Source of the DNA: Arcticibacter tournemirensis
GTDB lineage: Bacteria; Bacteroidota; Bacteroidia; Sphingobacteriales; Sphingobacteriaceae
Direction of reading: 5' to 3'
Length of the DNA: 64,000 nucleotides
Assembly: GCF_006716645.1 (NCBI RefSeq)
Contig: NZ_VFPL01000001.1
Location: 2,604,001-2,668,000, forward strand
Part shown: piece by piece, positions 1-64,000 of the stretch
How positions within the stretch are numbered: the first letter of the stretch is position 1
Layout of the letters: each line of letters opens with the position of its first letter
Program-made: the position numbers and the translations under genes
Notes under the pieces: model-generated
The model's input: only the letters and a program-made list of their open reading frames with translations
Told to the model about the DNA's origin: nothing
The model's database searches: none

Positions 1-1090
1 TGAACACTGTCCCTAAGCCAGGTTTGCTCTTTACGGAGATCTGGCCTCCGAGAGTTTCTACCTGCGTTTTAGTAAAGTGCAAACCGACGCCTCGTCCTTC
101 ACGGGTCAGGTCAAATCTTTTGTAAAGGCCAAATAATTTATTTCCAATAGCATCAAGGTCCATTCCCACACCATTATCCTTTACCGAAAGCACAAAGGCA
201 TCTTTTTCGCGCCTGGCTTTGAGGTTAATTAACGGCGATGTACCTGTTTTGTGGTATTTAATTGCATTGCTCAGGAGGTTGTATACGATGCTCTGAAAAT
301 AGGCTTTAAAGGTATAGATGTTCTCAGCATCGGGCGATATATGTTCCCTGATTATTGCCCCCGAACTACTAATTTGGGTCGAGAGAGTATTTTTAACCGA
401 CGAAATGATATCCGAGAGCGAAATTTCCTCCAGACTCTCGTTTATTGGAGTGCGCACAGCGAGAAGCGAAGTCAAATCCTTGATAATCATATCCATTGAT
501 TCGGCAGATTTATGAACCATGTCAATCAGTTCTGTATCAGCTGTATTTTCAGATCTAAGCAATCCTGTAAGGCCGAGAATGTTGGCAATAGGCACACGAA
601 GATTATGGGAGACAATATAGTTGAATTGCATGAGTGCGTTGTACTTTTGAGTTAGTTCGCTCAATAGTCTTTCGCGTTCTTTTTCAAGTCTTTTTCTTTC
701 TGTTATTAAGCTTCTTATCGACAGGTAATGAGTTATGTGCCCATCGTTGTTTAACATAGGAGAAATAGTTGTATCTACCCAATAGAAGCTTCCGTCTTTT
801 GCTTTGTTCCTAACTTCGCCATGCCACACATTTCCAGTCGAAATGGTTCGCCATAACGATGAAAAGAACGATTTAGGATGATAATTACTGTTGATAATGC
901 GATGATTATTACCAACAAGTTCATTCTCCTGATATTTTGAAATTTGGCAGAAAAGTTCGTTTACATAGGTGATAATGCCTCGTTTATCGGTAATAGATAC
1001 TATAGCTGCCGAATTAACAGCTTGCTGATATGCATTCAATGCATTTATAGCATGTAAACCGCTGTTTTTATTATCACTCTCAATCGTCAT
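1..1090 (-). CDS. PAS-domain sensor histidine kinase (C-terminus cut by window edge)
   Basis: The minus-strand frame is open from an ATG at 1090 to the window edge, giving about 363 residues. A PAS domain lies at about residues 20-135 (DKRGIITYVNELF, then DGSFYWVDTTISP), followed by a short coiled coil rich in E/R/K. The H-box is SHNLRVPIANILG with His near 162; the N-box is NLLSNAIKYH, followed by G1 DNGVGMD and G2 GRGVGLHFTK. The HNLR form of the H-box is common in Bacteroidota PAS kinases. No transmembrane segment is visible, so it is probably cytoplasmic. It would autophosphorylate on His and pass phosphate to a response regulator that is not in the window. Only the last few residues of the ATPase domain seem to be missing. 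The input signal is unknown. Confidence 0.88.
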   Translation of the reverse strand, partial: MTIESDNKNSGLHAINALNAYQQAVNSAAIVSITDKRGIITYVNELFCQISKYQENELVGNNHRIINSNYHPKSFFSSLWRTISTGNVWHGEVRNKAKDGSFYWVDTTISPMLNNDGHITHYLSIRSLITERKRLEKERERLLSELTQKYNALMQFNYIVSHNLRVPIANILGLTGLLRSENTADTELIDMVHKSAESMDMIIKDLTSLLAVRTPINESLEEISLSDIISSVKNTLSTQISSSGAIIREHISPDAENIYTFKAYFQSIVYNLLSNAIKYHKTGTSPLINLKARREKDAFVLSVKDNGVGMDLDAIGNKLFGLYKRFDLTREGRGVGLHFTKTQVETLGGQISVKSKPGLGTVF

Positions 1091-1213
1091 GTATGTTTTG
1101 GCTCTTTAATACAAAGGCGGTACCAAAAATGCGCGATTTTCTCTGTCTTCAGAAATATAACGGAGCTTTTACACTAAGCGTTTAGTATAAAGGAGTTATA
1201 TCGGATATAGTAT

Positions 1214-1248
1214 AAAAAAAGCAGAAACATTTTAATGTCCCTGCTTTT
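1214..1248 (-). terminator. Rho-independent terminator after the YceI gene
   Basis: On the minus strand the arms AAAGCAG and CTGCTTT pair, with further pairing inside, and a run of seven T follows. It sits about 75 nt downstream of the YceI stop. Confidence 0.7.
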
Positions 1249-1324
1249 AACCAAATTTTTATGGGGATTTATTTCTACAAAGCGAATCAGATACGAGATT
1301 TTGCTTAACAATTTATTCCCGAAT

Positions 1325-1852
1325 TCAGCCCTGTTTTACAAGCTGTATTTCGCACAGAATGCGGATATCGTCGCTCACAACCACTTGCCCTGCTTCGGTA
1401 ACGGCGTTCCACGTTAGGTTAAAGTCCTTACGACTGATTTTGCCTTTAACGGTGAAGCCAGCTTTCGTCTGTCCGTACGGGTCGACAACAATGCCGCCAA
1501 AGTCAACATCGAGAGTTAATGGCCTGGTAACACCACGGAGTGTAAGGTCGCCATGAAGCTTATAGTCGTCGCCATCCTGTTCGTATTTGTTCCCTGTGAA
1601 AGTTAACGTTCCGAACTGTTCGGCATCAAAGAAATCGGCCGATTTTAAATGCGTATCTCTCTGGTCGTTATTCGTGCTGATAGAATTGATATCAGCAGAA
1701 AACTCAATTTTCGAAACAGACGAAAAATCATCGCCTTCAGTTTCTGCTTCCACATCAAATTCTTTAAAATAACCGGTCACAGTAGTGATCATTAAATGTT
1801 TTACCTTGAACTGCACTTCGCTGTGCGTCGGGTCAATTTTCCATTTAGCCAT
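1325..1852 (-). CDS. YceI family lipocalin-like protein
   Basis: A 175-residue protein with the typical YceI start (KWKIDPTHSEVQFKVKHLM) and the family's later pattern of beta strands ending in LTLDVDFGGIVVDPYGQTK and KDFNLTWNAV. YceI proteins form a beta-barrel that binds polyisoprenoid or other amphiphilic ligands. Many are periplasmic, but this one has no signal peptide, so it should be cytoplasmic; cytosolic forms are common in Bacteroidota. A candidate -7 element TAATTTTG lies at 1919-1926 on the minus strand, without a clear -33 partner. The gene is monocistronic with its own terminator. The physiological ligand cannot be told from sequence. Confidence 0.9.
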   Translation of the reverse strand: MAKWKIDPTHSEVQFKVKHLMITTVTGYFKEFDVEAETEGDDFSSVSKIEFSADINSISTNNDQRDTHLKSADFFDAEQFGTLTFTGNKYEQDGDDYKLHGDLTLRGVTRPLTLDVDFGGIVVDPYGQTKAGFTVKGKISRKDFNLTWNAVTEAGQVVVSDDIRILCEIQLVKQG

Positions 1853-2121
1853 TTTTTTATTTTTTTAAGATTAACAAACAATTTTACATTCTGATTTAAA
1901 TAACTTTCGTTATGCAAGCAAAATTAGCCTGTTGATTTCATTTTACTCTTAATGCAGATTAAGAGAATTTGATCCTGATGAACTTTAGCAACAATTTTCG
2001 GATTATGATTAGAACGGATGGGAGTAAGCGGAGCCAAATTCATAAAAAGTGTTAAAATAAGACGTAAGGCTAATTACTTTACTATTTTTATCCTTCGTTC
2101 AACGTAAATATTCCCCCGGTA

Positions 2122-4755
2122 ATGGAAATCAAAATTAACCGTATCATCATCATAGTTGCTCTGCTAACCTTCCTTCAATTGTCTCTTCTTGCCCAGGGCA
2201 TCAAGGGCATCGTCAGAAGTAATGACGGCACTGCACTGCCGTTCGCTTCCGTTTTCATCAGTCCGCTTAAGACCGGAACGACCGCAAATTCAGAAGGGTA
2301 TTTTGAGTTGAAGCTTCCGGCCGGAATGTATACTATCAGGGTACAGAATATAGGATATAAAGCCGAGGAGGCCCAGGTAGAAGTGAAGGATGACTGGGTT
2401 ACGAAGGAATTTACCCTCAGCGCCCAGGGGTATATACTGGATGAAGTGCAGGTAGGGAAGGGGCGGAAAGAAGACTTTGCATATACAATCATCCGTAAGG
2501 CCATTGCCAAAAAGAAATTCCATCTGCTGCAATGTAATAGCTATGAAATGAAAGTTTATATCAAAGGAACAGGCGAGCTCACAAAGGCTCCGTTCTTTTT
2601 AAAGAATAAACTGAAGAAAGAGGGGGTAAACCTAAACGAGGCTTATACAACTGAATCTGTGAGCCGCATTAAGTTTACCCAACCTAACAAGATAGATGAA
2701 AAGGTTATTGCAATCAGAACAAAGGGCTCCGATAACAGCTCGGTATCGCCGGCGATGTTTATCAATCAAAGCTTCTACAGGGATAAAATTGCAGGCCTGA
2801 TATCTCCTTTATCGCGCTCGGCATTTACATGGTATAAATTTACTTACGAGGGGAGTTTTAGTGAAGGGAAGTATGAAATTAATAAGATAAGGGTAACGCC
2901 ACGGTCCAGGGGTGATAACGTTTTTGAAGGGACTATTTATATCATTGAAGATGAATGGGCCATTCACAGTCTCGATTTAAGAACCAGTATCATGGGATTT
3001 CCGGTTAGTCTCAGGCAAAACTACGTGGAGGTTGCTCCGAAGGTGTGGATGCCAGTGACGCACCGGTATCAGTTTTCGGGTAACGTCCTGGGATTTAAGG
3101 GCCATTATAATTATCTCGCCTCCTGCCGCGATTATAAGGTAGAGCTGAACAAAGATCTGCTGATTAAGGCCGAGATTGTGGATGAGAAGATCGATCCCGC
3201 TCCGGAGGAAATCACAGCGTTAAAGCAATCAAAGGGGGCTGCTCCGGTTAAGGTTATTCCTGAGAGCGGCAAACTGAGTCGTAAGCAGTTCAATAAAATG
3301 ATGGACGAATACGAAAAGAAAGCTTTGAAGGAACAGAAGCACCCTGAGGTTATAGCAGACAGGAACTTCGGTACTGACAGCAGCGCGACCAAACGCGATT
3401 CGTCTTTTTGGTCGGAGATACGGTCAATACCGCTGACGTCCAAGGAGCAGGAGGGGTACCGCAGAGATGATTCACTGGCAAAGATAGAATCAGCAAGACT
3501 AAGTGGAAAGGACAGTTTAAAGGTTATAAAGAAACGGCGTTTTAATCCTGGGGATATTATAACAGGTGGTGCTTATAATATTTCGGCAGGGACCAGCATA
3601 TCCATTAACCCAACCTTTACGCAGGTATATTATAACACTGTTGAAGGTTTTAATATCAATTTAAGCGGGCGGATCAGGCATCAGTACGATAGCCTGCGAC
3701 GTCAGATCGAGTTCTCTCCGGCAATAAGGTACGGATTTTCAAGCGGCGATATATATGCAAAAGCACGCCTTGCTAAAACTATCAGGAACGGCGACAAGCG
3801 TTTAAGTTTTTCACTTGAGGGAGGTAATTTCGTTGAGCAATTTAATCCTGAAGCCCCCATACATCCTATTATCAATACATTCAGTTCCCTGTTTTACCGC
3901 CGGAACTATATGAAGATTTATGAAAAAGCTTACGGAAAGGGTGCGTTGGAATACAGTCCATCGGCCTTTCTGAAGTTTAGCGGTGGTTTAGAATGGACAC
4001 GAAGGAGGGAGCTGTTCAATCAATCGGATTATAGTTTCTTTTATCAGGAATCGCGGGAATACTCTTCTAACCGGCCGGTGAACATAGAAATTGCAGATAC
4101 ACGTTTTCCAAACCACGAAGCATTCATTTTTGAGGCGGCTGTAAGCTATCGTCCGATAAAAAGCTACAGGATGTATAACGGCAGCAGGATTGCTCTTACA
4201 AACCGGTCTCCTGAATTTTTATTAAACTATACCAAGGGAATAAAAGGCCCGGGAGGCAGCGATGTTGATTTCGACAAAATAGAACTTGGGATGAACCATG
4301 GGTTGAGGATAGGTGCCGCCGGCAAGCTGGAGTTTGAGTTAAGCGGAGGAGGATTTCTAAACAGTAAGAGTACGTATTTTATGGATTATATACATTTTGA
4401 CGGTAATAGGACCATACTAAGTAGTTTAAGGCCAGCTGGTTCATTCAGGCTGCTCGACTATTATACGTACAGTACCGGTGAGAAGTATTTTTCGGCTCAC
4501 ACCCATTACCAGTTTCGCAAGCTGCTGCTTACGCGGATTCCGGAAGTAAGGTATACAGGTATAAAAGAAAATGTATTCTTTAATTATTTGAAAACAAGTA
4601 ACTCCCCTCATTACTACGAAGCGGGATATTCCCTCGATAATGTATTCAGGATCTTCAGGATTGAGGCAGCAGTTTCCTTTCTCGATCAGCGTTTCCATGA
4701 AACGGGGATCAGAGTTGGTATCGCTACTGTGTTTAGAATTTCAGGAGGCGACTAA
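2122..4755 (+). CDS. DUF5686 outer-membrane protein with carboxypeptidase-regulatory-like domain
   Basis: An 877-residue protein. A signal peptide covers residues 1-24 (hydrophobic, ending LLAQG). A CarboxypepD_reg-like beta-sandwich follows at about 26-110 (GIKGIVRSNDGTALPFASVF, NIGYKAEEAQVEV). The rest matches the DUF5686 family: a long mixed region, then alternating hydrophobic/aromatic strands to the C-terminus, which ends in a beta strand (VGIATVFRISGG) typical of an outer-membrane barrel. A basic, charged linker lies near residues 385-490. The family is widespread in Bacteroidota and its function is unknown. The N-terminal domain is shared with SusC/TonB-dependent receptors, but there is no TonB plug. 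It stands alone and is convergent with the next gene. Confidence 0.85.
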   Translation: MEIKINRIIIIVALLTFLQLSLLAQGIKGIVRSNDGTALPFASVFISPLKTGTTANSEGYFELKLPAGMYTIRVQNIGYKAEEAQVEVKDDWVTKEFTLSAQGYILDEVQVGKGRKEDFAYTIIRKAIAKKKFHLLQCNSYEMKVYIKGTGELTKAPFFLKNKLKKEGVNLNEAYTTESVSRIKFTQPNKIDEKVIAIRTKGSDNSSVSPAMFINQSFYRDKIAGLISPLSRSAFTWYKFTYEGSFSEGKYEINKIRVTPRSRGDNVFEGTIYIIEDEWAIHSLDLRTSIMGFPVSLRQNYVEVAPKVWMPVTHRYQFSGNVLGFKGHYNYLASCRDYKVELNKDLLIKAEIVDEKIDPAPEEITALKQSKGAAPVKVIPESGKLSRKQFNKMMDEYEKKALKEQKHPEVIADRNFGTDSSATKRDSSFWSEIRSIPLTSKEQEGYRRDDSLAKIESARLSGKDSLKVIKKRRFNPGDIITGGAYNISAGTSISINPTFTQVYYNTVEGFNINLSGRIRHQYDSLRRQIEFSPAIRYGFSSGDIYAKARLAKTIRNGDKRLSFSLEGGNFVEQFNPEAPIHPIINTFSSLFYRRNYMKIYEKAYGKGALEYSPSAFLKFSGGLEWTRRRELFNQSDYSFFYQESREYSSNRPVNIEIADTRFPNHEAFIFEAAVSYRPIKSYRMYNGSRIALTNRSPEFLLNYTKGIKGPGGSDVDFDKIELGMNHGLRIGAAGKLEFELSGGGFLNSKSTYFMDYIHFDGNRTILSSLRPAGSFRLLDYYTYSTGEKYFSAHTHYQFRKLLLTRIPEVRYTGIKENVFFNYLKTSNSPHYYEAGYSLDNVFRIFRIEAAVSFLDQRFHETGIRVGIATVFRISGGD

Positions 4756-4760
4756 TAAAG

Positions 4761-5048
4761 CTACTGCGGTGTGAGCGTCCATGCCTGAGCTCTTTCAGAG
4801 AAAAGTTTTCTGAGAGAAGGCCAGGTGGTTTTGAAATACTCCGACGATCTGTACGTTTCCAGATCTTCTTCAGAGCGCCAGTAACTTAACGTGAAATAGA
4901 GATCAGGGTTTTTGCTATCCCGCAGGAGGTCGAGTTTTACACAACCTTCAAATTGATGGATAATAACACGCTGGGTCTCGTAAAAGATGTGAAGAAACTC
5001 CTCACTTTTTTCGGGCTGAAAAGCCATTTTAACTACTCGTGTAATCAT
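4761..5048 (-). CDS. Antibiotic biosynthesis monooxygenase (ABM) domain protein
   Basis: A 95-residue protein with the ferredoxin-like ABM fold: an opening strand (MITRVVKMAF), the helix KSEEFLHIFYETQRVIIHQFEGC, then LYFTLSYWRSEEDLETYRSS and a terminal helix. Members act as small cofactor-free monooxygenases, quinol monooxygenases or heme-degrading enzymes. The heme-degrading subtype's key residues cannot be assigned here. Its start overlaps the stop of the upstream SAM hydrolase-like gene by 4 nt, so the two are translationally coupled. The substrate is unknown, and the family name does not imply antibiotic production. Confidence 0.82.
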   Translation of the reverse strand: MITRVVKMAFQPEKSEEFLHIFYETQRVIIHQFEGCVKLDLLRDSKNPDLYFTLSYWRSEEDLETYRSSEYFKTTWPSLRKLFSERAQAWTLTPQ

Positions 5049-5824
5049 GAATGAAATTCTACTCTAACGATGTCTCCTAGGTGCAAGCCCAGTAAGCCGC
5101 TTGCATTCCCTTTATTAATAGCTATTTCCAGATAATTACTAATACCGAACAGACAGAGTTTTTCGCCTTCCGGTACTTCATTGTAGTGCCAGCTTAGGTG
5201 CGACAAGGTCTCATTCCTCTTGAAATTAAGAGTAAATGGCCGGTTTCTCTGGACCTGACTGAACAAGTCTTTCGAAATGTTGGTAATTACATTCTGAAAA
5301 GAATCAATGTATATAACGCTTCCCTTGATAATATCTTTTTCAATAACAGGCTGCAGGTTAACTTTTTCTTCCAGCTCCGCAATCGGAATTCCTATTTCTC
5401 TGGTACTTCCGCCGGCAGCCAGGTGACACGATGCCTTTGTAAAGATATCCGTTAATGGGAAATGAAGAAATTTAAGGTCCTGCATAATATTCAGTTCCAC
5501 AATTTCGCTCGGCCTTTCTTCAAACATCAGTGAGAAAATACCATTGTCTGAGCCAACAAAGTAATGGCCCCTGTATTTTACTGCGAGGTATCTGGTATTC
5601 TCATTATAAACCGAATTTACACCAATGAGGTGAACTGTTCCTTTAGGGAAATAATGAAAAGCATTTTTTAAAACGAAAGCAGCCTGGGGGATGTTAAATG
5701 CAGAAATATTATGAGTAATATCAACGATATTCACCTCCGGCATGATGGTCAGAATGCTTCCTTTAAGAGCAGCCTGGTAAAAATCTTTGTAACCGAGATC
5801 GGTCGTTAAAGTAATTACAGCCAT
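5045..5824 (-). CDS. SAM hydroxide adenosyltransferase (DUF62 family)
   Basis: A 259-residue protein starting MAVITLTTDLGYKDFYQAA, the conserved N-terminus of the SAM hydrolase / fluorinase-like superfamily, with further family blocks VDITHNISAFNIPQAAFVL and FVGSDNGIFSL. Characterised housekeeping members convert S-adenosylmethionine and water to adenosine and methionine; halogenases are a small specialised branch. Nothing nearby suggests a halogenase role, so hydrolase is the default call. It is the first gene of a two-gene unit with the ABM protein. Confidence 0.9.
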   Translation of the reverse strand: MAVITLTTDLGYKDFYQAALKGSILTIMPEVNIVDITHNISAFNIPQAAFVLKNAFHYFPKGTVHLIGVNSVYNENTRYLAVKYRGHYFVGSDNGIFSLMFEERPSEIVELNIMQDLKFLHFPLTDIFTKASCHLAAGGSTREIGIPIAELEEKVNLQPVIEKDIIKGSVIYIDSFQNVITNISKDLFSQVQRNRPFTLNFKRNETLSHLSWHYNEVPEGEKLCLFGISNYLEIAINKGNASGLLGLHLGDIVRVEFHS

Positions 5825-5924
5825 TAAAATGTGAATATTTATTGTTAAACTTGTGATACGATTGTAACCTGCAAATATTGAATTTTAATTGCAAATAAAT
5901 CAGGAAACTTAAAAAAAGGATAAC

Positions 5925-6899
5925 TTGAACGAATTAAAGATTGATCTTGAGAGCATTAACCCAGTAGTACTTTGGGGACCCAACAACGAATACTTCGAAC
6001 TTATCAAAAGACAATTCCCTAAAATTAAAATAGTTGCGCGCGGAACAGAGGTGAAGGTGCTCGGTGATGAAACAGAACTTGGCTTGTTTAAGCAGCGCTT
6101 TGATAAAATCATCGACCATATTGAAAAGTTTCACAGCTTCAGCAGCAATGAGCTGGAGTCCTTACTCGGCGCCAGGATCACAGCCCCGGCAGACAGAACC
6201 GAAGAGACACCCGACAAACCAACTCCGGCTGGGGGCGAGCCGATCGTATTCGGCCCTAACGGGATTGTGGTAAAAGCACGTACGCCAAATCAGCGGCGTA
6301 TGGTTGACAGCATTAACCGAAGTGACATCTTGTTTGCGATCGGCCCTGCCGGTACAGGTAAAACCTATACGGCTGTAGCGTTAGCTGTACGGGCGCTCAA
6401 GAATAAGGAAATTAAGCGCATCATTTTAACACGTCCGGCAGTAGAGGCGGGAGAGAACCTGGGATTCCTTCCGGGAGATATGAAAGAGAAGATTGATCCG
6501 TACCTGCGGCCATTATACGATGCCCTGGATGATATGATCCCGCCCGAAAAATTAAAAGTATACCTCGAAAACCGGACAATAGAAATCGCGCCCCTGGCTT
6601 TCATGCGTGGCAGGACCCTGGATAACTGTTTTGTTATCCTGGATGAGGCTCAGAACTCTACCGACATGCAGCTGAAGATGTTTCTGACCAGAATGGGCCC
6701 ATCAGCAAAATTTATTGTCACCGGCGACGTCACACAGGTTGATCTACCCAAGAAACAACAGTCCGGCTTATATACCGCTTTAAGGATATTGGCCGATATA
6801 AAGGGGATCGATATAATCTACCTGAGTGGTGAAGATGTGGTAAGACATAAACTTGTTAAGCGTATACTGGAAGCGTACGGCGATATCCAGGCGAGCTGA
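5925..6899 (+). CDS. phoH: PhoH family ATPase
   Basis: A 324-residue protein. The start is TTG at 5925, preceded by AAAGGATAAC; no in-frame ATG fits the conserved N-terminus (NELKIDLESINPVVLWGPNN). An N-terminal KH-like/PhoH-N region covers about 1-100. The ATPase domain has Walker A GPAGTGKT at about 140-147 and Walker B FVILDEAQN at about 236-244. PhoH proteins are cytoplasmic P-loop NTPases linked to RNA metabolism, often together with YbeY; the original phosphate-starvation label is not diagnostic. It is followed by a long repeat-rich intergenic region rather than by ybeY. Confidence 0.93.
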   Translation: MNELKIDLESINPVVLWGPNNEYFELIKRQFPKIKIVARGTEVKVLGDETELGLFKQRFDKIIDHIEKFHSFSSNELESLLGARITAPADRTEETPDKPTPAGGEPIVFGPNGIVVKARTPNQRRMVDSINRSDILFAIGPAGTGKTYTAVALAVRALKNKEIKRIILTRPAVEAGENLGFLPGDMKEKIDPYLRPLYDALDDMIPPEKLKVYLENRTIEIAPLAFMRGRTLDNCFVILDEAQNSTDMQLKMFLTRMGPSAKFIVTGDVTQVDLPKKQQSGLYTALRILADIKGIDIIYLSGEDVVRHKLVKRILEAYGDIQAS

Positions 6900-6905
6900 G
6901 CAACT

Positions 6906-7232
6906 AGTATCAAGTATTTAGTATCAAGTATTTAGTATCAAGTATCAGGATTCAAGTATCAGGATGCAAGTATTATTAACAGGTGCGAAGTATCAAATCA
7001 TCAATGGCTGTCAGTTGATTTGTTTTACTTACCAGGTCATTAAAGTATTTTGAATTCAATATCTTGATTCCTGAGTCTTAACACCTGTATCCTGATACTT
7101 GATACTTGAATCCTGATACTAGAGTATTGACACCTGTATCCTGATACTAGAGTATTGACACCTGTATCCTGATACTTGATACTTGAATCCTGATACTAGA
7201 GTCTTGATACCCGATACTTGTATCTTGATACT
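6906..7232 (+). repeat. Intergenic direct/inverted repeat array based on a GATACTTGA-like unit
   Basis: The phoH-purC gap is filled with variants of AGTATCAAGTAT (left part, 6906-6974) and of its complement ATACTTGATACT (right part, 7061-7232). A 45-nt block is present twice exactly, at 7081-7125 and 7158-7202, with a shortened copy between them (7130-7153). The left part 6941-6960 is an exact 20-nt inverted match to 7101-7120 and 7178-7197, so the RNA or a single DNA strand could fold into one of two long hairpins. The last unit supplies the TTG of the purC promoter. There are no regular spacers, so it is not a CRISPR array. Confidence 0.9.
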
Positions 7233-7248
7233 TTTATTGATAATTTTG
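7218..7248 (+). promoter_or_regulatory. Candidate purC promoter
   Basis: TTG at 7218-7220, a 20-nt spacer, then TAATTTTG at 7241-7248, fitting the Bacteroidota housekeeping promoter. Transcription would start near 7255, about 20 nt before the purC ATG. The -33 element lies in the last unit of the repeat array. Confidence 0.65.
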
Positions 7249-7276
7249 GTCCTTTAATCAATCATTTATTTCAGGC

Positions 7277-8224
7277 ATGAACGCACTTAAGGAAACACAT
7301 TTTAAATTTCCGGGACAGACTAGTTTTTATAAAGGTAAAGTCCGCGATGTATATACCATTGCAGACGAGTATCTTGTAATGGTAGTAAGCGACAGGATAT
7401 CGGCATTTGATGTGGTTTTGCCTGAGGCGATTCCATATAAAGGACAAGTACTTAATCAGATAGCTGCAAAATTTCTGCATGCCACAGAGGACATCGTTCC
7501 CAACTGGGTAATCGATGTGCCGGATCCAAGTGTTACCATCGGAAAGATCTGTGAACCGTTTAAAGTCGAAATGGTGATCAGAGGCTATCTTGCCGGTCAC
7601 GCCTGGAGGGAGTACAGCGCAGGTCGACGAGAGCTATGCGGTGTATCAATGCCCGAAGGATTAAAAGAAAACGACAAGCTTCCCGAGCCGATCATTACTC
7701 CGACCACTAAAGCAGCAGTTGGCCATGACGAAGATATTTCGAGAGAAGGAATTCTTTCCAGGAACATCGTGTCTGAAGAGGATTATATCAAATTAGAAGA
7801 GTATACCCGGCAGTTGTACTTAAGAGGTACGGAGATAGCTGCAGAAAGGGGACTTATTTTGGTAGATACCAAATACGAGTTCGGTAAATCAGACGGAAAG
7901 ATCTACCTGATAGATGAAATACACACGCCCGACTCATCACGTTATTTTTATCTCGACAGCTACGAAGATCTGCAGCAAAAAGGAGAACCACAACGTCAGT
8001 TATCCAAAGAATTCGTAAGGAGATGGCTTATAGAGAACGGTTTCCAGGGAAAAGACGGGCAGCAGGTGCCGGTTATGTCGCCGGAGCTGATACAGTCTAT
8101 TTCCGACCGTTATATCGAACTATACGAACATATCACCGGGGAGCCTTTCAGAAAAACAGAATTAGACGACGTTCAGGCAAGAGTAGAAAATAATATTCTC
8201 AAAAGCATTAGTCGTTTAAGTTGA
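7277..8224 (+). CDS. purC: Phosphoribosylaminoimidazole-succinocarboxamide synthase
   Basis: A 315-residue SAICAR synthetase. Family blocks are [14 protein letters not shown] near the N-terminus, [19 protein letters not shown], then [13 protein letters not shown]-like (here [14 protein letters not shown]) and [12 protein letters not shown] with [13 protein letters not shown]. It ligates aspartate to CAIR with ATP in purine biosynthesis, in the cytoplasm. Length matches the long bacterial/eukaryote-like form. No other pur gene is nearby. The STAS gene follows 46 nt downstream and may be read from the same transcript. Confidence 0.96.
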
Positions 8225-8270
8225 AAATATTTTTTATTATTGTAATGCTGAATACCCGAAATCATACGAT

Positions 8271-8648
8271 ATGAAATTTGCTATTGATAAACACGAAAAA
8301 TATGTGCTGTTCAAATTGAACGAAACGAAGCTTAACAGCCTTGTCTCTCCTCAATTGAAATCTGAATTGATATTAATTAACACCGAAGGAAAGCGTAATG
8401 TTATTCTCGACCTCTCGTCGGTAAAATATTCTGATTCGTCAGGTTTGAGCAGTTTGCTTGTGGGACATCGTTTATGCAAAAATTCAGAAGGGTGTTTCGT
8501 ATTAACCGGAATCAGCGAAAATCTAGAAAGATTAATAACCATATCTCAGCTCGAAAGCGTTCTGAATATAACTCCAACAGTAGAAGAGGCCATTGATTTT
8601 ATATTTATGGAAGAAGTAGAACGGGATTTAAAAAAAGAGGCAGAATAA
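8271..8648 (+). CDS. STAS domain protein (anti-sigma factor antagonist type)
   Basis: A 125-residue single STAS domain. The segment NVILDLSSVKYSDSSGLSSL carries the usual phosphorylatable serine near residue 57 (SDSSGLS). Such proteins bind a kinase/anti-sigma partner when unphosphorylated. No RsbW-like kinase or PP2C phosphatase is in the window, so the partner is unknown. The C-terminus is acidic and charged (FMEEVERDLKKEAE). RNase Z starts 16 nt downstream, so the two are probably co-transcribed. Confidence 0.87.
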   Translation: MKFAIDKHEKYVLFKLNETKLNSLVSPQLKSELILINTEGKRNVILDLSSVKYSDSSGLSSLLVGHRLCKNSEGCFVLTGISENLERLITISQLESVLNITPTVEEAIDFIFMEEVERDLKKEAE

Positions 8649-8664
8649 TTGCTGTACACGATGC

Positions 8665-9576
8665 ATGAGGTTTGATGTTACTATTCTTGGAAGCAGTTCT
8701 GCGACACCCATTTTTAACCGAAATCCAACTGCACAGATTCTCAATATAAACGAAAGACTTTTCCTTATAGACTGTGGCGAAGGTACCCAGCAGCAGTTGT
8801 TGCGTTATGGAATTAAATCACAGCGAATAAACCAGATATTCATTAGCCACTTACATGGCGACCATTACCTGGGCCTGGTAGGTTTACTCTCCTCATTGCA
8901 TCTGAACGGACGAGTCAAGCCAATGAGCATTTTCGGTCCTCCAGAGCTCAAAGAGATCCTTGATATTCAATTCAAATATTCGCAAACCGAGTTGCGGTAT
9001 CCCATCAACTTCCAGGCTACACACACCGAGAGCTCTGAACTGATCTTCGAGAACAACGACGTGATGGTAGAGACCATAATTCTCGAGCACCGGATACCCT
9101 GCACCGGATTCAAATTTACACAGAAGAAGAGGCTGCGGAAGATCATCCGCGAGAAAGTAGAAGCCCTTAATATTCCCCTCGACATGATTCCGCTGATAAA
9201 GCGAGGAATGGACTACACAGATAGTAAAGGGTTGGTGTATTTGTCAGCCGATCTCACTACTGATCCCGACGAACCAAAAACATACGCTTACTGTTCTGAT
9301 ACCATCTGTAACTGGAAATACCTCGATCAGATAAAAGGAGCGGATACGTTATATCATGAGTCGACCTTTATGCATGATATGCTGCAAAGGGCAGAAGACA
9401 CCTTTCATACCACCTCGCTGCAGGCCGCTGAAGTGGCATTGCGGGCAGAGGCAAAGCAACTGCTTTTAGGCCATTTTTCTGCACGGTACCGTGAGCTGGA
9501 GCCCATGCTTCTGGAAGCGAGAAGCCTCTTCCCAAATTCAAAGCTGGCCATTGAAGGCCATACCTTTGAGATTTAA
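8665..9576 (+). CDS. rnz: Ribonuclease Z
   Basis: A 303-residue short-form tRNase Z. The metallo-beta-lactamase motif HLHGDH is at 62-67, with later ligands in LEHRIPCTGFKF, SDT and LLGHFSARY. The N-terminal GSSSATPIFNRNPTAQIL block is typical. It cleaves the 3' trailer of tRNA precursors. The 3' end overlaps the convergent MCE gene by 4 nt. Confidence 0.95.
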   Translation: MRFDVTILGSSSATPIFNRNPTAQILNINERLFLIDCGEGTQQQLLRYGIKSQRINQIFISHLHGDHYLGLVGLLSSLHLNGRVKPMSIFGPPELKEILDIQFKYSQTELRYPINFQATHTESSELIFENNDVMVETIILEHRIPCTGFKFTQKKRLRKIIREKVEALNIPLDMIPLIKRGMDYTDSKGLVYLSADLTTDPDEPKTYAYCSDTICNWKYLDQIKGADTLYHESTFMHDMLQRAEDTFHTTSLQAAEVALRAEAKQLLLGHFSARYRELEPMLLEARSLFPNSKLAIEGHTFEI

Positions 9577-10517
9577 TCTTTTTTACCGCCGAACACCGAG
9601 AAACTTACGTAGCGGCCTGGATGGGCTTTCAGATCAAGCATCAGCTTATCAAGGTTCTCAGCAGCATTATTCAGGTTATTATATAAGCCGTCGTCGTTAA
9701 TCAGTTTGCCTAAGGATCCCTGGCCTGCGTTTACCTTATTAACCGCTGCCTGCATATCGGCCACCGCTTTGTCAGCATTGCGGATCGTCTGGTCAAAGTT
9801 AGCTCTTGCAAACTTATCAGTTACAGTTTCCAGGTTACCCATAATGGCGCTGATGCGCTGGTTATTATTCTTGAAGTTACCCGATATCGATTCGAGGTTA
9901 GCAAAAATAGCAGTGAGACGGTTTCCCTGCGTTCCCACCATGCCATCAACCTTACGCGTAGTAGATTCAAGCGTTTGTAAAATATGAGCGATGCTGGCAA
10001 AACTACTGTTAAAGTTTTGCTGGAACTCAGGGCTAATTGTATTATTTAAAGAAGTAAGGATCGAGTCGAGACGTGTGATCATCGCTTCTGCCTTCTGCTG
10101 AACCGGTTTTACCTGCTGTAAGAGGTCTTTCTGGATATTGGAATTCAGTGTGTCGCCGCTCACAGCATATTTGCTACTGTTGCCAAGCTCAAAAACAATG
10201 GCTTTGCTACCCAGCAGGCTGGTGCTTTCCAGCCTGGCCACCGTATTTCGCGGGATCTCGTAGTCGGGATTAATCTTAAGCTGCGCCATGATCCGTCCGT
10301 TTTCCAGTAATCTTAAATTAGATACCCGCCCGATCTGGAAGCCATTTACGAGCACTGGATTAGAGACCGCCAGACCCTCAACATTGTCGTAAGCAGCATA
10401 CAATTCCTGCTCTCTGGAGAAAACATCGTTTCCCTTAAGGAAACTGTATCCAAGGATTAAAATAGCAATGGCAACTGCTGCCAGTATACCAACCTTAGTT
10501 TCATTAGTAATTTTCAT
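9573..10517 (-). CDS. MlaD/MCE family lipid-transport protein
   Basis: A 314-residue protein with one N-terminal membrane helix at about 9-27 (VGILAAVAIAILILGYSFLKG) and an MCE domain at about 38-115 (YDNVEGLAVSNPVLVNGFQIG, SLLGSKAIVFELG). A long helical C-terminus (about 140-300) follows, rich in N, Q and A with heptad-like spacing. MCE proteins form rings that carry lipids across the periplasm and normally work with MlaE permease and MlaF ATPase. Neither is beside this gene, so it is an orphan in this window. A single MCE domain with a coiled-coil tail resembles the needle-like architecture seen in other MCE proteins. Confidence 0.9.
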   Translation of the reverse strand: MKITNETKVGILAAVAIAILILGYSFLKGNDVFSREQELYAAYDNVEGLAVSNPVLVNGFQIGRVSNLRLLENGRIMAQLKINPDYEIPRNTVARLESTSLLGSKAIVFELGNSSKYAVSGDTLNSNIQKDLLQQVKPVQQKAEAMITRLDSILTSLNNTISPEFQQNFNSSFASIAHILQTLESTTRKVDGMVGTQGNRLTAIFANLESISGNFKNNNQRISAIMGNLETVTDKFARANFDQTIRNADKAVADMQAAVNKVNAGQGSLGKLINDDGLYNNLNNAAENLDKLMLDLKAHPGRYVSFSVFGGKKD

Positions 10518-10883
10518 CGAATAATAATTTTTTTAATGGTAACGAAGCTATTTTAAGCGTTCTGTTCATTTCTGTTTGTGAAGCACTGCAAATGCACACA
10601 ACTTGTTTTGGCCAAACTTCTTCTTGACGATCCGTATCATGCGAATTTACATTTATCTGTTCAGATATTATAAACTATAAGCGGGCATTAAGGTTTGATA
10701 CGATGAGAAATAAGGCTTTTAACATTGACTTATGCTGTTCGTTTTCATATTGCCAGCGTAGCGCATTCGTTGAGCCCAGGATCATGATCGGGTTGTTTGT
10801 AATGGTTCTAAAAAAGAAAAATATTTATTTTTTTAACAGTGCTGTTATAAATTTCGCTGTAATTCAGTTCGATGTCATTCTAA
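10518..10883. other. Divergent intergenic region, no gene seen
   Basis: 366 nt of AT-rich DNA between the divergent MCE and PorV-like genes. A 10-bp palindrome TTTGGCCAAA lies at 10607-10616. I found no clear TTG/TAnnTTTG pair for either gene and no credible small ORF; the open frame from 10703 has no family-like composition and runs into the next gene. Confidence 0.6.
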
Positions 10884-11687
10884 ATGCTGCGTCTGGGCCT
10901 CGTCATTGTTATCTTAAGCCTTGTAAATCCACTTTTTGCACAGGATGTACATGATGGTTCACGTTTGACCGCGCTTGGAAATACAGGAGTTGCACTTCAG
11001 GATGTGTGGACCCTGCAATCAAACCAGGCCGGTATTGCTTCTATAAAACGGCCGGTGGCTGCGATTGCATGTGAAAGCAGCTTTTTCAATTCAGCGATCA
11101 CCACCCAATCGGCAATTTTTGCATTTCCATATCATCGGAATGTATTCGGATTTAGCTTGCGGAGCTACGGAATGGACGAATACAGGGAACAGAAGATAGG
11201 CTTTGCCTTCGCACGAGGTTTTGGTGAAACTGTTTTTGCTTCTTTATCCTTTAACATTCATCAACTAAAGATCAGCAGATACGGGAGTGCTGGAGCGTGG
11301 TCGGTGGAGGCAGGATTGCAATATAAAGCCGGAGAAAATCTTATTATTGGAGCTCATATAGCAAATCCCAACCGGAGTGCTTATCAAGCAGACCTGAATG
11401 CTATAGTTCCGGTATTGTTCGAATTGGGGGCCTCTTTACGATTTACCGATAAGGTATTATTGAGCAGTGCTATAGCAAAAGAACTTGACTCTGCCGCTGG
11501 GTTCAAGTGCGGCATTGAATACAATATTATGAGCGAAGTATTCCTTAGAGGTGGTGCAGTAACAAACCCATTCAGGCAATCCGCAGGATTCGGGTATAAG
11601 TATCATTCCCTCAATGTTGACATAGCTGTTACATCGCATCCTGACCTGGGGTTTTCACCGCAGATATCTTTAGGCTATGAATTTTAA
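10884..11687 (+). CDS. PorV/PorQ-like outer-membrane barrel protein
   Basis: A 267-residue protein with a signal peptide (about 1-20, ending PLFAQ), then the PorV/PorQ/FadL-like opening GSRLTALGNTGVALQDVWTLQSNQAGIA. A series of alternating strands ends in an aromatic C-terminal strand (PQISLGYEF), as in outer-membrane barrels. PorV and PorQ are T9SS accessory proteins, but this one is shorter and more divergent, so only the broad family is assigned. It overlaps the next gene by 11 nt and lies two genes upstream of comEC, suggesting it works with them at the outer membrane. Confidence 0.7.
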   Translation: MLRLGLVIVILSLVNPLFAQDVHDGSRLTALGNTGVALQDVWTLQSNQAGIASIKRPVAAIACESSFFNSAITTQSAIFAFPYHRNVFGFSLRSYGMDEYREQKIGFAFARGFGETVFASLSFNIHQLKISRYGSAGAWSVEAGLQYKAGENLIIGAHIANPNRSAYQADLNAIVPVLFELGASLRFTDKVLLSSAIAKELDSAAGFKCGIEYNIMSEVFLRGGAVTNPFRQSAGFGYKYHSLNVDIAVTSHPDLGFSPQISLGYEF

Positions 11688-13725
11688 GAGAATCAGTGGT
11701 CTTCCTTTATTCTTGTCAATCTGCATCTGCAACTCATACGCGCAAATAGAAAATGAACGCGAAACGGAAGTCGTAATTGAATCAGTAGCCGGGAACTTGG
11801 ATGAGAACTATGACTACTCGGAGTTGCAGGAACATCTGGAGCAGTATCTTAAGAATCCGCTTGATCTGAATACCGCTTCCATGGAAGATCTGAAAGAATT
11901 TATATTTCTGAGTCCCATTCAAATAAATAATTTATTGAGACATCGTTTGGAGAATGGCAATTTTGCAGAACTGCAGGAGCTGCAAACTATCGATGCCTTC
12001 GACCCCGAAACGATTAGTAAACTACTCCCTTATATCACATTGAAGCGCAGAGAAAGCCTAAAAGACTTACGGCTCAATGATCTTCGCCGCAGGAGCGACA
12101 ATGATCTGATGTTCACTTACTCACAGCCTCTTCAAAAACAACAAGGGTATTTGCTTTCGGATAGCGCAGGGCACTCTCATTATGAGGGGAACAATGTTCG
12201 TTTTCTTACACGCTACCGTTATCATTTCGGAAAGAAGCTCTTCGCAGCGCTCACTATGGAGAAGGATGCCGGAGAAAAACTCTTTCCAGGACAAACAGGA
12301 CTGGATTTCAATTCTGTAACTATATTCTACAAGGGTGAAGGCAGGATCAGGAAACTCGTTCTAGGTGATTATTTGCTGCAATTTGGGCAGGGTCTTGGCA
12401 TGTGGTCGGGATTGAGTTTTGGCAAGGGTGCGGCAATTGCGTCAATAGCAAAGCAACAAAGCGGGCTAAAGGCTTATACCTCGACCAATGAAGTACAGTT
12501 CTTAAGGGGCACAGCAGCTAGTGTTGGCTTCGGAAAGTTTGAGGTCACGCCATTTATTTCTACGAGAAGAGTGGATGGATCGTTATCTGAGGAGGATTCA
12601 TCGGGTGTTGTCCAGAGTATTGTTTCATTAGGTCAAAGCGGACTTCACCGTACAGCGACGGAGATAGAGAATCATAATAGTATTCAACAAACGGTATATG
12701 GCTCAAATATCCAATATTCAGATAATTCTTTTCGGGCCGGCGCTGTTGTATACAAAACTGGTTTCAATAAGGAATTTCAGCCAGGAAAGTATCTGTACGA
12801 TCAATTTGGTTTTACCGGTTCGTCGATAACGAATGTCAGCTTTTACTATAACTATAATTTGCAAAATACCTATTTCTTTGGGGAAGTCGCCCATACTCCT
12901 GGTTATGGATTTGCGTGGTCGAACGGGGCAATGGTCGCGCTTTCTAAAGAGGTCTCAGCCGTGATACTTTACAGGCACTATCAAAAAAACTTTTATTCTT
13001 TTTTCAGCCAGGGCGTGTCGGAAGGTAGCCCAGGCACCGCTGAAGATGGTCTTTATACCGGACTTGTGATCAGCCCGGATCCTAAAACTGAATTCTTGAT
13101 TTATACTGATGTATTTAGATTTCCCTGGCTGAAGTACGGAGTGGACGCGCCGTCGCGGGGGTATGAAGCGTTTTCACAGTTTTCTTATTCTCCACGTAAG
13201 AGTTTTAAACTTACTTTAAGGTATAAGCTAAAAAACAAACCGGAGAATGATGATGGAAATCAAACAGTCCACTTCCTGCAGGATGTCCAAAAACAGAATT
13301 TCAGAGTTGAGCTCAATTATAAAACCGGATCATTTCAGCTCAGGAGCAGGGTAGAAGCAGCTCTTTATAAAAAAGGTCAGGCAAGAGAACAAGGTCTGTT
13401 GATGTACCAGGATGTCATTTACAAACCGATGAAATCCAGGGTAAGCGGGAACTTAAGACTAGCCTTATTTGATACGGATGGTTTTAATTCACGAGTTTAT
13501 GCATTTGAAAATGACCTCTTGTATAGTTATTCCATTCCCGGGTACCAAAATGGCGGCGTACGCTTTTATCTGAACGCAAAATACGGGATAAATCGAAATA
13601 CAGACCTGTCCGCAAGATATGCTATCAGCAGTTATACAAATTGCGAAGAGATAGGTTCGGGACTGGATAAGATAAATGGTCGTAACAAATCGGATTTTAA
13701 AATGCAGCTTCGATTTCAATTTTAA
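11677..13725 (+). CDS. ComEA-like helix-hairpin-helix protein with large barrel-like C-terminal body
   Basis: A 682-residue protein with a signal peptide at about 1-22 (ending NSYAQ). A tandem helix-hairpin-helix module lies at about 55-120 (PLDLNTASMEDLKEFIFLSP, NNLLRHRLENGNFAELQELQ, ISKLLPYITL), closely patterned on the DNA-binding domain of ComEA. The hairpin glycines (GxG) usual in ComEA are replaced (LSPIQ and AFDPE), so DNA contact may differ. The remaining 550 residues are alternating amphipathic strands with many Y/F and end in KMQLRFQF, a typical barrel C-terminus. It overlaps both neighbours and its last base is shared with the comEC start. A role as outer-membrane DNA receptor is inferred, not shown. 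Confidence 0.75.
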   Translation: MNFKRISGLPLFLSICICNSYAQIENERETEVVIESVAGNLDENYDYSELQEHLEQYLKNPLDLNTASMEDLKEFIFLSPIQINNLLRHRLENGNFAELQELQTIDAFDPETISKLLPYITLKRRESLKDLRLNDLRRRSDNDLMFTYSQPLQKQQGYLLSDSAGHSHYEGNNVRFLTRYRYHFGKKLFAALTMEKDAGEKLFPGQTGLDFNSVTIFYKGEGRIRKLVLGDYLLQFGQGLGMWSGLSFGKGAAIASIAKQQSGLKAYTSTNEVQFLRGTAASVGFGKFEVTPFISTRRVDGSLSEEDSSGVVQSIVSLGQSGLHRTATEIENHNSIQQTVYGSNIQYSDNSFRAGAVVYKTGFNKEFQPGKYLYDQFGFTGSSITNVSFYYNYNLQNTYFFGEVAHTPGYGFAWSNGAMVALSKEVSAVILYRHYQKNFYSFFSQGVSEGSPGTAEDGLYTGLVISPDPKTEFLIYTDVFRFPWLKYGVDAPSRGYEAFSQFSYSPRKSFKLTLRYKLKNKPENDDGNQTVHFLQDVQKQNFRVELNYKTGSFQLRSRVEAALYKKGQAREQGLLMYQDVIYKPMKSRVSGNLRLALFDTDGFNSRVYAFENDLLYSYSIPGYQNGGVRFYLNAKYGINRNTDLSARYAISSYTNCEEIGSGLDKINGRNKSDFKMQLRFQF

Positions 13726-15827
13726 TGCCTATGGATTTTACAGGCGGTATGATATTCATAAGGATACTTCTTCCTGCAATTGCCGGGACATGGATCGGGC
13801 TTTCCTTGCCTGCTTCCGGGTTTATAGTCGCGGTATTTCTGACTGTATGCCTGTTCCTCTTCATTATGCTGATTGCATGCCATTGCTGGTACCGTCGTTT
13901 GAAACTTTATTTGCATCGCTGGCTGCCCGGATTAATTGTGCAAGTCCTGGTTGTGTTTGTATTCAGCTCTATAGCCTTAAGCCGCAATCCACTACTACGC
14001 GATGATCATTTTAGTAAGAACAAAGCCGATGTACTGATTGCCGAAATCAGCTCAGAGCCAAATCTTTCTAATAAAATATGGAGGTTTGAAGTATCAGTCA
14101 GGCAGGGACTAAGAGAAGATTGCTTTGTCCCTTTAAGTGGTAAAATGTTGATTACGGTTTATGCCGATACGTCAGGCAGAAATTATGGAAATGGCGACTA
14201 CCTACTACTTCCATATGACTTTAGTGAAACACAAGTTTCCCTGAACCCTTTTGAATTTAATTATAAGCAATATCTTGCTAACAAAGGCATTTTTCATCAG
14301 GCCTTTTTTTACAGCAACAGACTAAAAACGTTAAATATATCTGCCAAAAAGAGCCTTGGTTGCCTCGTTCTAACATTGAGGCAAAGAATGGTATGGAAAT
14401 TTAAACAATATATTAATAATGAAGATGCGGCAGCCATTGGGTCGACTCTCATACTTGGGTACAAAGCGAGCTTAAGTGAGGAAATCTTAAATGCTTATTC
14501 AAGAACTGGCGTCATGCATGTGTTGTCAGTATCAGGTATGCATGTGGCTATGCTGTTGGTTATGCTGACCTGTATTTTATGGTTTCTGAGACAACGAAAA
14601 GGATTGAGGGTATTACAATCGCTGTTGATTATTCTGATCATCTGGTTTTACTCATTCCTAACCGGTTTCTCTGCTGCTGTTTGCCGGGCTGCACTTATGA
14701 TTAGCTTTGTGATAATCGGGAGAGCTTTTAACCGCGACAATAATTCCACTAACAGTGTTGCAGCATCAGCCGTAATCCTTTTAGTGTATAATCCATGCTT
14801 TTTAAAAGATATAGGATTTCAGTTGTCTTTTTTAGCTGTGTTCGGTCTGATATACTTATATCCAATGGTATACAAATTAGTTGTGATTCAGAATTGGATA
14901 GGAGATAAGCTATGGTCGTTTACTGCCATATCGCTTTCAGCGCAGATATTTACCTTTCCGCTATGCATGTATTACTTCAACCAATTCCCGCTATATTTTC
15001 TTATTAGCAACTTATTTATCGTATTACCGGTTACTCTGGTAATGTACGCCGGGATTGCGTTTATGTTAATCCCTTTTGAACCCCTCTCAAAAGTCCTCGG
15101 CTGGATCCTTGAGAAAACGATTGTCTTTATAAACGAGGGATTGTTCCTAATTGAAAGGTTTCCTTATTCGGCTATTCACAGCCAAAGGTTCGGCTTCTGG
15201 TATTATGCTTCTATCTATCTCATTATTGCATTGTTAATCTTTTCCTTCCAATATAAAAGAAAATTGTTTTTCTACGGCTCACTATTGGTCGTCTTTCTTC
15301 TTACCTCAGTAAGTTCACTACAATCCCTGCGACAGGAACAAAAGAAGAGTATCATGTTTTTCAGCGTGCGAAAGAATATTGCAGTAGGCTTTTTTAATGG
15401 AAGGAAAGGCGATATAGTTACGGGTCTTAACAGAAACAGCAAAGCCTTTACTTACTCTGTTAGTCCGTTGATTGATGCAAGGAACCTTAGAATAAACAAT
15501 TGCTATCCTATCACTGCAGGGTTCAATAACAACTGCTTGTTTTCCGACGGACATTTTTATCAGTTCCTGGGATGCCGTTTACTGATCTGGGACAGGACAT
15601 TTAACTTTAAGTGCTATAAAAGAAAGGCCGTGGTTCAGCATCTGTTACTTAGCGGAAATCCTGTTATCGACATCAAGAGCCTGCGGCAATATGTGCAGTT
15701 TGACAGCCTTATAATAGGGGGCGACAATTCAGATTACCGTGTAAGAAAGTGGACGAGAGAAGCAGGGGTACTTGGAATTAAATACTATGTATTGAAGAAT
15801 GCACCGGCGATTGAATTGTCTTTATAG
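13725..15827 (+). CDS. comEC: ComEC/Rec2 family DNA-uptake channel
   Basis: A 700-residue membrane protein. Two N-terminal helices and a DUF4131-like soluble region (about 75-200) precede the Competence domain with its signature GVMHVLSVSGMHVAMLLVM (about 261-280). The conserved FQLSFLAVFGLIYL comes later, with some eight to ten helices in all. ComEC carries single-stranded DNA across the inner membrane during transformation. The C-terminal 180 residues occupy the place of the metallo-beta-lactamase domain but show no HxHxDH motif, so that domain is probably not a nuclease here. Start: ATG at 13725 overlaps the previous stop by one base; the in-frame ATG at 13731 is an alternative. Confidence 0.88.
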   Translation: MPMDFTGGMIFIRILLPAIAGTWIGLSLPASGFIVAVFLTVCLFLFIMLIACHCWYRRLKLYLHRWLPGLIVQVLVVFVFSSIALSRNPLLRDDHFSKNKADVLIAEISSEPNLSNKIWRFEVSVRQGLREDCFVPLSGKMLITVYADTSGRNYGNGDYLLLPYDFSETQVSLNPFEFNYKQYLANKGIFHQAFFYSNRLKTLNISAKKSLGCLVLTLRQRMVWKFKQYINNEDAAAIGSTLILGYKASLSEEILNAYSRTGVMHVLSVSGMHVAMLLVMLTCILWFLRQRKGLRVLQSLLIILIIWFYSFLTGFSAAVCRAALMISFVIIGRAFNRDNNSTNSVAASAVILLVYNPCFLKDIGFQLSFLAVFGLIYLYPMVYKLVVIQNWIGDKLWSFTAISLSAQIFTFPLCMYYFNQFPLYFLISNLFIVLPVTLVMYAGIAFMLIPFEPLSKVLGWILEKTIVFINEGLFLIERFPYSAIHSQRFGFWYYASIYLIIALLIFSFQYKRKLFFYGSLLVVFLLTSVSSLQSLRQEQKKSIMFFSVRKNIAVGFFNGRKGDIVTGLNRNSKAFTYSVSPLIDARNLRINNCYPITAGFNNNCLFSDGHFYQFLGCRLLIWDRTFNFKCYKRKAVVQHLLLSGNPVIDIKSLRQYVQFDSLIIGGDNSDYRVRKWTREAGVLGIKYYVLKNAPAIELSL

Positions 15828-15897
15828 CGTGGTAAAAAGCATAACAATAAAAGCTTATCGCTATATTAGCAAGTAAACTTTTGCTTAAGGTAAACAG

Positions 15898-16854
15898 ATG
15901 AAGCTTCAGTCAATTACACGAGACGTTATTCATACCATCAGTCGCTATAGTAACTGGAAGCCCGCCGGTATAGAGCAGAGCTTTCGGGAGCATAAGATCT
16001 ATTCGGACAGGTCTATGTGGCTGAGGTTTATCGATGTTTGCCTGCTGTGTCTTGGTGTTGTTTTTACGGTGGCGGGTATCATTTTCTTCTTTGCTTATAA
16101 CTGGCAGGACATGCATAAGTTCCTTAAGCTTGGTCTGATACAAGGGCTTCTGATCGCGGCGATTGCCCTGGTTGTGTTCTCGAGGTTTGATGTCTTTGTT
16201 AAAAACTGTATCCTTTGCGGCGCTTCCTTTCTTACCGGTGCACTGTTTTCGGTATATGGACAGATTTATCAAACGGGCGCCAATGCCTACGATTTCTTCC
16301 TGGGCTGGACGGTCTTTATCACACTATGGGCTGTGGTTTCACGCTTCGCGCCCTTATGGCTTTTGCTGATCTCGCTGGTTGACGTTACGATCATGCTATA
16401 CGCTAACCAGGTTGCGCGGGGCTGGTCGGCGCCCCTGCTGTTCTGTATCCTTTTCGTGGTCAACACCGGCTGCCTGATTGGGTTTATGCGCTTTGAACGT
16501 CTCAATACACCCCGGTGGTTTCTTAAGATACTTGCTATCAGCGCCGTTTGCTGGAGCACCATCAGCATTGTTGCCGGCATTGGTACGCAGTATAGCCTGG
16601 TCTGGTGGATCTCTCTTGCTATTGTTACTGTTATGTATGCTGCAGGCATTGTATATAGCTTCAAATCAAGAACGATATTTTACCTGCTGATCATTCCTCT
16701 GAGTGTTATCATTATCGTTTCTGCTCTCCTTGTTGAAACAGGAGACCAGCATTTAACCTCAATGTTGTTGATTGTGAGCGCTTTTATTGTAAGCAGTATT
16801 ACCGTTTTAATTACCCAGCTGATAAGGCTTAACAAGACATGGAATGGAGAATAA
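15898..16854 (+). CDS. DUF2157 membrane protein
   Basis: A 318-residue protein. The first 45 residues are soluble (LQSITRDVIHTISRYSNWKP), followed by about nine hydrophobic helices, the DUF2157 layout. It is the first of three overlapping genes (DUF2157, DUF4401, GDYXXLXY) found together in many bacteria. The function is unknown; an inner-membrane complex is likely. It overlaps the next gene by 11 nt. Confidence 0.82.
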   Translation: MKLQSITRDVIHTISRYSNWKPAGIEQSFREHKIYSDRSMWLRFIDVCLLCLGVVFTVAGIIFFFAYNWQDMHKFLKLGLIQGLLIAAIALVVFSRFDVFVKNCILCGASFLTGALFSVYGQIYQTGANAYDFFLGWTVFITLWAVVSRFAPLWLLLISLVDVTIMLYANQVARGWSAPLLFCILFVVNTGCLIGFMRFERLNTPRWFLKILAISAVCWSTISIVAGIGTQYSLVWWISLAIVTVMYAAGIVYSFKSRTIFYLLIIPLSVIIIVSALLVETGDQHLTSMLLIVSAFIVSSITVLITQLIRLNKTWNGE

Positions 16855-17917
16855 ACCTGTTGAAAAATTGCTGACTGAAATAGAATCTGCCGAAGGAGAG
16901 TATTTTGAGGCGGATGCTGTAGAAATACAGCAGGAACTGGCAAGGCGCGCCTCTTTGTATTCGGGCCTGGGTATAAAAGCGCTTTCGATTGCCGGAGGCG
17001 CTTTAGCGGGTGTTTTTTTTATGGCATTTCTGTTTTCTATTGGGTTAAATAAATCGGGAACGGGCATGCTTGTTTTGGGCCTGGCCTGCATCGCCGCCGC
17101 CTTGTTGTTGCAGAGGGTGATTAATAGTCTCATACTGGATACCGCTGTCATTTCCGCTTATGCTATCGGCCATATTTCTCTTGCCGCCGGTTTGAACCAC
17201 CTTCATGTGGACGAAAACTTCACCGCCCTGGCTTTATGTGCCATTTCGCTGGCTAGTATCCTGCTCACCGAAAGCTTTATGCTGGTTTTTATAGCAGTGC
17301 TTGTTTTTAATGGCGGCTTGCTCGCTTTTGTGCTGATTAATGATGCGCATTATTTTATCTTTCTGTTAACTGCTTTCGTAAGTATCTCGTTTACCTGGAT
17401 ACATCTGGCAGAGTCGTCGATACTATCGGGGAACAGAAAACTGAATATCCTCTATAATCCTGTTCGTGCGGGCCTTTTGTTTTCATTTATTGGCTTATTG
17501 TTTGTTCTGGCATGGAGGGACTTCTTTGTGTTGCATTCGACACCAATGTGGATCTCTTCTGCGATCATCATTGCTGCTGTGATGGTCGTAATACAGCGGA
17601 TACTGAAAACTACTCCCGGCATCAGCAACAAGAATTACCTGCTGATCTATTTCTTTAGCTTTCTGCTGCTCTTGCCCTGCCTTTTTGCTCCGGCTATTAT
17701 TGGCTCTGTTTTAATTTTGTTGCTATGCTTTCATACCGGCCACCGCAGCGGCCTTATTCTGGCCATTATGTCTTTCGTCTTTTTTGTGTTTTTGTATTAT
17801 TACGACTTAGGGTATACACTTTTAACCAAGTCGGCTATTCTGTTTGTATCAGGGCTGCTTTTTTTGCTGGCCTGGCTTGTGTTTAAAAAACAAATAAAAA
17901 ATTATGAAAAGGAGTAG
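16844..17917 (+). CDS. DUF4401 membrane protein
   Basis: A 357-residue protein with a short soluble N-terminus (about 45 residues, acidic) and about ten hydrophobic helices through to the C-terminus, ending in a basic tail (KKQIKNYEKE). It matches the DUF4401 family, the usual partner of DUF2157 and GDYXXLXY proteins. It overlaps the upstream gene by 11 nt and the downstream gene by 14 nt, which indicates coupled translation of the trio. No catalytic motif is visible. Confidence 0.8.
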   Translation: MENKPVEKLLTEIESAEGEYFEADAVEIQQELARRASLYSGLGIKALSIAGGALAGVFFMAFLFSIGLNKSGTGMLVLGLACIAAALLLQRVINSLILDTAVISAYAIGHISLAAGLNHLHVDENFTALALCAISLASILLTESFMLVFIAVLVFNGGLLAFVLINDAHYFIFLLTAFVSISFTWIHLAESSILSGNRKLNILYNPVRAGLLFSFIGLLFVLAWRDFFVLHSTPMWISSAIIIAAVMVVIQRILKTTPGISNKNYLLIYFFSFLLLLPCLFAPAIIGSVLILLLCFHTGHRSGLILAIMSFVFFVFLYYYDLGYTLLTKSAILFVSGLLFLLAWLVFKKQIKNYEKE

Positions 17918-18389
17918 TGCTGTTATTATTCTTTTGAACCTGCTTCTTCTTTTAATTTACTTTAACTGGAATGTTTTTGAGAAGGAGAAAACGCTGAAGC
18001 AGGGTAAACTGGTACTGCTGGAGCTGGCGCCGGTAGATCCGCGGTCATTAATGCAGGGCGACTATATGCGACTCAGCTATTCTTTGGTGCAAAATATATC
18101 GCCGCATAAGCTGCCGAAGAGGGGGTACTGCGTGGTGCGGCTTGACGGGCATCAGGTGGCCAAAAAGGTTCGGTTTCAACAGCATAAACTCCCGCTTCAT
18201 GAGGGGGAGTACCTGATAAAATACTTTTATAACGACTTCATCATTGATCTTGGAGCGGGATCTTACTTCTTTGAAGAAGGTACCCAGGCCAAATACGTGA
18301 ATGCCAAATATGGGGGGGTGAGGATCGACAACGAAGGAAACAGCGTCCTCACTGGATTGTATGATAAGAGTTATAATCTGATTAAATGA
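17904..18389 (+). CDS. GDYXXLXY domain protein
   Basis: A 161-residue protein. One N-terminal membrane helix (residues 5-22) precedes a soluble domain carrying the defining motif GDYMRLSY at about 52-59. Later blocks are RGYCVVRLDG and HEGEYLIKYFY. The family is of unknown function and nearly always sits beside DUF2157/DUF4401 membrane proteins. The soluble domain should be periplasmic, presenting the motif outside the membrane pair. Its stop overlaps the xseA start (ATGA). Confidence 0.88.
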   Translation: MKRSSAVIILLNLLLLLIYFNWNVFEKEKTLKQGKLVLLELAPVDPRSLMQGDYMRLSYSLVQNISPHKLPKRGYCVVRLDGHQVAKKVRFQQHKLPLHEGEYLIKYFYNDFIIDLGAGSYFFEEGTQAKYVNAKYGGVRIDNEGNSVLTGLYDKSYNLIK

Positions 18390-19825
18390 CCAGTCTTCCA
18401 TCTATTCGTTTATCCGACTTAGCTGCCGAGGTCTTACAGGTAATTGAACAGAGCTTTGCCTCGAAGTCGTATTGGGTGATTGCTGATGTGACGAACCATA
18501 CCTTTAAACAACAGAGCAACTATCACTATTTCGAGCTGGTGGAAAAGGATGCCGCATCGAATAATGTGGTTGTTAAATTTCCTGCCAGGGCATGGGGAAC
18601 GGGATCGCAGAAAATAGCGCAGTTTGAAAAGCTTACCGGGCAACGGTTTGGCAATGACATCAATGTTCTTGTAAATGTATCGGTTGAGTATCACGCCACT
18701 TATGGATTGCGGCTCAGTGTAACCGGCATCGACCCTAACTTTACTTTAGGCTTGCTGGAACAACAGCGCCAGGAAACGCTTAACCGCCTCGTAAGGGAGT
18801 ATCCTGATCATATTCAGCTTATTGATGGTCGTTATATTACGTATAACAGCCGGCTTCGCTTAAACAGGGTGATCCAGCGCATTGCCATTCTTTCTTCGAG
18901 CACCTCGGCCGGGTTTCAGGATTTTACGCATACGCTCGAAAATAACAATCATGCTTATCGCTTTCTTACGGATCATTATGTAGTAATGGTGCACGGTGAA
19001 AACAATGCCCGCCAGTTCGTTGATAAAATAGTGGAGGTTTATCATTCGGGGATCGCGTACGATGCAATGGTTATTATCAGAGGGGGAGGCGCCCAAACGG
19101 ATTTCCTTCTTTTTAACGACTATACTGTTGGCCGCGCCATAGCGAGGTTCCCGATACCGGTGATTACAGGCATCGGGCATCAGAAAAACGAGACGATTGC
19201 CGACCTTATGGCCCATACTTCAACGAAAACACCTACGCAGGCTGCCGAGTTCATTATCGCTCATAACAGGAAGTTTGAGGAAGACCTGCTTGGTCTTCAG
19301 AAACGTTTGGTGATTAAACTGCAGCAGACTATCTCGGGGCAGTCCAGGGCGCTTGCTTTGCTTCATTCTCTGACGGTAAACTATATCCGGAATTATCTGG
19401 ACGATAAAAATGAACTGCTGAACCGGCAGAATCAGCTGATTACGGGCCATTCAAAATCCTTGCTTTTTAAGCACCGATCGATTCTTCATAACCTTTCTTC
19501 GCTTGTTTCGGCTAACCCCAGGATGATAATTTATAACCGGAAGGCAGACCTGAAGAATATTTGCAGTAACTTGAGTACTTTTAACGGCTTATATCTTAAG
19601 AACAGGCAAAGCGAGTTAAATCACTATGTCTCAGTGATCAGAATGATGGCCCCTGAAAATATTATGAAGAAGGGCTTTGCCGTTATAAAGGCAAAAGGCA
19701 GGATTACGAGTAGTGCCGACGGAATTGAAAAGGGGGAGGATATCGTTATACTGTTTGCGAAAAAAGAGATTAAAGCAAAAGTAGAATCAAAAGAAAATTA
19801 TGGAGGAACAGAGCTTAACTTATGA
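18386..19825 (+). CDS. xseA: Exodeoxyribonuclease VII large subunit
   Basis: A 479-residue protein. An N-terminal OB-fold (about 1-105, SLPSIRLSDLAAEVLQVIEQ and YWVIADVTNH) is followed by the catalytic core (RIAILSSSTSAGFQDF, VIIRGGGAQTDF, PVITGIGHQKNETIADLMAH). A helical coiled-coil region and the C-terminal KGFAVIKAKGRI segment complete it. With XseB it degrades single-stranded DNA in both directions. It is coupled to the upstream GDYXXLXY gene by a 4-nt overlap and overlaps xseB by 26 nt. Confidence 0.94.
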   Translation: MTSLPSIRLSDLAAEVLQVIEQSFASKSYWVIADVTNHTFKQQSNYHYFELVEKDAASNNVVVKFPARAWGTGSQKIAQFEKLTGQRFGNDINVLVNVSVEYHATYGLRLSVTGIDPNFTLGLLEQQRQETLNRLVREYPDHIQLIDGRYITYNSRLRLNRVIQRIAILSSSTSAGFQDFTHTLENNNHAYRFLTDHYVVMVHGENNARQFVDKIVEVYHSGIAYDAMVIIRGGGAQTDFLLFNDYTVGRAIARFPIPVITGIGHQKNETIADLMAHTSTKTPTQAAEFIIAHNRKFEEDLLGLQKRLVIKLQQTISGQSRALALLHSLTVNYIRNYLDDKNELLNRQNQLITGHSKSLLFKHRSILHNLSSLVSANPRMIIYNRKADLKNICSNLSTFNGLYLKNRQSELNHYVSVIRMMAPENIMKKGFAVIKAKGRITSSADGIEKGEDIVILFAKKEIKAKVESKENYGGTELNL

Positions 19826-20009
19826 GGTGGCTTTTGAGGAGCTGAAAAGGATAGCAAAAGAGATCGAATCGGAATCTGTATCGGTGGATGTGCTGGCCGA
19901 AAAAGTGAAGAGGGCGTCTGTGCTGGTGACCTTTTGTCAGGCAAAGCTCCGGTCGGCCGAATCGGAGGTAAACAATATCATCGCCCAGATGGATCAGAAT
20001 ACCCGCTAG
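19800..20009 (+). CDS. xseB: Exodeoxyribonuclease VII small subunit
   Basis: A 69-residue helical protein. TYEVAFEELKRIAKEIESES and LAEKVKRASVLVTFCQAKL are the two family helices. The start lies inside the 3' end of xseA, a 26-nt overlap that would fix subunit stoichiometry by coupled translation. Length and position match the family. Its 3' end overlaps the convergent NUDIX gene by 4 nt. Confidence 0.93.
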   Translation: MEEQSLTYEVAFEELKRIAKEIESESVSVDVLAEKVKRASVLVTFCQAKLRSAESEVNNIIAQMDQNTR

Positions 20010-20473
20010 ATTTCATCAAGGATAGTCTTTAGCTCCCGGATGATGGGAGTCTGGCCGGGATGGATCCTAAGCAACGCTTCTTCTGTATCAAACCATTCGG
20101 CTTTGTCTGTTTCGGGGAATGACTGCATTCTCCCTGACTTTGGGGGCCACTCTATTTCAAATTCGTTGGAGCAAATATAACATGGATCAAAGTCGGCCTC
20201 CGCAGCCCATACGGATATAGTCTTTCCACTCTTTAATCTAACGGGAGTTAAGGGAGTGAAATTTGCGCTAGCGATGGTGTTTCCCGTTTCTTCAAAGAAT
20301 TCGCGCCTGGCTACTTCAAGAGGGTCTTCCCGGTCGGAATATTCACCTTTTGGGATAGACCATACTCCTGCGTCTTTTTTCAAGAAAAATGGCCCTCCTG
20401 GATGTACCAGCAATACCTGCAGGCGCTCATCTTTATAGCGATATACCAGTATTCCGGCGCTTTTCTTTGACAT
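20006..20473 (-). CDS. NUDIX hydrolase
   Basis: A 155-residue protein. The NUDIX box fits GX5EX7REUXEEXGU exactly in the segment starting GEYSDREDPLEVARREF and running to EETGN (about residues 43-65). The N-terminus (KKSAGILVYRYKDERLQVLL) and WSIPKGE resemble NUDIX proteins of the diadenosine polyphosphate / inositol polyphosphate type. The substrate is not identifiable. Single gene; a hairpin repeat lies just upstream of its start. Confidence 0.92.
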   Translation of the reverse strand: MSKKSAGILVYRYKDERLQVLLVHPGGPFFLKKDAGVWSIPKGEYSDREDPLEVARREFFEETGNTIASANFTPLTPVRLKSGKTISVWAAEADFDPCYICSNEFEIEWPPKSGRMQSFPETDKAEWFDTEEALLRIHPGQTPIIRELKTILDEI

Positions 20474-20507
20474 GTTTACCCGAATTGAAGCCTGTGTTGA
20501 GTTATAG

Positions 20508-20612
20508 GTTGTAAGTAGTAAGTTTTAAGTTATAAGTATAGTTGCACTTAAAACTTACTACTTACAACTAGTATACGTATAGTTATACTTACTACTTATA
20601 ACTTACTACTTA
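20508..20612 (+). repeat. Intergenic long hairpin of GTAAGTAGTAAGT-type repeats
   Basis: A perfect 23-bp stem: left arm 20508-20530, 15-nt loop, right arm 20546-20568. Further partial copies of AACTTACTACTTA follow to 20612. It lies between the starts and ends of two minus-strand genes. The same word family appears as a single copy near 38400. It resembles the phoH-purC array in design but differs in sequence. Confidence 0.88.
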
Positions 20613-20615
20613 CGA

Positions 20616-20843
20616 CTAAGATGATATAACCTTGTCTGTTTCTTCTCCTATTGATTGTATGACAGATGGCGACTGCTCAGAAACTTCCCTGGTTTTCCAG
20701 CGGCCGTCTGTGTCCTTGTATATCCTGGCAATAAATTTTTGATCCTGGTGAACAATGTAAGTTCCAGCTGCTATGTTCTCTTCCTGAACCTGGAGTGTCT
20801 GCTCAATGTTGTCTATAAATAGCTTAATTTCGAATGTTTGCAT
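20616..20843 (-). CDS. Hypothetical 75-residue protein
   Basis: A small protein with alternating strand-like pattern (FEIKLFIDNIEQTLQVQEE, FIARIYKDTDGRWKTRE) and a polar tail. No signal peptide, membrane segment or recognised motif. The coding look (no rare runs, sensible start) and its position between a repeat and a promoter region suggest it is real. It is divergent from ccmC, with about 130 nt between the starts. Confidence 0.6.
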   Translation of the reverse strand: MQTFEIKLFIDNIEQTLQVQEENIAAGTYIVHQDQKFIARIYKDTDGRWKTREVSEQSPSVIQSIGEETDKVISS

Positions 20844-20921
20844 AATGCAAGTACAAATCTGGAATAAAATTGTTCGGGTGGCTGCTTTGCTATGCTGGAG
20901 TCGCGGGCGCTGAAAATTGAT

Positions 20922-20952
20922 TTTGAACGCACATTTGACTTTTATACCTTTG
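20922..20952 (+). promoter_or_regulatory. Promoter of the ccm gene cluster
   Basis: TTTG at 20922-20925, 19-nt spacer, TACCTTTG at 20945-20952: a full match to the Bacteroidota TTTG-N19-TAnnTTTG promoter. Transcription would start near 20959, just before the ccmC ATG at 20971. Confidence 0.8.
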
Positions 20953-20970
20953 ACGTTTAAATATAACTCT

Positions 20971-21630
20971 ATGGGAAAAAACTGGTGGAAAATACTTGCC
21001 TCAGTTCTTGTTCTTTATTCGATAATAGCAGGCTTTCTTGCCGAAGTGCCACATTTAGCTATTCTTCACGAAAGCATACGAAATCTGTATTTCCACGTAC
21101 CTATGTGGTTTACGATGATTATCCTGTATCTTATATCTGTTATATACAGCATTAAATACCTGGCGTCGGGCAATGAAAACCACGACCTATGGGCCGTGGA
21201 GTGTGTGAATACCGGGATAATATTCAGCTTTCTTGGACTTGCAACAGGGATGGTATGGGGCAACTTTACATGGGGCTCTCCCTGGCCGAACGATCCGAAA
21301 ATGAACAGCGCTGCTATTGCAACCCTGATGTACCTGGCTTTCCTGGTGCTTCGCAACTCTCTGGAAGAAGATCAGAAAAGAGCCCGCATATCAGCGGTCT
21401 ATAATATTTTTGCTTTTCCTGTGATGATTGTGCTCCTTTTCATCCTTCCGCGTATGACCGATTCACTGCACCCCGGCAATGGAGGAAATCCCGGTTTTGG
21501 ATCTTATGATCTCGACAGCAATATGCGCCCCGTTTTTTATGCAGCATGTTTGGGCTGGATACTTATAGGAGTATGGATTGCGACTATTCGTTTCCGTATA
21601 AGGAAACTGGAAAATAAAAACCTAATTTAA
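20971..21630 (+). CDS. ccmC: Cytochrome c maturation heme exporter CcmC/CcsA-type protein
   Basis: A 219-residue membrane protein with six helices. The frame is open from an ATG at 20917, but that lies upstream of the promoter, so the start is ATG 20971 (MGKNWWKILA). Candidate heme-ligand histidines are in LYFHVPMWF and TDSLHPGNG. The tryptophan-rich loop reads WGNFTWGSPWPNDPKMN, a divergent form of the WWD signature. CcmC delivers heme to the chaperone CcmE. The ccmD-like gene follows after 3 nt. No ccmA or ccmB is in the window. Confidence 0.88.
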   Translation: MGKNWWKILASVLVLYSIIAGFLAEVPHLAILHESIRNLYFHVPMWFTMIILYLISVIYSIKYLASGNENHDLWAVECVNTGIIFSFLGLATGMVWGNFTWGSPWPNDPKMNSAAIATLMYLAFLVLRNSLEEDQKRARISAVYNIFAFPVMIVLLFILPRMTDSLHPGNGGNPGFGSYDLDSNMRPVFYAACLGWILIGVWIATIRFRIRKLENKNLI

Positions 21631-21633
21631 ACT

Positions 21634-21837
21634 ATGAAAAGAATCGTATTTACTGCTCTTATGCTATTGATTTCTGCTGTTTCTGTGTGGGCGCAGCCTG
21701 TTGAAATGGCTGATACGCTACGCGGATCGGGTAAGATCTATGTTGTAGTTGCTGTTCTTGCTGTCATTTTTATTGCCCTTATCGTTTATCTTTTTACGAT
21801 AGATAGTCGTTTAAGGAAAATTGAAAAACGCAATTAA
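21634..21837 (+). CDS. CcmD-like small membrane protein
   Basis: A 67-residue protein with an N-terminal signal-like helix ending SVWAQP, then a second membrane helix ([19 protein letters not shown]) and a short basic tail (RLRKIEKRN). Size and position immediately after ccmC match the CcmD family of Bacteroidota, which helps release holo-CcmE. Sequence alone would be weak evidence; context carries the call. Confidence 0.75.
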
Positions 21838-21854
21838 TTATAAATTCTAAATAT

Positions 21855-23279
21855 ATGGCAGATACTGCAAATACAAGTTTTTTTAACGACGTCTGTTCAT
21901 TTTTTGACCATGCGGCGCAATTCACAAAACATCCTGCAGGGTTACTTGACCAGATTAAAGCCTGCAACAGTGTTTATCGTTTTCGTTTTCCTATCCGTAA
22001 AGCAGGTGGTGGGGTAGAAGTTATCGATGCCTGGCGGGTAGAACATTCGCACCATATGTCGCCTACAAAGGGTGGGATCAGGTACAGTGAGATGGTGAAT
22101 GAGGACGAGGTGATGGCCCTGGCCGCCCTGATGACTTACAAGTGCGCTATTGTAAACGTTCCCTTTGGCGGTGCCAAGGGCGGGATTAAGATCAATACAA
22201 AAAATTACACCATCGCTGAGCTTGAGAATATAACCAGAAGATTTACTGTCGAGCTGGTGAAGAAGAATTTTATAGGCCCTGCGATTGATGTGCCGGCACC
22301 CGACTATGGTTCGGGCGAGCGCGAGATGAGCTGGATTGCCGATACGTATTATACGATGAACCCGGGCCAGCTTGATGCTATGGGATGTGTTACCGGTAAA
22401 CCTATAGCCTTACACGGCATTCAGGGTCGCCGGGAAGCGACCGGAAGAGGGGTGGCCATCGCTATCCGTGAATGCGTGGATGTTGCTGAAGATATGAAAG
22501 AACTTGGACTGACGCCCGGGATCGCCGGAAAACGCGTCATCGTTCAGGGATTAGGTAATGTGGGTTACCATACTGCTAAGTTTCTTTCGGAGCTCGGCGC
22601 TGTACTTGTAGGGTTATGTGAGTATGAGGGCGCTATTTATAACAGCGATGGGCTTAACCTGGACGAGGTGGTTGCGCATCGCAAGGATACAGGTTCCATC
22701 CTTGGCTTTAAAGGTGCCATGAGTGAGTTTAAAAATTCATCGCTGGGTTTGGAGCAGGATTGTGATATACTGGTTCCGGCAGCGCTCGAAAATCAGATCA
22801 CTTCTGCTAATATCGGACGCATAAAGGCCAAGGTGATTGCCGAAGCTGCGAACGGGCCAACATCTCCGGACGCGGCCGCAGCGTTTGTGGAAAAAGGAGG
22901 TATCATTATTCCCGACATGTATTGCAATGCTGGCGGGGTTACAGTCTCTTATTTTGAATGGCTGAAGAACTTATCGCATGTGGCGTTCGGACGCATGGAT
23001 AAGCGTTATGAGGAGAATGCTAATCTCAACCTGGTTACTATGGTTGAAAAGATGACAGGTGTAAGCCTTGCTCCCGACCAGCGGAGTATGATCATTAAAG
23101 GTGCGTCAGAATTAGAACTGGTCAATTCGGGTCTGGAAGATACTATGGTACGCTCTTACCACGAAATCAGAAACATTAAGTTAAGTAATAATAAAATTAG
23201 CGACCTCCGTACCGCTGCCTTTGTAGGGGCCATTGAGAAGGTGGCGATTTCTTATATGAATATGGGCATCTGGCCTTAA
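21855..23279 (+). CDS. Glu/Leu/Phe/Val dehydrogenase
   Basis: A 474-residue protein of the glutamate dehydrogenase family. The substrate domain has [30 protein letters not shown] (catalytic lysine region) and [19 protein letters not shown]; the nucleotide domain has [17 protein letters not shown]. It is somewhat longer than the usual 420-450 residues because of a helical C-terminal part. It would interconvert glutamate and 2-oxoglutarate with NAD(P)H. It sits between ccmD and ccmE on the same strand, 17 nt after ccmD, but has no visible functional link to heme. A hairpin follows its stop. Confidence 0.92.
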
Positions 23280-23289
23280 TATTCTCCAT

Positions 23290-23325
23290 GGATTAAAGGA
23301 CAGGCTGGTTCCTGTTCTTTAATCC
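23290..23325 (+). terminator. Hairpin after the dehydrogenase gene
   Basis: Arms 23290-23304 and 23311-23325 pair over 14 of 15 positions with a 6-nt loop. The following TATCTTTC is only a weak T-tract, so it may be a partial terminator or RNA-end stabiliser separating ccmC-gdh from ccmE-ccmF. Confidence 0.6.
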
Positions 23326-23412
23326 TATCTTTCAATTGTAAAATTCCTGTTTCTATTGCCATCAATACTCTGAATTGGTATTGATAATTTAGTAGTAGTC
23401 GTTGAGGTTTTG

Positions 23413-23420
23413 TAGTTTTG
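23413..23420 (+). promoter_or_regulatory. Candidate -7 element upstream of ccmE
   Basis: TAGTTTTG, 31 nt before the ccmE ATG. No TTG at 19-21 nt upstream, so only half of the promoter consensus is present. Confidence 0.35.
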
Positions 23421-23451
23421 CAAATTAAAATCCATAAGGATAAAAAGTCGA

Positions 23452-23865
23452 ATGAAGAAAAGTTCTATTATAGGGATTATTATTATTGCGATTGCAATTG
23501 GGGTGATAATTAGTACTTATGCGGATTCAAGTACCTACGGCAACTTTACAGAGGCGCAGGTTTCTGAAGCAGAACTTCACGTAGTAGGGCAGCTTAACAA
23601 GCAGAAGAAAGTAATTTACGATCCTCAGCAGGACGCAAACTATTTTGCTTTTTATATGCATGATAAGCAGGGCAAGGAATGCAAAGTTGTTTTCAACGGA
23701 TCCAAACCGCAGGATTTTGAGCGTTCTGAAGAGATTGTGCTCACGGGGAAGATGGTTGGAGGTGAGTTTCATGCTTCCAAGATCCTCATGAAGTGCCCGT
23801 CAAAATACACTAAAGATGAAGTTGAAGTACAGGAAGTACATACAACAGCTTCGGTTAACAGGTAA
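23452..23865 (+). CDS. ccmE: Heme chaperone CcmE, cysteine (CxxxY) type
   Basis: A 137-residue protein: one N-terminal membrane helix (about 4-22), then an OB-fold beta domain (VVGQLNKQKKVIYDP, FNGSKPQDFERSEEIVLTGK). In the classical protein heme is bound through His in an HxxxY motif. Here the equivalent segment is LMKCPSKYTKDEV, giving C115 and Y119, that is CxxxY. This variant is known from other lineages and still binds heme covalently. The gene heads a ccmE-ccmF unit (9-nt gap). Confidence 0.9.
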   Translation: MKKSSIIGIIIIAIAIGVIISTYADSSTYGNFTEAQVSEAELHVVGQLNKQKKVIYDPQQDANYFAFYMHDKQGKECKVVFNGSKPQDFERSEEIVLTGKMVGGEFHASKILMKCPSKYTKDEVEVQEVHTTASVNR

Positions 23866-23874
23866 ATTTCTTAA

Positions 23875-26325
23875 ATGGAGATACAATTTGCAGGAGAACA
23901 CCAGCTCCCCGGAAAACTCGGACAGTTCTTTATTATACTATCTTTTGGAACAGCGCTTTTATCAGCTATTTCTTATTATTTTGCTACGATAAAAGACACT
24001 CAGGATGATTCCTGGAAGCGTATTGGCAGGATTTCAGCATGGCTAAACAGTCTTGCGGTCGTAGGAATTGGTTCCTGCCTTTTCTACATCATCTATAACC
24101 ACTTTTTCGAATATCATTACGCATGGGCACATTCGTCGCGTTCATTGCCGGTCTATTACATCATTTCCAGCTTCTGGGAAGGGCAGGAAGGTAGTTTCTG
24201 GCTCTGGATGTTCTGGCAGGGGGTGTTAGCAAATATCCTGATATGGAAAGCCAAAAGCTGGGAAAGCTCAGTGATGACGACCGTGATGTTTTCGCAGGTT
24301 TTTCTGGCCTCCATGCTTTTGGGTGTTGATATCCTGGGGACCCGAATAGGAAGCTCTCCATTTATCCTTCTCAGGAACGCGGTGGAAGGCCCGGTATTTT
24401 CGCGTCCGGATTATTTAAGCCTCATACAAGATGGCAATGGTCTGAATCCTTTGCTGCAGAACTACTGGATGGTTATCCACCCGCCTACGCTTTTCCTTGG
24501 CTTTGCGTCGATGATCGTCCCCTTTGCTTATGCTGTTGCAGGGCTGTGGGAGAAACGTTATAAAGAATGGCCGACTGCGGCGCTTCCCTGGTCTCTCTTC
24601 GCTGTTATGATTTTGGGGACAGGTATTATTATGGGTTCGTTCTGGGCTTATGAGGCTCTTAATTTCGGCGGCTTCTGGGCCTGGGATCCGGTGGAAAATG
24701 CTTCTATCATTCCGTGGTTAACACTTATTGCAGGAGTGCATGTGGTACTCGCTTACAAGCACTCGGGACATTCTTATTTTACGGCTACTTTCCTGGTTCT
24801 GATAAGTTTTGTACTTGTTTTATATGCCTCATTCTTAACGAGGAGCGGCGTTCTTGGTGAAACCTCAGTTCATTCATTTACCGATCTGGGAATGTTCTGG
24901 CATCTGGTGATTTACATAATAGCTTTCGCCGTTTTAGCGATAGGCATCCTGATCGTAAGGTGGAAAGAGCTGCCTATTACTCAGAAAGATGAAGAAACCT
25001 ACTCACGTGAATTCTGGTTGTTTATTGGAGCGCTTATATTGACTGTTTCCTGCATCCAGGTGATTGCGACTACATCGATTCCCGTATTTAATGCTGCTTT
25101 TGGGACGAAGGTAGCGCCTCCTTTAGATGCGATTCAGCATTATAACAAGTGGCAAACACCTTTTGCTGTATTCGTAGCGCTTATCTCAGGCTTCACTCAG
25201 TTTTTGAAATACCGTAATACCGACTCGCGGAAGTTTTATGCTTCTATAGCAGCGATATTGGTTGCTTCGGTAGTTATTACAGCAGCTTTTGTTTACATCA
25301 CCAGGGTGTATACGAACTTCATGTTTATCGCACTTACATTCGCGGCTATATTTTCGATTCTTTGCAATGCGAGGATACTGGCTGATGCAATGAAAGGGAA
25401 ATGGAAGCTCGCCGGCTCTTCGGTGGCTCATATTGGTTTTGCACTGCTTCTTGTGGGGGCTCTTGTGGCTGCTGCCACCAATAAAGTGATCTCGGTGAAC
25501 AGTTCCGGGGTTATACCGGTTGCAGGATTTGAAAAAGCCGACAAACCGGGTGATAATCTGATGCTCTATCAGAACCAGCCTGCCCGCATGGATGGTTTTA
25601 TTATCACGTATTTAAGCGATACCACTATAGGTCCGAATACATTTTATAAAATCAACTACAAGTTGCTCGACGAGGCTTCAGGCAAGATTAAAGAAGAGTT
25701 TAATCTTTATCCAAATGCCCAGCAGAATCCTAAGATGGGACTCGTTGCCTCTCCCGATACCAAGCACTATCTTACATACGACATTTATACGCATATTAAT
25801 GCTGCCCCACAGCTTGAGAAGCCTTCAGAAGCCGAAGGTCACGATCATGAGGGGCATTCGGATGATGAACACTACGAAAAGCCTTCGACTCACCAGGTCT
25901 CGCCGGGCGACACCGTACGTGTCAGAAACGGTTACATCCTTGTTAAAGGCATAAACAGAAGCGCTACTATCGCTAAAATACCGCTGGAAAAAGGGGATGC
26001 TGCAGTAGCCCTTCAGTTAGAGGCGGTGGTGAATGGCCGCACATATCCAGCTGAACCATTGTTTCTGATTAAAGGTGGCAACAAGTTTGATTTTGCAAAA
26101 TCACTGGAAGAAGCGGGTCTTAAACTTCGTTTTCCAAACATTTATCCCGACAAGCAGAAATTTGAGTTAATGGTATACCAAAAACCGGAGCCGCCAAAAA
26201 AATGGGTAGTAATGAAGGCGATTAAATTTCCTTATATCAATTTATTCTGGGGAGGAACCATTATTATGGTGATAGGATTCCTGCTCTCTATTTTCAGAAG
26301 GAGTAAGGAAAGTAAGACTGTTTAA
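23875..26325 (+). CDS. ccmF: Cytochrome c heme lyase subunit CcmF/CcsA-type
   Basis: An 816-residue membrane protein. The WWD motif is FGGFWAWDPVENASIIPWL, and conserved blocks include FWEGQEGSFWLWMFW, WMVIHPPTLFLGF and FLTRSGVLGETSVHSF. About 14 helices precede a large periplasmic domain (about 540-780) containing an H/E/D-rich stretch (GHDHEGHSDDEHYEKP), and one terminal helix closes it. It attaches heme to apocytochrome c. The His-rich insert might bind metal. It overlaps the next gene by one base. Confidence 0.93.
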   Translation: MEIQFAGEHQLPGKLGQFFIILSFGTALLSAISYYFATIKDTQDDSWKRIGRISAWLNSLAVVGIGSCLFYIIYNHFFEYHYAWAHSSRSLPVYYIISSFWEGQEGSFWLWMFWQGVLANILIWKAKSWESSVMTTVMFSQVFLASMLLGVDILGTRIGSSPFILLRNAVEGPVFSRPDYLSLIQDGNGLNPLLQNYWMVIHPPTLFLGFASMIVPFAYAVAGLWEKRYKEWPTAALPWSLFAVMILGTGIIMGSFWAYEALNFGGFWAWDPVENASIIPWLTLIAGVHVVLAYKHSGHSYFTATFLVLISFVLVLYASFLTRSGVLGETSVHSFTDLGMFWHLVIYIIAFAVLAIGILIVRWKELPITQKDEETYSREFWLFIGALILTVSCIQVIATTSIPVFNAAFGTKVAPPLDAIQHYNKWQTPFAVFVALISGFTQFLKYRNTDSRKFYASIAAILVASVVITAAFVYITRVYTNFMFIALTFAAIFSILCNARILADAMKGKWKLAGSSVAHIGFALLLVGALVAAATNKVISVNSSGVIPVAGFEKADKPGDNLMLYQNQPARMDGFIITYLSDTTIGPNTFYKINYKLLDEASGKIKEEFNLYPNAQQNPKMGLVASPDTKHYLTYDIYTHINAAPQLEKPSEAEGHDHEGHSDDEHYEKPSTHQVSPGDTVRVRNGYILVKGINRSATIAKIPLEKGDAAVALQLEAVVNGRTYPAEPLFLIKGGNKFDFAKSLEEAGLKLRFPNIYPDKQKFELMVYQKPEPPKKWVVMKAIKFPYINLFWGGTIIMVIGFLLSIFRRSKESKTV

Positions 26326-27092
26326 TGATGAAGGTTATCCTGATAGGAAGCGGTAATGTTGCTACCCATCTCGGTGGGGCGTTAAAAGCGGCTGGTCATG
26401 ATATCCTACAGGTTTGGAGCAGGAATGCGAATCATGCCTCGGCACTTGCCAGCCTTTTGTCTGCCGTTCCGATCGATAATTTAGATGATTTAAACGATAA
26501 CGGGGATATTTATATATTATCCGTAGCCGACGATGCCATCGCTGATATGGCTTCGGATTTTCCTTTTAAAGATAAATTGCTGGTACACACTTCTGGCACA
26601 ACAGAGCTTGATGCTATAAAAAGCGGATCATCCCTGACGGGAGTGTTTTATCCCTTGCAAACATTCTCGAAGCAAAAGCCTATAGACTTCAGGAATATTC
26701 CGATTGTGGTTGAAGGCAGCTCCGAATCGATATCATCATTGCTGCTCTCTTTAGCGTCGGATATTTCAGACAAAACAGAGGTTGTTAATTCAGAAAAAAG
26801 AAGGGTGCTGCATCTTGCCGCCGTCTTTGCCTGTAATTTTAGTAATCATCTCTATGCGATTGCCGGGGAGATCCTGGCTGAACAACAGCTGAACTTCGAC
26901 CTAATCCGCCCGCTGATAGCCGAAACTGCGGCTAAAGCGCAGGTCTATGCTCCGTCGCAAGTACAAACCGGACCGGCCGCAAGAAAAGACTTTGGTACAA
27001 TGGAAAGACATCTCTTGTATCTTGAAAACAAGCAGGAGTGGTACAAGATATACAAGGTGCTTAGTGAAAGCATTGTTAACAACACGCAATGA
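26325..27092 (+). CDS. Rossmann-like / DUF2520 oxidoreductase-type protein
   Basis: A 255-residue protein. The N-terminal Rossmann fold (KVILIGSGNVATHLGGALK) resembles NADP-dependent F420/pyrroline reductases. The C-terminal DUF2520 helical domain (VVNSEKRRVLHLAAVFACNF, SNHLYAIAGEILAE) resembles the dimerisation domain of ketopantoate or 6-phosphogluconate dehydrogenases. The substrate is unknown. It overlaps ccmF by 1 nt and lies 16 nt before kdsC, so an operon ccmE-ccmF-DUF2520-kdsC-maf is likely. Confidence 0.88.
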   Translation: MMKVILIGSGNVATHLGGALKAAGHDILQVWSRNANHASALASLLSAVPIDNLDDLNDNGDIYILSVADDAIADMASDFPFKDKLLVHTSGTTELDAIKSGSSLTGVFYPLQTFSKQKPIDFRNIPIVVEGSSESISSLLLSLASDISDKTEVVNSEKRRVLHLAAVFACNFSNHLYAIAGEILAEQQLNFDLIRPLIAETAAKAQVYAPSQVQTGPAARKDFGTMERHLLYLENKQEWYKIYKVLSESIVNNTQ

Positions 27093-27108
27093 TATTTTAC
27101 AATATAAT

Positions 27109-27645
27109 ATGTTCCTCACAAAGATAAAAGACATAAAGGCGTTTATTCTGGATATAGACGGAGTACTTACCGATGGAACCGTACATGTGACCGAGACCGG
27201 TGAGCAACTACGACGTTTTCACGTGAGGGATGGATATGCTATGCAGAGAGCGGTGAAAAACGGCTACTTGATATGCGTTATTTCGGGTGGAAAATCGGCC
27301 AGTGTGGTTTTGCGGTTAAAGGGCCTTGGAGTTACCGAGGTTTACCTTGGTGTGGATAAGAAGCTGGATGTATATAATGAATTTATAAAACAACATTCCC
27401 TTTCGCCTGAGCAGGTGCTTTATATGGGAGACGATATTCCGGATATTCCTGTAATGAAAGTTGCCGGGCTTCCGGTATGTCCTGCGGATGCGGTAGAAGA
27501 GGTGAAGGCTGTGAGCTTGTATATCTCTGGTAAAGAGGGGGGCAGCGGCTGCGTGAGAGATGTTATTGAAAAAGTATTAAAGATACAGGGTAAATGGATT
27601 GATCTGAGTCCCACGGCTGCAGACGACTCTATTACCTCTGCCTGA
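27109..27645 (+). CDS. kdsC: KDO-8-phosphate phosphatase (KdsC-like HAD)
   Basis: A 178-residue protein. The reading frame is open further upstream, but the family start is ATG 27109 (MFLTKIKDIKAF). The HAD motif I is FILDIDGVLTDG, motif II is CVISGGKS, and MGDDIPDIPVM provides the metal site. Proteins of this cap-less C0 class make tetramers and hydrolyse KDO-8-P to KDO for lipopolysaccharide. It is followed 8 nt later by maf. Confidence 0.9.
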   Translation: MFLTKIKDIKAFILDIDGVLTDGTVHVTETGEQLRRFHVRDGYAMQRAVKNGYLICVISGGKSASVVLRLKGLGVTEVYLGVDKKLDVYNEFIKQHSLSPEQVLYMGDDIPDIPVMKVAGLPVCPADAVEEVKAVSLYISGKEGGSGCVRDVIEKVLKIQGKWIDLSPTAADDSITSA

Positions 27646-27653
27646 AAAAGTAT

Positions 27654-28229
27654 ATGACGGAAAAAGATATCGCACCTATCATACTGGCTTCTAAATCGCC
27701 AAGAAGGCAGGAGCTTCTTACATTAATGAATATCCCTTTCAGGATTGCACTGAAAGATGTAGATGAGACTTATCCCGAGGAATTAAGTCCGGCACAAATA
27801 GCGGTTTATATAGCTGAAAAGAAGGCCAGAGCTTTTGACGAATCGCTTACAGGCGATGAGGTTGTTCTTACTGCAGACACTATTGTGTGCGTTGATAGTT
27901 TAATTCTCGGAAAACCTGAAGATGAAACACATGCATTTGAAATGCTGTCTCTTCTATCGGGAAGGAAGCATGAAGTGTACACCGGAGTAGCTCTGATGAA
28001 TAAAAGCGGGCTTCATTCTTTTTATGAAGCTACTGACGTCTATTTTAGAAACTTAAGTCCTGAGCAGATAAAGTATTATATAGAGACCTATAAGCCGCTG
28101 GACAGGGCCGGTTCTTATGGTATTCAGGATTGGATAGGACTAATAGGAATCGAAAGAATCACAGGCTCCTATACGAACGTTGTTGGTTTACCTACCGAAC
28201 GGCTTTACCGGGAACTTTTGTCTATGTGA
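27654..28229 (+). CDS. maf: Maf family nucleotide pyrophosphatase
   Basis: A 191-residue protein. The N-terminal block IILASKSPRRQELLTLMNIPF is the Maf signature, with VVLTADTIVCVD and AGSYGIQDWIGLIGIERITG later. Members hydrolyse non-canonical or UTP/dTTP nucleotides and affect septum formation. It ends the plus-strand run and is convergent with ppx. Confidence 0.94.
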   Translation: MTEKDIAPIILASKSPRRQELLTLMNIPFRIALKDVDETYPEELSPAQIAVYIAEKKARAFDESLTGDEVVLTADTIVCVDSLILGKPEDETHAFEMLSLLSGRKHEVYTGVALMNKSGLHSFYEATDVYFRNLSPEQIKYYIETYKPLDRAGSYGIQDWIGLIGIERITGSYTNVVGLPTERLYRELLSM

Positions 28230-28253
28230 GTCTCCATGCTTTATCTTTAACAA

Positions 28254-29183
28254 CTAAGCTTCGATCTGGTCAAACAGGAGCCCTTCTCTTAACGAATAGG
28301 CAGACATGGCTATTTCGGGTATATGAAGCTCATCCACTATATAAGAAGTTAAGATGGCTGAGACAACTATCATATCTACACGTACCGGAATAATCGCTTC
28401 ATTGGCTTCGCGTTCAGCGTGAGTTGATTTGAGTATATCGTTTATAACCGAATGGAACTGCCCGTTTTGAAAAAAGAAATTTGTTCCGTCGTACGATACC
28501 CTATGCTCATTAAATTTATCAATTGCCAGGGCAACAAAAGTTTCAAAAGCTCCGGCTGAACCGATTAGAAGCTGCGGTTTGAAAATATGGGCGTTAATCT
28601 TCAGGTCGTTAAGCTGCTCATCCAAATATTGATGAATGGCAAGAATGTCTGACTCTGAAATGGGGTCAGAGTGATGAAAAAGATCCATCAGCTTGGCGGC
28701 GCCGATAGGATAGCTTTTTTTATGAACGACTTCGTGCTTGTCACAAAAGATAAATTCGACGCTTCCTCCGCCAATGTCAGTAATCAATCCGGACTCCGAA
28801 AGGTCAATAGCCCTCCTTACTCCTTTATAGATTAATTCGGCTTCGCGTCCGCCATCAATTATCTCAATTGCTATCCCTGTCTCTTTTTTTACCTGTTCGA
28901 TAAAGTCTGCGGCGTTAGAAGCGTTTCGCAGGGCCGCAGTTCCCACTGCGTGAACTTCGTCGGGATTATATTCGTTTATTATCGACTGAAAGGAGCGTAA
29001 GGCTTCAATCCCCCGTTTAAACGCCGCCTCTGTAATGAACCCATTGGTAATGCCGCCCTCACCCAGCTTAGCATCACGTTTCTCTACAATCAGTTGCTGA
29101 TCGATCCGGCTGTTGACGGTATCAGCTATCAGCAGATGGAAAGTGTTGGTTCCGAGGTCGAGTACTGCAATACGCCTTTTCAT
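28254..29183 (-). CDS. Ppx/GppA family phosphatase
   Basis: A 309-residue protein. The acetate/sugar-kinase fold is shown by VLDLGTNTFHLLIADT at the N-terminus, HAVGTAALRNASNA, and LITDIGGGSVEFIF. It is the short form (no C-terminal HD domain), as typical for exopolyphosphatase-like proteins of Bacteroidota. It may hydrolyse polyphosphate or pppGpp. The nucleoside deoxyribosyltransferase-like gene lies 12 nt upstream on the same strand. Confidence 0.93.
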   Translation of the reverse strand: MKRRIAVLDLGTNTFHLLIADTVNSRIDQQLIVEKRDAKLGEGGITNGFITEAAFKRGIEALRSFQSIINEYNPDEVHAVGTAALRNASNAADFIEQVKKETGIAIEIIDGGREAELIYKGVRRAIDLSESGLITDIGGGSVEFIFCDKHEVVHKKSYPIGAAKLMDLFHHSDPISESDILAIHQYLDEQLNDLKINAHIFKPQLLIGSAGAFETFVALAIDKFNEHRVSYDGTNFFFQNGQFHSVINDILKSTHAEREANEAIIPVRVDMIVVSAILTSYIVDELHIPEIAMSAYSLREGLLFDQIEA

Positions 29184-29195
29184 AGTATAAATTGT

Positions 29196-29606
29196 TTAAG
29201 AGGTTAACTTCAATAGTTCATCAAGGATCTTTTCTTTAAAGTGAATACGGTCTTCTATTATTCCTGATGCACTGTAATATAACATCGCATTGAAACCTCT
29301 GGTATCGCCGCTATCACGAATATCCGTTCTTACGATTATTACAGGGATATTTTTAGCAAAGGCATAACCGCATTCCCAGCAGGTTCCGCTGTCGGCATCA
29401 GCGCCATCAAGAATCGCAACGACAGCAGAAGCCGATTCAACGCCATTTTTGCAAAGGGTAAAGATTTCTTCAGTAGTTTTATTCAGACATGCTGCCTGGG
29501 GCAGGAAAACATTGCATCCCTTTTCAGTAAGCCATTCAGATAGTTCCAGATTGAACTTCATTTCTGCTGCTGAGAATAAAGGGCCCGCAAGATAAATTGA
29601 TATCAT
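29196..29606 (-). CDS. Nucleoside 2-deoxyribosyltransferase-like protein
   Basis: A 136-residue protein. ISIYLAGPLFSAAEMKFNLE at the start and VAILDGADADSGTCWECGYA are the family blocks; the glutamate in GTCWECGYAF is in the position of the catalytic nucleophile. It would transfer or hydrolyse deoxyribose on nucleosides. A -7-like TATTTTTG is at 29630-29637 on the minus strand. It is probably co-transcribed with ppx/gppA. Confidence 0.87.
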   Translation of the reverse strand: MISIYLAGPLFSAAEMKFNLELSEWLTEKGCNVFLPQAACLNKTTEEIFTLCKNGVESASAVVAILDGADADSGTCWECGYAFAKNIPVIIVRTDIRDSGDTRGFNAMLYYSASGIIEDRIHFKEKILDELLKLTS

Positions 29607-29650
29607 TCAGTACAAGTTAATAATAGTGACAAAAATAAGAATCAGACAAT

Positions 29651-29674
29651 AAAAAAAGCCACCATTGGTGGCTT
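29651..29674 (-). terminator. Terminator of the grpE-dnaJ operon
   Basis: A perfect 8-bp stem (AAGCCACC / GGTGGCTT, 3-nt loop) followed on the minus strand by a T-run, about 50 nt after the dnaJ stop. Confidence 0.8.
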
Positions 29675-29722
29675 AAAGTAGCTATTATAGTTAATAATCT
29701 AAAATTTTAATTTACAGGGAAG

Positions 29723-30874
29723 CTATTCAAAATACTCTTTCATACGCTCGAAGAAACTTTTTTCATGTTTTCCGGGCTGCGGCTTGAAATTTGGCGAATT
29801 GTTAAGCTTTTCGAGTAAATCACGTTCTTCTCTTGAAAGAGCTTTAGGCGTCCAGATATTTACGTATATAAGCTGGTCACCGCGATGGTATGAATTCACT
29901 TCAGGAACCCCTTTGCCCTTCAGCCGAAGGATTTTGCCTCCCTGAGTGCCTGGTTCAATTTTGATCTTGGCTTTACCGTCAATAGTAGGCACTTCAACAC
30001 TTGCCCCGAGAACAGCATCCAAAAAGCTGATATGAAGATCATATACAACGTTATTGCCTTCGCGTTGCAGTGTCTCATGCGGGATCTCTTCAACAAGAAT
30101 GATCAGGTCACCCGGTATACCACCGTTAGGAGCCGCGTTGCCTTTTCCGCTCATTGAGAGCTGCATGCCTTCGCTAACACCTGCAGGGATATTGATACTA
30201 ATAGTTTCTTCGCCACGCACTACACCGTCTCCGTGACATGCATGACACTTAGAAGTTATCTGGGTACCTGTTCCGTTACAGGTAGGGCAGGTGCTCGTAG
30301 TCTGCATTTGGCCGAGGATAGTATTTGTCACTCTTCTTACAGAGCCACTTCCGCCACAGGTATTACAGGTATGGAAAGACGAGCGGTCTTTAGCTCCGGT
30401 GCCATCGCAGGTGTGGCACACCACAAGCTTATTTACTTTTATCTTTTTCTCTGTGCCTTTTGCTATCTCCTCAAGGTTCAGTTTTACTTTTATTCTAAGA
30501 TTACTGCCCCGGGCCATCCGACGGGAGCCACCGCCTGAAGAACTGCCGCCGAAAAAGCTTTCAAACGGACTGCCGCCTCCGAATATATCGCCAAACTGAC
30601 TGAAGATGTCCTCCATGTTCATATGACCACCGCCATAGCTGCCGGCGCCTGATGTTCCTGCGTGGCCAAACTGATCGTAACGCTGCTTTTTCTCAGGATT
30701 GCTGAGAACTTCGTATGCCTCGGCTGCTTCTTTGAATTTTTCTTCAGCCTCTTTGTCTCCCGGGTTTTTATCGGGATGGTATTTTATCGCCAGCTTACGG
30801 TATGCTTTCTTGATTTCATCCGCAGTTGAACTTTTAGAAACACCTAAAATATCGTAAAAATCTCTCTTTGCCAT
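29723..30874 (-). CDS. dnaJ: Chaperone DnaJ
   Basis: A 383-residue type I DnaJ. J domain at 3-68 with the HPD motif in KYHPDKN; a Gly/Phe-rich region at about 70-125; four zinc motifs [24 protein letters not shown] and CHACHGDG at about 150-215; then the C-terminal substrate-binding domains. It stimulates DnaK ATPase. The grpE gene ends 1 nt upstream, so the two form a co-chaperone operon. dnaK is not in the window. Confidence 0.97.
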
Positions 30875-30875
30875 T

Positions 30876-31505
30876 TTAATTTCCTACCACAACTTTTGCG
30901 AAACGGATCACCTTATCATTAAGGAAGTATCCCTTTTCTACTTCATCTATTACTTTCCCTTTCATCTCGTCTGAAGGAGCAGGAATGTTTGTAATGGCTT
31001 CGTGAAGGTCTGCATCAAACGCTGATCCTATTGATTCCATTTCTTTTAATCCTTTTTGAACCAGGATGTTTTTGAGTTTGCTGTGTACCAGGTTAATACC
31101 CTCTTTTACAGCAGCCACATCAGAGGCACTTTCCATCGATTTTAGGGCACGTTCGAAGTCGTCGAGCACAGGAAGAAGACTTTGTAAAACGTCTTTGCCT
31201 GCAGTTTGAAGCAGGTCTATCCGTTCTTTTGTAGTACGTCTTTTAAAATTATCGAACTCGGCATATAAGCGAAGGTATTTGTCGTTTGCCTCTGACAAAT
31301 CAGCACGTAGTTTTTCTTCTTCAGAGGGTTTTGCTGCTGCAGGTTCTCCGGTATTTTCATCCGGGTTTTGGTTATCAGATACAGGGTTTTCAGTCCCGTT
31401 ATCTTGTTTCAGCTCCTGCTCAGCCTCGTTTTGAGCTGTATTTCCTGGTGAAGGTTCTTCTTCTCTATTTTTCTTCTTGTTTTTCAACATATCTGAAAAG
31501 TTCAT
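30876..31505 (-). CDS. grpE: Nucleotide exchange factor GrpE
   Basis: About 209 residues. A low-complexity acidic N-terminus (E, N, P rich) leads to the long helix [20 protein letters not shown] and the family blocks ALKSMESAS and [11 protein letters not shown]. The start is uncertain: ATGs at 31535, 31505 and 31490 are all in frame; 31505 is chosen because the peptide then begins [13 protein letters not shown], but none has a clear ribosome binding site. It releases ADP from DnaK. Confidence 0.9.
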
Positions 31506-31606
31506 AATAAATGGATGTGGCAAATCTTTTGCCATTAGTTAAAAACAGTCAAGGTGTCATGGATATTGCGTTTCTGCTTGTCAGCATTTCATGCCTTCAG
31601 CAAGCG

Positions 31607-32290
31607 CTATACCATCGTAACATCCTCAATTACCCTTCCGTTTTCGCATTTGATAATACGGGAAGGGAAGGTGCGAATAAGATGATAATTGTGGGTGGCC
31701 ATCAGAACTGCTGTTCCTGAACGGCTGATCTCTTTAAGGAGCAGCATTACCTCTTCGGAAGTTTCAGGGTCGAGATGACCTGTTGGCTCATCTGCCAGGA
31801 TGATTTCGGGATCGTTCAGCAAAGCCCTTGCAACAACAACGCGCTGCTGTTCTCCGCCCGACAATTCATGAGGCATTTTCTTTACTTTAGAGCGGAGGCC
31901 GACTTTTTCCAGAACATCACGGATGCGTTCGTTAATGAGTTTGTTGTCTTTCCAACCTGTCGCTTTCATTACAAACTGCAGGTTGTCTTCCACTGTTCTG
32001 TCTGTAAGAAGCTGAAAATCCTGGAAAACAATTCCAAGTTTCCTTCGCAGATAAGGAATATCTTTTTCTGAGAGCTTTTTCAGGTCAAAGCCTCCTGCAT
32101 GTCCTTCTCCCGATCCCACGCCGATCTCACCGTATATTACTTTCATTAAACTGCTTTTCCCCGAGCCGGTTTGGCCGATGAGGAAAACAAATTCCCCTTT
32201 ATCAATATGAAGGTTGACATCAGAAAGAACTAGATGGTTCTGCTGATAAATGTCAACGTTGTGAAGTCGTATAATGGTATTCCCAATCAT
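31607..32290 (-). CDS. ftsE: Cell division ABC ATPase FtsE
   Basis: A 227-residue ABC ATPase. Walker A GQTGSGKSSLMK (about 37-48), Q-loop QDFQLL, signature LSGGEQQRVVVARALL, Walker B IILADEP, H-loop ATHNYHLI. The end RTFPSRIIKCENGRVIED is typical of FtsE. With FtsX it controls peptidoglycan hydrolases at the septum; ftsX is not adjacent here. The 67-aa gene ends 1 nt upstream. Confidence 0.85.
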   Translation of the reverse strand: MIGNTIIRLHNVDIYQQNHLVLSDVNLHIDKGEFVFLIGQTGSGKSSLMKVIYGEIGVGSGEGHAGGFDLKKLSEKDIPYLRRKLGIVFQDFQLLTDRTVEDNLQFVMKATGWKDNKLINERIRDVLEKVGLRSKVKKMPHELSGGEQQRVVVARALLNDPEIILADEPTGHLDPETSEEVMLLLKEISRSGTAVLMATHNYHLIRTFPSRIIKCENGRVIEDVTMV

Positions 32291-32291
32291 A

Positions 32292-32495
32292 TTAAAGTTC
32301 TAATTTCATTATTTTCCCAAACGGAAGTTCATTGATCAGGTTCATAATGTCGTCGATCCTGTCTCCCAAACCTATTTTTGTTAAAGTTTTATCGGGCCTG
32401 TCAACCCGGAAGTAAGCCAGTAAAGTAAATTCCTCGTCACGCAGTTGCACGTAATCGGGAATTTTGGCTACGCCTTTTACTTTAATGATGTACAT
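32292..32495 (-). CDS. Small 67-residue protein upstream of ftsE
   Basis: Sequence opens MYIIKVKGVAKIPDYVQLRD, with later LAYFRVDRPDKTLTKIGLGD and ends FGKIMKLEL. It looks like a compact alpha/beta domain without signal or membrane segment. It is coupled to ftsE (1-nt gap). A -7-like TAACTTTG lies at 32500-32507 on the minus strand, only a few bases before the ATG, so the transcript might have almost no leader. No function recognised. Confidence 0.7.
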   Translation of the reverse strand: MYIIKVKGVAKIPDYVQLRDEEFTLLAYFRVDRPDKTLTKIGLGDRIDDIMNLINELPFGKIMKLEL

Positions 32496-32542
32496 GGTCC
32501 AAAGTTAAGCTTTTCCCTCAAATTGAGCCTCCCTGATTAGAA

Positions 32543-33595
32543 TTATAAAGTTAGAAGAAACTGAATAGTATTTATGTTGTCAGCGTAATCCCAGAGTCGT
32601 GGTTTCTGACTGCAACCGAAGCCTACCTGCTGGACGGGGAGTTTCAAATCTACATTACCTGTGATGCATTGAATTTCATCGGTCTTAGTCTCAATTGTTT
32701 TTTCCAGACTTGCCAGGTCCTGATATTCGTCATAATACAATGTGGCGAGAGGCGAACTTAGAGAGTCTGGCGCTTTCTTAAGAAGCAGAAATCCATTGTC
32801 GAGATGATGCTCCAGATTCACCAGAAAGATCGATTTGTTATAATCGTAGTTATTATTGTACTTGTGGTGGTTGATTACCTCTTTGAAGCTTTCAATCGCT
32901 TCGAAGAAAAATGTAAAGTCGTAGCCTTGGGGGACATACAATTTAGAAACGTTCCGGCAGCCCAGACCGTAATAGTCGAATATGTCATTTCCTAAACAGC
33001 GAAGCTCTTCCCCGCTTTCGTCGCCGGTTAGTATAGCAACACTGTTTCGGTTCTTACGTATGATATGGGGTACATTCTTAAAATAGTATTCAAAATAACG
33101 AGAGGTGTTGTTACTCCCTGTTGCGATTACTGCGTCGAAATTTTCAAGTCTTTCAGTATATCTGATCTGCCTGCCGAAGGAGGGCTCTATTTCCACAAGT
33201 TTACTTAGAATGTGAGGAGTTAGATGCTTGTCCTGCGATGAGAGTTTTATGAGTGCTGTATGGCCAGCCGCCAGCACACACAGAATATCGTGAAAGCCAA
33301 CCAGAGGAATATTCCCCGCGAGCACCAGTCCAACTGTTTTTTGTTCGGAACGGACTGCTTTGTCATCACGTTTTCGGAATTCTGCTTCTTCATTTTTAAA
33401 CCAGGTATCTATATCCGTTTCGTTAAGCATCGAACCAATAGCTGTCACTGCTTTTTTAGTCTGTTCTGGCGTAAACCAGGCATTGTAGTGTTTAGCAGCA
33501 TTTACAAGATGCTCCAAATCATTATCATAGGAAAGTAAATACTGTCCTAACCGTGTAAAAGCTGTTCTTATTTGAGGAGTGAATATGGTTGTCAT
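32543..33595 (-). CDS. LuxC-type acyl-CoA reductase
   Basis: About 350 residues. The frame is open to 33652, but the likely start is ATG 33595 (MTTIFTPQIRTAFTRLG). It matches the LuxC family: VGLVLAGNIPLVGFHDILCV, LIKLSSQDKHLTPHIL, and YGLGCRNVSKLYVP containing the likely acyl-accepting cysteine. LuxC reduces fatty acyl groups to aldehydes with NADPH. No luxA, luxB, luxD or luxE is near, so light production is not implied. It is divergent from a ferredoxin gene with 86 nt between starts. Confidence 0.87.
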   Translation of the reverse strand: MTTIFTPQIRTAFTRLGQYLLSYDNDLEHLVNAAKHYNAWFTPEQTKKAVTAIGSMLNETDIDTWFKNEEAEFRKRDDKAVRSEQKTVGLVLAGNIPLVGFHDILCVLAAGHTALIKLSSQDKHLTPHILSKLVEIEPSFGRQIRYTERLENFDAVIATGSNNTSRYFEYYFKNVPHIIRKNRNSVAILTGDESGEELRCLGNDIFDYYGLGCRNVSKLYVPQGYDFTFFFEAIESFKEVINHHKYNNNYDYNKSIFLVNLEHHLDNGFLLLKKAPDSLSSPLATLYYDEYQDLASLEKTIETKTDEIQCITGNVDLKLPVQQVGFGCSQKPRLWDYADNINTIQFLLTL

Positions 33596-33681
33596 AAAGT
33601 TAAAATCAAGAGATTGTATTATATTTGCAATGTTTTTGCTGATATGAGGCAAAATTAAGTTAAGGAAAAGACTTTTTAGAC

Positions 33682-34035
33682 ATGGCGATTAAAATAACGG
33701 ATGAATGTATAAATTGCGGAGCATGCGAACCTGAATGCCCCAATAATGCGATATATGATGCTGGTGCTGCGTGGCGTTTTTCTGATGGAACATCTCTTCG
33801 TGGTGTTATTGATTTTGGAGACGGTACCACGCTGGATGCAGAGGAATCTCAAACTCCTATTTCTGATGAATTTTACTATATAGTGTCAGACAAATGTACT
33901 GAATGCAAAGGATTTCACGATGAGCCTCAGTGCGCTGCTGTGTGCCCCGTAGATTGCTGTATTGATGATGAGGATGTGCGTGAAACAGAAGAAGAGCTGC
34001 TTGCGAAGAAAGCATGGCTTCACATGGAAGACTAA
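33682..34035 (+). CDS. 2[4Fe-4S] dicluster ferredoxin
   Basis: A 117-residue protein. The first cluster motif is [14 protein letters not shown]; the second is [18 protein letters not shown] with an eight-residue insertion between the second and third cysteine, as in Allochromatium-type ferredoxins. The stretch between them is unusually long. A C-terminal acidic helix follows. TATATTTG at 33620-33627 could be its -7 element. It likely donates electrons to a reductase; the divergent acyl-CoA reductase is a candidate partner by position only. Confidence 0.9.
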
Positions 34036-34053
34036 GGTAGTATACAAATACAT

Positions 34054-34085
34054 AAAAAAAGCGGAACCTGCATTCCGCTTTTTTT
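34054..34085. terminator. Bidirectional terminator between the ferredoxin and UspA genes
   Basis: AAAAAAAGCGGAA / TTCCGCTTTTTTT with a 6-nt loop. It serves both convergent genes. Confidence 0.88.
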
Positions 34086-34092
34086 ATGCTTT

Positions 34093-34572
34093 TTATTCCT
34101 CTTCGTCCTTATTATTCGGAATTATCAGAACGGGGCATTTCGCCTTTCTGGCTACTTTTTCAGCCACGCTTCCCGAGATAAAATGATCAAAGCCTGTACG
34201 CCCATGCGTGCCGACGATTACAAGATCAGCTTCCCATTCATCAGCAGTAAGCAGAATCTCCTCTTTTGGATTACCTAATTTATGAAAGGTATACGTAGTA
34301 ATACCATTTCCAAAAGTATCCGCAATCCGGTCAAGGAGTTTTTTCCCCGACTCATCCTGAGCCTGGATCACGTCAGGCATAACTACAGGAGCCTCGTTAA
34401 GCATGGGATCTGTAATATAGGGAGTGGAAACCGGGATATCATTTACATGCAATAAGGCAACCACAGCATCCAGCTTTCTGGCAAGGTCATAACCATAACT
34501 GGCCACCTGGTTAGAATAGCGGCTGTCTTCTACAGCTATCAATATCTTATGCAGTTTATTTAGGCTTTTCAT
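34093..34572 (-). CDS. Universal stress protein (UspA family)
   Basis: A 159-residue single Usp domain. N-terminal KILIAVEDSRYSNQVASYGY and the ATP-binding pattern GTHGRTGFDHFISGSVAEK (G-2x-G-9x-GS) are present, so it should bind ATP. Usp proteins are cytoplasmic stress factors. A single gene; nothing in the surroundings specifies the stress. Confidence 0.92.
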   Translation of the reverse strand: MKSLNKLHKILIAVEDSRYSNQVASYGYDLARKLDAVVALLHVNDIPVSTPYITDPMLNEAPVVMPDVIQAQDESGKKLLDRIADTFGNGITTYTFHKLGNPKEEILLTADEWEADLVIVGTHGRTGFDHFISGSVAEKVARKAKCPVLIIPNNKDEEE

Positions 34573-34655
34573 ATCTATATTTTTTATATAGTTAAAACAC
34601 TTAATACTATGGTTAAGTTTTAATTACGAATTTTTTGATATTTGTATTAAATATT

Positions 34656-35444
34656 ATGACAGATTCCCAGTTTGGCGTATGCCATTTATCTCTCGTTCCG
34701 GTAAGGGCAGAGTCTTCAGATAAAAGTGAAATAACTTCCTATGTATTGTTCGGCGATTGCTTTGAAGTTCTGGAACGCGCAGGTAACTGGGCCCTGATTC
34801 TTACAGCTTTTGACAAGTACGCTGGTTGGATTGATATTAAGCAATACATTAGCATATCAGCGGAACAATATGAAACGTATTCAGAGCGGTCACGTATTCT
34901 GGGTTGTGCCGTTTATCAGCCGCTTATGAAAGTTGCAACAAGCGAGTTGCTGTATCTTTTGGCAGGCAGTAGTATTCCCCCGCTTAATGAAAATAGCTTT
35001 TATCTGAATACCGAGGAATATCGGTTTGTTACTTTACCTCTCTTCGCTGTAAAAGACCATTTTGCAGAGCATGTTGCTTCATATGCAAGGTTTTTTCTTC
35101 AGGCACCCTATTTATGGGGGGGCAAGTCTCTTTTCGGTATCGATTGTTCCGGTTTCACCCAAATGGTATTTAAAATGTTAGGTATTACACTCAAACGGGA
35201 TGCCTGGCAACAGGCAGAACAAGGTAAGGCTGTGAATTTTCTTCAGGAATCGAAAGCAGGCGACCTCGCTTTTTTTGATAATGATGAGGGCCGGATTATA
35301 CATGTTGGCATCATGCTCGGTGAGAACGAGATCATTCACGCATCAGGCCATGTTAAAATAGATTCAATAGACGATCAAGGTATTTATAGCTCGGATCTTC
35401 AGCGACACACTCATAAGTTGCGCATAATTAAAAGATTTATTTAA
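34656..35444 (+). CDS. NlpC/P60 (C40) peptidase with SH3-like N-terminus
   Basis: A 262-residue protein. The frame opens at a TTG (34635), but ATG 34656 gives the usual start MTDSQFGVCHLSLVPVRAE. Two bacterial SH3-like segments (about 1-125; FEVLERAGNWALI) precede the C40 domain. Catalytic Cys is in GIDCSGFTQM (about 164) and the His in IIHVGIM (about 214). It cleaves peptidoglycan peptides. There is no signal peptide, so it may act on muropeptides in the cytoplasm, as in recycling. It overlaps the convergent WD40 gene by 8 nt. Confidence 0.88.
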   Translation: MTDSQFGVCHLSLVPVRAESSDKSEITSYVLFGDCFEVLERAGNWALILTAFDKYAGWIDIKQYISISAEQYETYSERSRILGCAVYQPLMKVATSELLYLLAGSSIPPLNENSFYLNTEEYRFVTLPLFAVKDHFAEHVASYARFFLQAPYLWGGKSLFGIDCSGFTQMVFKMLGITLKRDAWQQAEQGKAVNFLQESKAGDLAFFDNDEGRIIHVGIMLGENEIIHASGHVKIDSIDDQGIYSSDLQRHTHKLRIIKRFI

Positions 35445-36342
35445 TCTCCCACCTCATAATCATCCGATCGTCGCTAACCGAAATAAGTGAACCATCTTTT
35501 GTATTCCAGTTTAACTTATTGACCGAATGGGAATGCGCTTCTATCCCTTTTTCCCTGCTTATGATTTTAAGTAGCCGGAAGCTGTCAGCACTCCATATTT
35601 TGATGCTTTTATCCTGACTGGCGGTTGCGAAATAAGTTCCGCTTGGATTAAACTTAATGTCATAGATGGCGAACATATGAGCTGTAATACTGTCCTTAAG
35701 TTCAAAATCTTTTACGCCCCATACATTCAGTTTAGCATCGCGCCCTCCTGACAGGAGGAGTTCACCATCAGGAGAAAATGCAAGACTTGTTACCGGCATA
35801 GTATGAAGGTGCAGCTCCTTTAACAGGGAATAGTCCGTAACATTAAATATTCTGATGGTGTTATCTTTGCAGCCGAAAGCGACCATACTCTCGTCGGGAC
35901 TTATGGCCATACAACGTATTGTGTCGTCGGAGATCTTAAACCGATAAATCAGTTCGGTAGTATTAAGGTTAATAACAGAAACGGTTCCGTCTTCTGATGC
36001 AGCCAATAATTCGTTTTTTCGGTGTACAAAAGACAAGGCAAACACCGGAAGCCGATGGTTATTGAGCACCGCAATAACTTTGTTTTCTTCGAAGCTGTAA
36101 AGGCTAACTTGTCCGCTTCGTTCTCCAGCAGCAAGCCATAAATGATCAGGAGATATCAGCAAGGAGTAAACGGATGTCTTTACAGGCATCAGCACTTTGA
36201 CATGTCCGGGATCATCGAAACTCCATTGTACAACTCCTTTGTCGTTTCCGGCGGTGTAGAAATAGCCGGTCTCCGGAGAAGATTCTATAGTATATATGGG
36301 ATTCTGATGCCCTGAAAGCGCCGCAATACGTTTTATTTCCAT
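35437..36342 (-). CDS. WD40 repeat protein
   Basis: A 301-residue protein built almost wholly of WD40 repeats: about seven blades ending in patterns such as GVVQWSF, GTVSVINL, NTIRIFNV, AKLNVWGV, KSIKIWSA and RMIMRWEI. No signal peptide or enzymatic domain. It should form a seven-bladed propeller and act as a protein-binding scaffold. It begins 10 nt after hisIE on the same strand and so probably belongs to the histidine operon transcript; its role is unknown. Confidence 0.88.
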   Translation of the reverse strand: MEIKRIAALSGHQNPIYTIESSPETGYFYTAGNDKGVVQWSFDDPGHVKVLMPVKTSVYSLLISPDHLWLAAGERSGQVSLYSFEENKVIAVLNNHRLPVFALSFVHRKNELLAASEDGTVSVINLNTTELIYRFKISDDTIRCMAISPDESMVAFGCKDNTIRIFNVTDYSLLKELHLHTMPVTSLAFSPDGELLLSGGRDAKLNVWGVKDFELKDSITAHMFAIYDIKFNPSGTYFATASQDKSIKIWSADSFRLLKIISREKGIEAHSHSVNKLNWNTKDGSLISVSDDRMIMRWEIK

Positions 36343-36352
36343 AGTATTCCCG

Positions 36353-36940
36353 CTACTTATGCCTGTTTTCCAGATTTTCAGCGATAGTCTTCAGGCTAAT
36401 ATTCTTTTCTCTCAAAAGTACCAACAGGTGGAAAAACAGGTCGGATGATTCGTTAATCAAATCCTCTTCCGTTTGATTCAGCGCCGCCACCACGGTTTCC
36501 ACACCTTCTTCGCCCACCTTTTGTGCTATCCTGTTAATGCCTTTTTTATGCAGACTATTAACATATGAGCCTTCCAGAGGGTTTTCATACCGGTCGGCAA
36601 TAATCTGCTCCAGTTTAAACAGAAAGTTCTGATTCAGATCAGTAGAGAAGCAGCTTCTGGATCCGGTATGACAAGTTGGGCCGACAGGATTTACTTTGAC
36701 AAGCAGTGTATCATTGTCGCAGTCTATATGAATACTCTTTACATTAAGATAGTTGCCGCTTTCCTCACCTTTTGTCCATAACCGGTTCTTCGTGCGCGAG
36801 AAGAACGTTACCTTGCCTTCCTGGCTGGTTTTCTGAAAAGCTTCATCATTCATGTACCCAAGCATAAGCACTTCGAGAGTCTGTTCATCCTGAATAACCA
36901 CCGGAACCAGTCCATCTCCTTTATTAAAGTCTATTTCCAT
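36353..36940 (-). CDS. hisIE: Bifunctional phosphoribosyl-AMP cyclohydrolase / phosphoribosyl-ATP pyrophosphatase
   Basis: A 195-residue fusion. The HisI part has TFFSRTKNRLWTKGEESGN and the zinc/magnesium site DCDNDTLLV with GPTCHTGSRSCF. The HisE part (about 105-195) has LHKKGINRIAQKVGEEGVET and ESSDLFFHLLVLL. It performs steps 2 and 3 of histidine synthesis. It overlaps the GNAT gene by 10 nt. Confidence 0.96.
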   Translation of the reverse strand: MEIDFNKGDGLVPVVIQDEQTLEVLMLGYMNDEAFQKTSQEGKVTFFSRTKNRLWTKGEESGNYLNVKSIHIDCDNDTLLVKVNPVGPTCHTGSRSCFSTDLNQNFLFKLEQIIADRYENPLEGSYVNSLHKKGINRIAQKVGEEGVETVVAALNQTEEDLINESSDLFFHLLVLLREKNISLKTIAENLENRHK

Positions 36941-37443
36941 TCTTTTTTTATAATTTTATAGAGAACGCAGGGTTCGTTGTCTAAATCGATGTCCCTCACG
37001 TATTTTAACCCTATTTTTTTCAGTACATTAATTGATGCCGTGTTTTCCTTTGCCGCATGTCCAATAATCTCTTCCAAATGAAGAACACTAAATCCGAACG
37101 CCAAACTAGCACGTGCCGATTCAGTAGCATACCCCTGTCCCCAATAACATTTTTTCAGCCTATAGCCAACGTCGGTTTCGTTGGTATCGGGATGATATTT
37201 CAAGCCGCACCATCCAATATAGTCGCCGGTTGACTTAAGGAACATGTTTAGCCTTCCCATGTTGTACCGGTCATATTGATCATAATTTAAAATAAGCTTT
37301 TCTGCTTCTGTTATATCAGCGAAGGCTCTGTCTCCTGTAAAGCGAATAACATCGGGGTCTCTATTAAGAGCGACCATCTCTGCGGCATCCGACAATTGCA
37401 TCGGCCTCATTATCAGTCGTGAGGTTTCCAGATTTAATAGCAT
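36931..37443 (-). CDS. GNAT N-acetyltransferase within the his operon
   Basis: A 170-residue RimJ/RimL-like acetyltransferase: LETSRLIMRPMQLSDAAEMV at the start, GYRLKKCYWGQGYATESARA (acetyl-CoA loop), and HAAKENTASINVLKKIGLKY. It would acetylate an amino group, perhaps of a protein N-terminus or small molecule. It lies 2 nt after hisF and overlaps hisIE by 10 nt, so it is translated within the operon. The substrate is unknown. Confidence 0.9.
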   Translation of the reverse strand: MLLNLETSRLIMRPMQLSDAAEMVALNRDPDVIRFTGDRAFADITEAEKLILNYDQYDRYNMGRLNMFLKSTGDYIGWCGLKYHPDTNETDVGYRLKKCYWGQGYATESARASLAFGFSVLHLEEIIGHAAKENTASINVLKKIGLKYVRDIDLDNEPCVLYKIIKKEWK

Positions 37444-37445
37444 CC

Positions 37446-38339
37446 TTAAATCCTTGCTTCAATGTTTTGTTGCTTCAGCTTGGCCTTTAGGTTCGGAATC
37501 AGGATCTCTCCATAATGAAATACCGAAGCCGCCAGCGCCGCATCTACGTTTGTTTGCTGAAATACGTCAATAAAATGCTGAACGTTTCCAGCACCTCCGG
37601 ATGCAATCAACGGAATGGACAGCGAGTAGTTGATCTTTTTAAGCAAAATATTGTCAAAGCCGCCTTTAGTTCCATCGTGATCCATGGATGTAAGAAGGAT
37701 CTCTCCGGCGCCGCGATCTTCTACTTCTTTTATCCATTGTTCGGTTTCGATACCTGTGGGTATTCTGCCGCCATTAAGATGTACAAGATTTTTTCCATTT
37801 ACCGATTTTGTATCTACCGCAACAACAACGAACTGCTTTCCAAATGCGGCAGCAAGTTCGTTCACTAACCCCGGGTTTCGAACAGCTGCTGAGTTAATAG
37901 AGATCTTATCAGCGCCCGAATTGAGGAGTATATCGGCGTCTGTTATTTCATTGATGCCTCCTCCGATAGTAAATGGAATATTAATCTGACGCGCAACCGC
38001 TTTTACCAGCTCCGCCATTGTTTTGCGCCGTTCGTGCGTAGCTGTAATATCGAGAAAGACGAGTTCGTCGGCCCCCTGTTGCGAATATTGCCAGGCAAGT
38101 TCCACCGGATCTCCGGCGTCCCTTAAATCAACAAAGTTGACTCCTTTAACGGTGCGGCCATCTTTAACGTCCAGACATGGAATAATCCTTTTTGCAAGTC
38201 CGCCACCACCAGTGGGTAGGCTCTCAACAAGATCGACTTGCGAAGCCTCCAGTTTGTCGCTGTTTAAAGTTCGCGGACTCGCGGTCATATGTTTAGTATT
38301 AATTTCTTTCATAATTGACCGCTTATTGAAGCTCATCAA
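37446..38339 (-). CDS. hisF: Imidazole glycerol phosphate synthase subunit HisF, with N-terminal extension
   Basis: A 297-residue frame. The normal HisF (about 251 residues) begins at [20 protein letters not shown], here residue 48. Catalytic aspartates are in CLDVKDG and in the [12 protein letters not shown] loop. The preceding 47 residues are polar and end PTGGGG; codon 48 is CTT, so no start codon exists at the usual position. ATGs at residues 1, 2, 10 and 18 are possible; a start at residue 18 (38288) would leave a 30-residue tail. It makes IGP and AICAR with HisH. Confidence 0.93.
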
Positions 38340-38395
38340 TTTACTTTAGCAAAAGAATTTACTTTATTACGTGTTAAGTTACCGTTTTAAAATTC

Positions 38396-38424
38396 ACGGT
38401 TTATACTTATAACTTACAACTCGT
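38396..38424. repeat. Single copy of the TTATAACTTACAACT intergenic repeat
   Basis: TTATACTTATAACTTACAAC at about 38400-38419 resembles the units of the hairpin at 20508-20612. It lies in the 85-nt gap between hisA and hisF, inside the operon. Confidence 0.55.
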
Positions 38425-39174
38425 CTAAAACGAGATCAGCGATTTGAGGTTCCAGTCCTGAATTTCCTCTATCGTGATATGACCTTCATAGATGGCTTTC
38501 CCTACAACACACGCTTCAACTTTAATTTCCTGTAACGCCTTTATATCATCCATTGAGCTAATCCCTCCTGAAGCTATCAACTTAATAAAGGGAGAATGTT
38601 CCATTAACTTTTTATATAAGTCTAGACCCGCGCCGGCAAGTTTTCCATCTTTATTAATGTCGGTGCAAAGAAATCTGAAGAAGCCGAGGTTCAGGCAGGA
38701 ATCCACGTAGTCCATTAGTCTTATTGGGGAGCTTTCCATCCAGCCCGAATATTTAATGACTTCATCTAAAACGTCGATAGCTACTACAACCTGGTCCGAG
38801 CACTGTTCTTTGCCGCACACCGCCTTGCTTAGTTGCGTGAGAAAATCCGGGTTGGTAATTGCCTGAGTTCCTACGATTACCCGGTGTATGCCTGCGGCAA
38901 TCAATTCTTTAACCATTTCTATACTACGAACACCGCCGCCATACTGAACTTTCATGTCGGTTTTGTGAATAATATCAAAAAGGTATTCCTGATTACTAAA
39001 GTCGCCTTTCGCGCCGTTTAAATCGATTATATGGACAAATTCGGTACCATTTGACTGGTACTTCTCTATCATTTCTTCCAATGTTACATCGTAAAATGTA
39101 GCCTGCTCGTAGTTTCCTTCACGTAAACGGACAACTTTTTTGTCCAGAATATCAATTGCCGGGATGATGTACAT
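38425..39174 (-). CDS. hisA: ProFAR isomerase HisA
   Basis: A 249-residue TIM barrel. MYIIPAIDILDKKVVRLREG at the start, VQYGGGVRSIEMVKELIAAG, VIVGTQAITNP and LIASGGISSMDDI are family blocks. It converts ProFAR to PRFAR, step 4. It begins 6 nt after hisH. Confidence 0.96.
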   Translation of the reverse strand: MYIIPAIDILDKKVVRLREGNYEQATFYDVTLEEMIEKYQSNGTEFVHIIDLNGAKGDFSNQEYLFDIIHKTDMKVQYGGGVRSIEMVKELIAAGIHRVIVGTQAITNPDFLTQLSKAVCGKEQCSDQVVVAIDVLDEVIKYSGWMESSPIRLMDYVDSCLNLGFFRFLCTDINKDGKLAGAGLDLYKKLMEHSPFIKLIASGGISSMDDIKALQEIKVEACVVGKAIYEGHITIEEIQDWNLKSLISF

Positions 39175-39180
39175 ATGTTT

Positions 39181-39822
39181 CTATAGTTCTGAAAAGTTTT
39201 TAAGTATCAGTTCTCCAGCTTCACCGGATTTCTCAGGATGAAACTGAACACCGTAAAAATTGTTTTTTTTCAACGCAGCAGAAAATTTCAAGCCGTACTC
39301 TGAAAAAGCGAGTGTAAATGTAGAATTAAATTCAATAAAATAGGAATGTACAAAATAAAAGTAAGTTCCATTCTGAATATGCTTAAATAATTCATTCTCA
39401 AATTGCAAGCAAACTTTATTCCATCCTGTATGCGGAACTTTAATTTTCAGATCCTCTGTAAAGTGAAGTGTTTTAACAGGAGCAATATTAAGAAGATCAG
39501 CCATCCCTTCTTCAGAAAATTGAGTGAGCAGCTGCATTCCTACACAGATGCCGAGTACAGGACGGGTTGTTGATTTTATTTTTTCAACCATGCCGCTTTC
39601 TGTTAGTTTTTCCATTGCTGCGCCTGCGTGACCAACGCCAGGAATGATATAACGATCGTACTTCTCAAAGTCGTCCGGCGAATAAATCATTCCATATTGA
39701 ATGTTCTGTCTTTCCAGCGCGGCCGTCAACGAAAAAATGTTGCCTGCACCATAACTGATAATTCCTATGGTACTAGTATTTCCGCTTGCAGGAGTCATCT
39801 GTTCGTTGTTGTCTTCAGTCAT
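39181..39822 (-). CDS. hisH: Imidazole glycerol phosphate synthase subunit HisH
   Basis: A 213-residue class I glutamine amidotransferase. The nucleophile is in VLGICVGMQLL and the His/Glu pair in YGVQFHPEKSGE. An 18-residue polar tail (MTEDNNEQMTPASGNTST) precedes the canonical IGIISYGAGNIFSL; the codon at the canonical start is ACT/ATT, not ATG, so the tail seems real, though ATG at residue 9 is possible. It supplies ammonia to HisF. Confidence 0.95.
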   Translation of the reverse strand: MTEDNNEQMTPASGNTSTIGIISYGAGNIFSLTAALERQNIQYGMIYSPDDFEKYDRYIIPGVGHAGAAMEKLTESGMVEKIKSTTRPVLGICVGMQLLTQFSEEGMADLLNIAPVKTLHFTEDLKIKVPHTGWNKVCLQFENELFKHIQNGTYFYFVHSYFIEFNSTFTLAFSEYGLKFSAALKKNNFYGVQFHPEKSGEAGELILKNFSEL

Positions 39823-39839
39823 CTGTTTCGTTCTTATAA

Positions 39840-41009
39840 CTATAACAAACCCTTTGTACTGGGTAACTGCATGTTATTTACGTCGCGTTTAACCGCCATT
39901 TTTATTGTCTTGGCAAACACCTTAAAGATAGCTTCTATTTTATGATGCTCATTGTCGCCTTCGGCTTTAATATTCAAGTTGCACTTCGCTGCATCGCTAA
40001 ACGACTTGAAAAAGTGAAAGAACATCTCTGTAGGCATCTCTCCAACCTTTTCCCGTTTAAATTCCGCGTCCCACACGATCCAGTTTCTCCCGCCAAAGTC
40101 AATCGCCACCTGGGCAAGACAGTCGTCCATCGGAAGGCAGAACCCATATCGCTCAATTCCACGTTTGTCTCCCAATGCTTTGGCAATAGCTTCGCCAAGG
40201 GTTATACCTGTGTCTTCAATAGTATGATGTTCATCAATATGAAGGTCTCCCTTTGCAACGATTTCCAAATCTATACTTCCGTGCCGTGCAATTTGTTCGA
40301 GCATATGATCAAAAAAATGTAGGCCGGTAGAAATTTTTGCGTTTCCCTTGCCGTCAAGATTGACTTTTATATAGATGTCAGTCTCTTTGGTGGTGCGTCT
40401 GTGTTCTATTTCTCTTTTCCCTGCCTTGAGGAATTCGTAGATATCCTTCCACGATGTTGTTTCCAATGCCAGGCAGGTTCCCAGTTCCGCCGCTTTCTCC
40501 TCTATTTCGTCAGCTCCAAGTGTTATATCCTGCTTAAGCCATATAGCCTTGGCTCCCAGGTTCCTGGCAAGCACTACATCAGTGATCCGGTCGCCTATGA
40601 CATAGGAATCAGCCATGTCGTATTTCGTTGTGTCGAGGTAGTGTAATAAGAGTGCAGTCCCCGGTTTCCGGGTAGGGGCATTTTCGTGTGGGAACGTCCG
40701 GTCAATTAGTACTTCCTTGAAATAAACACCTTCGTTTTCAAAGGATTTTATAATGAAGTTGTGTACAGGCCAGAAATTTTCTTCAGGATGTGAACTCGTC
40801 CCTAATCCATCCTGGTTCGTTACCATTACCAGGTCGTAATTTAGCTCTTCAGATATTTTTGACAGGTATTTAAAACACTCAGGATAGAATTGGAGCTTGC
40901 TGAACGAGTCTACCTGATAATCATCCGGCTCCAGAATCATCGTTCCGTCGCGGTCGATGAATAATACCTTCTTTTTGGTGTTAACGCTTGTGTCCAGGTT
41001 GTTTGTCAT
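39840..41009 (-). CDS. hisB: Bifunctional histidinol-phosphatase / imidazoleglycerol-phosphate dehydratase
   Basis: A 389-residue fusion. The N-terminal HAD phosphatase (about 12-175) has [17 protein letters not shown] and [16 protein letters not shown]. The C-terminal IGPD (about 200-389) has [31 protein letters not shown] and [13 protein letters not shown], the manganese-binding His motifs. It carries out the dehydratase (step 6) and phosphatase (step 8) reactions. It is slightly longer than the enterobacterial protein. Confidence 0.96.
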
Positions 41010-41014
41010 TTTAA

Positions 41015-42067
41015 TCAGTCCTGAAATTTTTTAAGGGTTTCTGATAATATCGTATTCTCTTCCGGCGTGCCAATGGTAATGCGGAGACATCCTTCGCACA
41101 GGATCACTTTTGAACGGTCACGCACAATAATACCATGCTGAACAAGGAACTCATATATAGCCCTTGCATTTGTTGTTTTTACCAATATAAAATTGGCATC
41201 CGAAGGATAGATCTTTTCAACAAATGGCATCAGCATGAGTTGGGCCGAAAGCGTCTCCCGTTGTTGAATAGTTTCACGAATCCACTCGTTTACCTTCTCA
41301 ACATTATTTAAAGCATCAAGTGCGAGTTCCTGAGATGCCTGATTGATATTATAAGGAGGTTTCACCTTGTTGAAAACACCAATAATTTCTTCGCTTGCAA
41401 AAGCCATTCCTATTCTCAGCCCGGCAAGACCCCAGGCTTTGGAAAGTGTTTGCAGAATGACCAGATTGCTGTATTCTGTGAGTTCCTGGATGAACGTTTT
41501 TTGTTTAGAGTAATTGATGTAAGCTTCATCGATAACTACCAGTCCCTGGAAGTTCGCAAGTACGGTTTCAATATCTTCCCTGTAAAGGGAATTCGCCGTG
41601 GGGTTATTGGGCGAGCAGATAAAGATAATTTTTGTATTTGGATCTATAGCCTCTGCAATGCCTTCAAGATTTAGCTGGTAATTTACTGTTAGAGGAACTT
41701 TCTTTACAGCAACATCGTTGATGTTGGCCGACACCTCATACATTCCATATGTAGGAGGGAGGGTGATTACATTGTCAATTCCCGGGCGGCAGAAGGCCCT
41801 GAACAGGATATCTATAGCTTCATCGCTGCCATTTCCCAGAAAAATATTCTGCGGCGGGACTCCCTTTATTTCACTCAGCCGTTTTTTTACCACGTATTGA
41901 AGAGGGTCGGGGTAACGGTTATATGGTGTATCCAGGGGTGATCCAAAGCTGTTCTCGTTAGCATCAAGGAATACCGATGCTTCTCCCTGAAACTCGTCTC
42001 TGGCAGATGAGTACGGAACCAGGTTTTTTATGTTCGTTCTCAGTATGTTGTTTAAATCAAATTTCAT
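41015..42067 (-). CDS. hisC: Histidinol-phosphate aminotransferase
   Basis: A 350-residue class I/II PLP aminotransferase. Blocks: [59 protein letters not shown], and the PLP lysine in [16 protein letters not shown]. It transaminates imidazole acetol phosphate (step 7). The hisB start lies 5 nt downstream. Confidence 0.96.
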
Positions 42068-42142
42068 TTTATAAATTATTAGCCATTAGCCCTGGCAATA
42101 GAACATAGAATCTTTTCTTACCGTTCTTTCACCCTTTTATTA

Positions 42143-43480
42143 TCAGCCCTTTCTCAGGGTCATCGCATTTTTATGTGCATGAAGGCCTTCCAGCTCAGCA
42201 AGCGTTTCAACCGCTGTGCCGATGTTTCTGATCCCTTCTGCAGACAGATGCTGAAAGGTGATTTTCTTAACAAATGAGTCAAGGGAAACGCCGGAGTATG
42301 ATCGTGCATAAGCGCTTGTAGGCAACGTGTGATTAGTTCCTGAAGCATAATCTCCGGCACTCTCGGGAGTAAGATTACCTAGAAATACCGAACCTGCGTT
42401 GTTTACTTTCGGTATAAGTTTATCCCAATGATCAGTTGCCAGAATAAGGTGCTCAGGAGCGTAAACATTGCTGAACTCCATTGCTTCCTCAATATCTTTT
42501 GCTAAAATGACGTAAGAGTTTCGAATAGCTTTTGCTGCTATATCTTTTCTTGGCAATACCTCAATCTGTTTTTTTAATTCTTCAATGGATCGTTTTATAA
42601 CCACATCTGATGTAGCAACAAGTACAGCCTGCGAATCAGCGCCATGCTCGGCCTGTGCCAAAAGATCGGCAGCAACGTAAGCAGGGTTACAGGTTTCGTC
42701 GGCTATCACAAGCACTTCCGACGGACCCGCCGGCATGTCAATGGCGGTAAGTGACGTCGACTGAATGATTGTTTTTGCTCTCGTTACATACTGATTTCCG
42801 GGTCCGAATATCTTGTCGACTTTCGGAATGCTTTCGCTGCCATAGGCCATTGCGGCAACAGCCTGCGCGCCGCCGCACAGATATATCGCTTCGATGCCAA
42901 GTAACGATGCTACGTAAGCAAGATAACAATTGATCAGACCGCCCTTTTGCGGTGGTGAACATACAACGATTTCGCTGCAGCCTGCAATCTTAGCTGGTAT
43001 ACCAAGCATAAGGAATGTGCTTGGCAGCACTGCAGAACCTCCTGGAATATACAAGCCCACTTTTTCTATCGCTCTTACTTCCCTCCAGCACGTTACCCCA
43101 GGCATCGTTTCTACTTTACCCTCGGCATGCAGCTGACTTTCGTGGAATTTCCAGATATTCCTGTAAGCGATGTCTATGGCATTTTTTTCATCTTCAGAAA
43201 TAGAAGAGGCAATGGTTGCAATGTCATCTTTACCCAGCTTTATATCTGTAAGCTTCACTCCGTCAAACCGTTCTGAAAGCTCAAGCAGCGCCTGATCGCC
43301 ACGATGTTTTACATCGGCGATGATTGTTTCTACACTTGAGCTGATGCTGTTATCGGCGTCGGGATTTCTTATAACAAGGTTAGCAATATCAATCGTCGTT
43401 AAATCACTATATACATAGATATCCTTAAAGTCTATGGTATTGTTAACACCCTGTGTAGTCGAATTTGTCGTTTCTTCCAT
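42143..43480 (-). CDS. hisD: Histidinol dehydrogenase
   Basis: A 445-residue enzyme. Blocks: VGLYIPGGSAVLPSTFLM, CGGAQAVAAMAYGSESIPKV, KIFGPGNQYVTRAK, DMPAGPSEVLVIAD and AQAEHGADSQAVLV with the catalytic/zinc residues. A 15-residue Thr/Asn-rich N-terminal tail is present. It oxidises histidinol to histidine with two NAD (steps 9-10). Confidence 0.96.
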   Translation of the reverse strand: MEETTNSTTQGVNNTIDFKDIYVYSDLTTIDIANLVIRNPDADNSISSSVETIIADVKHRGDQALLELSERFDGVKLTDIKLGKDDIATIASSISEDEKNAIDIAYRNIWKFHESQLHAEGKVETMPGVTCWREVRAIEKVGLYIPGGSAVLPSTFLMLGIPAKIAGCSEIVVCSPPQKGGLINCYLAYVASLLGIEAIYLCGGAQAVAAMAYGSESIPKVDKIFGPGNQYVTRAKTIIQSTSLTAIDMPAGPSEVLVIADETCNPAYVAADLLAQAEHGADSQAVLVATSDVVIKRSIEELKKQIEVLPRKDIAAKAIRNSYVILAKDIEEAMEFSNVYAPEHLILATDHWDKLIPKVNNAGSVFLGNLTPESAGDYASGTNHTLPTSAYARSYSGVSLDSFVKKITFQHLSAEGIRNIGTAVETLAELEGLHAHKNAMTLRKG

Positions 43481-43545
43481 GTTTCTTCAGTCGGTATTCC
43501 TTCTGTTAATACATTATGGCAGAAAGGCTGCCATTAAAATGAGGA

Positions 43546-44397
43546 CTAAAGTATAATCTTCTCTATCGGCATTACAACAATGCCTTGCGCACCTGCAGCT
43601 TTGAGCTGGCTGATTTTGCTCCAGAAATCTTTTTCGGGAATAACTGTATGTACAGCTACCCAGCCTTCTTCTGCCAGCGGTACTACCGTCGGACTTTTAA
43701 TTCCGGGAAGCAGGGATTCGATGGCACCGAGATTTTTCTGTTCAATATTAAGAACCACATACTTGGTCTCTTTTGCTCTCAGAACCGACTGAACACGCTG
43801 TATTAGTTCAATTGTCAGAGGGTCTTCTTCGATTCCCTTACGGCCGATTAGAACCGCTTCAGAATGCATTACATCTGCAAAAGGGATTAGGCCATTGCTC
43901 TTTAATGTCCCCCCTGTAGATACAAGGTCGCATATTGCATCGCTTAAACCCAGTCCCGGAGATATTTCGACAGATCCCGATATCGTTCTTATCTCGGCAG
44001 CCACACCGTTTTGTTCCAGGAATTTCCTAAGAATAACAGGGTAGGACGTTGCTATAGATTTGCCGTTAAGATCTGCCAATGCTTCAATACCGCCCTTATT
44101 TGGAATAGCAAGTTTCAGTGAACACTTTCCAAATCCCAGCTTTTGAAGGTACGCCACCTCAACTTCGGTTTCATTGATCACATTTTCACCAACAATACCG
44201 AGGTCCGCAATGCCGTCCTGAACATATTCAGGTATATCATCATCGCGAAGAAAGAGTATTTCTAAAGGGAAATTGGATACAGGAGAGATAAGGGAGCTTT
44301 TATAATTTTCGAAGCTTAAGCCACAGTTCTTAAGAAGTTCTACAGATTTTTCATTTAATCTACCCGATTTCTGGATAGCGATTTTGAGTGTTTTCAA
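43546..44397 (-). CDS. hisG: ATP phosphoribosyltransferase (long form HisG)
   Basis: A 283-residue long-form HisG with the C-terminal ACT-like regulatory domain (about 205-283; SPTVVPLAEEGWVAVHTVIP). The catalytic part has KIAIQKSGRLNEKSVELL, LRDDDIPEYVQDGIADLGIV and SGSVEISPGLGLSDAICDLV. The start is TTG at 44397; the frame upstream closes at TAA within 15 nt and no ATG is available. It catalyses step 1 and is feedback-inhibited by histidine through the C-terminal domain. Transcription enters from the His leader region. Confidence 0.95.
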   Translation of the reverse strand: MKTLKIAIQKSGRLNEKSVELLKNCGLSFENYKSSLISPVSNFPLEILFLRDDDIPEYVQDGIADLGIVGENVINETEVEVAYLQKLGFGKCSLKLAIPNKGGIEALADLNGKSIATSYPVILRKFLEQNGVAAEIRTISGSVEISPGLGLSDAICDLVSTGGTLKSNGLIPFADVMHSEAVLIGRKGIEEDPLTIELIQRVQSVLRAKETKYVVLNIEQKNLGAIESLLPGIKSPTVVPLAEEGWVAVHTVIPEKDFWSKISQLKAAGAQGIVVMPIEKIIL

Positions 44398-44446
44398 TTC
44401 GTGTTTTATTTAATCAGTGTAAGAGAATAATAGTCCAATAAAATCA

Positions 44447-44530
44447 GTTTCACATAGAAACCATACAAATCATGATATCGCCTCAATGGCGATGATGCAG
44501 ATGGTGATGGTATGTGAATGAATCTGTCAT
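44447..44530 (-). promoter_or_regulatory. Histidine attenuator leader region
   Basis: Reading the minus strand, three pairings compete. (a) 44518-44507 in the leader codons (TTCACATACCAT) pairs with 44464-44449 (ATGG TTTC TATGTGAA): 12 bp with a 4-nt bulge. (b) A 5-bp hairpin GTTTC/GAAAC at 44461-44447, followed by TGATTTTATT, overlaps the second arm of (a). (c) A 6-bp hairpin ATCGCC/GGCGAT at 44493-44477 spans the leader stop. A ribosome held at the His codons would change which form is made. The pairings are visible; the regulatory order is inference. Confidence 0.6.
44483..44530 (-). CDS. hisL: Histidine operon leader peptide
   Basis: A 15-codon ORF, MTDSFTYHHHLHHRH, ending in TGA: six histidine codons out of fifteen, including three then two in a row. 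A GGAG lies 8 nt before the ATG. It sits between a good promoter and hisG. The composition and position are those of a His leader peptide whose translation senses charged tRNA-His. Confidence 0.9.
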   Translation of the reverse strand: MTDSFTYHHHLHHRH

Positions 44531-44560
44531 TTATGGTACTCCTGATTAAAACCGGGAACG

Positions 44561-44590
44561 CAAATATACAAATCACAACTAAATATCAAA
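44561..44590 (-). promoter_or_regulatory. his operon promoter
   Basis: On the minus strand TTTG (44590-44587), 18-nt spacer, TATATTTG (44568-44561). Start of transcription is expected about 44554, some 25 nt upstream of the leader ATG. Confidence 0.75.
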
Positions 44591-44657
44591 ACTTTGTATG
44601 GTAAAAGAATCTCCAATCTTTGCATACCTTTGCTGCCTGATCACTGAGTTTAAACAA

Positions 44658-45848
44658 ATGTTCGATGCGATTATTATTGGTGCCGGCGCCTGTGGCTTAA
44701 TGTGTGCCGTGCAGGCGGGGTTTTTAGGGAAGAAAGTACTTATTCTCGAAAAGAACAATAAGCCTGGTGCGAAAATCCTGATTTCCGGAGGTGGCAGGTG
44801 TAATTATACTAATCTTAATAACTCTGCTCTTAACTTCATTTCTGAAAATGCTCATTTCTGCAAGTCGGCCTTCTCGCAATGGACAGTGAACGACACGATC
44901 AGCTTCTTTGAAACTTATGGTATATACGGTAAGGAAAAGACACTCGGGCAGTTATTTCCTGAAACTAACAGTGCAAAAGACATAGTGAATGTATTCACCG
45001 GTCTCTGCAATGATCTTGGTCAGGAAATTCGCTGCGACGCCGACGTAAAGCTTGTGCAACTCACCGAAGATGGAAGCTTCTCCATTGCCTACGAGAGAAA
45101 TGGAAAGAGCTCAGTTGTTGAAACGAAACGTCTCGTCGTAGCAAGTGGGGGGCTGCCTGTTCAGAAGATGGGAGCTACCGACTTCGGATTAAAAGTTGCC
45201 CGCCAGTTTGGCTTACGTATCGCAGCAACGGCGCCGGCTCTTGTGCCGCTTACTGTTACAGGTAAAGAAGCCGACTGGTTTGCGAACCTTTCCGGAAATA
45301 GCATATTTTGTCGGGTGAGCAATGAACAGATCAGCTTCGAAGAAAATATTTTGTTTACGCACTGGGGCCTAAGCGGACCCGCTATCCTGCAGATCTCTTC
45401 TTACTGGCATCCCGGAGAATGGATCACAATCGATCTGTTGCCCGGGCAAAATATTGCAGAGCTTCTGGAGGAAGAACGTCGCCAGAATGGGAAGAAACTT
45501 TTTCTGACGTTCCTTTCCGGCTTGTACACAAAGAAGGTCGCAGAATCTTTTGGTAAATACCTTCCGGTCGACAAGAATATAGCCTCTTTAAGCAAAATTG
45601 ATATTCAGCAGGCAGAACGGTTCATTCATCAGTTTAAAGTGAAGCCTGCCGGAGATAAGGGGTACGACAGGGCAGAAGTAATGAGAGGGGGAGTAGCTAC
45701 AGAAGAACTTTCTTCTAAGACGCTGGAGGCTAAGAAAGTGCCGGGACTGTTTTTTGGCGGCGAATGTGTTGACGTGACAGGCTGGCTTGGTGGCTATAAT
45801 TTTCAATGGGCATGGGCTTCAGGTTACGTAATCGCAAATAACATCTGA
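44658..45848 (+). CDS. BaiN/HI0933-family flavoprotein
   Basis: A 396-residue protein. The frame is open from 44598, but the FAD-binding start MFDAIIIGAGACGLMCAVQA begins at ATG 44658, and a -7-like TACCTTTG at 44625-44632 lies between the two. Blocks: KILISGGGRCNYTN, LFPETNSAKDIV, VVASGGLPVQKMGATDFG, LFFGGECVDVTGWLGGYNFQ. The family (HI0933, YhiN, BaiN) are FAD oxidoreductases of mostly unknown substrate; BaiN was proposed to act on bile acids in gut bacteria, which should not be carried over here. Confidence 0.92.
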   Translation: MFDAIIIGAGACGLMCAVQAGFLGKKVLILEKNNKPGAKILISGGGRCNYTNLNNSALNFISENAHFCKSAFSQWTVNDTISFFETYGIYGKEKTLGQLFPETNSAKDIVNVFTGLCNDLGQEIRCDADVKLVQLTEDGSFSIAYERNGKSSVVETKRLVVASGGLPVQKMGATDFGLKVARQFGLRIAATAPALVPLTVTGKEADWFANLSGNSIFCRVSNEQISFEENILFTHWGLSGPAILQISSYWHPGEWITIDLLPGQNIAELLEEERRQNGKKLFLTFLSGLYTKKVAESFGKYLPVDKNIASLSKIDIQQAERFIHQFKVKPAGDKGYDRAEVMRGGVATEELSSKTLEAKKVPGLFFGGECVDVTGWLGGYNFQWAWASGYVIANNI

Positions 45849-45890
45849 CAGAGTACTTCAAGGGCTTGATTCCGGCGGCCCGAAGCCGCT

Positions 45891-46592
45891 TTACCCGTTC
45901 TTTACAGCCCGCAGCATTTCCCGTTTTCCCGGAGCTCCAGGGGCTTTTTCAATGCTGAAGTTGAGCGACTTCATTGCTCGCTTAAGATTACCCGTTATGG
46001 CATAGGTCACAAAAACACCTCCCGGTTTCAGGTATCGGGTGCAGGCCTCCAATGCTGCAGTCGTCCACATCTCCGGTTGATGTACAGCTGCAAAGGCATC
46101 AAAATACAGTACGTCATACTTGTGGATAGTATGAAATGCAGAGAGCTCACAGGCAGCTACCTCCAGCTTACAGTAATCAGTCAATGAAACAATTTCGCTT
46201 AGTGAGGCCGGGTAAAGAGCGTTAAAGCAGCTCCACAGTTCAGCTGGAATGTAGTCGTTGTAGCCGGTTTCAGAAAGAAGCTCCTGTTTTAGCGGGTTTG
46301 CTTCAATACCAGTATAGTGCAATTGCACCTGATTCGTGGTGCAGTACTGTGCGGTAATCAGAAAGTTGAGTCCCGTTCCAAAGCCGACTTCAAGAACGCT
46401 TACTTCTTTCTTTTTTTCTTTTTCCAGAAAGAACTTCAGTCCCGACTCAAGGAACACGTGTCTGCTTTCCTGGAGCGCTCCATGTTTAGAATGGTAATGT
46501 TCTCCAACAAGGGTATTGAACAGCGTATTGGAACCGTCGGCTGTTTTTACAACTGACAGGTGATTCGTATTATGAGTGAGGTCGTTTTCCAT
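45891..46592 (-). CDS. mnmD: tRNA wobble-uridine methyltransferase MnmD
   Basis: A 233-residue methyltransferase. A TTG lies three codons upstream, but ATG 46592 is preferred. The DUF752/MnmD pattern is clear: LFNTLVGEHYHSKHGALQES, the SAM motif VLEVGFGTGLNFL, YFDAFAAVHQPEMWT and VTYAITGNLKRAMKSLNF. It methylates nm5(s2)U34 to mnm5(s2)U34. It lacks the MnmC oxidase domain, the stand-alone form common outside enterobacteria. A TACCTTTG -7 element is at 46610-46617 on the minus strand. Confidence 0.92.
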   Translation of the reverse strand: MENDLTHNTNHLSVVKTADGSNTLFNTLVGEHYHSKHGALQESRHVFLESGLKFFLEKEKKKEVSVLEVGFGTGLNFLITAQYCTTNQVQLHYTGIEANPLKQELLSETGYNDYIPAELWSCFNALYPASLSEIVSLTDYCKLEVAACELSAFHTIHKYDVLYFDAFAAVHQPEMWTTAALEACTRYLKPGGVFVTYAITGNLKRAMKSLNFSIEKAPGAPGKREMLRAVKNG

Positions 46593-46732
46593 GATTTTCA
46601 ATTCAGCGTCAAAGGTAATAGTTCCTGCTTAAAGGAGGTACTTCGTGTTTTGCAAAGGGCGTAAATTGATGTCAGTCAATTAATTGAAAAAACGTCAACG
46701 CAATTTGACAAAACTGCCGTATTTTCGCCTTC

Positions 46733-47761
46733 ATGTACCAGCTCATAAAACCTGTTCTTTTCCGCTTTGCTCCTGAAGATATCCATCATTTCGTTACCGG
46801 CGTTTTAAAAGCAGTAAACAGAATTCCCGGTGTTGCCGGCATTCAAAAGAAAGCTTTTCATGTAAACGATCCGCGTCTCGAAAGGGAAGTGTTTGGACTG
46901 AAGTTTAAGAATCCGGTTGGATTAGGTGCTGGATTCGACAAAAATGCAGCCTACGTTAAAGAGCTGTCTAATTTTGGCTTTGGATTTATTGAAATAGGGA
47001 CAGTTACTCCATTACCGCAACCCGGTAATGATATGCCCCGTATGTTTCGTCTCCCTAAGGATGCCGGGCTGATTAACCGCATGGGCTTTAACAATCAGGG
47101 AGCTGAAGTTGCTGCCGGTCATTTACGACATCTTAAGCGCGACGGAGTTATTATCGGAGGAAACATCGGTAAAAACAAGATTACCCCCAATGAAGAAGCT
47201 GTAAACGACTATATAAAATGCTTCGACGCTCTTTTTGACGTGGTCGATTATTTCGTTGTGAACGTAAGTTCCCCAAACACTCCCGGCTTAAGAGAGTTAC
47301 AGGAGAAGGAGCCCTTGAAAAATATCCTGAATGCATTACAGCAAAGGAATTCAAAGAACGGTATTTCCAGACCGGTGCTACTGAAAATCGCTCCCGATCT
47401 TACGAATGATCAATTAGACGATATTATAGAAATTGTGAGGGAGACTGGTATTGCGGGAATTATTGCGACCAATACCACCATTGGGAGAGATGGACTTGTT
47501 TCTGACAGAAAATTAACATCGGAGACCGGAGGACTGAGTGGCAGGCCTCTTACCAGGCGATCGACTGAGGTTATAAGATACCTGGCCGAGAAGTCGGGTC
47601 ATGCTTTTCCGATAATAGGAGTAGGAGGGATTCATTCTACCGCGGATGCCATTGAAAAGCTCGACGCAGGGGCCTCTCTTGTTCAGATCTATACTGGCTT
47701 TATATATGAGGGACCTGCGATAGTGAAGAAAATAAACAAGGGTCTATTGGCAAGGAGGTAG
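46733..47761 (+). CDS. pyrD: Dihydroorotate dehydrogenase (quinone), class 2
   Basis: A 342-residue class 2 enzyme: an N-terminal helical membrane-anchoring segment (about 1-40; [20 protein letters not shown]) and the FMN barrel with [46 protein letters not shown] (catalytic Ser) and [20 protein letters not shown]. It oxidises dihydroorotate with quinone in pyrimidine synthesis, at the inner face of the membrane. Confidence 0.96.
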
Positions 47762-47872
47762 TGAGCAGAATGAGGATCCTGAGTGTTTGCTCATATTGGT
47801 AGTTGGCGAGGGATTGTATCCATTATGTTCTATTGTATAAAGCATGGTTGTTACTGGACCATTTATCTCCTC

Positions 47873-47905
47873 AAAAAAAAAGAGGAACCGTTAAGGACCC
47901 TCTTT
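47873..47905 (-). terminator. Terminator after the 59-aa gene
   Basis: On the minus strand AAAGAGG / CCTCTTT pair with partial inner pairing, and nine T follow. It ends the tRNA-Cys / 59-aa transcript. Confidence 0.82.
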
Positions 47906-47948
47906 GTATTTCGAATATCAGTTGCTCTGACTATACCAGCGCAGCTTC

Positions 47949-48128
47949 TTATTTTGACTGTGCTTCAATCTGTGCAAGAACCGCATTGTTCTTTACAACC
48001 TGGCTATCTGCAGATTCTTTCGAGCGGCTTCCGGTTTCAATATTCCTGCCGATTTTAAGGAACTGGACTTGCAGGCGTGAAACCGTTTTGTTTCTTCTGT
48101 CTTTTCTTTTTAAACGTGTAACTCCCAT
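47949..48128 (-). CDS. Small basic 59-residue protein downstream of tRNA-Cys
   Basis: It begins MGVTRLKRKDRRNKTVSRLQ, then LKIGRNIETGSRSKESADSQ, and ends LAQIEAQSK. The N-terminal half is strongly basic and the C-terminal half more acidic/polar. It has no membrane segment. Spacing of 28 nt to the tRNA, a terminator after its stop and coding-like composition argue that it is real, and I believe similar short proteins occur in related Bacteroidota, though that cannot be verified here. Charge suggests RNA binding (inference). Confidence 0.75.
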   Translation of the reverse strand: MGVTRLKRKDRRNKTVSRLQVQFLKIGRNIETGSRSKESADSQVVKNNAVLAQIEAQSK

Positions 48129-48156
48129 GGTTTTCTTTTTAATATTTTATCCCGTG

Positions 48157-48227
48157 AGGTCGGAAGCGGATTCGAACCGCTGTAGAAGGTTTTGCAGACC
48201 TCTGCCTAGCCACTCGGCCATCCGACC
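48157..48227 (-). tRNA. tRNA-Cys (anticodon GCA)
   Basis: A full cloverleaf on the minus strand: acceptor GGTCGGA / TCCGACC, D arm GCC/GGC, anticodon stem GAGGT/ACCTT with loop CTGCAAA (anticodon GCA), variable CTAC, T arm AGCGG-TTCGAAT-CCGCT. CCA is not encoded. 71 nt including the discriminator base. Confidence 0.95.
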
Positions 48228-48563
48228 CTGTTGAAGGAGTGCAAAAATAGTAATTATTTTCAATATGGCAATTAGTTGTTAAAAAATGAGGAAATCGTAT
48301 TTAAGCCGGCCAGGCTACCCTATTGAAGTCAGGGCAGCGGTGGACACCACATCGATTCGTTCTAAATATAAAGCTTTATTAGAATTACACATCGCACACT
48401 AGTCTGAACCGGGTGTGTCTCTCTTCGACGCACCTTGCCGCTCGCTCCCGTGCTTTTTCGGTTTTTTCTCGAGGAAGCACAGGAGGAAGACAAAACATGG
48501 TCGCTAAGTGGTGCCTTACCACTCAGAACCATTTTAGGAGCGGATGCGAAGCGGAGCGTGTAT
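48228..48563. other. Gene-free region between tRNA-Cys and the rRNA methyltransferase gene
   Basis: Apart from the tRNA promoter I see no gene. The part 48400-48560 is more GC-rich than its surroundings and contains small hairpins (AGTGGT-gcctt-ACCACT at about 48508-48524; GTGCTT/AAGCAC at about 48450-48481). The open frames here have low-complexity, non-protein-like translations. Confidence 0.55.
48242..48271 (-). promoter_or_regulatory. Promoter of tRNA-Cys
   Basis: On the minus strand TTG (48271-48269), 19-nt spacer, TATTTTTG (48249-48242). Start near 48235, some 8 nt before the mature tRNA 5' end. Confidence 0.8.
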
Positions 48564-49307
48564 TCAGAGTCGCCGGCGAAGTTCAGAGCACAAAATGGCT
48601 GCCGAGATGGCCACGTTCAACGATTCAGCCTTGCCAAAGCTAGGAATCGTTATCCTTCGACCAATCTTACTGGTAACTTTTTCCGATATTCCTTTGCCTT
48701 CATTCCCCAGTACCAGAAAGCCTTCATTTCCTAAATTAGCCTCATATACAGATTGGCCATCGAGCATGGCGCCAAAAACCGGTACCGGTGCATCGCCTAA
48801 CAATGTTTCCAGATCTGTATAATGCACCCTGATGCGGGATAGTGAACCCATCGTGGCCTGTACCACTTTAGGATTATAAGCTTCAACAGTATCGATCGAA
48901 CAGATAATTTCCCCAAATCCAAACCAGTCGGCAGTGCGGATAATTGTTCCAAGGTTGCCGGGGTCCTGTACTCCATCCAATACGATAGTAAACCTGTTTT
49001 TAAAACTTTCAGGATGAATATTGGTTTTCTCTGGAATCCGGATAAGCGCTATTGCATCCTGGGGGGTGGTTAAAGCGCTGATTTTTTTTAACTCAGCAGA
49101 GCCTGTTTCAAACAGTTTTATTTTCTGTGAGAATTTGCTCAACTTTGGTGTGGCATCAGGAATACAAAAAATTGTATCGACTGAATAATCTGATTGAAGA
49201 AATTCAGTTATTGATTTGATACCTTCGGCAATGAAAAGACCTTGTTCTTTTCTATGCTTTTTATGATGTAATGCATTTACAAAACTGACTTGAGACTTTG
49301 AAAGCAT
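48564..49307 (-). CDS. TrmH/SpoU family RNA 2'-O-methyltransferase
   Basis: About 247 residues from ATG 49307 (MLSKSQVSFVNALHHKKHRK); the frame extends upstream to 49337. An N-terminal substrate-binding domain (GLFIAEGIKSITEFL) is followed by the SPOUT knot: FTIVLDGVQDPGNLGTIIRT, FLVLGNEGKGIS and ITIPSFGKAESLNVAISAAI. It would methylate ribose in rRNA or tRNA; the exact site is unknown. Its start overlaps the start of the divergent tamL by 10 nt. Confidence 0.9.
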   Translation of the reverse strand: MLSKSQVSFVNALHHKKHRKEQGLFIAEGIKSITEFLQSDYSVDTIFCIPDATPKLSKFSQKIKLFETGSAELKKISALTTPQDAIALIRIPEKTNIHPESFKNRFTIVLDGVQDPGNLGTIIRTADWFGFGEIICSIDTVEAYNPKVVQATMGSLSRIRVHYTDLETLLGDAPVPVFGAMLDGQSVYEANLGNEGFLVLGNEGKGISEKVTSKIGRRITIPSFGKAESLNVAISAAILCSELRRRL

Positions 49308-51667
49308 ATTATACCTTTCGTATTTTCTTTGCTGCAAGTATACTGTTTTTAACAGTTATATTGGGTGGATGTTCGGCTACCCGCTACCTGAATGAAGATC
49401 AGGCTTTAGTTAAAAAGGTAAAGCTAAAGGGGATAGACAACGACCTTAAAGAAAGCGCTTCATTATACGTCCAACAGGAGATAAGGCCTAACTCCTGGTT
49501 TAATCTGGCTCTGTATAACATGCTTAATACAAGCAACGGGAAGTACCGTACAGGGCGTGTAAGGAATATTGGCGAAGCGCCGCATTTGCTGGATAGCTCC
49601 CTCGTTGATATATCACGTCGTGAGATCGAGAAATTCCTGGTTTATAAAGGTTTTTTTAATGCCGATGTTAAGAGTGATATCAGAGTGAAGAATAAGAAGG
49701 CGTACATCACCTTCACGGCAGAACAAGGCCCCGCATTTAGCATCCGCAATTTTACCTATGAAATTCCGGATACCGCCGTCAGGAAGCTCTATGAAAAGCA
49801 CCGGCCATCGTTCACGAAGATCAGAAGTGGTAACCGCTATGATATTGATTCGGCAATGAATGAGATTAATAGCACCTATAATCTTATGAAGGAAAATGGA
49901 TATTACGATTTTTTAAAGCAATACATTCACATCAACCTGGACAGTACTCTTTATTCGGGCAGGGTAGATCTTAAGTTTCAGATTTACAATCCTCCCGGTA
50001 AATCAGCTCATCCTGTGTATTTTATAAACAATGAAACTACGGTCGAAATAAAAAACAGCAACGGAAGAACGAGGAATATTACCCCCGACAGTGGTATTGT
50101 TGATTCAAGCCTCTACTTCAGAGATTACTCACACCGGTTCAGGTTTAAACCGCTTTCCCGGTATATTTTTTTCAGATATGGTGAACGGTACAATGCCTCG
50201 CGTGAGAATTTGACGTACGACCGGTTGTACGAACTAAATGTGTTCCGCAGCATAAAGATTGACTATGAAAAAGATCCCGACAGCAGCAGTTTGAACGTTC
50301 ATATAGATGCAACGCCACTTAAGAGGATGAGTAACCGTGTGGAAGGGGAGTATACTTTCAATTCAGGGCGGAATGGTTTCAATATTGCGAATACATACAC
50401 CAACAGAAATCTATTTGGTGGTGCAGAACAACTGGATGTTAAATTGCGCTATGGCATCCTGTTCGACTCCCGCGAGGGGCGAAAGCTTCTTGGAAATGTT
50501 TTTAACCGTGATTTTCAGATAGGAGTTAATTTAATTATTCCCCGTTTGCTGGTGCCGTTTAATATCCCATCGAAAATCGGGACGGGAATTCCCCATACTA
50601 CTTTTTCAAGTAGTATGCAGGTGTTTGATCAGCCGGGGGCATTCAGAAACCGGCTTTTTATTAATTCAATAACATACGACTGGCTTCAGGACAAGAATAA
50701 ACTTCATAGTTTGACGCCGGTAAACATCGAATACCGGGATGGGATGCTCGATCCTGCTTTCCGCGATTCAATCCGTGCGCTGGGGTACGAAGCCTATATA
50801 AGGACTAACGACCGGCGATATTTTAACATTGGAAGTATGTATACCTTTACTTACAATGCTAACAAACTAAACACCTACGGCGATTTCTTTTATTTCAGAG
50901 GCCTTGCTGATATAGGCGGAAACACACTGGGGCTTTTTACTAACATCTTTAAGTTTCATAGGGACAGCACCGGTTCAAGGACTTTTATGGGACTACCTTA
51001 TCTTCAGTACGCGAAGACTGAAATCGATTTGCGCTACTATAAGTATTTCAGGGGAGAGCGGCAGTTGGTGGTCAGACTAAATCCAGGGGTAGTGTATCCA
51101 TATGGAAATACAGACGAAATACCTTTTGAGCGAAACTTTTATGCTGGTGGATCAGCGGGAGTAAGAGCATGGCAGGCCCGTTCTCTCGGACCTGGTAATT
51201 ACAACCGGGCAAGTCTGAAAGACGAAGAAACAAGGAAGAACTTTACCTACCTTGATCAATATGGAGAGATTAAGCTGGAAGGCAATATAGAATATCGTTT
51301 CAAGATAATGAATAACTTCATAGGCTCGAAGCTGAAAGGAGCTGCATTTACCGATTTTGGAAATGTATGGCGCTTAAGGGAAAATAAAGACGTTGGCGGT
51401 GGAGAATTTTACTTTGATAAGTTCCTCAATCAGCTGGCTTTAGGTGCCGGTGCGGGATTGAGGTTTGATTTGCAATATTTTGTTTTTCGTTTAGATGTGG
51501 GAGCAAAAATTAAGGACCCGCAATTTACGGGATCGAAACAGTGGGTCATAAAACACCTTTTCAATAGAGACGAACGCGACGCCTTTAAAGACGAGTACTC
51601 GAGGACAAATGCCCCCGACCGATACCGTTTCCTTCAATATAATTTTGGTATTGGGATGCCATTTTAG
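49298..51667 (+). CDS. tamL: TamL-type outer-membrane assembly lipoprotein (BamA/TamA family)
   Basis: A 789-residue protein. The start is TTG 49298; in-frame stop TGA lies 12 nt upstream and no ATG precedes the signal. Lipobox LGGC gives Cys 25, so the N-terminus is lipidated, the mark of the Bacteroidota TamL form. POTRA-like repeats occupy about 35-350 and the Omp85 barrel about 360-789 (RNLFGGAEQLDVKLRYG, FYAGGSAGVRAWQARSLGPG, FTDFGNVW), ending YNFGIGMPF. With TamB it inserts proteins or lipids into the outer membrane. tamB is not adjacent here. Confidence 0.83.
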   Translation: MKAYYTFRIFFAASILFLTVILGGCSATRYLNEDQALVKKVKLKGIDNDLKESASLYVQQEIRPNSWFNLALYNMLNTSNGKYRTGRVRNIGEAPHLLDSSLVDISRREIEKFLVYKGFFNADVKSDIRVKNKKAYITFTAEQGPAFSIRNFTYEIPDTAVRKLYEKHRPSFTKIRSGNRYDIDSAMNEINSTYNLMKENGYYDFLKQYIHINLDSTLYSGRVDLKFQIYNPPGKSAHPVYFINNETTVEIKNSNGRTRNITPDSGIVDSSLYFRDYSHRFRFKPLSRYIFFRYGERYNASRENLTYDRLYELNVFRSIKIDYEKDPDSSSLNVHIDATPLKRMSNRVEGEYTFNSGRNGFNIANTYTNRNLFGGAEQLDVKLRYGILFDSREGRKLLGNVFNRDFQIGVNLIIPRLLVPFNIPSKIGTGIPHTTFSSSMQVFDQPGAFRNRLFINSITYDWLQDKNKLHSLTPVNIEYRDGMLDPAFRDSIRALGYEAYIRTNDRRYFNIGSMYTFTYNANKLNTYGDFFYFRGLADIGGNTLGLFTNIFKFHRDSTGSRTFMGLPYLQYAKTEIDLRYYKYFRGERQLVVRLNPGVVYPYGNTDEIPFERNFYAGGSAGVRAWQARSLGPGNYNRASLKDEETRKNFTYLDQYGEIKLEGNIEYRFKIMNNFIGSKLKGAAFTDFGNVWRLRENKDVGGGEFYFDKFLNQLALGAGAGLRFDLQYFVFRLDVGAKIKDPQFTGSKQWVIKHLFNRDERDAFKDEYSRTNAPDRYRFLQYNFGIGMPF

Positions 51668-51688
51668 GCTCCGCATGGGCGATACGTG

Positions 51689-52225
51689 TTAACTAAAAGC
51701 CGACTTTATACCGTCAAAAATCGTCTCAAATATAGTGGGTAAGCCGAGCCCTTTATTGGAATTGAAAAGCAGGAATACAACTAAAATGATGACGGCGAAG
51801 ACGATGAACTTTCGGAATACACTTGCAAGAATCACGAGTATCAGCGGTATAAGTACCAGCATCATCCAGTTTATCTTCATGGGGTTAAGCCCGCTTTCTT
51901 TTTTTACAACGTAATAGAGCTTGGCGTGTGTTCCATTATCATTCCTATGTTTTAAATATACAAATGTCGACTTCTCAATCTGTTGTGGTGCAACTGCAAT
52001 TCCGTTATTAAATTTAAGTTCCTGTTTAAATCCGTTGATGCTGAACAGGAAAGTGCCATTTACTCCTTCCAACGGTTTTTCGCTTTCGTCAGCCGCTATT
52101 ATAGCAAGCTTGTCATTTTTAAGAAGATTCTCTTTTACGATAAAGTTATTTAAAGAATCGCTTTGTGCCAGCGCATTTCCCTGAAGAAGAATCACTATGG
52201 AGAAAAAATATAATACTGTTTTCAT
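51689..52225 (-). CDS. Hypothetical secreted/membrane protein partner of the patatin gene
   Basis: A 178-residue protein: signal peptide (about 1-20, ending GNALAQ), a beta-rich extracytoplasmic region (about 22-112; [19 protein letters not shown]), and two hydrophobic helices at about 120-155 ([35 protein letters not shown]) with a short tail. It starts 1 nt after the patatin gene, so it is translated with it. No family recognised. Confidence 0.7.
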
Positions 52226-52226
52226 A

Positions 52227-54548
52227 TTATTCTAAACAACGTTTATTGTATAATGCGTATCCTATGTGAAACATTACGCCATACCGCTTCTGATCATCGT
52301 CGTAATGATTGAAACTCAGACTTACCGGACCCACAGGTGAATGATAAACGATCCCTGCTGTCATAGCAAACGAACGTTCAGCAAAGATACCTTTGTAGGT
52401 GGTGGATTGCAGATTTTTTTTTCCGAATGGCTCGATAGGCTGGAAAATATAAGCTTCCAGCCGCAAATCTAAATTTTTATTAAACGAAAAGACATTCTTT
52501 ATCCCAAGTGCCGTATAGGAATTGGCTCTGAATCGTTCCAGGTAAAGTGACTTCGAATCCTGTAATGGGAAAAAAGCAGGTGCACTGAGAACAGTAGACT
52601 TATAGTTACTGAAATGAGGCTTATTGCTGACAACCGTTTCGAAAAGATAACCCAGAGAATAAATCTCCTTAGAAAAAACATATTGCTCGTTACTTATTTT
52701 TAACCGGAACCATTCGCGATGGTGCTTTTCAGGCCCGAGATTATCAAATTCAGGTTCATCCCTGAATGTATTGCCGGGGTTATAATGCTCAGAACCCGAA
52801 TAAAATGAACCATTTAATACGAAATTAAGGCCTCTGCTGGCATACTGCTTTCTGTTTAAAGTATTTCTTTCCAGACTAAAACCTGCAGTAAAAGCATCGA
52901 AACTTGTGTGGTCGAGGATGTCGCCTGTTGTAAAGGTATTGTTGGGGCTGTAATTATCTTCAAAGTTTATATAGCCGCTCTGGATCTCCAGTTTCCCGTT
53001 ATGGGATAATGGGATTCCAGTCTTAAGTACAGCTTTACGGTCTGACTGTTCAATATAAATTGGATTAACATTGGATATGAAAATTTTGCTTGAGTTCAGA
53101 TAATTCCAATGATTATACGTGAACTCACCTTCAATATAGAATGGTAGTGCGGTTGGAAAATCAATTCGTGTGGTAGCTTGCGCCGATTCGTAGAATCTGC
53201 CAAAATAGAAATTAGTGCCGATAGTGTAGGATTTTCGTCTGAGATAATTGTACTGCAGACCCACATAGGTGTTACTGATTGGCCTTGTTGAAATGAAAGC
53301 GCCCAGGTCAACCTTAAAATTTCTTTCCGGCCGTGCCTGCATTTCGAAGTTATAAGAGTCAGTTTCCTGCTGGTACACCATTTTAGGATAAACGGTTCCG
53401 AAGTTATCGTCTGCCACTACACGATAGTATCCCTCTCTTACATCATGCAGGTCAAGACGCTTCTTACTTTGTCCGAATAGTTTCCGTATATACTTTTTTT
53501 GCTGGGAGTTTATGCCTGTTATTTTAATCGAATTAAATTGCAGGGGATCTCTTTTCTTATGGAAGGCCTCTCTGCTTGCTTTTAATTCCGCCGGAGTAAC
53601 TCTTCTTTCCACTGCCATCTTTATAGCTGGCATCTCGGCCATTGTTGCGTCATAGCCTCTTTTTATTAACTCTTTCACGGGCGAAAAATTAGAACTGGTA
53701 TAGCCTGTGATATCTGGCTGAATATAAACGCCATTCTTACCAATTGTTGTAGAGTCGGTTTTTGAGAGGAACATGTATAGCAGAAAATGATCAATAAGCT
53801 TTTCATCTATATCTTTTGGATACTCATTGAAGATTTTAGATGATACGTTCGTCCCAATGATAAAGTCGGGCTTAAAATCTTTTTTCATAACGTCTACCGG
53901 GAAATTGTTGTAGAGCCCTCCGTCAAATACGTATTTGTCATTCACCTTGACTGGCCTGTATATAAAAGGAACCGCCAAAGTGCCTCTTACCGCCTCTACA
54001 AGGCTACCCTCGTTTACCACGATTGTTTTTTCGGAAAGTACATCTGACACCACACAACGGAAGGGTACGAAAAGACTGTCAAAATTGTTTTTTGCGTTAG
54101 CAGACGCCTGCGACAGGAGTTCAAATAAAGCAAAGTTCAAAGGAATATCGCTTATGATACTTGATCCGAATTTTGCATGAAGACCTGTGTCAATTTGAAG
54201 TTTTATAGATACTACCGATGGGTTATCGGGTTTCTTTTTGAAGTAATGCTTGTAACTACTCTCAAATCTTCCATTGATCCAGTTTTGAAAATCTGTACTT
54301 AGTGCCAGATATTCAATCTCAGAGGGAGAGTAACCGGCAGCGTATAAACTCCCTACTACTCCGCCCATAGACGTTCCGGTAATAAAGTCAACCGGAATAT
54401 TGTTTTCTTCAAGCGCTTTCAATACGCCAATGTGAGCTAATCCTTTGGCTCCTCCACCACTGAAAACCAGTCCAACATTCTGTGCCTCGGTTATATTTAC
54501 ACAGAAAAAAAGTAAAAAAAACAGCAGCCTGAACTTCAAAAAATTCAC
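52227..54548 (-). CDS. Patatin-like phospholipase fused to POTRA and outer-membrane barrel
   Basis: A 773-residue protein. A signal peptide (about 1-22) is followed by the patatin domain: GGGAKG oxyanion loop (about 31-36), GTSMGG nucleophile elbow (about 59-64) and [12 protein letters not shown] (catalytic Asp). A POTRA-like unit lies at about 340-400 and an Omp85-type barrel from about 410 to the end ([32 protein letters not shown]). The plan is that of type Vd secreted lipases such as PlpD, but the barrel would hold the lipase at the surface or in the periplasm. Phospholipase A activity is likely. Confidence 0.88.
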
Positions 54549-54565
54549 CTGATAAAAGTACCAAT

Positions 54566-54602
54566 AAAAAAAGTTCCGCCCTTAAGAGGACGGAACTTTT
54601 TT
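54566..54602. terminator. Strong terminator between the barrel protein and patatin genes
   Basis: AAAAAAAGTTCCG ... CGGAACTTTTTT with the inner arms CC/GG and 6-nt loop. It works in either direction; on the minus strand it ends the 54623-55291 transcript. Confidence 0.9.
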
Positions 54603-54622
54603 CAGCAGTGAGATATGAGCTA

Positions 54623-55291
54623 TTAAAAAGAATAACCGACAGAGAACGACAGGACACGGTTTGTTACTTTTCCGTTTCCTCCTTCACCTCCCGGACGCAG
54701 GTCGGATAATCCAAGGCCATAACCGGCGCCAACATTAAATCCGCTGTTCAATTGGATACCTCCAATAAAGTTTACACCAAAGTCACCACGTTTTAAATCG
54801 TTTTCGCTCGCATCATCGCCATAGGAAAGATCACGGGTGCCCTCGGCAAACGCCTCACCGAGATTACCTGACACTTTCCGTTCGCCCGACACAGCAAAGG
54901 CGGCGTAGGGACCTGCTCCCAGATAAAGGTTGGTGCCCGTTGCGCCTAATGGTAACTTACCAACAAGGTTCACCGGAATCTCGATGTAGAGCGAGTTGTC
55001 TTTTACTTCGCCATTCAGCGCATTATAAGTCTGTTTGCCTCCCTTTCCTTGCAGGGAGATACCTGGCTGAAAACTAAATCCGTTTGAAACGGGTATATCA
55101 GCATAACCAGTAACATGGAAATTGGTATTTGCTTCTGATTCCAAATCATCACCATCTGTATCGGTGAAATGGTATTTGGGTAGGCTAACACCTGCTTTTA
55201 ATCCCCATTTTACAGGAGACACAGAGCTTGTTTGAGCAAAAGCAGCACTTCCTATCAGGAATCCGGCTGCAAGTAGAGCTATTTTTTTCAT
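54623..55291 (-). CDS. Small outer-membrane beta-barrel protein
   Basis: A 222-residue protein. The frame continues to 55351, but the signal peptide starts at ATG 55291 (MKKIALLAAGFLIGSAAFAQ). Eight or so strands follow: KWGLKAGVSLPKYHF, FHVTGYADIPVSNGFSFQPG, LYLGAGPYAAFAVSG, FNVGAGYGLGLSDL, ending VLSFSVGYSF. It resembles the OmpA/OmpX-like barrel family (outer membrane beta-barrel, PF13568 type). No ligand can be proposed. Confidence 0.87.
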   Translation of the reverse strand: MKKIALLAAGFLIGSAAFAQTSSVSPVKWGLKAGVSLPKYHFTDTDGDDLESEANTNFHVTGYADIPVSNGFSFQPGISLQGKGGKQTYNALNGEVKDNSLYIEIPVNLVGKLPLGATGTNLYLGAGPYAAFAVSGERKVSGNLGEAFAEGTRDLSYGDDASENDLKRGDFGVNFIGGIQLNSGFNVGAGYGLGLSDLRPGGEGGNGKVTNRVLSFSVGYSF

Positions 55292-55440
55292 TGTTTTCAA
55301 TTTTAATTTAAAATATGTGTGTTGCCTGTCTTCGTTCAATTTGCACACCAAAATTCCTAAGAAGTAAAAACAGCTTCAGAAAGAGCATTTTACGTTATTC
55401 GAAATATTTTGGCCTTTATATTAAATGATTTGTTTGTAGG

Positions 55441-55492
55441 TCAATTTGTCCCCCAAAACAGACAATCGGGGGTCGTGATAGCGACAAATTGA
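55441..55492. promoter_or_regulatory. Palindromic element upstream of the LruC genes
   Basis: Perfect 10-bp inverted arms TCAATTTGTC (55441-55450) and GACAAATTGA (55483-55492), with CCCCC (55450-55454) and GGGGG (55468-55472) nested inside. A third half-site GACAAT is at 55461-55466, 22 bp from its equivalent in the right arm, about two helical turns. It could be a regulator site or an RNA hairpin. No clear promoter was found in the rest of the 356-nt gap. Confidence 0.55.
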
Positions 55493-55647
55493 TGTGAACT
55501 CCATCTCCTGTTCGTAAAATGAAACTTTGGCGCATGAAAAACGTAGAACACCGAACGTTTTACAGGAAGAATGTTTAAACGTAAGTCTTGAACACTTTTA
55601 AAACGCAAGATTGCAGAAGACTCTGGAAATAAAAAACAAACGCATAT

Positions 55648-57828
55648 ATGAAGAGATACTTACTAATTGCCGGTGTGCTGGGTTTATTTACAGTGTCCTC
55701 CTGTAAAAGATCTGAAGTCGCTGAACCAAAAATTACTAATCTTGACAACATTGTTGTGCCTGAAGGCTTTACCTGGGAGAACTCGAGGGAGGTAACCTTT
55801 AGTATTGGTATTTCTGATACAAGATTTCAGGATGCGATTCACCGCATAGCGATATACGATGGCGATCCATCTGCAGGGGGAGCGATGATTGCAGGCGGTG
55901 CGGCCTCTCTTGTCAGTTCTTTTAACGTCAAAGTTTCTCTTGCATCCGTTATCAATACCGTCTATGTTGTAAAAGCTGCTCCTGATGGCTCGGAGGTCAT
56001 AGAAAAGGTGGAACTGAATGGAAACAACGTGTCTTTATCCATAGGGGCTCAAAGTATTACCCGTACGTTGGTGGCAAGTAACGTTTTGCCCAGACTTATG
56101 AGTTCAGGTAGCCAGTCGGCTGTTTCCTCATCCCAGGACTGCAGTACTGGTTGTACGACTACTATAACTACCAGTACTCAGGTTAATTCGAATAACGATA
56201 ATGAGGTAGTTTGTATTACCGGAAGCAATATTACTGTTTCGCTAAACATAAATGGTGGAACGGTGAGGATTTGCGGATCGAATGTACTCGTTTCTGACGC
56301 CAATTTAAATAACACCTCCAAATTGATCATCGCGCCGTCTGCCTCCGTCACATTTAACAATTTAAGCATTAACGGCTCGTCTTCTTCGTTTGAGAACTAT
56401 GGAACAGTTACGGTAAATGGCTCATTTTCTCCTGGAGGGATTACCAGCAATAATGGAACATTGACTGTGAAAAATGATTTTAATTTGAATAGCGGGTCAA
56501 CATTCACCAACAGCGGTATTTTAAACATCGCGATGAGTATGAATGTGAATACAAGCAATGTTTCTCTCAATACCGGAAAGATTATAACAGGTGGGGACTT
56601 TAAATTAAACGGCGGCAGCCGTTTTATAAACAATTGTTCGCTATGGATTAAAAATCAGTTTCATAATAATTCGGAAATGAAAAATTATGGGCTGATAAAG
56701 GTTGATAACGAAACAGTTATTAACGGAGGGTCGGTTACTGCTCTGTATAACGGTGCTATGCTCAAGACGGTCAATATGATGATGAATGGTATGGTAACCG
56801 GAAGCGGATCAACGTCGCTTATAAAAGTTTCAGCACGTACGGTAATAAACGGTGGTGCTGGAGCCACGGGTGCAATTCAGTATTGCGACCAGAATGGAAT
56901 TGAAACAAATTACGGTTCTTTTTCTAATGGCGCTGCTCAGGGCTGTAGTCTTTATATTCCTGTTACCGCCTGTAATTCTGAAGGAAATGGAGTTGCTCCT
57001 GTTAAGGATAGCGATGGCGACGGTGCGGCTGATGCGATCGACGCTTATCCGGACGATGCGTTAAGGGCTTTCAATAATTATTATCCCTCCAATTCGGCCA
57101 GTGCTGCTTCTACACTTGCTTTTGAAGACAGATGGCCTTTAAAGGGCGACTACGACCTGAATGATATCATAATCTCTTATCGCTACAATATTATAACCAA
57201 TGCGCAGAATAATGTGGTTCAGGTAAGCGCCACTTATAACCTGCACGCTACAGGAGGTACATACCAAAATGGTTTTGGGGTTGAATTCCCTTTAAACCGC
57301 TCAGATGTCGGCACATTAACCGGAGGAACACTTGAAGCCGGACAGACGAAGGCGGTGGTAATTCTTTTTAATAATTCCAGAAACGAACAAAACTCCTGGA
57401 ATACCAGGCCGGAGGAGGCGCTCGCAGCAGTTAAAACGTATACGGTTAATTTTAATGTTCAAAGTCGCCCGCCACTTAGTAGTTTTGGACTAGGCTCCTA
57501 CAATCCTTTTATCTGGCATAGCAACCTTGGCCGGGGGTATGAAACTCACCTCGCCGGAAAAACACCAACCTCTCTCGCCAACGCGGCGTTATTTGGTACC
57601 GGCGACGACCGTACCGGATCAGGGAAATACTATGTAACCGAAAAAGGTCATCCATGGGCTGTCGATGTTCCGCAGTCATCCTTTAACTACCCGATAGAGG
57701 GAGTTGATATCTCAAGGGCCTATCCTAACTTTGTAAAGTGGGCCGGATCGGGAGGTGTAAGCTATACTGATTGGTTCAGCAATACCGCACAAGGGTATCG
57801 CGATAACAGCTTGCTGTTCCTGAAATAG
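55648..57828 (+). CDS. LruC domain lipoprotein, copy 1 (with TSP3-like calcium motif)
   Basis: A 726-residue lipoprotein (lipobox ending TVSSC, Cys 19). An N-terminal domain (about 30-135; VVPEGFTWENSREVTFSIGI, HRIAIYDGDPSAGG) precedes a long irregular beta-solenoid rich in N, G, S and T (about 170-450; FENYGTVTVNGSF, TFTNSGILNIAMSMNV). A thrombospondin type 3-like calcium motif follows (DSDGDGAADAIDAYPDD, about 453-469), then the LruC domain (FEDRWPLKGDYDLNDIIISY onward). Role unknown; surface-exposed is likely for a Bacteroidota lipoprotein. Paralogous to the next gene. Confidence 0.85.
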   Translation: MKRYLLIAGVLGLFTVSSCKRSEVAEPKITNLDNIVVPEGFTWENSREVTFSIGISDTRFQDAIHRIAIYDGDPSAGGAMIAGGAASLVSSFNVKVSLASVINTVYVVKAAPDGSEVIEKVELNGNNVSLSIGAQSITRTLVASNVLPRLMSSGSQSAVSSSQDCSTGCTTTITTSTQVNSNNDNEVVCITGSNITVSLNINGGTVRICGSNVLVSDANLNNTSKLIIAPSASVTFNNLSINGSSSSFENYGTVTVNGSFSPGGITSNNGTLTVKNDFNLNSGSTFTNSGILNIAMSMNVNTSNVSLNTGKIITGGDFKLNGGSRFINNCSLWIKNQFHNNSEMKNYGLIKVDNETVINGGSVTALYNGAMLKTVNMMMNGMVTGSGSTSLIKVSARTVINGGAGATGAIQYCDQNGIETNYGSFSNGAAQGCSLYIPVTACNSEGNGVAPVKDSDGDGAADAIDAYPDDALRAFNNYYPSNSASAASTLAFEDRWPLKGDYDLNDIIISYRYNIITNAQNNVVQVSATYNLHATGGTYQNGFGVEFPLNRSDVGTLTGGTLEAGQTKAVVILFNNSRNEQNSWNTRPEEALAAVKTYTVNFNVQSRPPLSSFGLGSYNPFIWHSNLGRGYETHLAGKTPTSLANAALFGTGDDRTGSGKYYVTEKGHPWAVDVPQSSFNYPIEGVDISRAYPNFVKWAGSGGVSYTDWFSNTAQGYRDNSLLFLK

Positions 57829-57847
57829 CCCTGATTATCCCAAAGAT

Positions 57848-57939
57848 AAAGCGGGGAATTATTTGCACACATCAGGTGAAAATAGTTCCCCGCTTTTCTT
57901 TTAAATGCTCCATAACGTGCTTAAAAAGCGGGGTTTTTT
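57848..57939 (+). terminator. Three-arm alternative terminator/hairpin between the LruC genes
   Basis: Arm A AAAGCGGGGAA (57848-57858), arm B TTCCCCGCTTTT (57886-57897), arm C AAAAGCGGGG (57924-57933) followed by six T. B can pair with A (hairpin followed by CTTTT) or with C (hairpin followed by TTTTTT), but not both. Confidence 0.8.
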
Positions 57940-57970
57940 CTGGCATCACTTTAGCAATTAACACAGCAAC

Positions 57971-60151
57971 ATGAAAAGAATTTTACTTTTAGCCGCTTTA
58001 GGAGGTATCCTTAGTGTTACATCCTGTAAAAAAGATAATTCCACTCCGTCAACTGAACCTCTGAAGATGGAGGACCTCATCGTTAAAGAGGGATTTGACT
58101 GGTCAACAACTAAGGCAATAAAATTTAATATCGGCATAACCGATACCCGGTTTGCAAATGCAGAGCATAGCATCTCTATTTACGACGGTGATCCGGCAAA
58201 TGGGGGCAATATTGTTTCTACCGGTAAAGCGTCTCTAATCAGGGCGTTCATAGAGAAAATCAATTTTCCATCGGCAGTTAAAGATGTTTACGTTGTAAAA
58301 ACATCGCCTGATGGTTCGACTATTACTGAAAAAGTAGCAATCAATAATACCGAAGTTTCGATAGCTTTTGGTCAGCAAAAAAGCAGTTCTTCTATATCGT
58401 CAGTTTCGGGCAAGAGCAGCTTCTCTGTCAGCGTCGACAATGCAGCATGTCCGGCTGGATCCACGGAAATAAATTCAAACATGAACAGTTGGTCAAGCGT
58501 GCCAGCAGGCCAAACACATTGTGTTACCGGAGATGTAAGGATTGAGGGATTGAACATATACGGAACCTTGAGGATCTATGGTAATGTAAGGAGCGAAAAC
58601 CTTTCGGTTTATGGAGGTGGTAAAATCATAATTGTTAATGGCGGAACCTTCACCGGGAAAATCTTTCAGAACGCATCCAATGCTTATGTTGAAAATAATG
58701 GTGAAATTAATACTTTGGCTTACGACGATTTTTTCACAGGTGGTGAATTTGTAAACAACGGAACACTTAAAACCAAGAGATTTTCTGTTAATACATCGTC
58801 AAAATTTATAAATGCGGGAGAAGTTAACGCTTTAGGTGCAGTTGCAATAGGTGGGCGTAACTGCGAAAATAAGGGCACATTTATTATAGGGGGTAATTTT
58901 AGTATTAATTCAGACGCGACAAACTTTATAAATTCAGGTACAATCACAGTTACTGGGGATATGGCGGTGAATGGCACCGGAGGCATAAATCATCATAAGA
59001 TCGATGTAACCGGTACTTTTTACCTTAACAGTAATTCAAGCAGCTATATCAATAACTGTATGATATTAGCAGGGAATGAGTTTCATGCGAATGCGATAAT
59101 GAATAATTATGGCTATATAAAAGCGAAGGTAAAGTCGTTTTTAAATAGCAATGGTAAGCTGAAAATGTACAGTGGGGCAATGTTCAGCACTAAGGATTTA
59201 GCCATCAATTCGACTATTGAAGGAGACGGTAATGCGTCACTGGTAAAGGTTACAGGTGCTCATACAGTTCAATATAACATGGCAAAAACTAGTAACGGTG
59301 CGGTGTTTCTTGACCTGTATAGTAATCCTTCAGCAAAGGCTGATGTTTATATAGGTGTTTCAGGATGTAATCCGGAAGGATACGGAGTCCCGCCCATTTC
59401 TTATACTAAGTCAGTAAATTACGATAACGGAGGTTCTACTTTGATTTTCGAAGATAACTGGCCGTCAAAAGGCGACTTCGACTTAAATGATATTGTAATT
59501 TCCTATAAATATCTCATCACCAAAAATAGCAGCAATAAGGCAATTAAGCTTGAAGCCACTTATACGTTACTTGCGTCAGGCGCAGATTATAAGAATGGCT
59601 TTGGCGTGGAGCTGCCAACATTATTTTCAAATGCAGTATTAAGTGATAAAAGCAATGCGAGTATTGCTTTGGAGCAAGGGCAGGAGAAAGCGGTAGTTAT
59701 ACTCTTTGAAAACGCCCGTGAAGTACAGCAGAACTGGAACACTGTTGTGGGAAATGCACGATCTGCTTCTGTGACCTATTCTTTCACAATAACTTTTAAT
59801 AATCCGGTATCCCTGGCAGACAATCCGTTCGATCTTAATCCTTTTGTATTCAAAAAGGGTACAACAGTAGGAAGAAATGAAATCCACTTACCCGACTACA
59901 GAGGCACTTCTTTTGCCGGTACTATTCTGGGAAATGGAGATAACTCGGCATCAAGGTATTATCTTACTAAAGATAAAGGGCTTCCCTGGGCTGTGAACGT
60001 CCCTGTTGCAAGTTTCAAATATCCGGTAGAAACAATGGATATTTCGCTGGCTTACCCTCTTATCAAAGACTGGGCTAAAACAGGAGGTGTAGAAGCTGAC
60101 AAGTGGTATAATAATGGAAACCAGGAAAAGTGCTTTCCTGTAGCTGAGTAA
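57971..60151 (+). CDS. LruC domain lipoprotein, copy 2
   Basis: A 726-residue lipoprotein, the same length as copy 1, with Cys 19 in SVTSC. The N-terminal domain is closely alike (VKEGFDWSTTKAIKFNIGIT, ISIYDGDPANGG), as is the LruC domain (FEDNWPSKGDFDLNDIVISY, YKNGFGVELP, GLPWAVNVP). The solenoid differs most, and the TSP3-like calcium motif is replaced by a short linker. The unit probably arose by duplication. It starts 142 nt after copy 1, beyond the alternative hairpin. Confidence 0.85.
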   Translation: MKRILLLAALGGILSVTSCKKDNSTPSTEPLKMEDLIVKEGFDWSTTKAIKFNIGITDTRFANAEHSISIYDGDPANGGNIVSTGKASLIRAFIEKINFPSAVKDVYVVKTSPDGSTITEKVAINNTEVSIAFGQQKSSSSISSVSGKSSFSVSVDNAACPAGSTEINSNMNSWSSVPAGQTHCVTGDVRIEGLNIYGTLRIYGNVRSENLSVYGGGKIIIVNGGTFTGKIFQNASNAYVENNGEINTLAYDDFFTGGEFVNNGTLKTKRFSVNTSSKFINAGEVNALGAVAIGGRNCENKGTFIIGGNFSINSDATNFINSGTITVTGDMAVNGTGGINHHKIDVTGTFYLNSNSSSYINNCMILAGNEFHANAIMNNYGYIKAKVKSFLNSNGKLKMYSGAMFSTKDLAINSTIEGDGNASLVKVTGAHTVQYNMAKTSNGAVFLDLYSNPSAKADVYIGVSGCNPEGYGVPPISYTKSVNYDNGGSTLIFEDNWPSKGDFDLNDIVISYKYLITKNSSNKAIKLEATYTLLASGADYKNGFGVELPTLFSNAVLSDKSNASIALEQGQEKAVVILFENAREVQQNWNTVVGNARSASVTYSFTITFNNPVSLADNPFDLNPFVFKKGTTVGRNEIHLPDYRGTSFAGTILGNGDNSASRYYLTKDKGLPWAVNVPVASFKYPVETMDISLAYPLIKDWAKTGGVEADKWYNNGNQEKCFPVAE

Positions 60152-60176
60152 TTAACTTTATTAGTGCATAACAAGT

Positions 60177-60228
60177 ACCTCCCGGTGGCACAGGTCTATT
60201 TTTTAGCAGTGCTGTCGGGAGGTGTTTT
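60177..60228 (+). terminator. Terminator after LruC copy 2
   Basis: Arms ACCTCCCG (60177-60184) and CGGGAGGT (60216-60223), then GTTTTT. It overlaps the 3' end of the convergent hypothetical gene. Confidence 0.72.
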
Positions 60229-60549
60229 TGTTGTAGCGGGTGTAGCTTCCCTGTTTGGATTTACAAGCGTGGGGTTCGGCGAATGCGGATTTGGATTATT
60301 CTGAGGCGGTATTCTTGGGTGCCTGGGCCGGAAAAGGAATCTTTTTGTAGTATCTGTACTATCGTGCAAAATGCCTATTCCTGTAGTATCGGTTATTCTT
60401 AGAAGCCGTCTTTGCTTGTAGGCAGTAGCAGACGTATCGGAAACCTTCCTTGTTTTTTCATGTCTTTTTTTTGTTCGTGTTTGCGAATTTGCAGATTCCG
60501 CTGCCAGAGCAGCTACAAGGATCAGTGCTGTAATCAGATAGTTTTTCAT
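60196..60549 (-). CDS. Hypothetical secreted Pro/Thr-rich protein
   Basis: A 117-residue protein with a signal peptide (about 1-22, ending SANSQ), a basic stretch (TKKRHEKTRK), then a Thr/Asp segment and a C-terminal low-complexity part rich in P, N and T (PPQNNPNPHSPNPTLVNPN). No domain recognised; the tail looks disordered. Weak support apart from the signal peptide and composition. Confidence 0.5.
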   Translation of the reverse strand: MKNYLITALILVAALAAESANSQTRTKKRHEKTRKVSDTSATAYKQRRLLRITDTTGIGILHDSTDTTKRFLFRPRHPRIPPQNNPNPHSPNPTLVNPNREATPATTKTPPDSTAKK

Positions 60550-60701
60550 AAAGATAGATTGATCTGGTAATAACCGTACGATGCACTACTTGTTTTGTTA
60601 TTGATGATTTGTTAGGCTCTTTTTTAAGCACTAAATAAAGTTGGCCATCAATCAGAAAACAACTCAAACACCGGCGTGTTAATCTTCTATAAAAACAAAT
60701 T

Positions 60702-60950
60702 ATGAAGCGTTTCAAGATACAATATACGATCAAGGGTGAGCAGATAGACTTATACGCCGAACCAATGGATCTTAATCACAGGATGTATTCTCTTGAGCGA
60801 AAGCTGATGGATCCCCACCCCTTACTCATTGAACACGGTGAGCACGGCTGGTTTGTCAAATCGCAGGATAACTGGGGGTTAAGTAAAGAAGATGTGAATG
60901 AGCTTGGCGAATACCTTGAAAGAGCGTACGATCAAAGCCCCCCGGAATAA
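60702..60950 (+). CDS. Hypothetical 82-residue protein
   Basis: It begins MKRFKIQYTIKGEQIDLYAE, continues HPLLIEHGEHGWFVKSQDNW and ends in an acidic helix (LSKEDVNELGEYLERAYD). An alternating strand pattern then a helix suggests a small folded cytoplasmic domain. No family recognised; the ATG follows a typical AT-rich leader. Confidence 0.6.
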   Translation: MKRFKIQYTIKGEQIDLYAEPMDLNHRMYSLERKLMDPHPLLIEHGEHGWFVKSQDNWGLSKEDVNELGEYLERAYDQSPPE

Positions 60951-61012
60951 TTAAGATAGAGTATTACGTCTAATAGCCAATGTGGTCTCTACACAAAAAG
61001 CGTTGTCTTCTC

Positions 61013-62038
61013 TTAATAAAAATCGTAGCATTTAAGACTATTATAGCCTTTATCTTTTGCCTCTCCGGTTTCGAAGCCAATGCTTAATTCGGAAGTACCG
61101 CTGGTATTTGAATAGTTTAATTTATTGGTAGTGGCGTCGTGGCTCACGCCAATACGAAGCTTTTGATTTTTGTAGCTATTTGTGAAAATGTCGAATATCA
61201 GCGAGAAGACGAAGGAGTCGCTCTGTCCTTTTCCATTTGACCTGAACCATGCACCTGCGTTTACACCTCTATATTTAAATTGCATTCCTGCGCTCACGGA
61301 CGTTGCTTCTGCTTGTTTATAGTAAACAACGGAGGGGATCAGAAAGGTGTCATCTTCATTATAAGGGTCGGAAGGGTCTAGTGCATACCGGTAACTTGCG
61401 TGTACCGCGGTACGGATAGGAGTATAAACCTTACTTCCTGTAAAAGATTCATCCGGTTTATTCAGGTGCATCATAGAAGCTCCTATCATAGCATTTCCTA
61501 TTACAAAATTAACACCGCTACCGGCGTCAAAATAATATTTGTTATCGTTATAAGGACTCTCTGCTGCAGACGCTCCTCCCTCAAAGCCGAGTCTTGGATC
61601 TAGCTGATCAGAGAATATTAGTTTACTGAAATCAAGCTTTCTGTTGGTAATACCAGCCTGCAGTCCAAAAGATGCAGTAAAACCCTCAGTTCCGACACTA
61701 TAGGAATAAATGCCTGCTATATTGTTCTTTTTCAGGTACGCGGTTCCTTCAGATGAGCTGTTAAACATAAGCCCTACGGCGCCTCCTATGTTTGGAAGCT
61801 GATAATCAATTGAGGTACTCATATAATTAAGGTCGCCCGAAATGGAGCTCCACTGATTTCGGTAAATCATGTTCATTCTGAAGGATCCCTTAAATTCGCC
61901 ATTCAGGGCAGGATTGAGATATACGGGGGCATTAAAAAACTGGGAATAAATATGATCCTGGGCCTCTGTTTTCAGGCTGGTTAAAAGAACTGCTGAAATA
62001 ATGAATATTTTCTTTGCTTTAAAAATCACTCGCATCAT
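61013..62038 (-). CDS. PorP/SprF family T9SS membrane protein
   Basis: A 341-residue protein: signal peptide (about 10-26, ending LKTEAQ), then DHIYSQFFNAPVYLNPALNG, the classic PorP/SprF opening, followed by YRNQWSSISGDLNYMSTSID and repeated barrel strands to the end. PorP/SprF proteins help export or anchor type B T9SS substrates at the surface. Its start overlaps the stop of the PKD gene by one base, making a substrate/partner pair. ATG at residue 2 is an equal alternative start. Confidence 0.92.
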   Translation of the reverse strand: MMRVIFKAKKIFIISAVLLTSLKTEAQDHIYSQFFNAPVYLNPALNGEFKGSFRMNMIYRNQWSSISGDLNYMSTSIDYQLPNIGGAVGLMFNSSSEGTAYLKKNNIAGIYSYSVGTEGFTASFGLQAGITNRKLDFSKLIFSDQLDPRLGFEGGASAAESPYNDNKYYFDAGSGVNFVIGNAMIGASMMHLNKPDESFTGSKVYTPIRTAVHASYRYALDPSDPYNEDDTFLIPSVVYYKQAEATSVSAGMQFKYRGVNAGAWFRSNGKGQSDSFVFSLIFDIFTNSYKNQKLRIGVSHDATTNKLNYSNTSGTSELSIGFETGEAKDKGYNSLKCYDFY

Positions 62039-64000
62039 TATCTGATTAAATGTATTGCTCCTGTCCTTTTGGGTTCCGAACTGTTATACGTCATACCAGG
62101 CCATTCGGTTCCATTTTTAAATGTTGCTGCTATCTCCCAGAAGTAAATACCCTGTGGAACGGTAACTCCGTTTCGGGTTCCATCCCAACTTTCTGAAGGT
62201 TCTCCTCTCGAATCAAGAGCCTCTGTATGCCAGATCAGTTCACCCCATTTATTAAATATCCTCATATGCCATTTTTCTATTCCCGAGCCTTTGACTTTAA
62301 ATGTCCTTAACTCATTGGTTGCGCTATTCGGCATGAACGCATTAGGCACAAACAGACTACCCGGGATGCCTGATATCCTCACCGTTTTACTTAATGTATC
62401 TGTACAGCCTTTAGCATTGGTGACAATAAGCCGTACTTTATAAGATCCTGTATCCGGGTAGGTGTGGTCGGGATTAGGTGCAGAAGAAGTAGAACCGTTA
62501 TCGCCGAAGTCCCATTCCCATTTTTTTATGTCTTCCCTGCTGGCGTCTCTGAATGTGAAGGTGTAATTCGGGATATTTATTACATCCCCGGGCAGCACAT
62601 CGAAGTCAGCAACCGGCGGCGGCGACACCGTAATATAATCCTTTATCTCAAGTGTGTCAGTACACCCGAAAGGGGAAATGGATATGAGCCGTACCCGGTA
62701 GGCGGAACTACTGTATGAGTACGTATGAGTTGGATTCGGATCAGAAGAGCGCGCTCCATCGCCAAACTCCCATATGTAAGAGTTTGCTCCTGTTGTTTTG
62801 TTGATAAAGCGCACGGTTAATGAAGTACAACCCGAAGTTTCATTCGCCGAAAAATCGGTGAAAGCCTGGGGATTAACCGTAATTGTTTGTGTAGTGGTGG
62901 TATCTGAACATCCGTTCGATGCGGTTAACCGTACAATGTACTTACCACCTGCGGCGAATGTATGAGGAACGGGATTGGTGTTATTAGTAGTATAAGGGGC
63001 ACTTCCATCACCAAAATCGTATGTAAATACTGTTGCACCAATAGTATTATTAATGAAATTTACTGTGTGTGGCGCACATCCTTCGTATTCATTGCCATTT
63101 ACTACCAGGTCTGGAAACACTGTATTCGGCGATATGCGAATGGTATAAGTACTTTCGTCTTTGCCACACTCATTTTCTGCAGTCAGCCGCACTACATAAT
63201 CTCTTGGCCTGTTGCTGATATATGTATGGGTTACAGCATTCGTATTCGTCGTTTTTAATAGTTCAGTACCGTCGCCAAAATCCCAGGTGTAGGTGTTGGT
63301 CGATCCCTGTGTTCTGTTATTAAAGGTTACCGTCAATGGTGAACATCCTCTGGTTTTATCAGGCGCAAATAATGCAATAGCTCGCCCAATTACTTTAATT
63401 TCTATGCTTTTTGTGGAGTTGGAGCAGCTGGAGAACGCCTGTAGTGTCACGTTGTATGTGGTATCCTTGCCATCGGTACGTGCATCAAATACTATGGTAC
63501 CCGGGTCTTTTAGTGTAGAGAATTTGCCGTTTCCGAAATCCCATTTAAAAGTAACACCTTGTGTGTTCAGTGTGGTGTTTTTAAAGAGGACGTTTAATGG
63601 CCCGCATCCGCTGATCTTGTCTGTACTAAAGTTGGCAGTCAGCGATGCATTCGTCTTGAAAGTATGCGAGAATGTAGCCGATCCACAGCCCAGCGCGCTG
63701 CTAACTTTTAGCGTTATCTCAACAGAATCACCCACGGCACTTAAGTTATAGCCAGGAAAAGTTTGCCCTGTGCCAATTGGCTGCCCGTTGGCAAACCATT
63801 CAAAACTATCTCCTTGTTCGGATCCATCTGCTGTTATAGTTCCTGCAGATATGTTAAACGGAGCACAAGCAGCATCCGAGCTCCAGGTAAATCCGGCGTC
63901 AGGTCCGGGAGACACCCGTACCGTGATTACATTACTTACGCTCTGTTGAAGTCCCTTACAAATTGCGGAACTTACGATACGCCGGAAAGAGGAAGATTGA
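62038..64000 (-). CDS. PKD-repeat protein with T9SS type B (gliding-motility) C-terminal domain, 5' end outside window
   Basis: The frame is open to the right edge, so the N-terminus is missing; about 654 residues are visible. At least five or six PKD-like repeats are seen (YTWDFGDGTELLKTTNTNAV, FTYDFGDGSAPYTTNNTNPV, SYIWEFGDGARSSDPNPTHT, WEWDFGDNGSTSSAPNPDHT). The last 95 residues form the gliding-motility-associated C-terminal domain: SLFVPNAFMPNSATNELRTF, MRIFNKWGELIWHTEA, SWDGTRNGVTVPQGIYFWEI. This is a large surface adhesin-like protein secreted by the type IX system, paired with the PorP/SprF protein. Confidence 0.92.
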   Translation of the reverse strand, partial: QSSSFRRIVSSAICKGLQQSVSNVITVRVSPGPDAGFTWSSDAACAPFNISAGTITADGSEQGDSFEWFANGQPIGTGQTFPGYNLSAVGDSVEITLKVSSALGCGSATFSHTFKTNASLTANFSTDKISGCGPLNVLFKNTTLNTQGVTFKWDFGNGKFSTLKDPGTIVFDARTDGKDTTYNVTLQAFSSCSNSTKSIEIKVIGRAIALFAPDKTRGCSPLTVTFNNRTQGSTNTYTWDFGDGTELLKTTNTNAVTHTYISNRPRDYVVRLTAENECGKDESTYTIRISPNTVFPDLVVNGNEYEGCAPHTVNFINNTIGATVFTYDFGDGSAPYTTNNTNPVPHTFAAGGKYIVRLTASNGCSDTTTTQTITVNPQAFTDFSANETSGCTSLTVRFINKTTGANSYIWEFGDGARSSDPNPTHTYSYSSSAYRVRLISISPFGCTDTLEIKDYITVSPPPVADFDVLPGDVINIPNYTFTFRDASREDIKKWEWDFGDNGSTSSAPNPDHTYPDTGSYKVRLIVTNAKGCTDTLSKTVRISGIPGSLFVPNAFMPNSATNELRTFKVKGSGIEKWHMRIFNKWGELIWHTEALDSRGEPSESWDGTRNGVTVPQGIYFWEIAATFKNGTEWPGMTYNSSEPKRTGAIHLIR

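Follow-up and report, generated by a model that had tools for sequence, protein, structure and literature searches.

The PorV-like protein and the large helix-hairpin-helix (HHH) barrel protein encoded side by side in Arcticibacter tournemirensis appear to form a two-barrel outer-membrane module of Bacteroidota natural transformation, most likely the DNA passage itself, a reading to which we assign a probability of about 0.6. The genes lie together with comEC in a window of 64,000 nucleotides, which is the whole stretch of DNA that was analysed (Table 1). The computations bearing on this reading cover the anatomy of the proteins, the old pairing of the PorV-like protein with the barrel, the ComEC operon of the Sphingobacteriaceae, losses shared with ComEC, near-exclusion with a Riemerella-type gene, and in-frame TGA codons common to the genes in one genome.

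Table 1. Features of the locus in the window, and related reading frames elsewhere in the window's genome (G000) and in genome G377
Feature	Coordinates	Strand	Remark
PorV-like protein, 267 aa	10884..11687	+	14-strand FadL/PorV-fold barrel, N-terminal hatch helices
HHH-barrel protein, 682 aa	11677..13725	+	predicted large outer-membrane barrel, N-terminal HHH module
Degenerate acidic HHH module, aa 61-121 of HHH-barrel protein	11857..12039	+	
24-strand barrel domain, aa 140-682 of HHH-barrel protein	12094..13722	+	strand-residue net charge +13
ComEC, 700 aa	13725..15827	+	DUF4131 + Competence domains
Competence (ComEC channel) domain PF03772, ComEC aa 242-508	14448..15248	+	
Second HHH protein, 303 aa	G000:C1:4813466-4814374		N-terminal hydrophobic stretch
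Four frames of genome G377, three separate places	L296:3176-5904; L297:1997-3928 (-); L298:1830-2672		

The three genes overlap end to end as originally predicted, the PorV-like and HHH-barrel genes by 11 nt and the HHH-barrel and comEC genes by 1 nt. The window's ComEC matches the Competence domain with 197 bits (Pfam cut-off 23), shows no Pfam match to the metallo-beta-lactamase domain (Lactamase_B), and scores 108 bits with the ComEC/Rec2 equivalog TIGR00361, below its cut-off of 190. According to the available part of one published account, ComEC proteins of transformable species occur both with and without the metallo-beta-lactamase domain (PMC6299819). An Rfam search of window positions 5000-20000 returned no match. 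Upstream of the trio, the opposite strand encodes a protein that by eye resembles MCE/MlaD (9573-10517).

The identification of the first gene product as a PorV-like barrel is supported by AlphaFold2, which predicts a FadL/PorV fold with both of its hallmarks, a barrel of 14 strands and an N-terminal hatch (pLDDT 92). The protein also resembles PorV by profile (6h3i_F, E 5.7e-5), and its score with the NCBIfam PorV/PorQ family is 43.1 bits, below the curated cut-off of 90. It is shorter than PorV of the SprA-PorV complex and the PorV-fold chains in the Bacteroidota BAM entries (9n2d_B, 9hjm_F, 9hiv_F), which comprise 345-406 residues. In contrast to PorV, which goes with SprA, it is partnered by the HHH barrel and its distribution is independent of SprA. 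The similarity to PorV in profile and fold could point to an auxiliary role in type 9 secretion, but this explanation is very improbable and was rejected on the distribution relative to SprA. Of 296 genomes, 228 have a SprA_N match; the barrel is present in 19 of the 20 listed genomes that lack SprA (of 68 such genomes), while all 29 genomes of family f26 and all 6 of family f22 contain SprA but no barrel at 1e-10.

AlphaFold2 models the second protein as a barrel of 24 strands preceded by an N-terminal HHH module (pLDDT 84), so that the proposed joining of an HHH module to an outer-membrane barrel stands. In each of 53 aligned sequences, the window's among them, the strand residues of the barrel carry a positive net charge (6 to 27, median 17). 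With Foldseek, the barrel matches best to a chain of the Mtr complex, which we take to be MtrB, and to the FimD/PapC ushers, in agreement with VIA. MtrB and the ushers are large barrels of similar size; however, identity with the HHH barrel is about 10%, a haem partner or usher plug was not noticed for the latter, and the likeness in barrel shape shows no common function. All seven matches of a PDB search with the barrel profile fall into the HHH region. Signs of a TonB-dependent receptor were not found in the 682-aa protein, as neither the Plug nor the carboxypeptidase-regulatory domain was matched up to E 1 (Pfam).

The HHH module is recognised as HHH_3 (PF12836, aa 61-121, 38.6 bits; Pfam) and belongs to the same HHH family as ComEA (8dss, 8dfk), with a profile E of 4.9e-5 to 8dss. 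In contrast to ComEA, it is fused to a 24-strand barrel, is acidic and lacks GxG hairpins. The NCBIfam model comEA (TIGR01259) gives 26 bits, below its cut-off of 152, and a protein of 682 aa with a barrel differs from the small secreted or membrane-tethered ComEA. In a 20-sequence alignment, the hairpins read like FLSPLQI and IDGFD and not GIG. GxG occurs in neither hairpin in any of 80 named loci; among 60 phylum-wide loci it is found once in hairpin 1 and four times in hairpin 2. The median net charge of the module (aa 45-122) is -4 in the named loci (79 rows) and -5 in the broad loci (59 rows), and that of the window's HHH region (aa 25-125) is -12. N-terminal domains of outer-membrane barrels normally face the periplasm, and this is probably also the orientation of the HHH module. 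The original prediction had seen in the module a surface DNA binder; motif, charge and the normal periplasmic location of such domains argue against this, and the reading was dropped. Likewise, the residues of the module do not show a ComEA fused to a surface barrel.

A second HHH protein is encoded elsewhere in the window's genome. The hairpin consensus of this 303-aa protein is GIGPAFASRI, with both glycines invariant in 18 aligned sequences. Judged from its sequence, this protein with three HHH motifs is likely the ComEA equivalent and fits this role better than the HHH barrel. In make-up it resembles Riemerella RS02645 as that protein is described, essential for transformation and with three HHH domains (PMC8459023).

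The HHH barrel was matched in 222 of 296 Bacteroidota genomes and in 106 of 140 genera (E 1e-10); among 60 relatives it was matched in 56, in some merely via the HHH part of another protein. Within the 80 named loci, mostly from Sphingobacteriaceae, ComEC lies directly 3' of the barrel in 71, the PorV-like gene directly 5' in 51, and both are present in 43. For the 60 loci hand-chosen across families, adjacency was defined as the same strand with an overlap or a distance of at most 700 nt, and by this definition 43 loci have the PorV-like gene adjacent and 2, from the window's family, have ComEC. Outside this family, the PorV-like gene adjoins the barrel in 42 of 58 loci and ComEC in none, one of these loci (L141) lying on a contig that ends 313 nt downstream, so that an adjacent ComEC would be missed. 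Another 17 loci of family f25 all have the PorV-like gene upstream of the barrel, and none has ComEC adjacent. The absence of ComEC from all 58 loci indicates that its link to the barrel belongs to the Sphingobacteriaceae. Thus, the old unit consists of the PorV-like gene and the barrel, which ComEC joined in one family. The coupling of the trio that had been expected across relatives persists for its first two genes, whereas most relatives have ComEC split off.

The pair could also act in the competence pathway without conducting DNA. Like ushers and the type 9 translocon, it would then secrete or assemble something at the surface, either a DNA receptor or a pilus-like factor. Such a function is clearly less probable than DNA passage: in the broad set, the pair has no other recurrent neighbour, and the cluster that comes next in frequency (DUF4835 in the two members tested) is encoded on the opposite strand in 19 of 60 loci. 

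Individual loci deviate from the common arrangement. A small protein that looks by eye like a MerR-type regulator fills the upstream place in 18 of 27 named loci without a PorV-like match; these loci lie between L064 and L105, belong mostly to Pedobacter, and by eye carry a divergent alaS-like gene beside the MerR-like regulator. The barrel of Pedobacter fastidiosus contains a single in-frame TAA (L072:6916-6918), and ComEC is in three pieces in L081.

A different outer-membrane barrel has been implicated in transformation of Riemerella anatipestifer. As far as the available text shows, a transposon screen turned up four essential genes that show no homology to well-characterised transformation proteins, and a unique machinery was proposed; the four genes are RS04915 (outer-membrane, carboxypeptidase-regulatory domain), its operon partner RS04920 (DUF5689), RS02645 (HHH) and the gene of a DUF1343 protein (PMC8459023). 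The available part of another study reports that tonBA and tonBB mutants were impaired in transformation, which the authors ascribed to iron shortage in the case of tonBB (PMC8383284). Operons of the RS04915/RS04920 make-up were recovered in several genomes, and profile A3 for the Riemerella-type barrel was built from six of the recovered genes; it is equated with RS04915 on the basis of its domains and the order of the genes, not of a Riemerella sequence. Orthologues were counted at E 1e-160 or better, with the next matches at 2.5e-81 and at 2.0e-75 or worse. DUF5689 was rejected as a marker of the operon because it is too broad (135 of 296 genomes), and its match in the window's genome lies, by eye, in a SusC/SusD-like locus. 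At E 1e-60, profile A3 did not match anything in the window's genome. Both RS04915/RS04920 and the HHH barrel with its partner are proposed to serve the DNA step before ComEC; however, the RS04915-type barrel is about 910 aa long, in most cases carries a carboxypeptidase-regulatory domain, is partnered by DUF5689, and has neither an HHH module nor a PorV-like gene. In four loci (L189:7407-11582, L190:7242-11404, L192:5897-9756 and L193:6952-10746), the Riemerella-type barrel gene adjoins a gene for a secreted-endonuclease-like protein, tested as Exo_endo_phos_3 (PF19580) for L190 and judged by eye for the other three. This nuclease could belong to the Riemerella-type uptake system.

The two barrels rarely occur together. 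Among 73 genomes of the window's class, 24 contain the HHH barrel only, 39 the Riemerella-type gene only, 6 both and 4 neither (Fisher p 6e-10; genus level p 6e-6), where the barrel was scored at E under 1e-30 and two genomes with weak matches near 1e-11 (G266 and G168) therefore count as lacking it. Most genomes with the Riemerella-type gene only belong to families f22 and f26, which may be Weeksellaceae and Flavobacteriaceae. Family f25 (88 genomes, 87 genera) shows the same pattern: the barrel is present in 36 and the Riemerella-type gene in 38 genomes (G415, at 2e-75, not counted), with 34 and 36 having one only, 2 both and 16 neither (Fisher p 7e-10). Over all sets, both modules are present in G094, G119, G145, G210, G282, G290 and G350, G145 and G350 being the two in f25. 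An rpoB tree was obtained for 80 of the 88 f25 genomes, omitting G398 and G426 (no rpoB match), G374, G381, G384 and G414 (partial), and G358 and G387 (low completeness). On this tree the pattern rests on few switches, the Riemerella-type gene alone being confined to two large clades and one single genome. An independent-pairs test, for which few switches were available, does not reach significance (median p 1), whereas the likelihood ratio for correlated change is 19.7 (p 6e-4; 79 tips, G415 dropped as a long branch), a type of test easily swayed by single old events. The exclusion is thus suggestive.

In f25, ComEC was unmatched in five genomes (G361, G363, G376, G395 and G406), all of which belong to the 16 with neither module, compared to none of the 72 with a module (Fisher p 1.1e-4). 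The module-less rows are scattered on the rpoB tree, with 13 changes for 14 rows, and hence look like separate losses. The ComEC losses amount to 5 changes, and three ComEC-less genomes stand next to barrel-bearing sisters (G395/G352, G406/G380 and G376/G417). Independent pairs of ComEC and module are 5 to 0 in 123 of 200 pairings, and over the 5 ComEC changes the module changes the same way 4.6 times on average and the opposite way 0.0 times. The sign test on these pairs has a median p of 0.0625, the minimum reachable with five pairs, and the phylogeny-corrected tests are suggestive but not decisive. The ComEA-like profile A4 was likewise unmatched (1e-12) more often in module-less (6 of 16) than in module-bearing f25 genomes (5 of 72; p 0.004). 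Assembly gaps do not explain the absence of ComEC in G363 (1 contig) and G406 (4 contigs), both being 99% complete; G395 is only 86% complete. 

ComEC is matched in 11 of the 16 module-less f25 genomes (in G374 as a fragment, E 6e-9). Outside f25, ComEC without either module was found in G019 and G313 (both of the window's family) and in G186; G266, also of the window's family, likewise has ComEC, with a barrel match that is only weak. Across the phylum set, 8 of 296 genomes have no ComEC match, namely 7 of family f57, which are without the barrel, and G312, which has it. The seven f57 genomes (G219, G259, G267, G298, G310, G322 and G330) have a SprA match.

These distributions bear on the possibility that the barrel is a channel for another solute or a lipid, with the ComEC operon a chance neighbourhood and the common losses a sign of general genome decay. 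We consider this unlikely. All five ComEC-less f25 genomes are without both modules, and the near-exclusion with the Riemerella-type gene likewise speaks against it, as does the TGA pattern of genome G377.

In G377, a member of f25, a barrel match holding 12 TGA codons was the first sign of an unusual set of genes. In-frame TGA codons number 8 in the PorV-like gene, 14 in the barrel, 5 in ComEC and 3 in the ComEA-like gene (frames of 263, 667, 644 and 281 codons, respectively); none of the four frames contains TAA or TAG, a pattern on which plain gene decay was rejected. In 13 other sampled genes of this genome, rpoB included, no in-frame TGA was found. Within the profile-matched cores, the barrel retains 13, ComEC 4 and the ComEA-like gene 2 of these codons. 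The PorV-like gene was recognised by its place and a weak profile score of E 9.8e-8 with TGA read as W, and is missed at 1e-10. Relatives mostly have Leu, Ile, Phe, Tyr or Val at the TGA columns, and one column in ComEC has Asn. Trp is enriched at these columns relative to all sites in the barrel (0.077 vs 0.016) and ComEC (0.044 vs 0.018), but not in the PorV-like (0.010 vs 0.010) or ComEA-like protein (0 vs 0.007), and translation of TGA as Trp is not proven. A search of the three G377 stretches found no tRNAs. A further frame with 4 TGA (L296:6831-7277) was taken for no gene; it partly overlaps a 227-aa ORF on the opposite strand. The same scan of other loci revealed only single TGA cases, in ComEC of L077 and in an HHH match at the end of the ComEA-like frame of L285. 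The common TGA pattern groups the PorV-like gene and the barrel with ComEC and the ComEA-like gene independently of gene order, and a UGA decoding specific to this gene set is possible. Together with the operon and the common losses, these codons uphold the functional tie to ComEC that had been proposed.

Near-exclusion, joint loss and TGA codons also give independent support to the originally predicted role in DNA uptake with ComEC, which survives without the HHH module as surface DNA binder. How the two barrels might serve this role we infer for complex formation, DNA conduction, the part of the HHH module and the energy source alike. The 24-strand barrel with its positively charged strands would let double-stranded DNA pass through the outer membrane, and the acidic HHH module may act as a plug or docking domain on its periplasmic side. 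By analogy with PorV and SprA, and with the PorV-fold subunit and BamA in Bacteroidota, the PorV-fold barrel would be a lateral partner. The DNA would then meet the separate ComEA-like protein with its three HHH motifs and enter through ComEC. Porphyromonas gingivalis is reported to be transformable. We know of no organism shown to hold the HHH-barrel module that is known to be transformable.

In the literature searched, nothing was recognised on a pair of a PorV-like protein and an HHH barrel, and the crossing of the outer membrane by DNA in Bacteroidota appears to be an open question there. Our sequence analyses point to the two barrels as a hitherto undescribed component of Bacteroidota DNA uptake in the outer membrane, and they name a candidate gate found in three quarters of the phylum's genomes examined here. 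In bacteria without the Riemerella-type gene, transformation should be blocked when either the barrel or the PorV-like gene is deleted. The analysis also indicates which HHH protein is likely the true ComEA. More tentatively, and as a wider view that we hold to be possible rather than probable, the module could represent a third way of importing DNA through the outer membrane, besides those that use the type IV pilus secretin or the Riemerella-type receptor. It would be a gate consisting of a positively walled 24-strand barrel, an acidic HHH plug and a flanking PorV-fold barrel. This gate would be old in Bacteroidota and would have been displaced several times by the Riemerella-type gene; in G377 it would be part of a set written with in-frame UGA, where DNA uptake is perhaps switched by UGA decoding.
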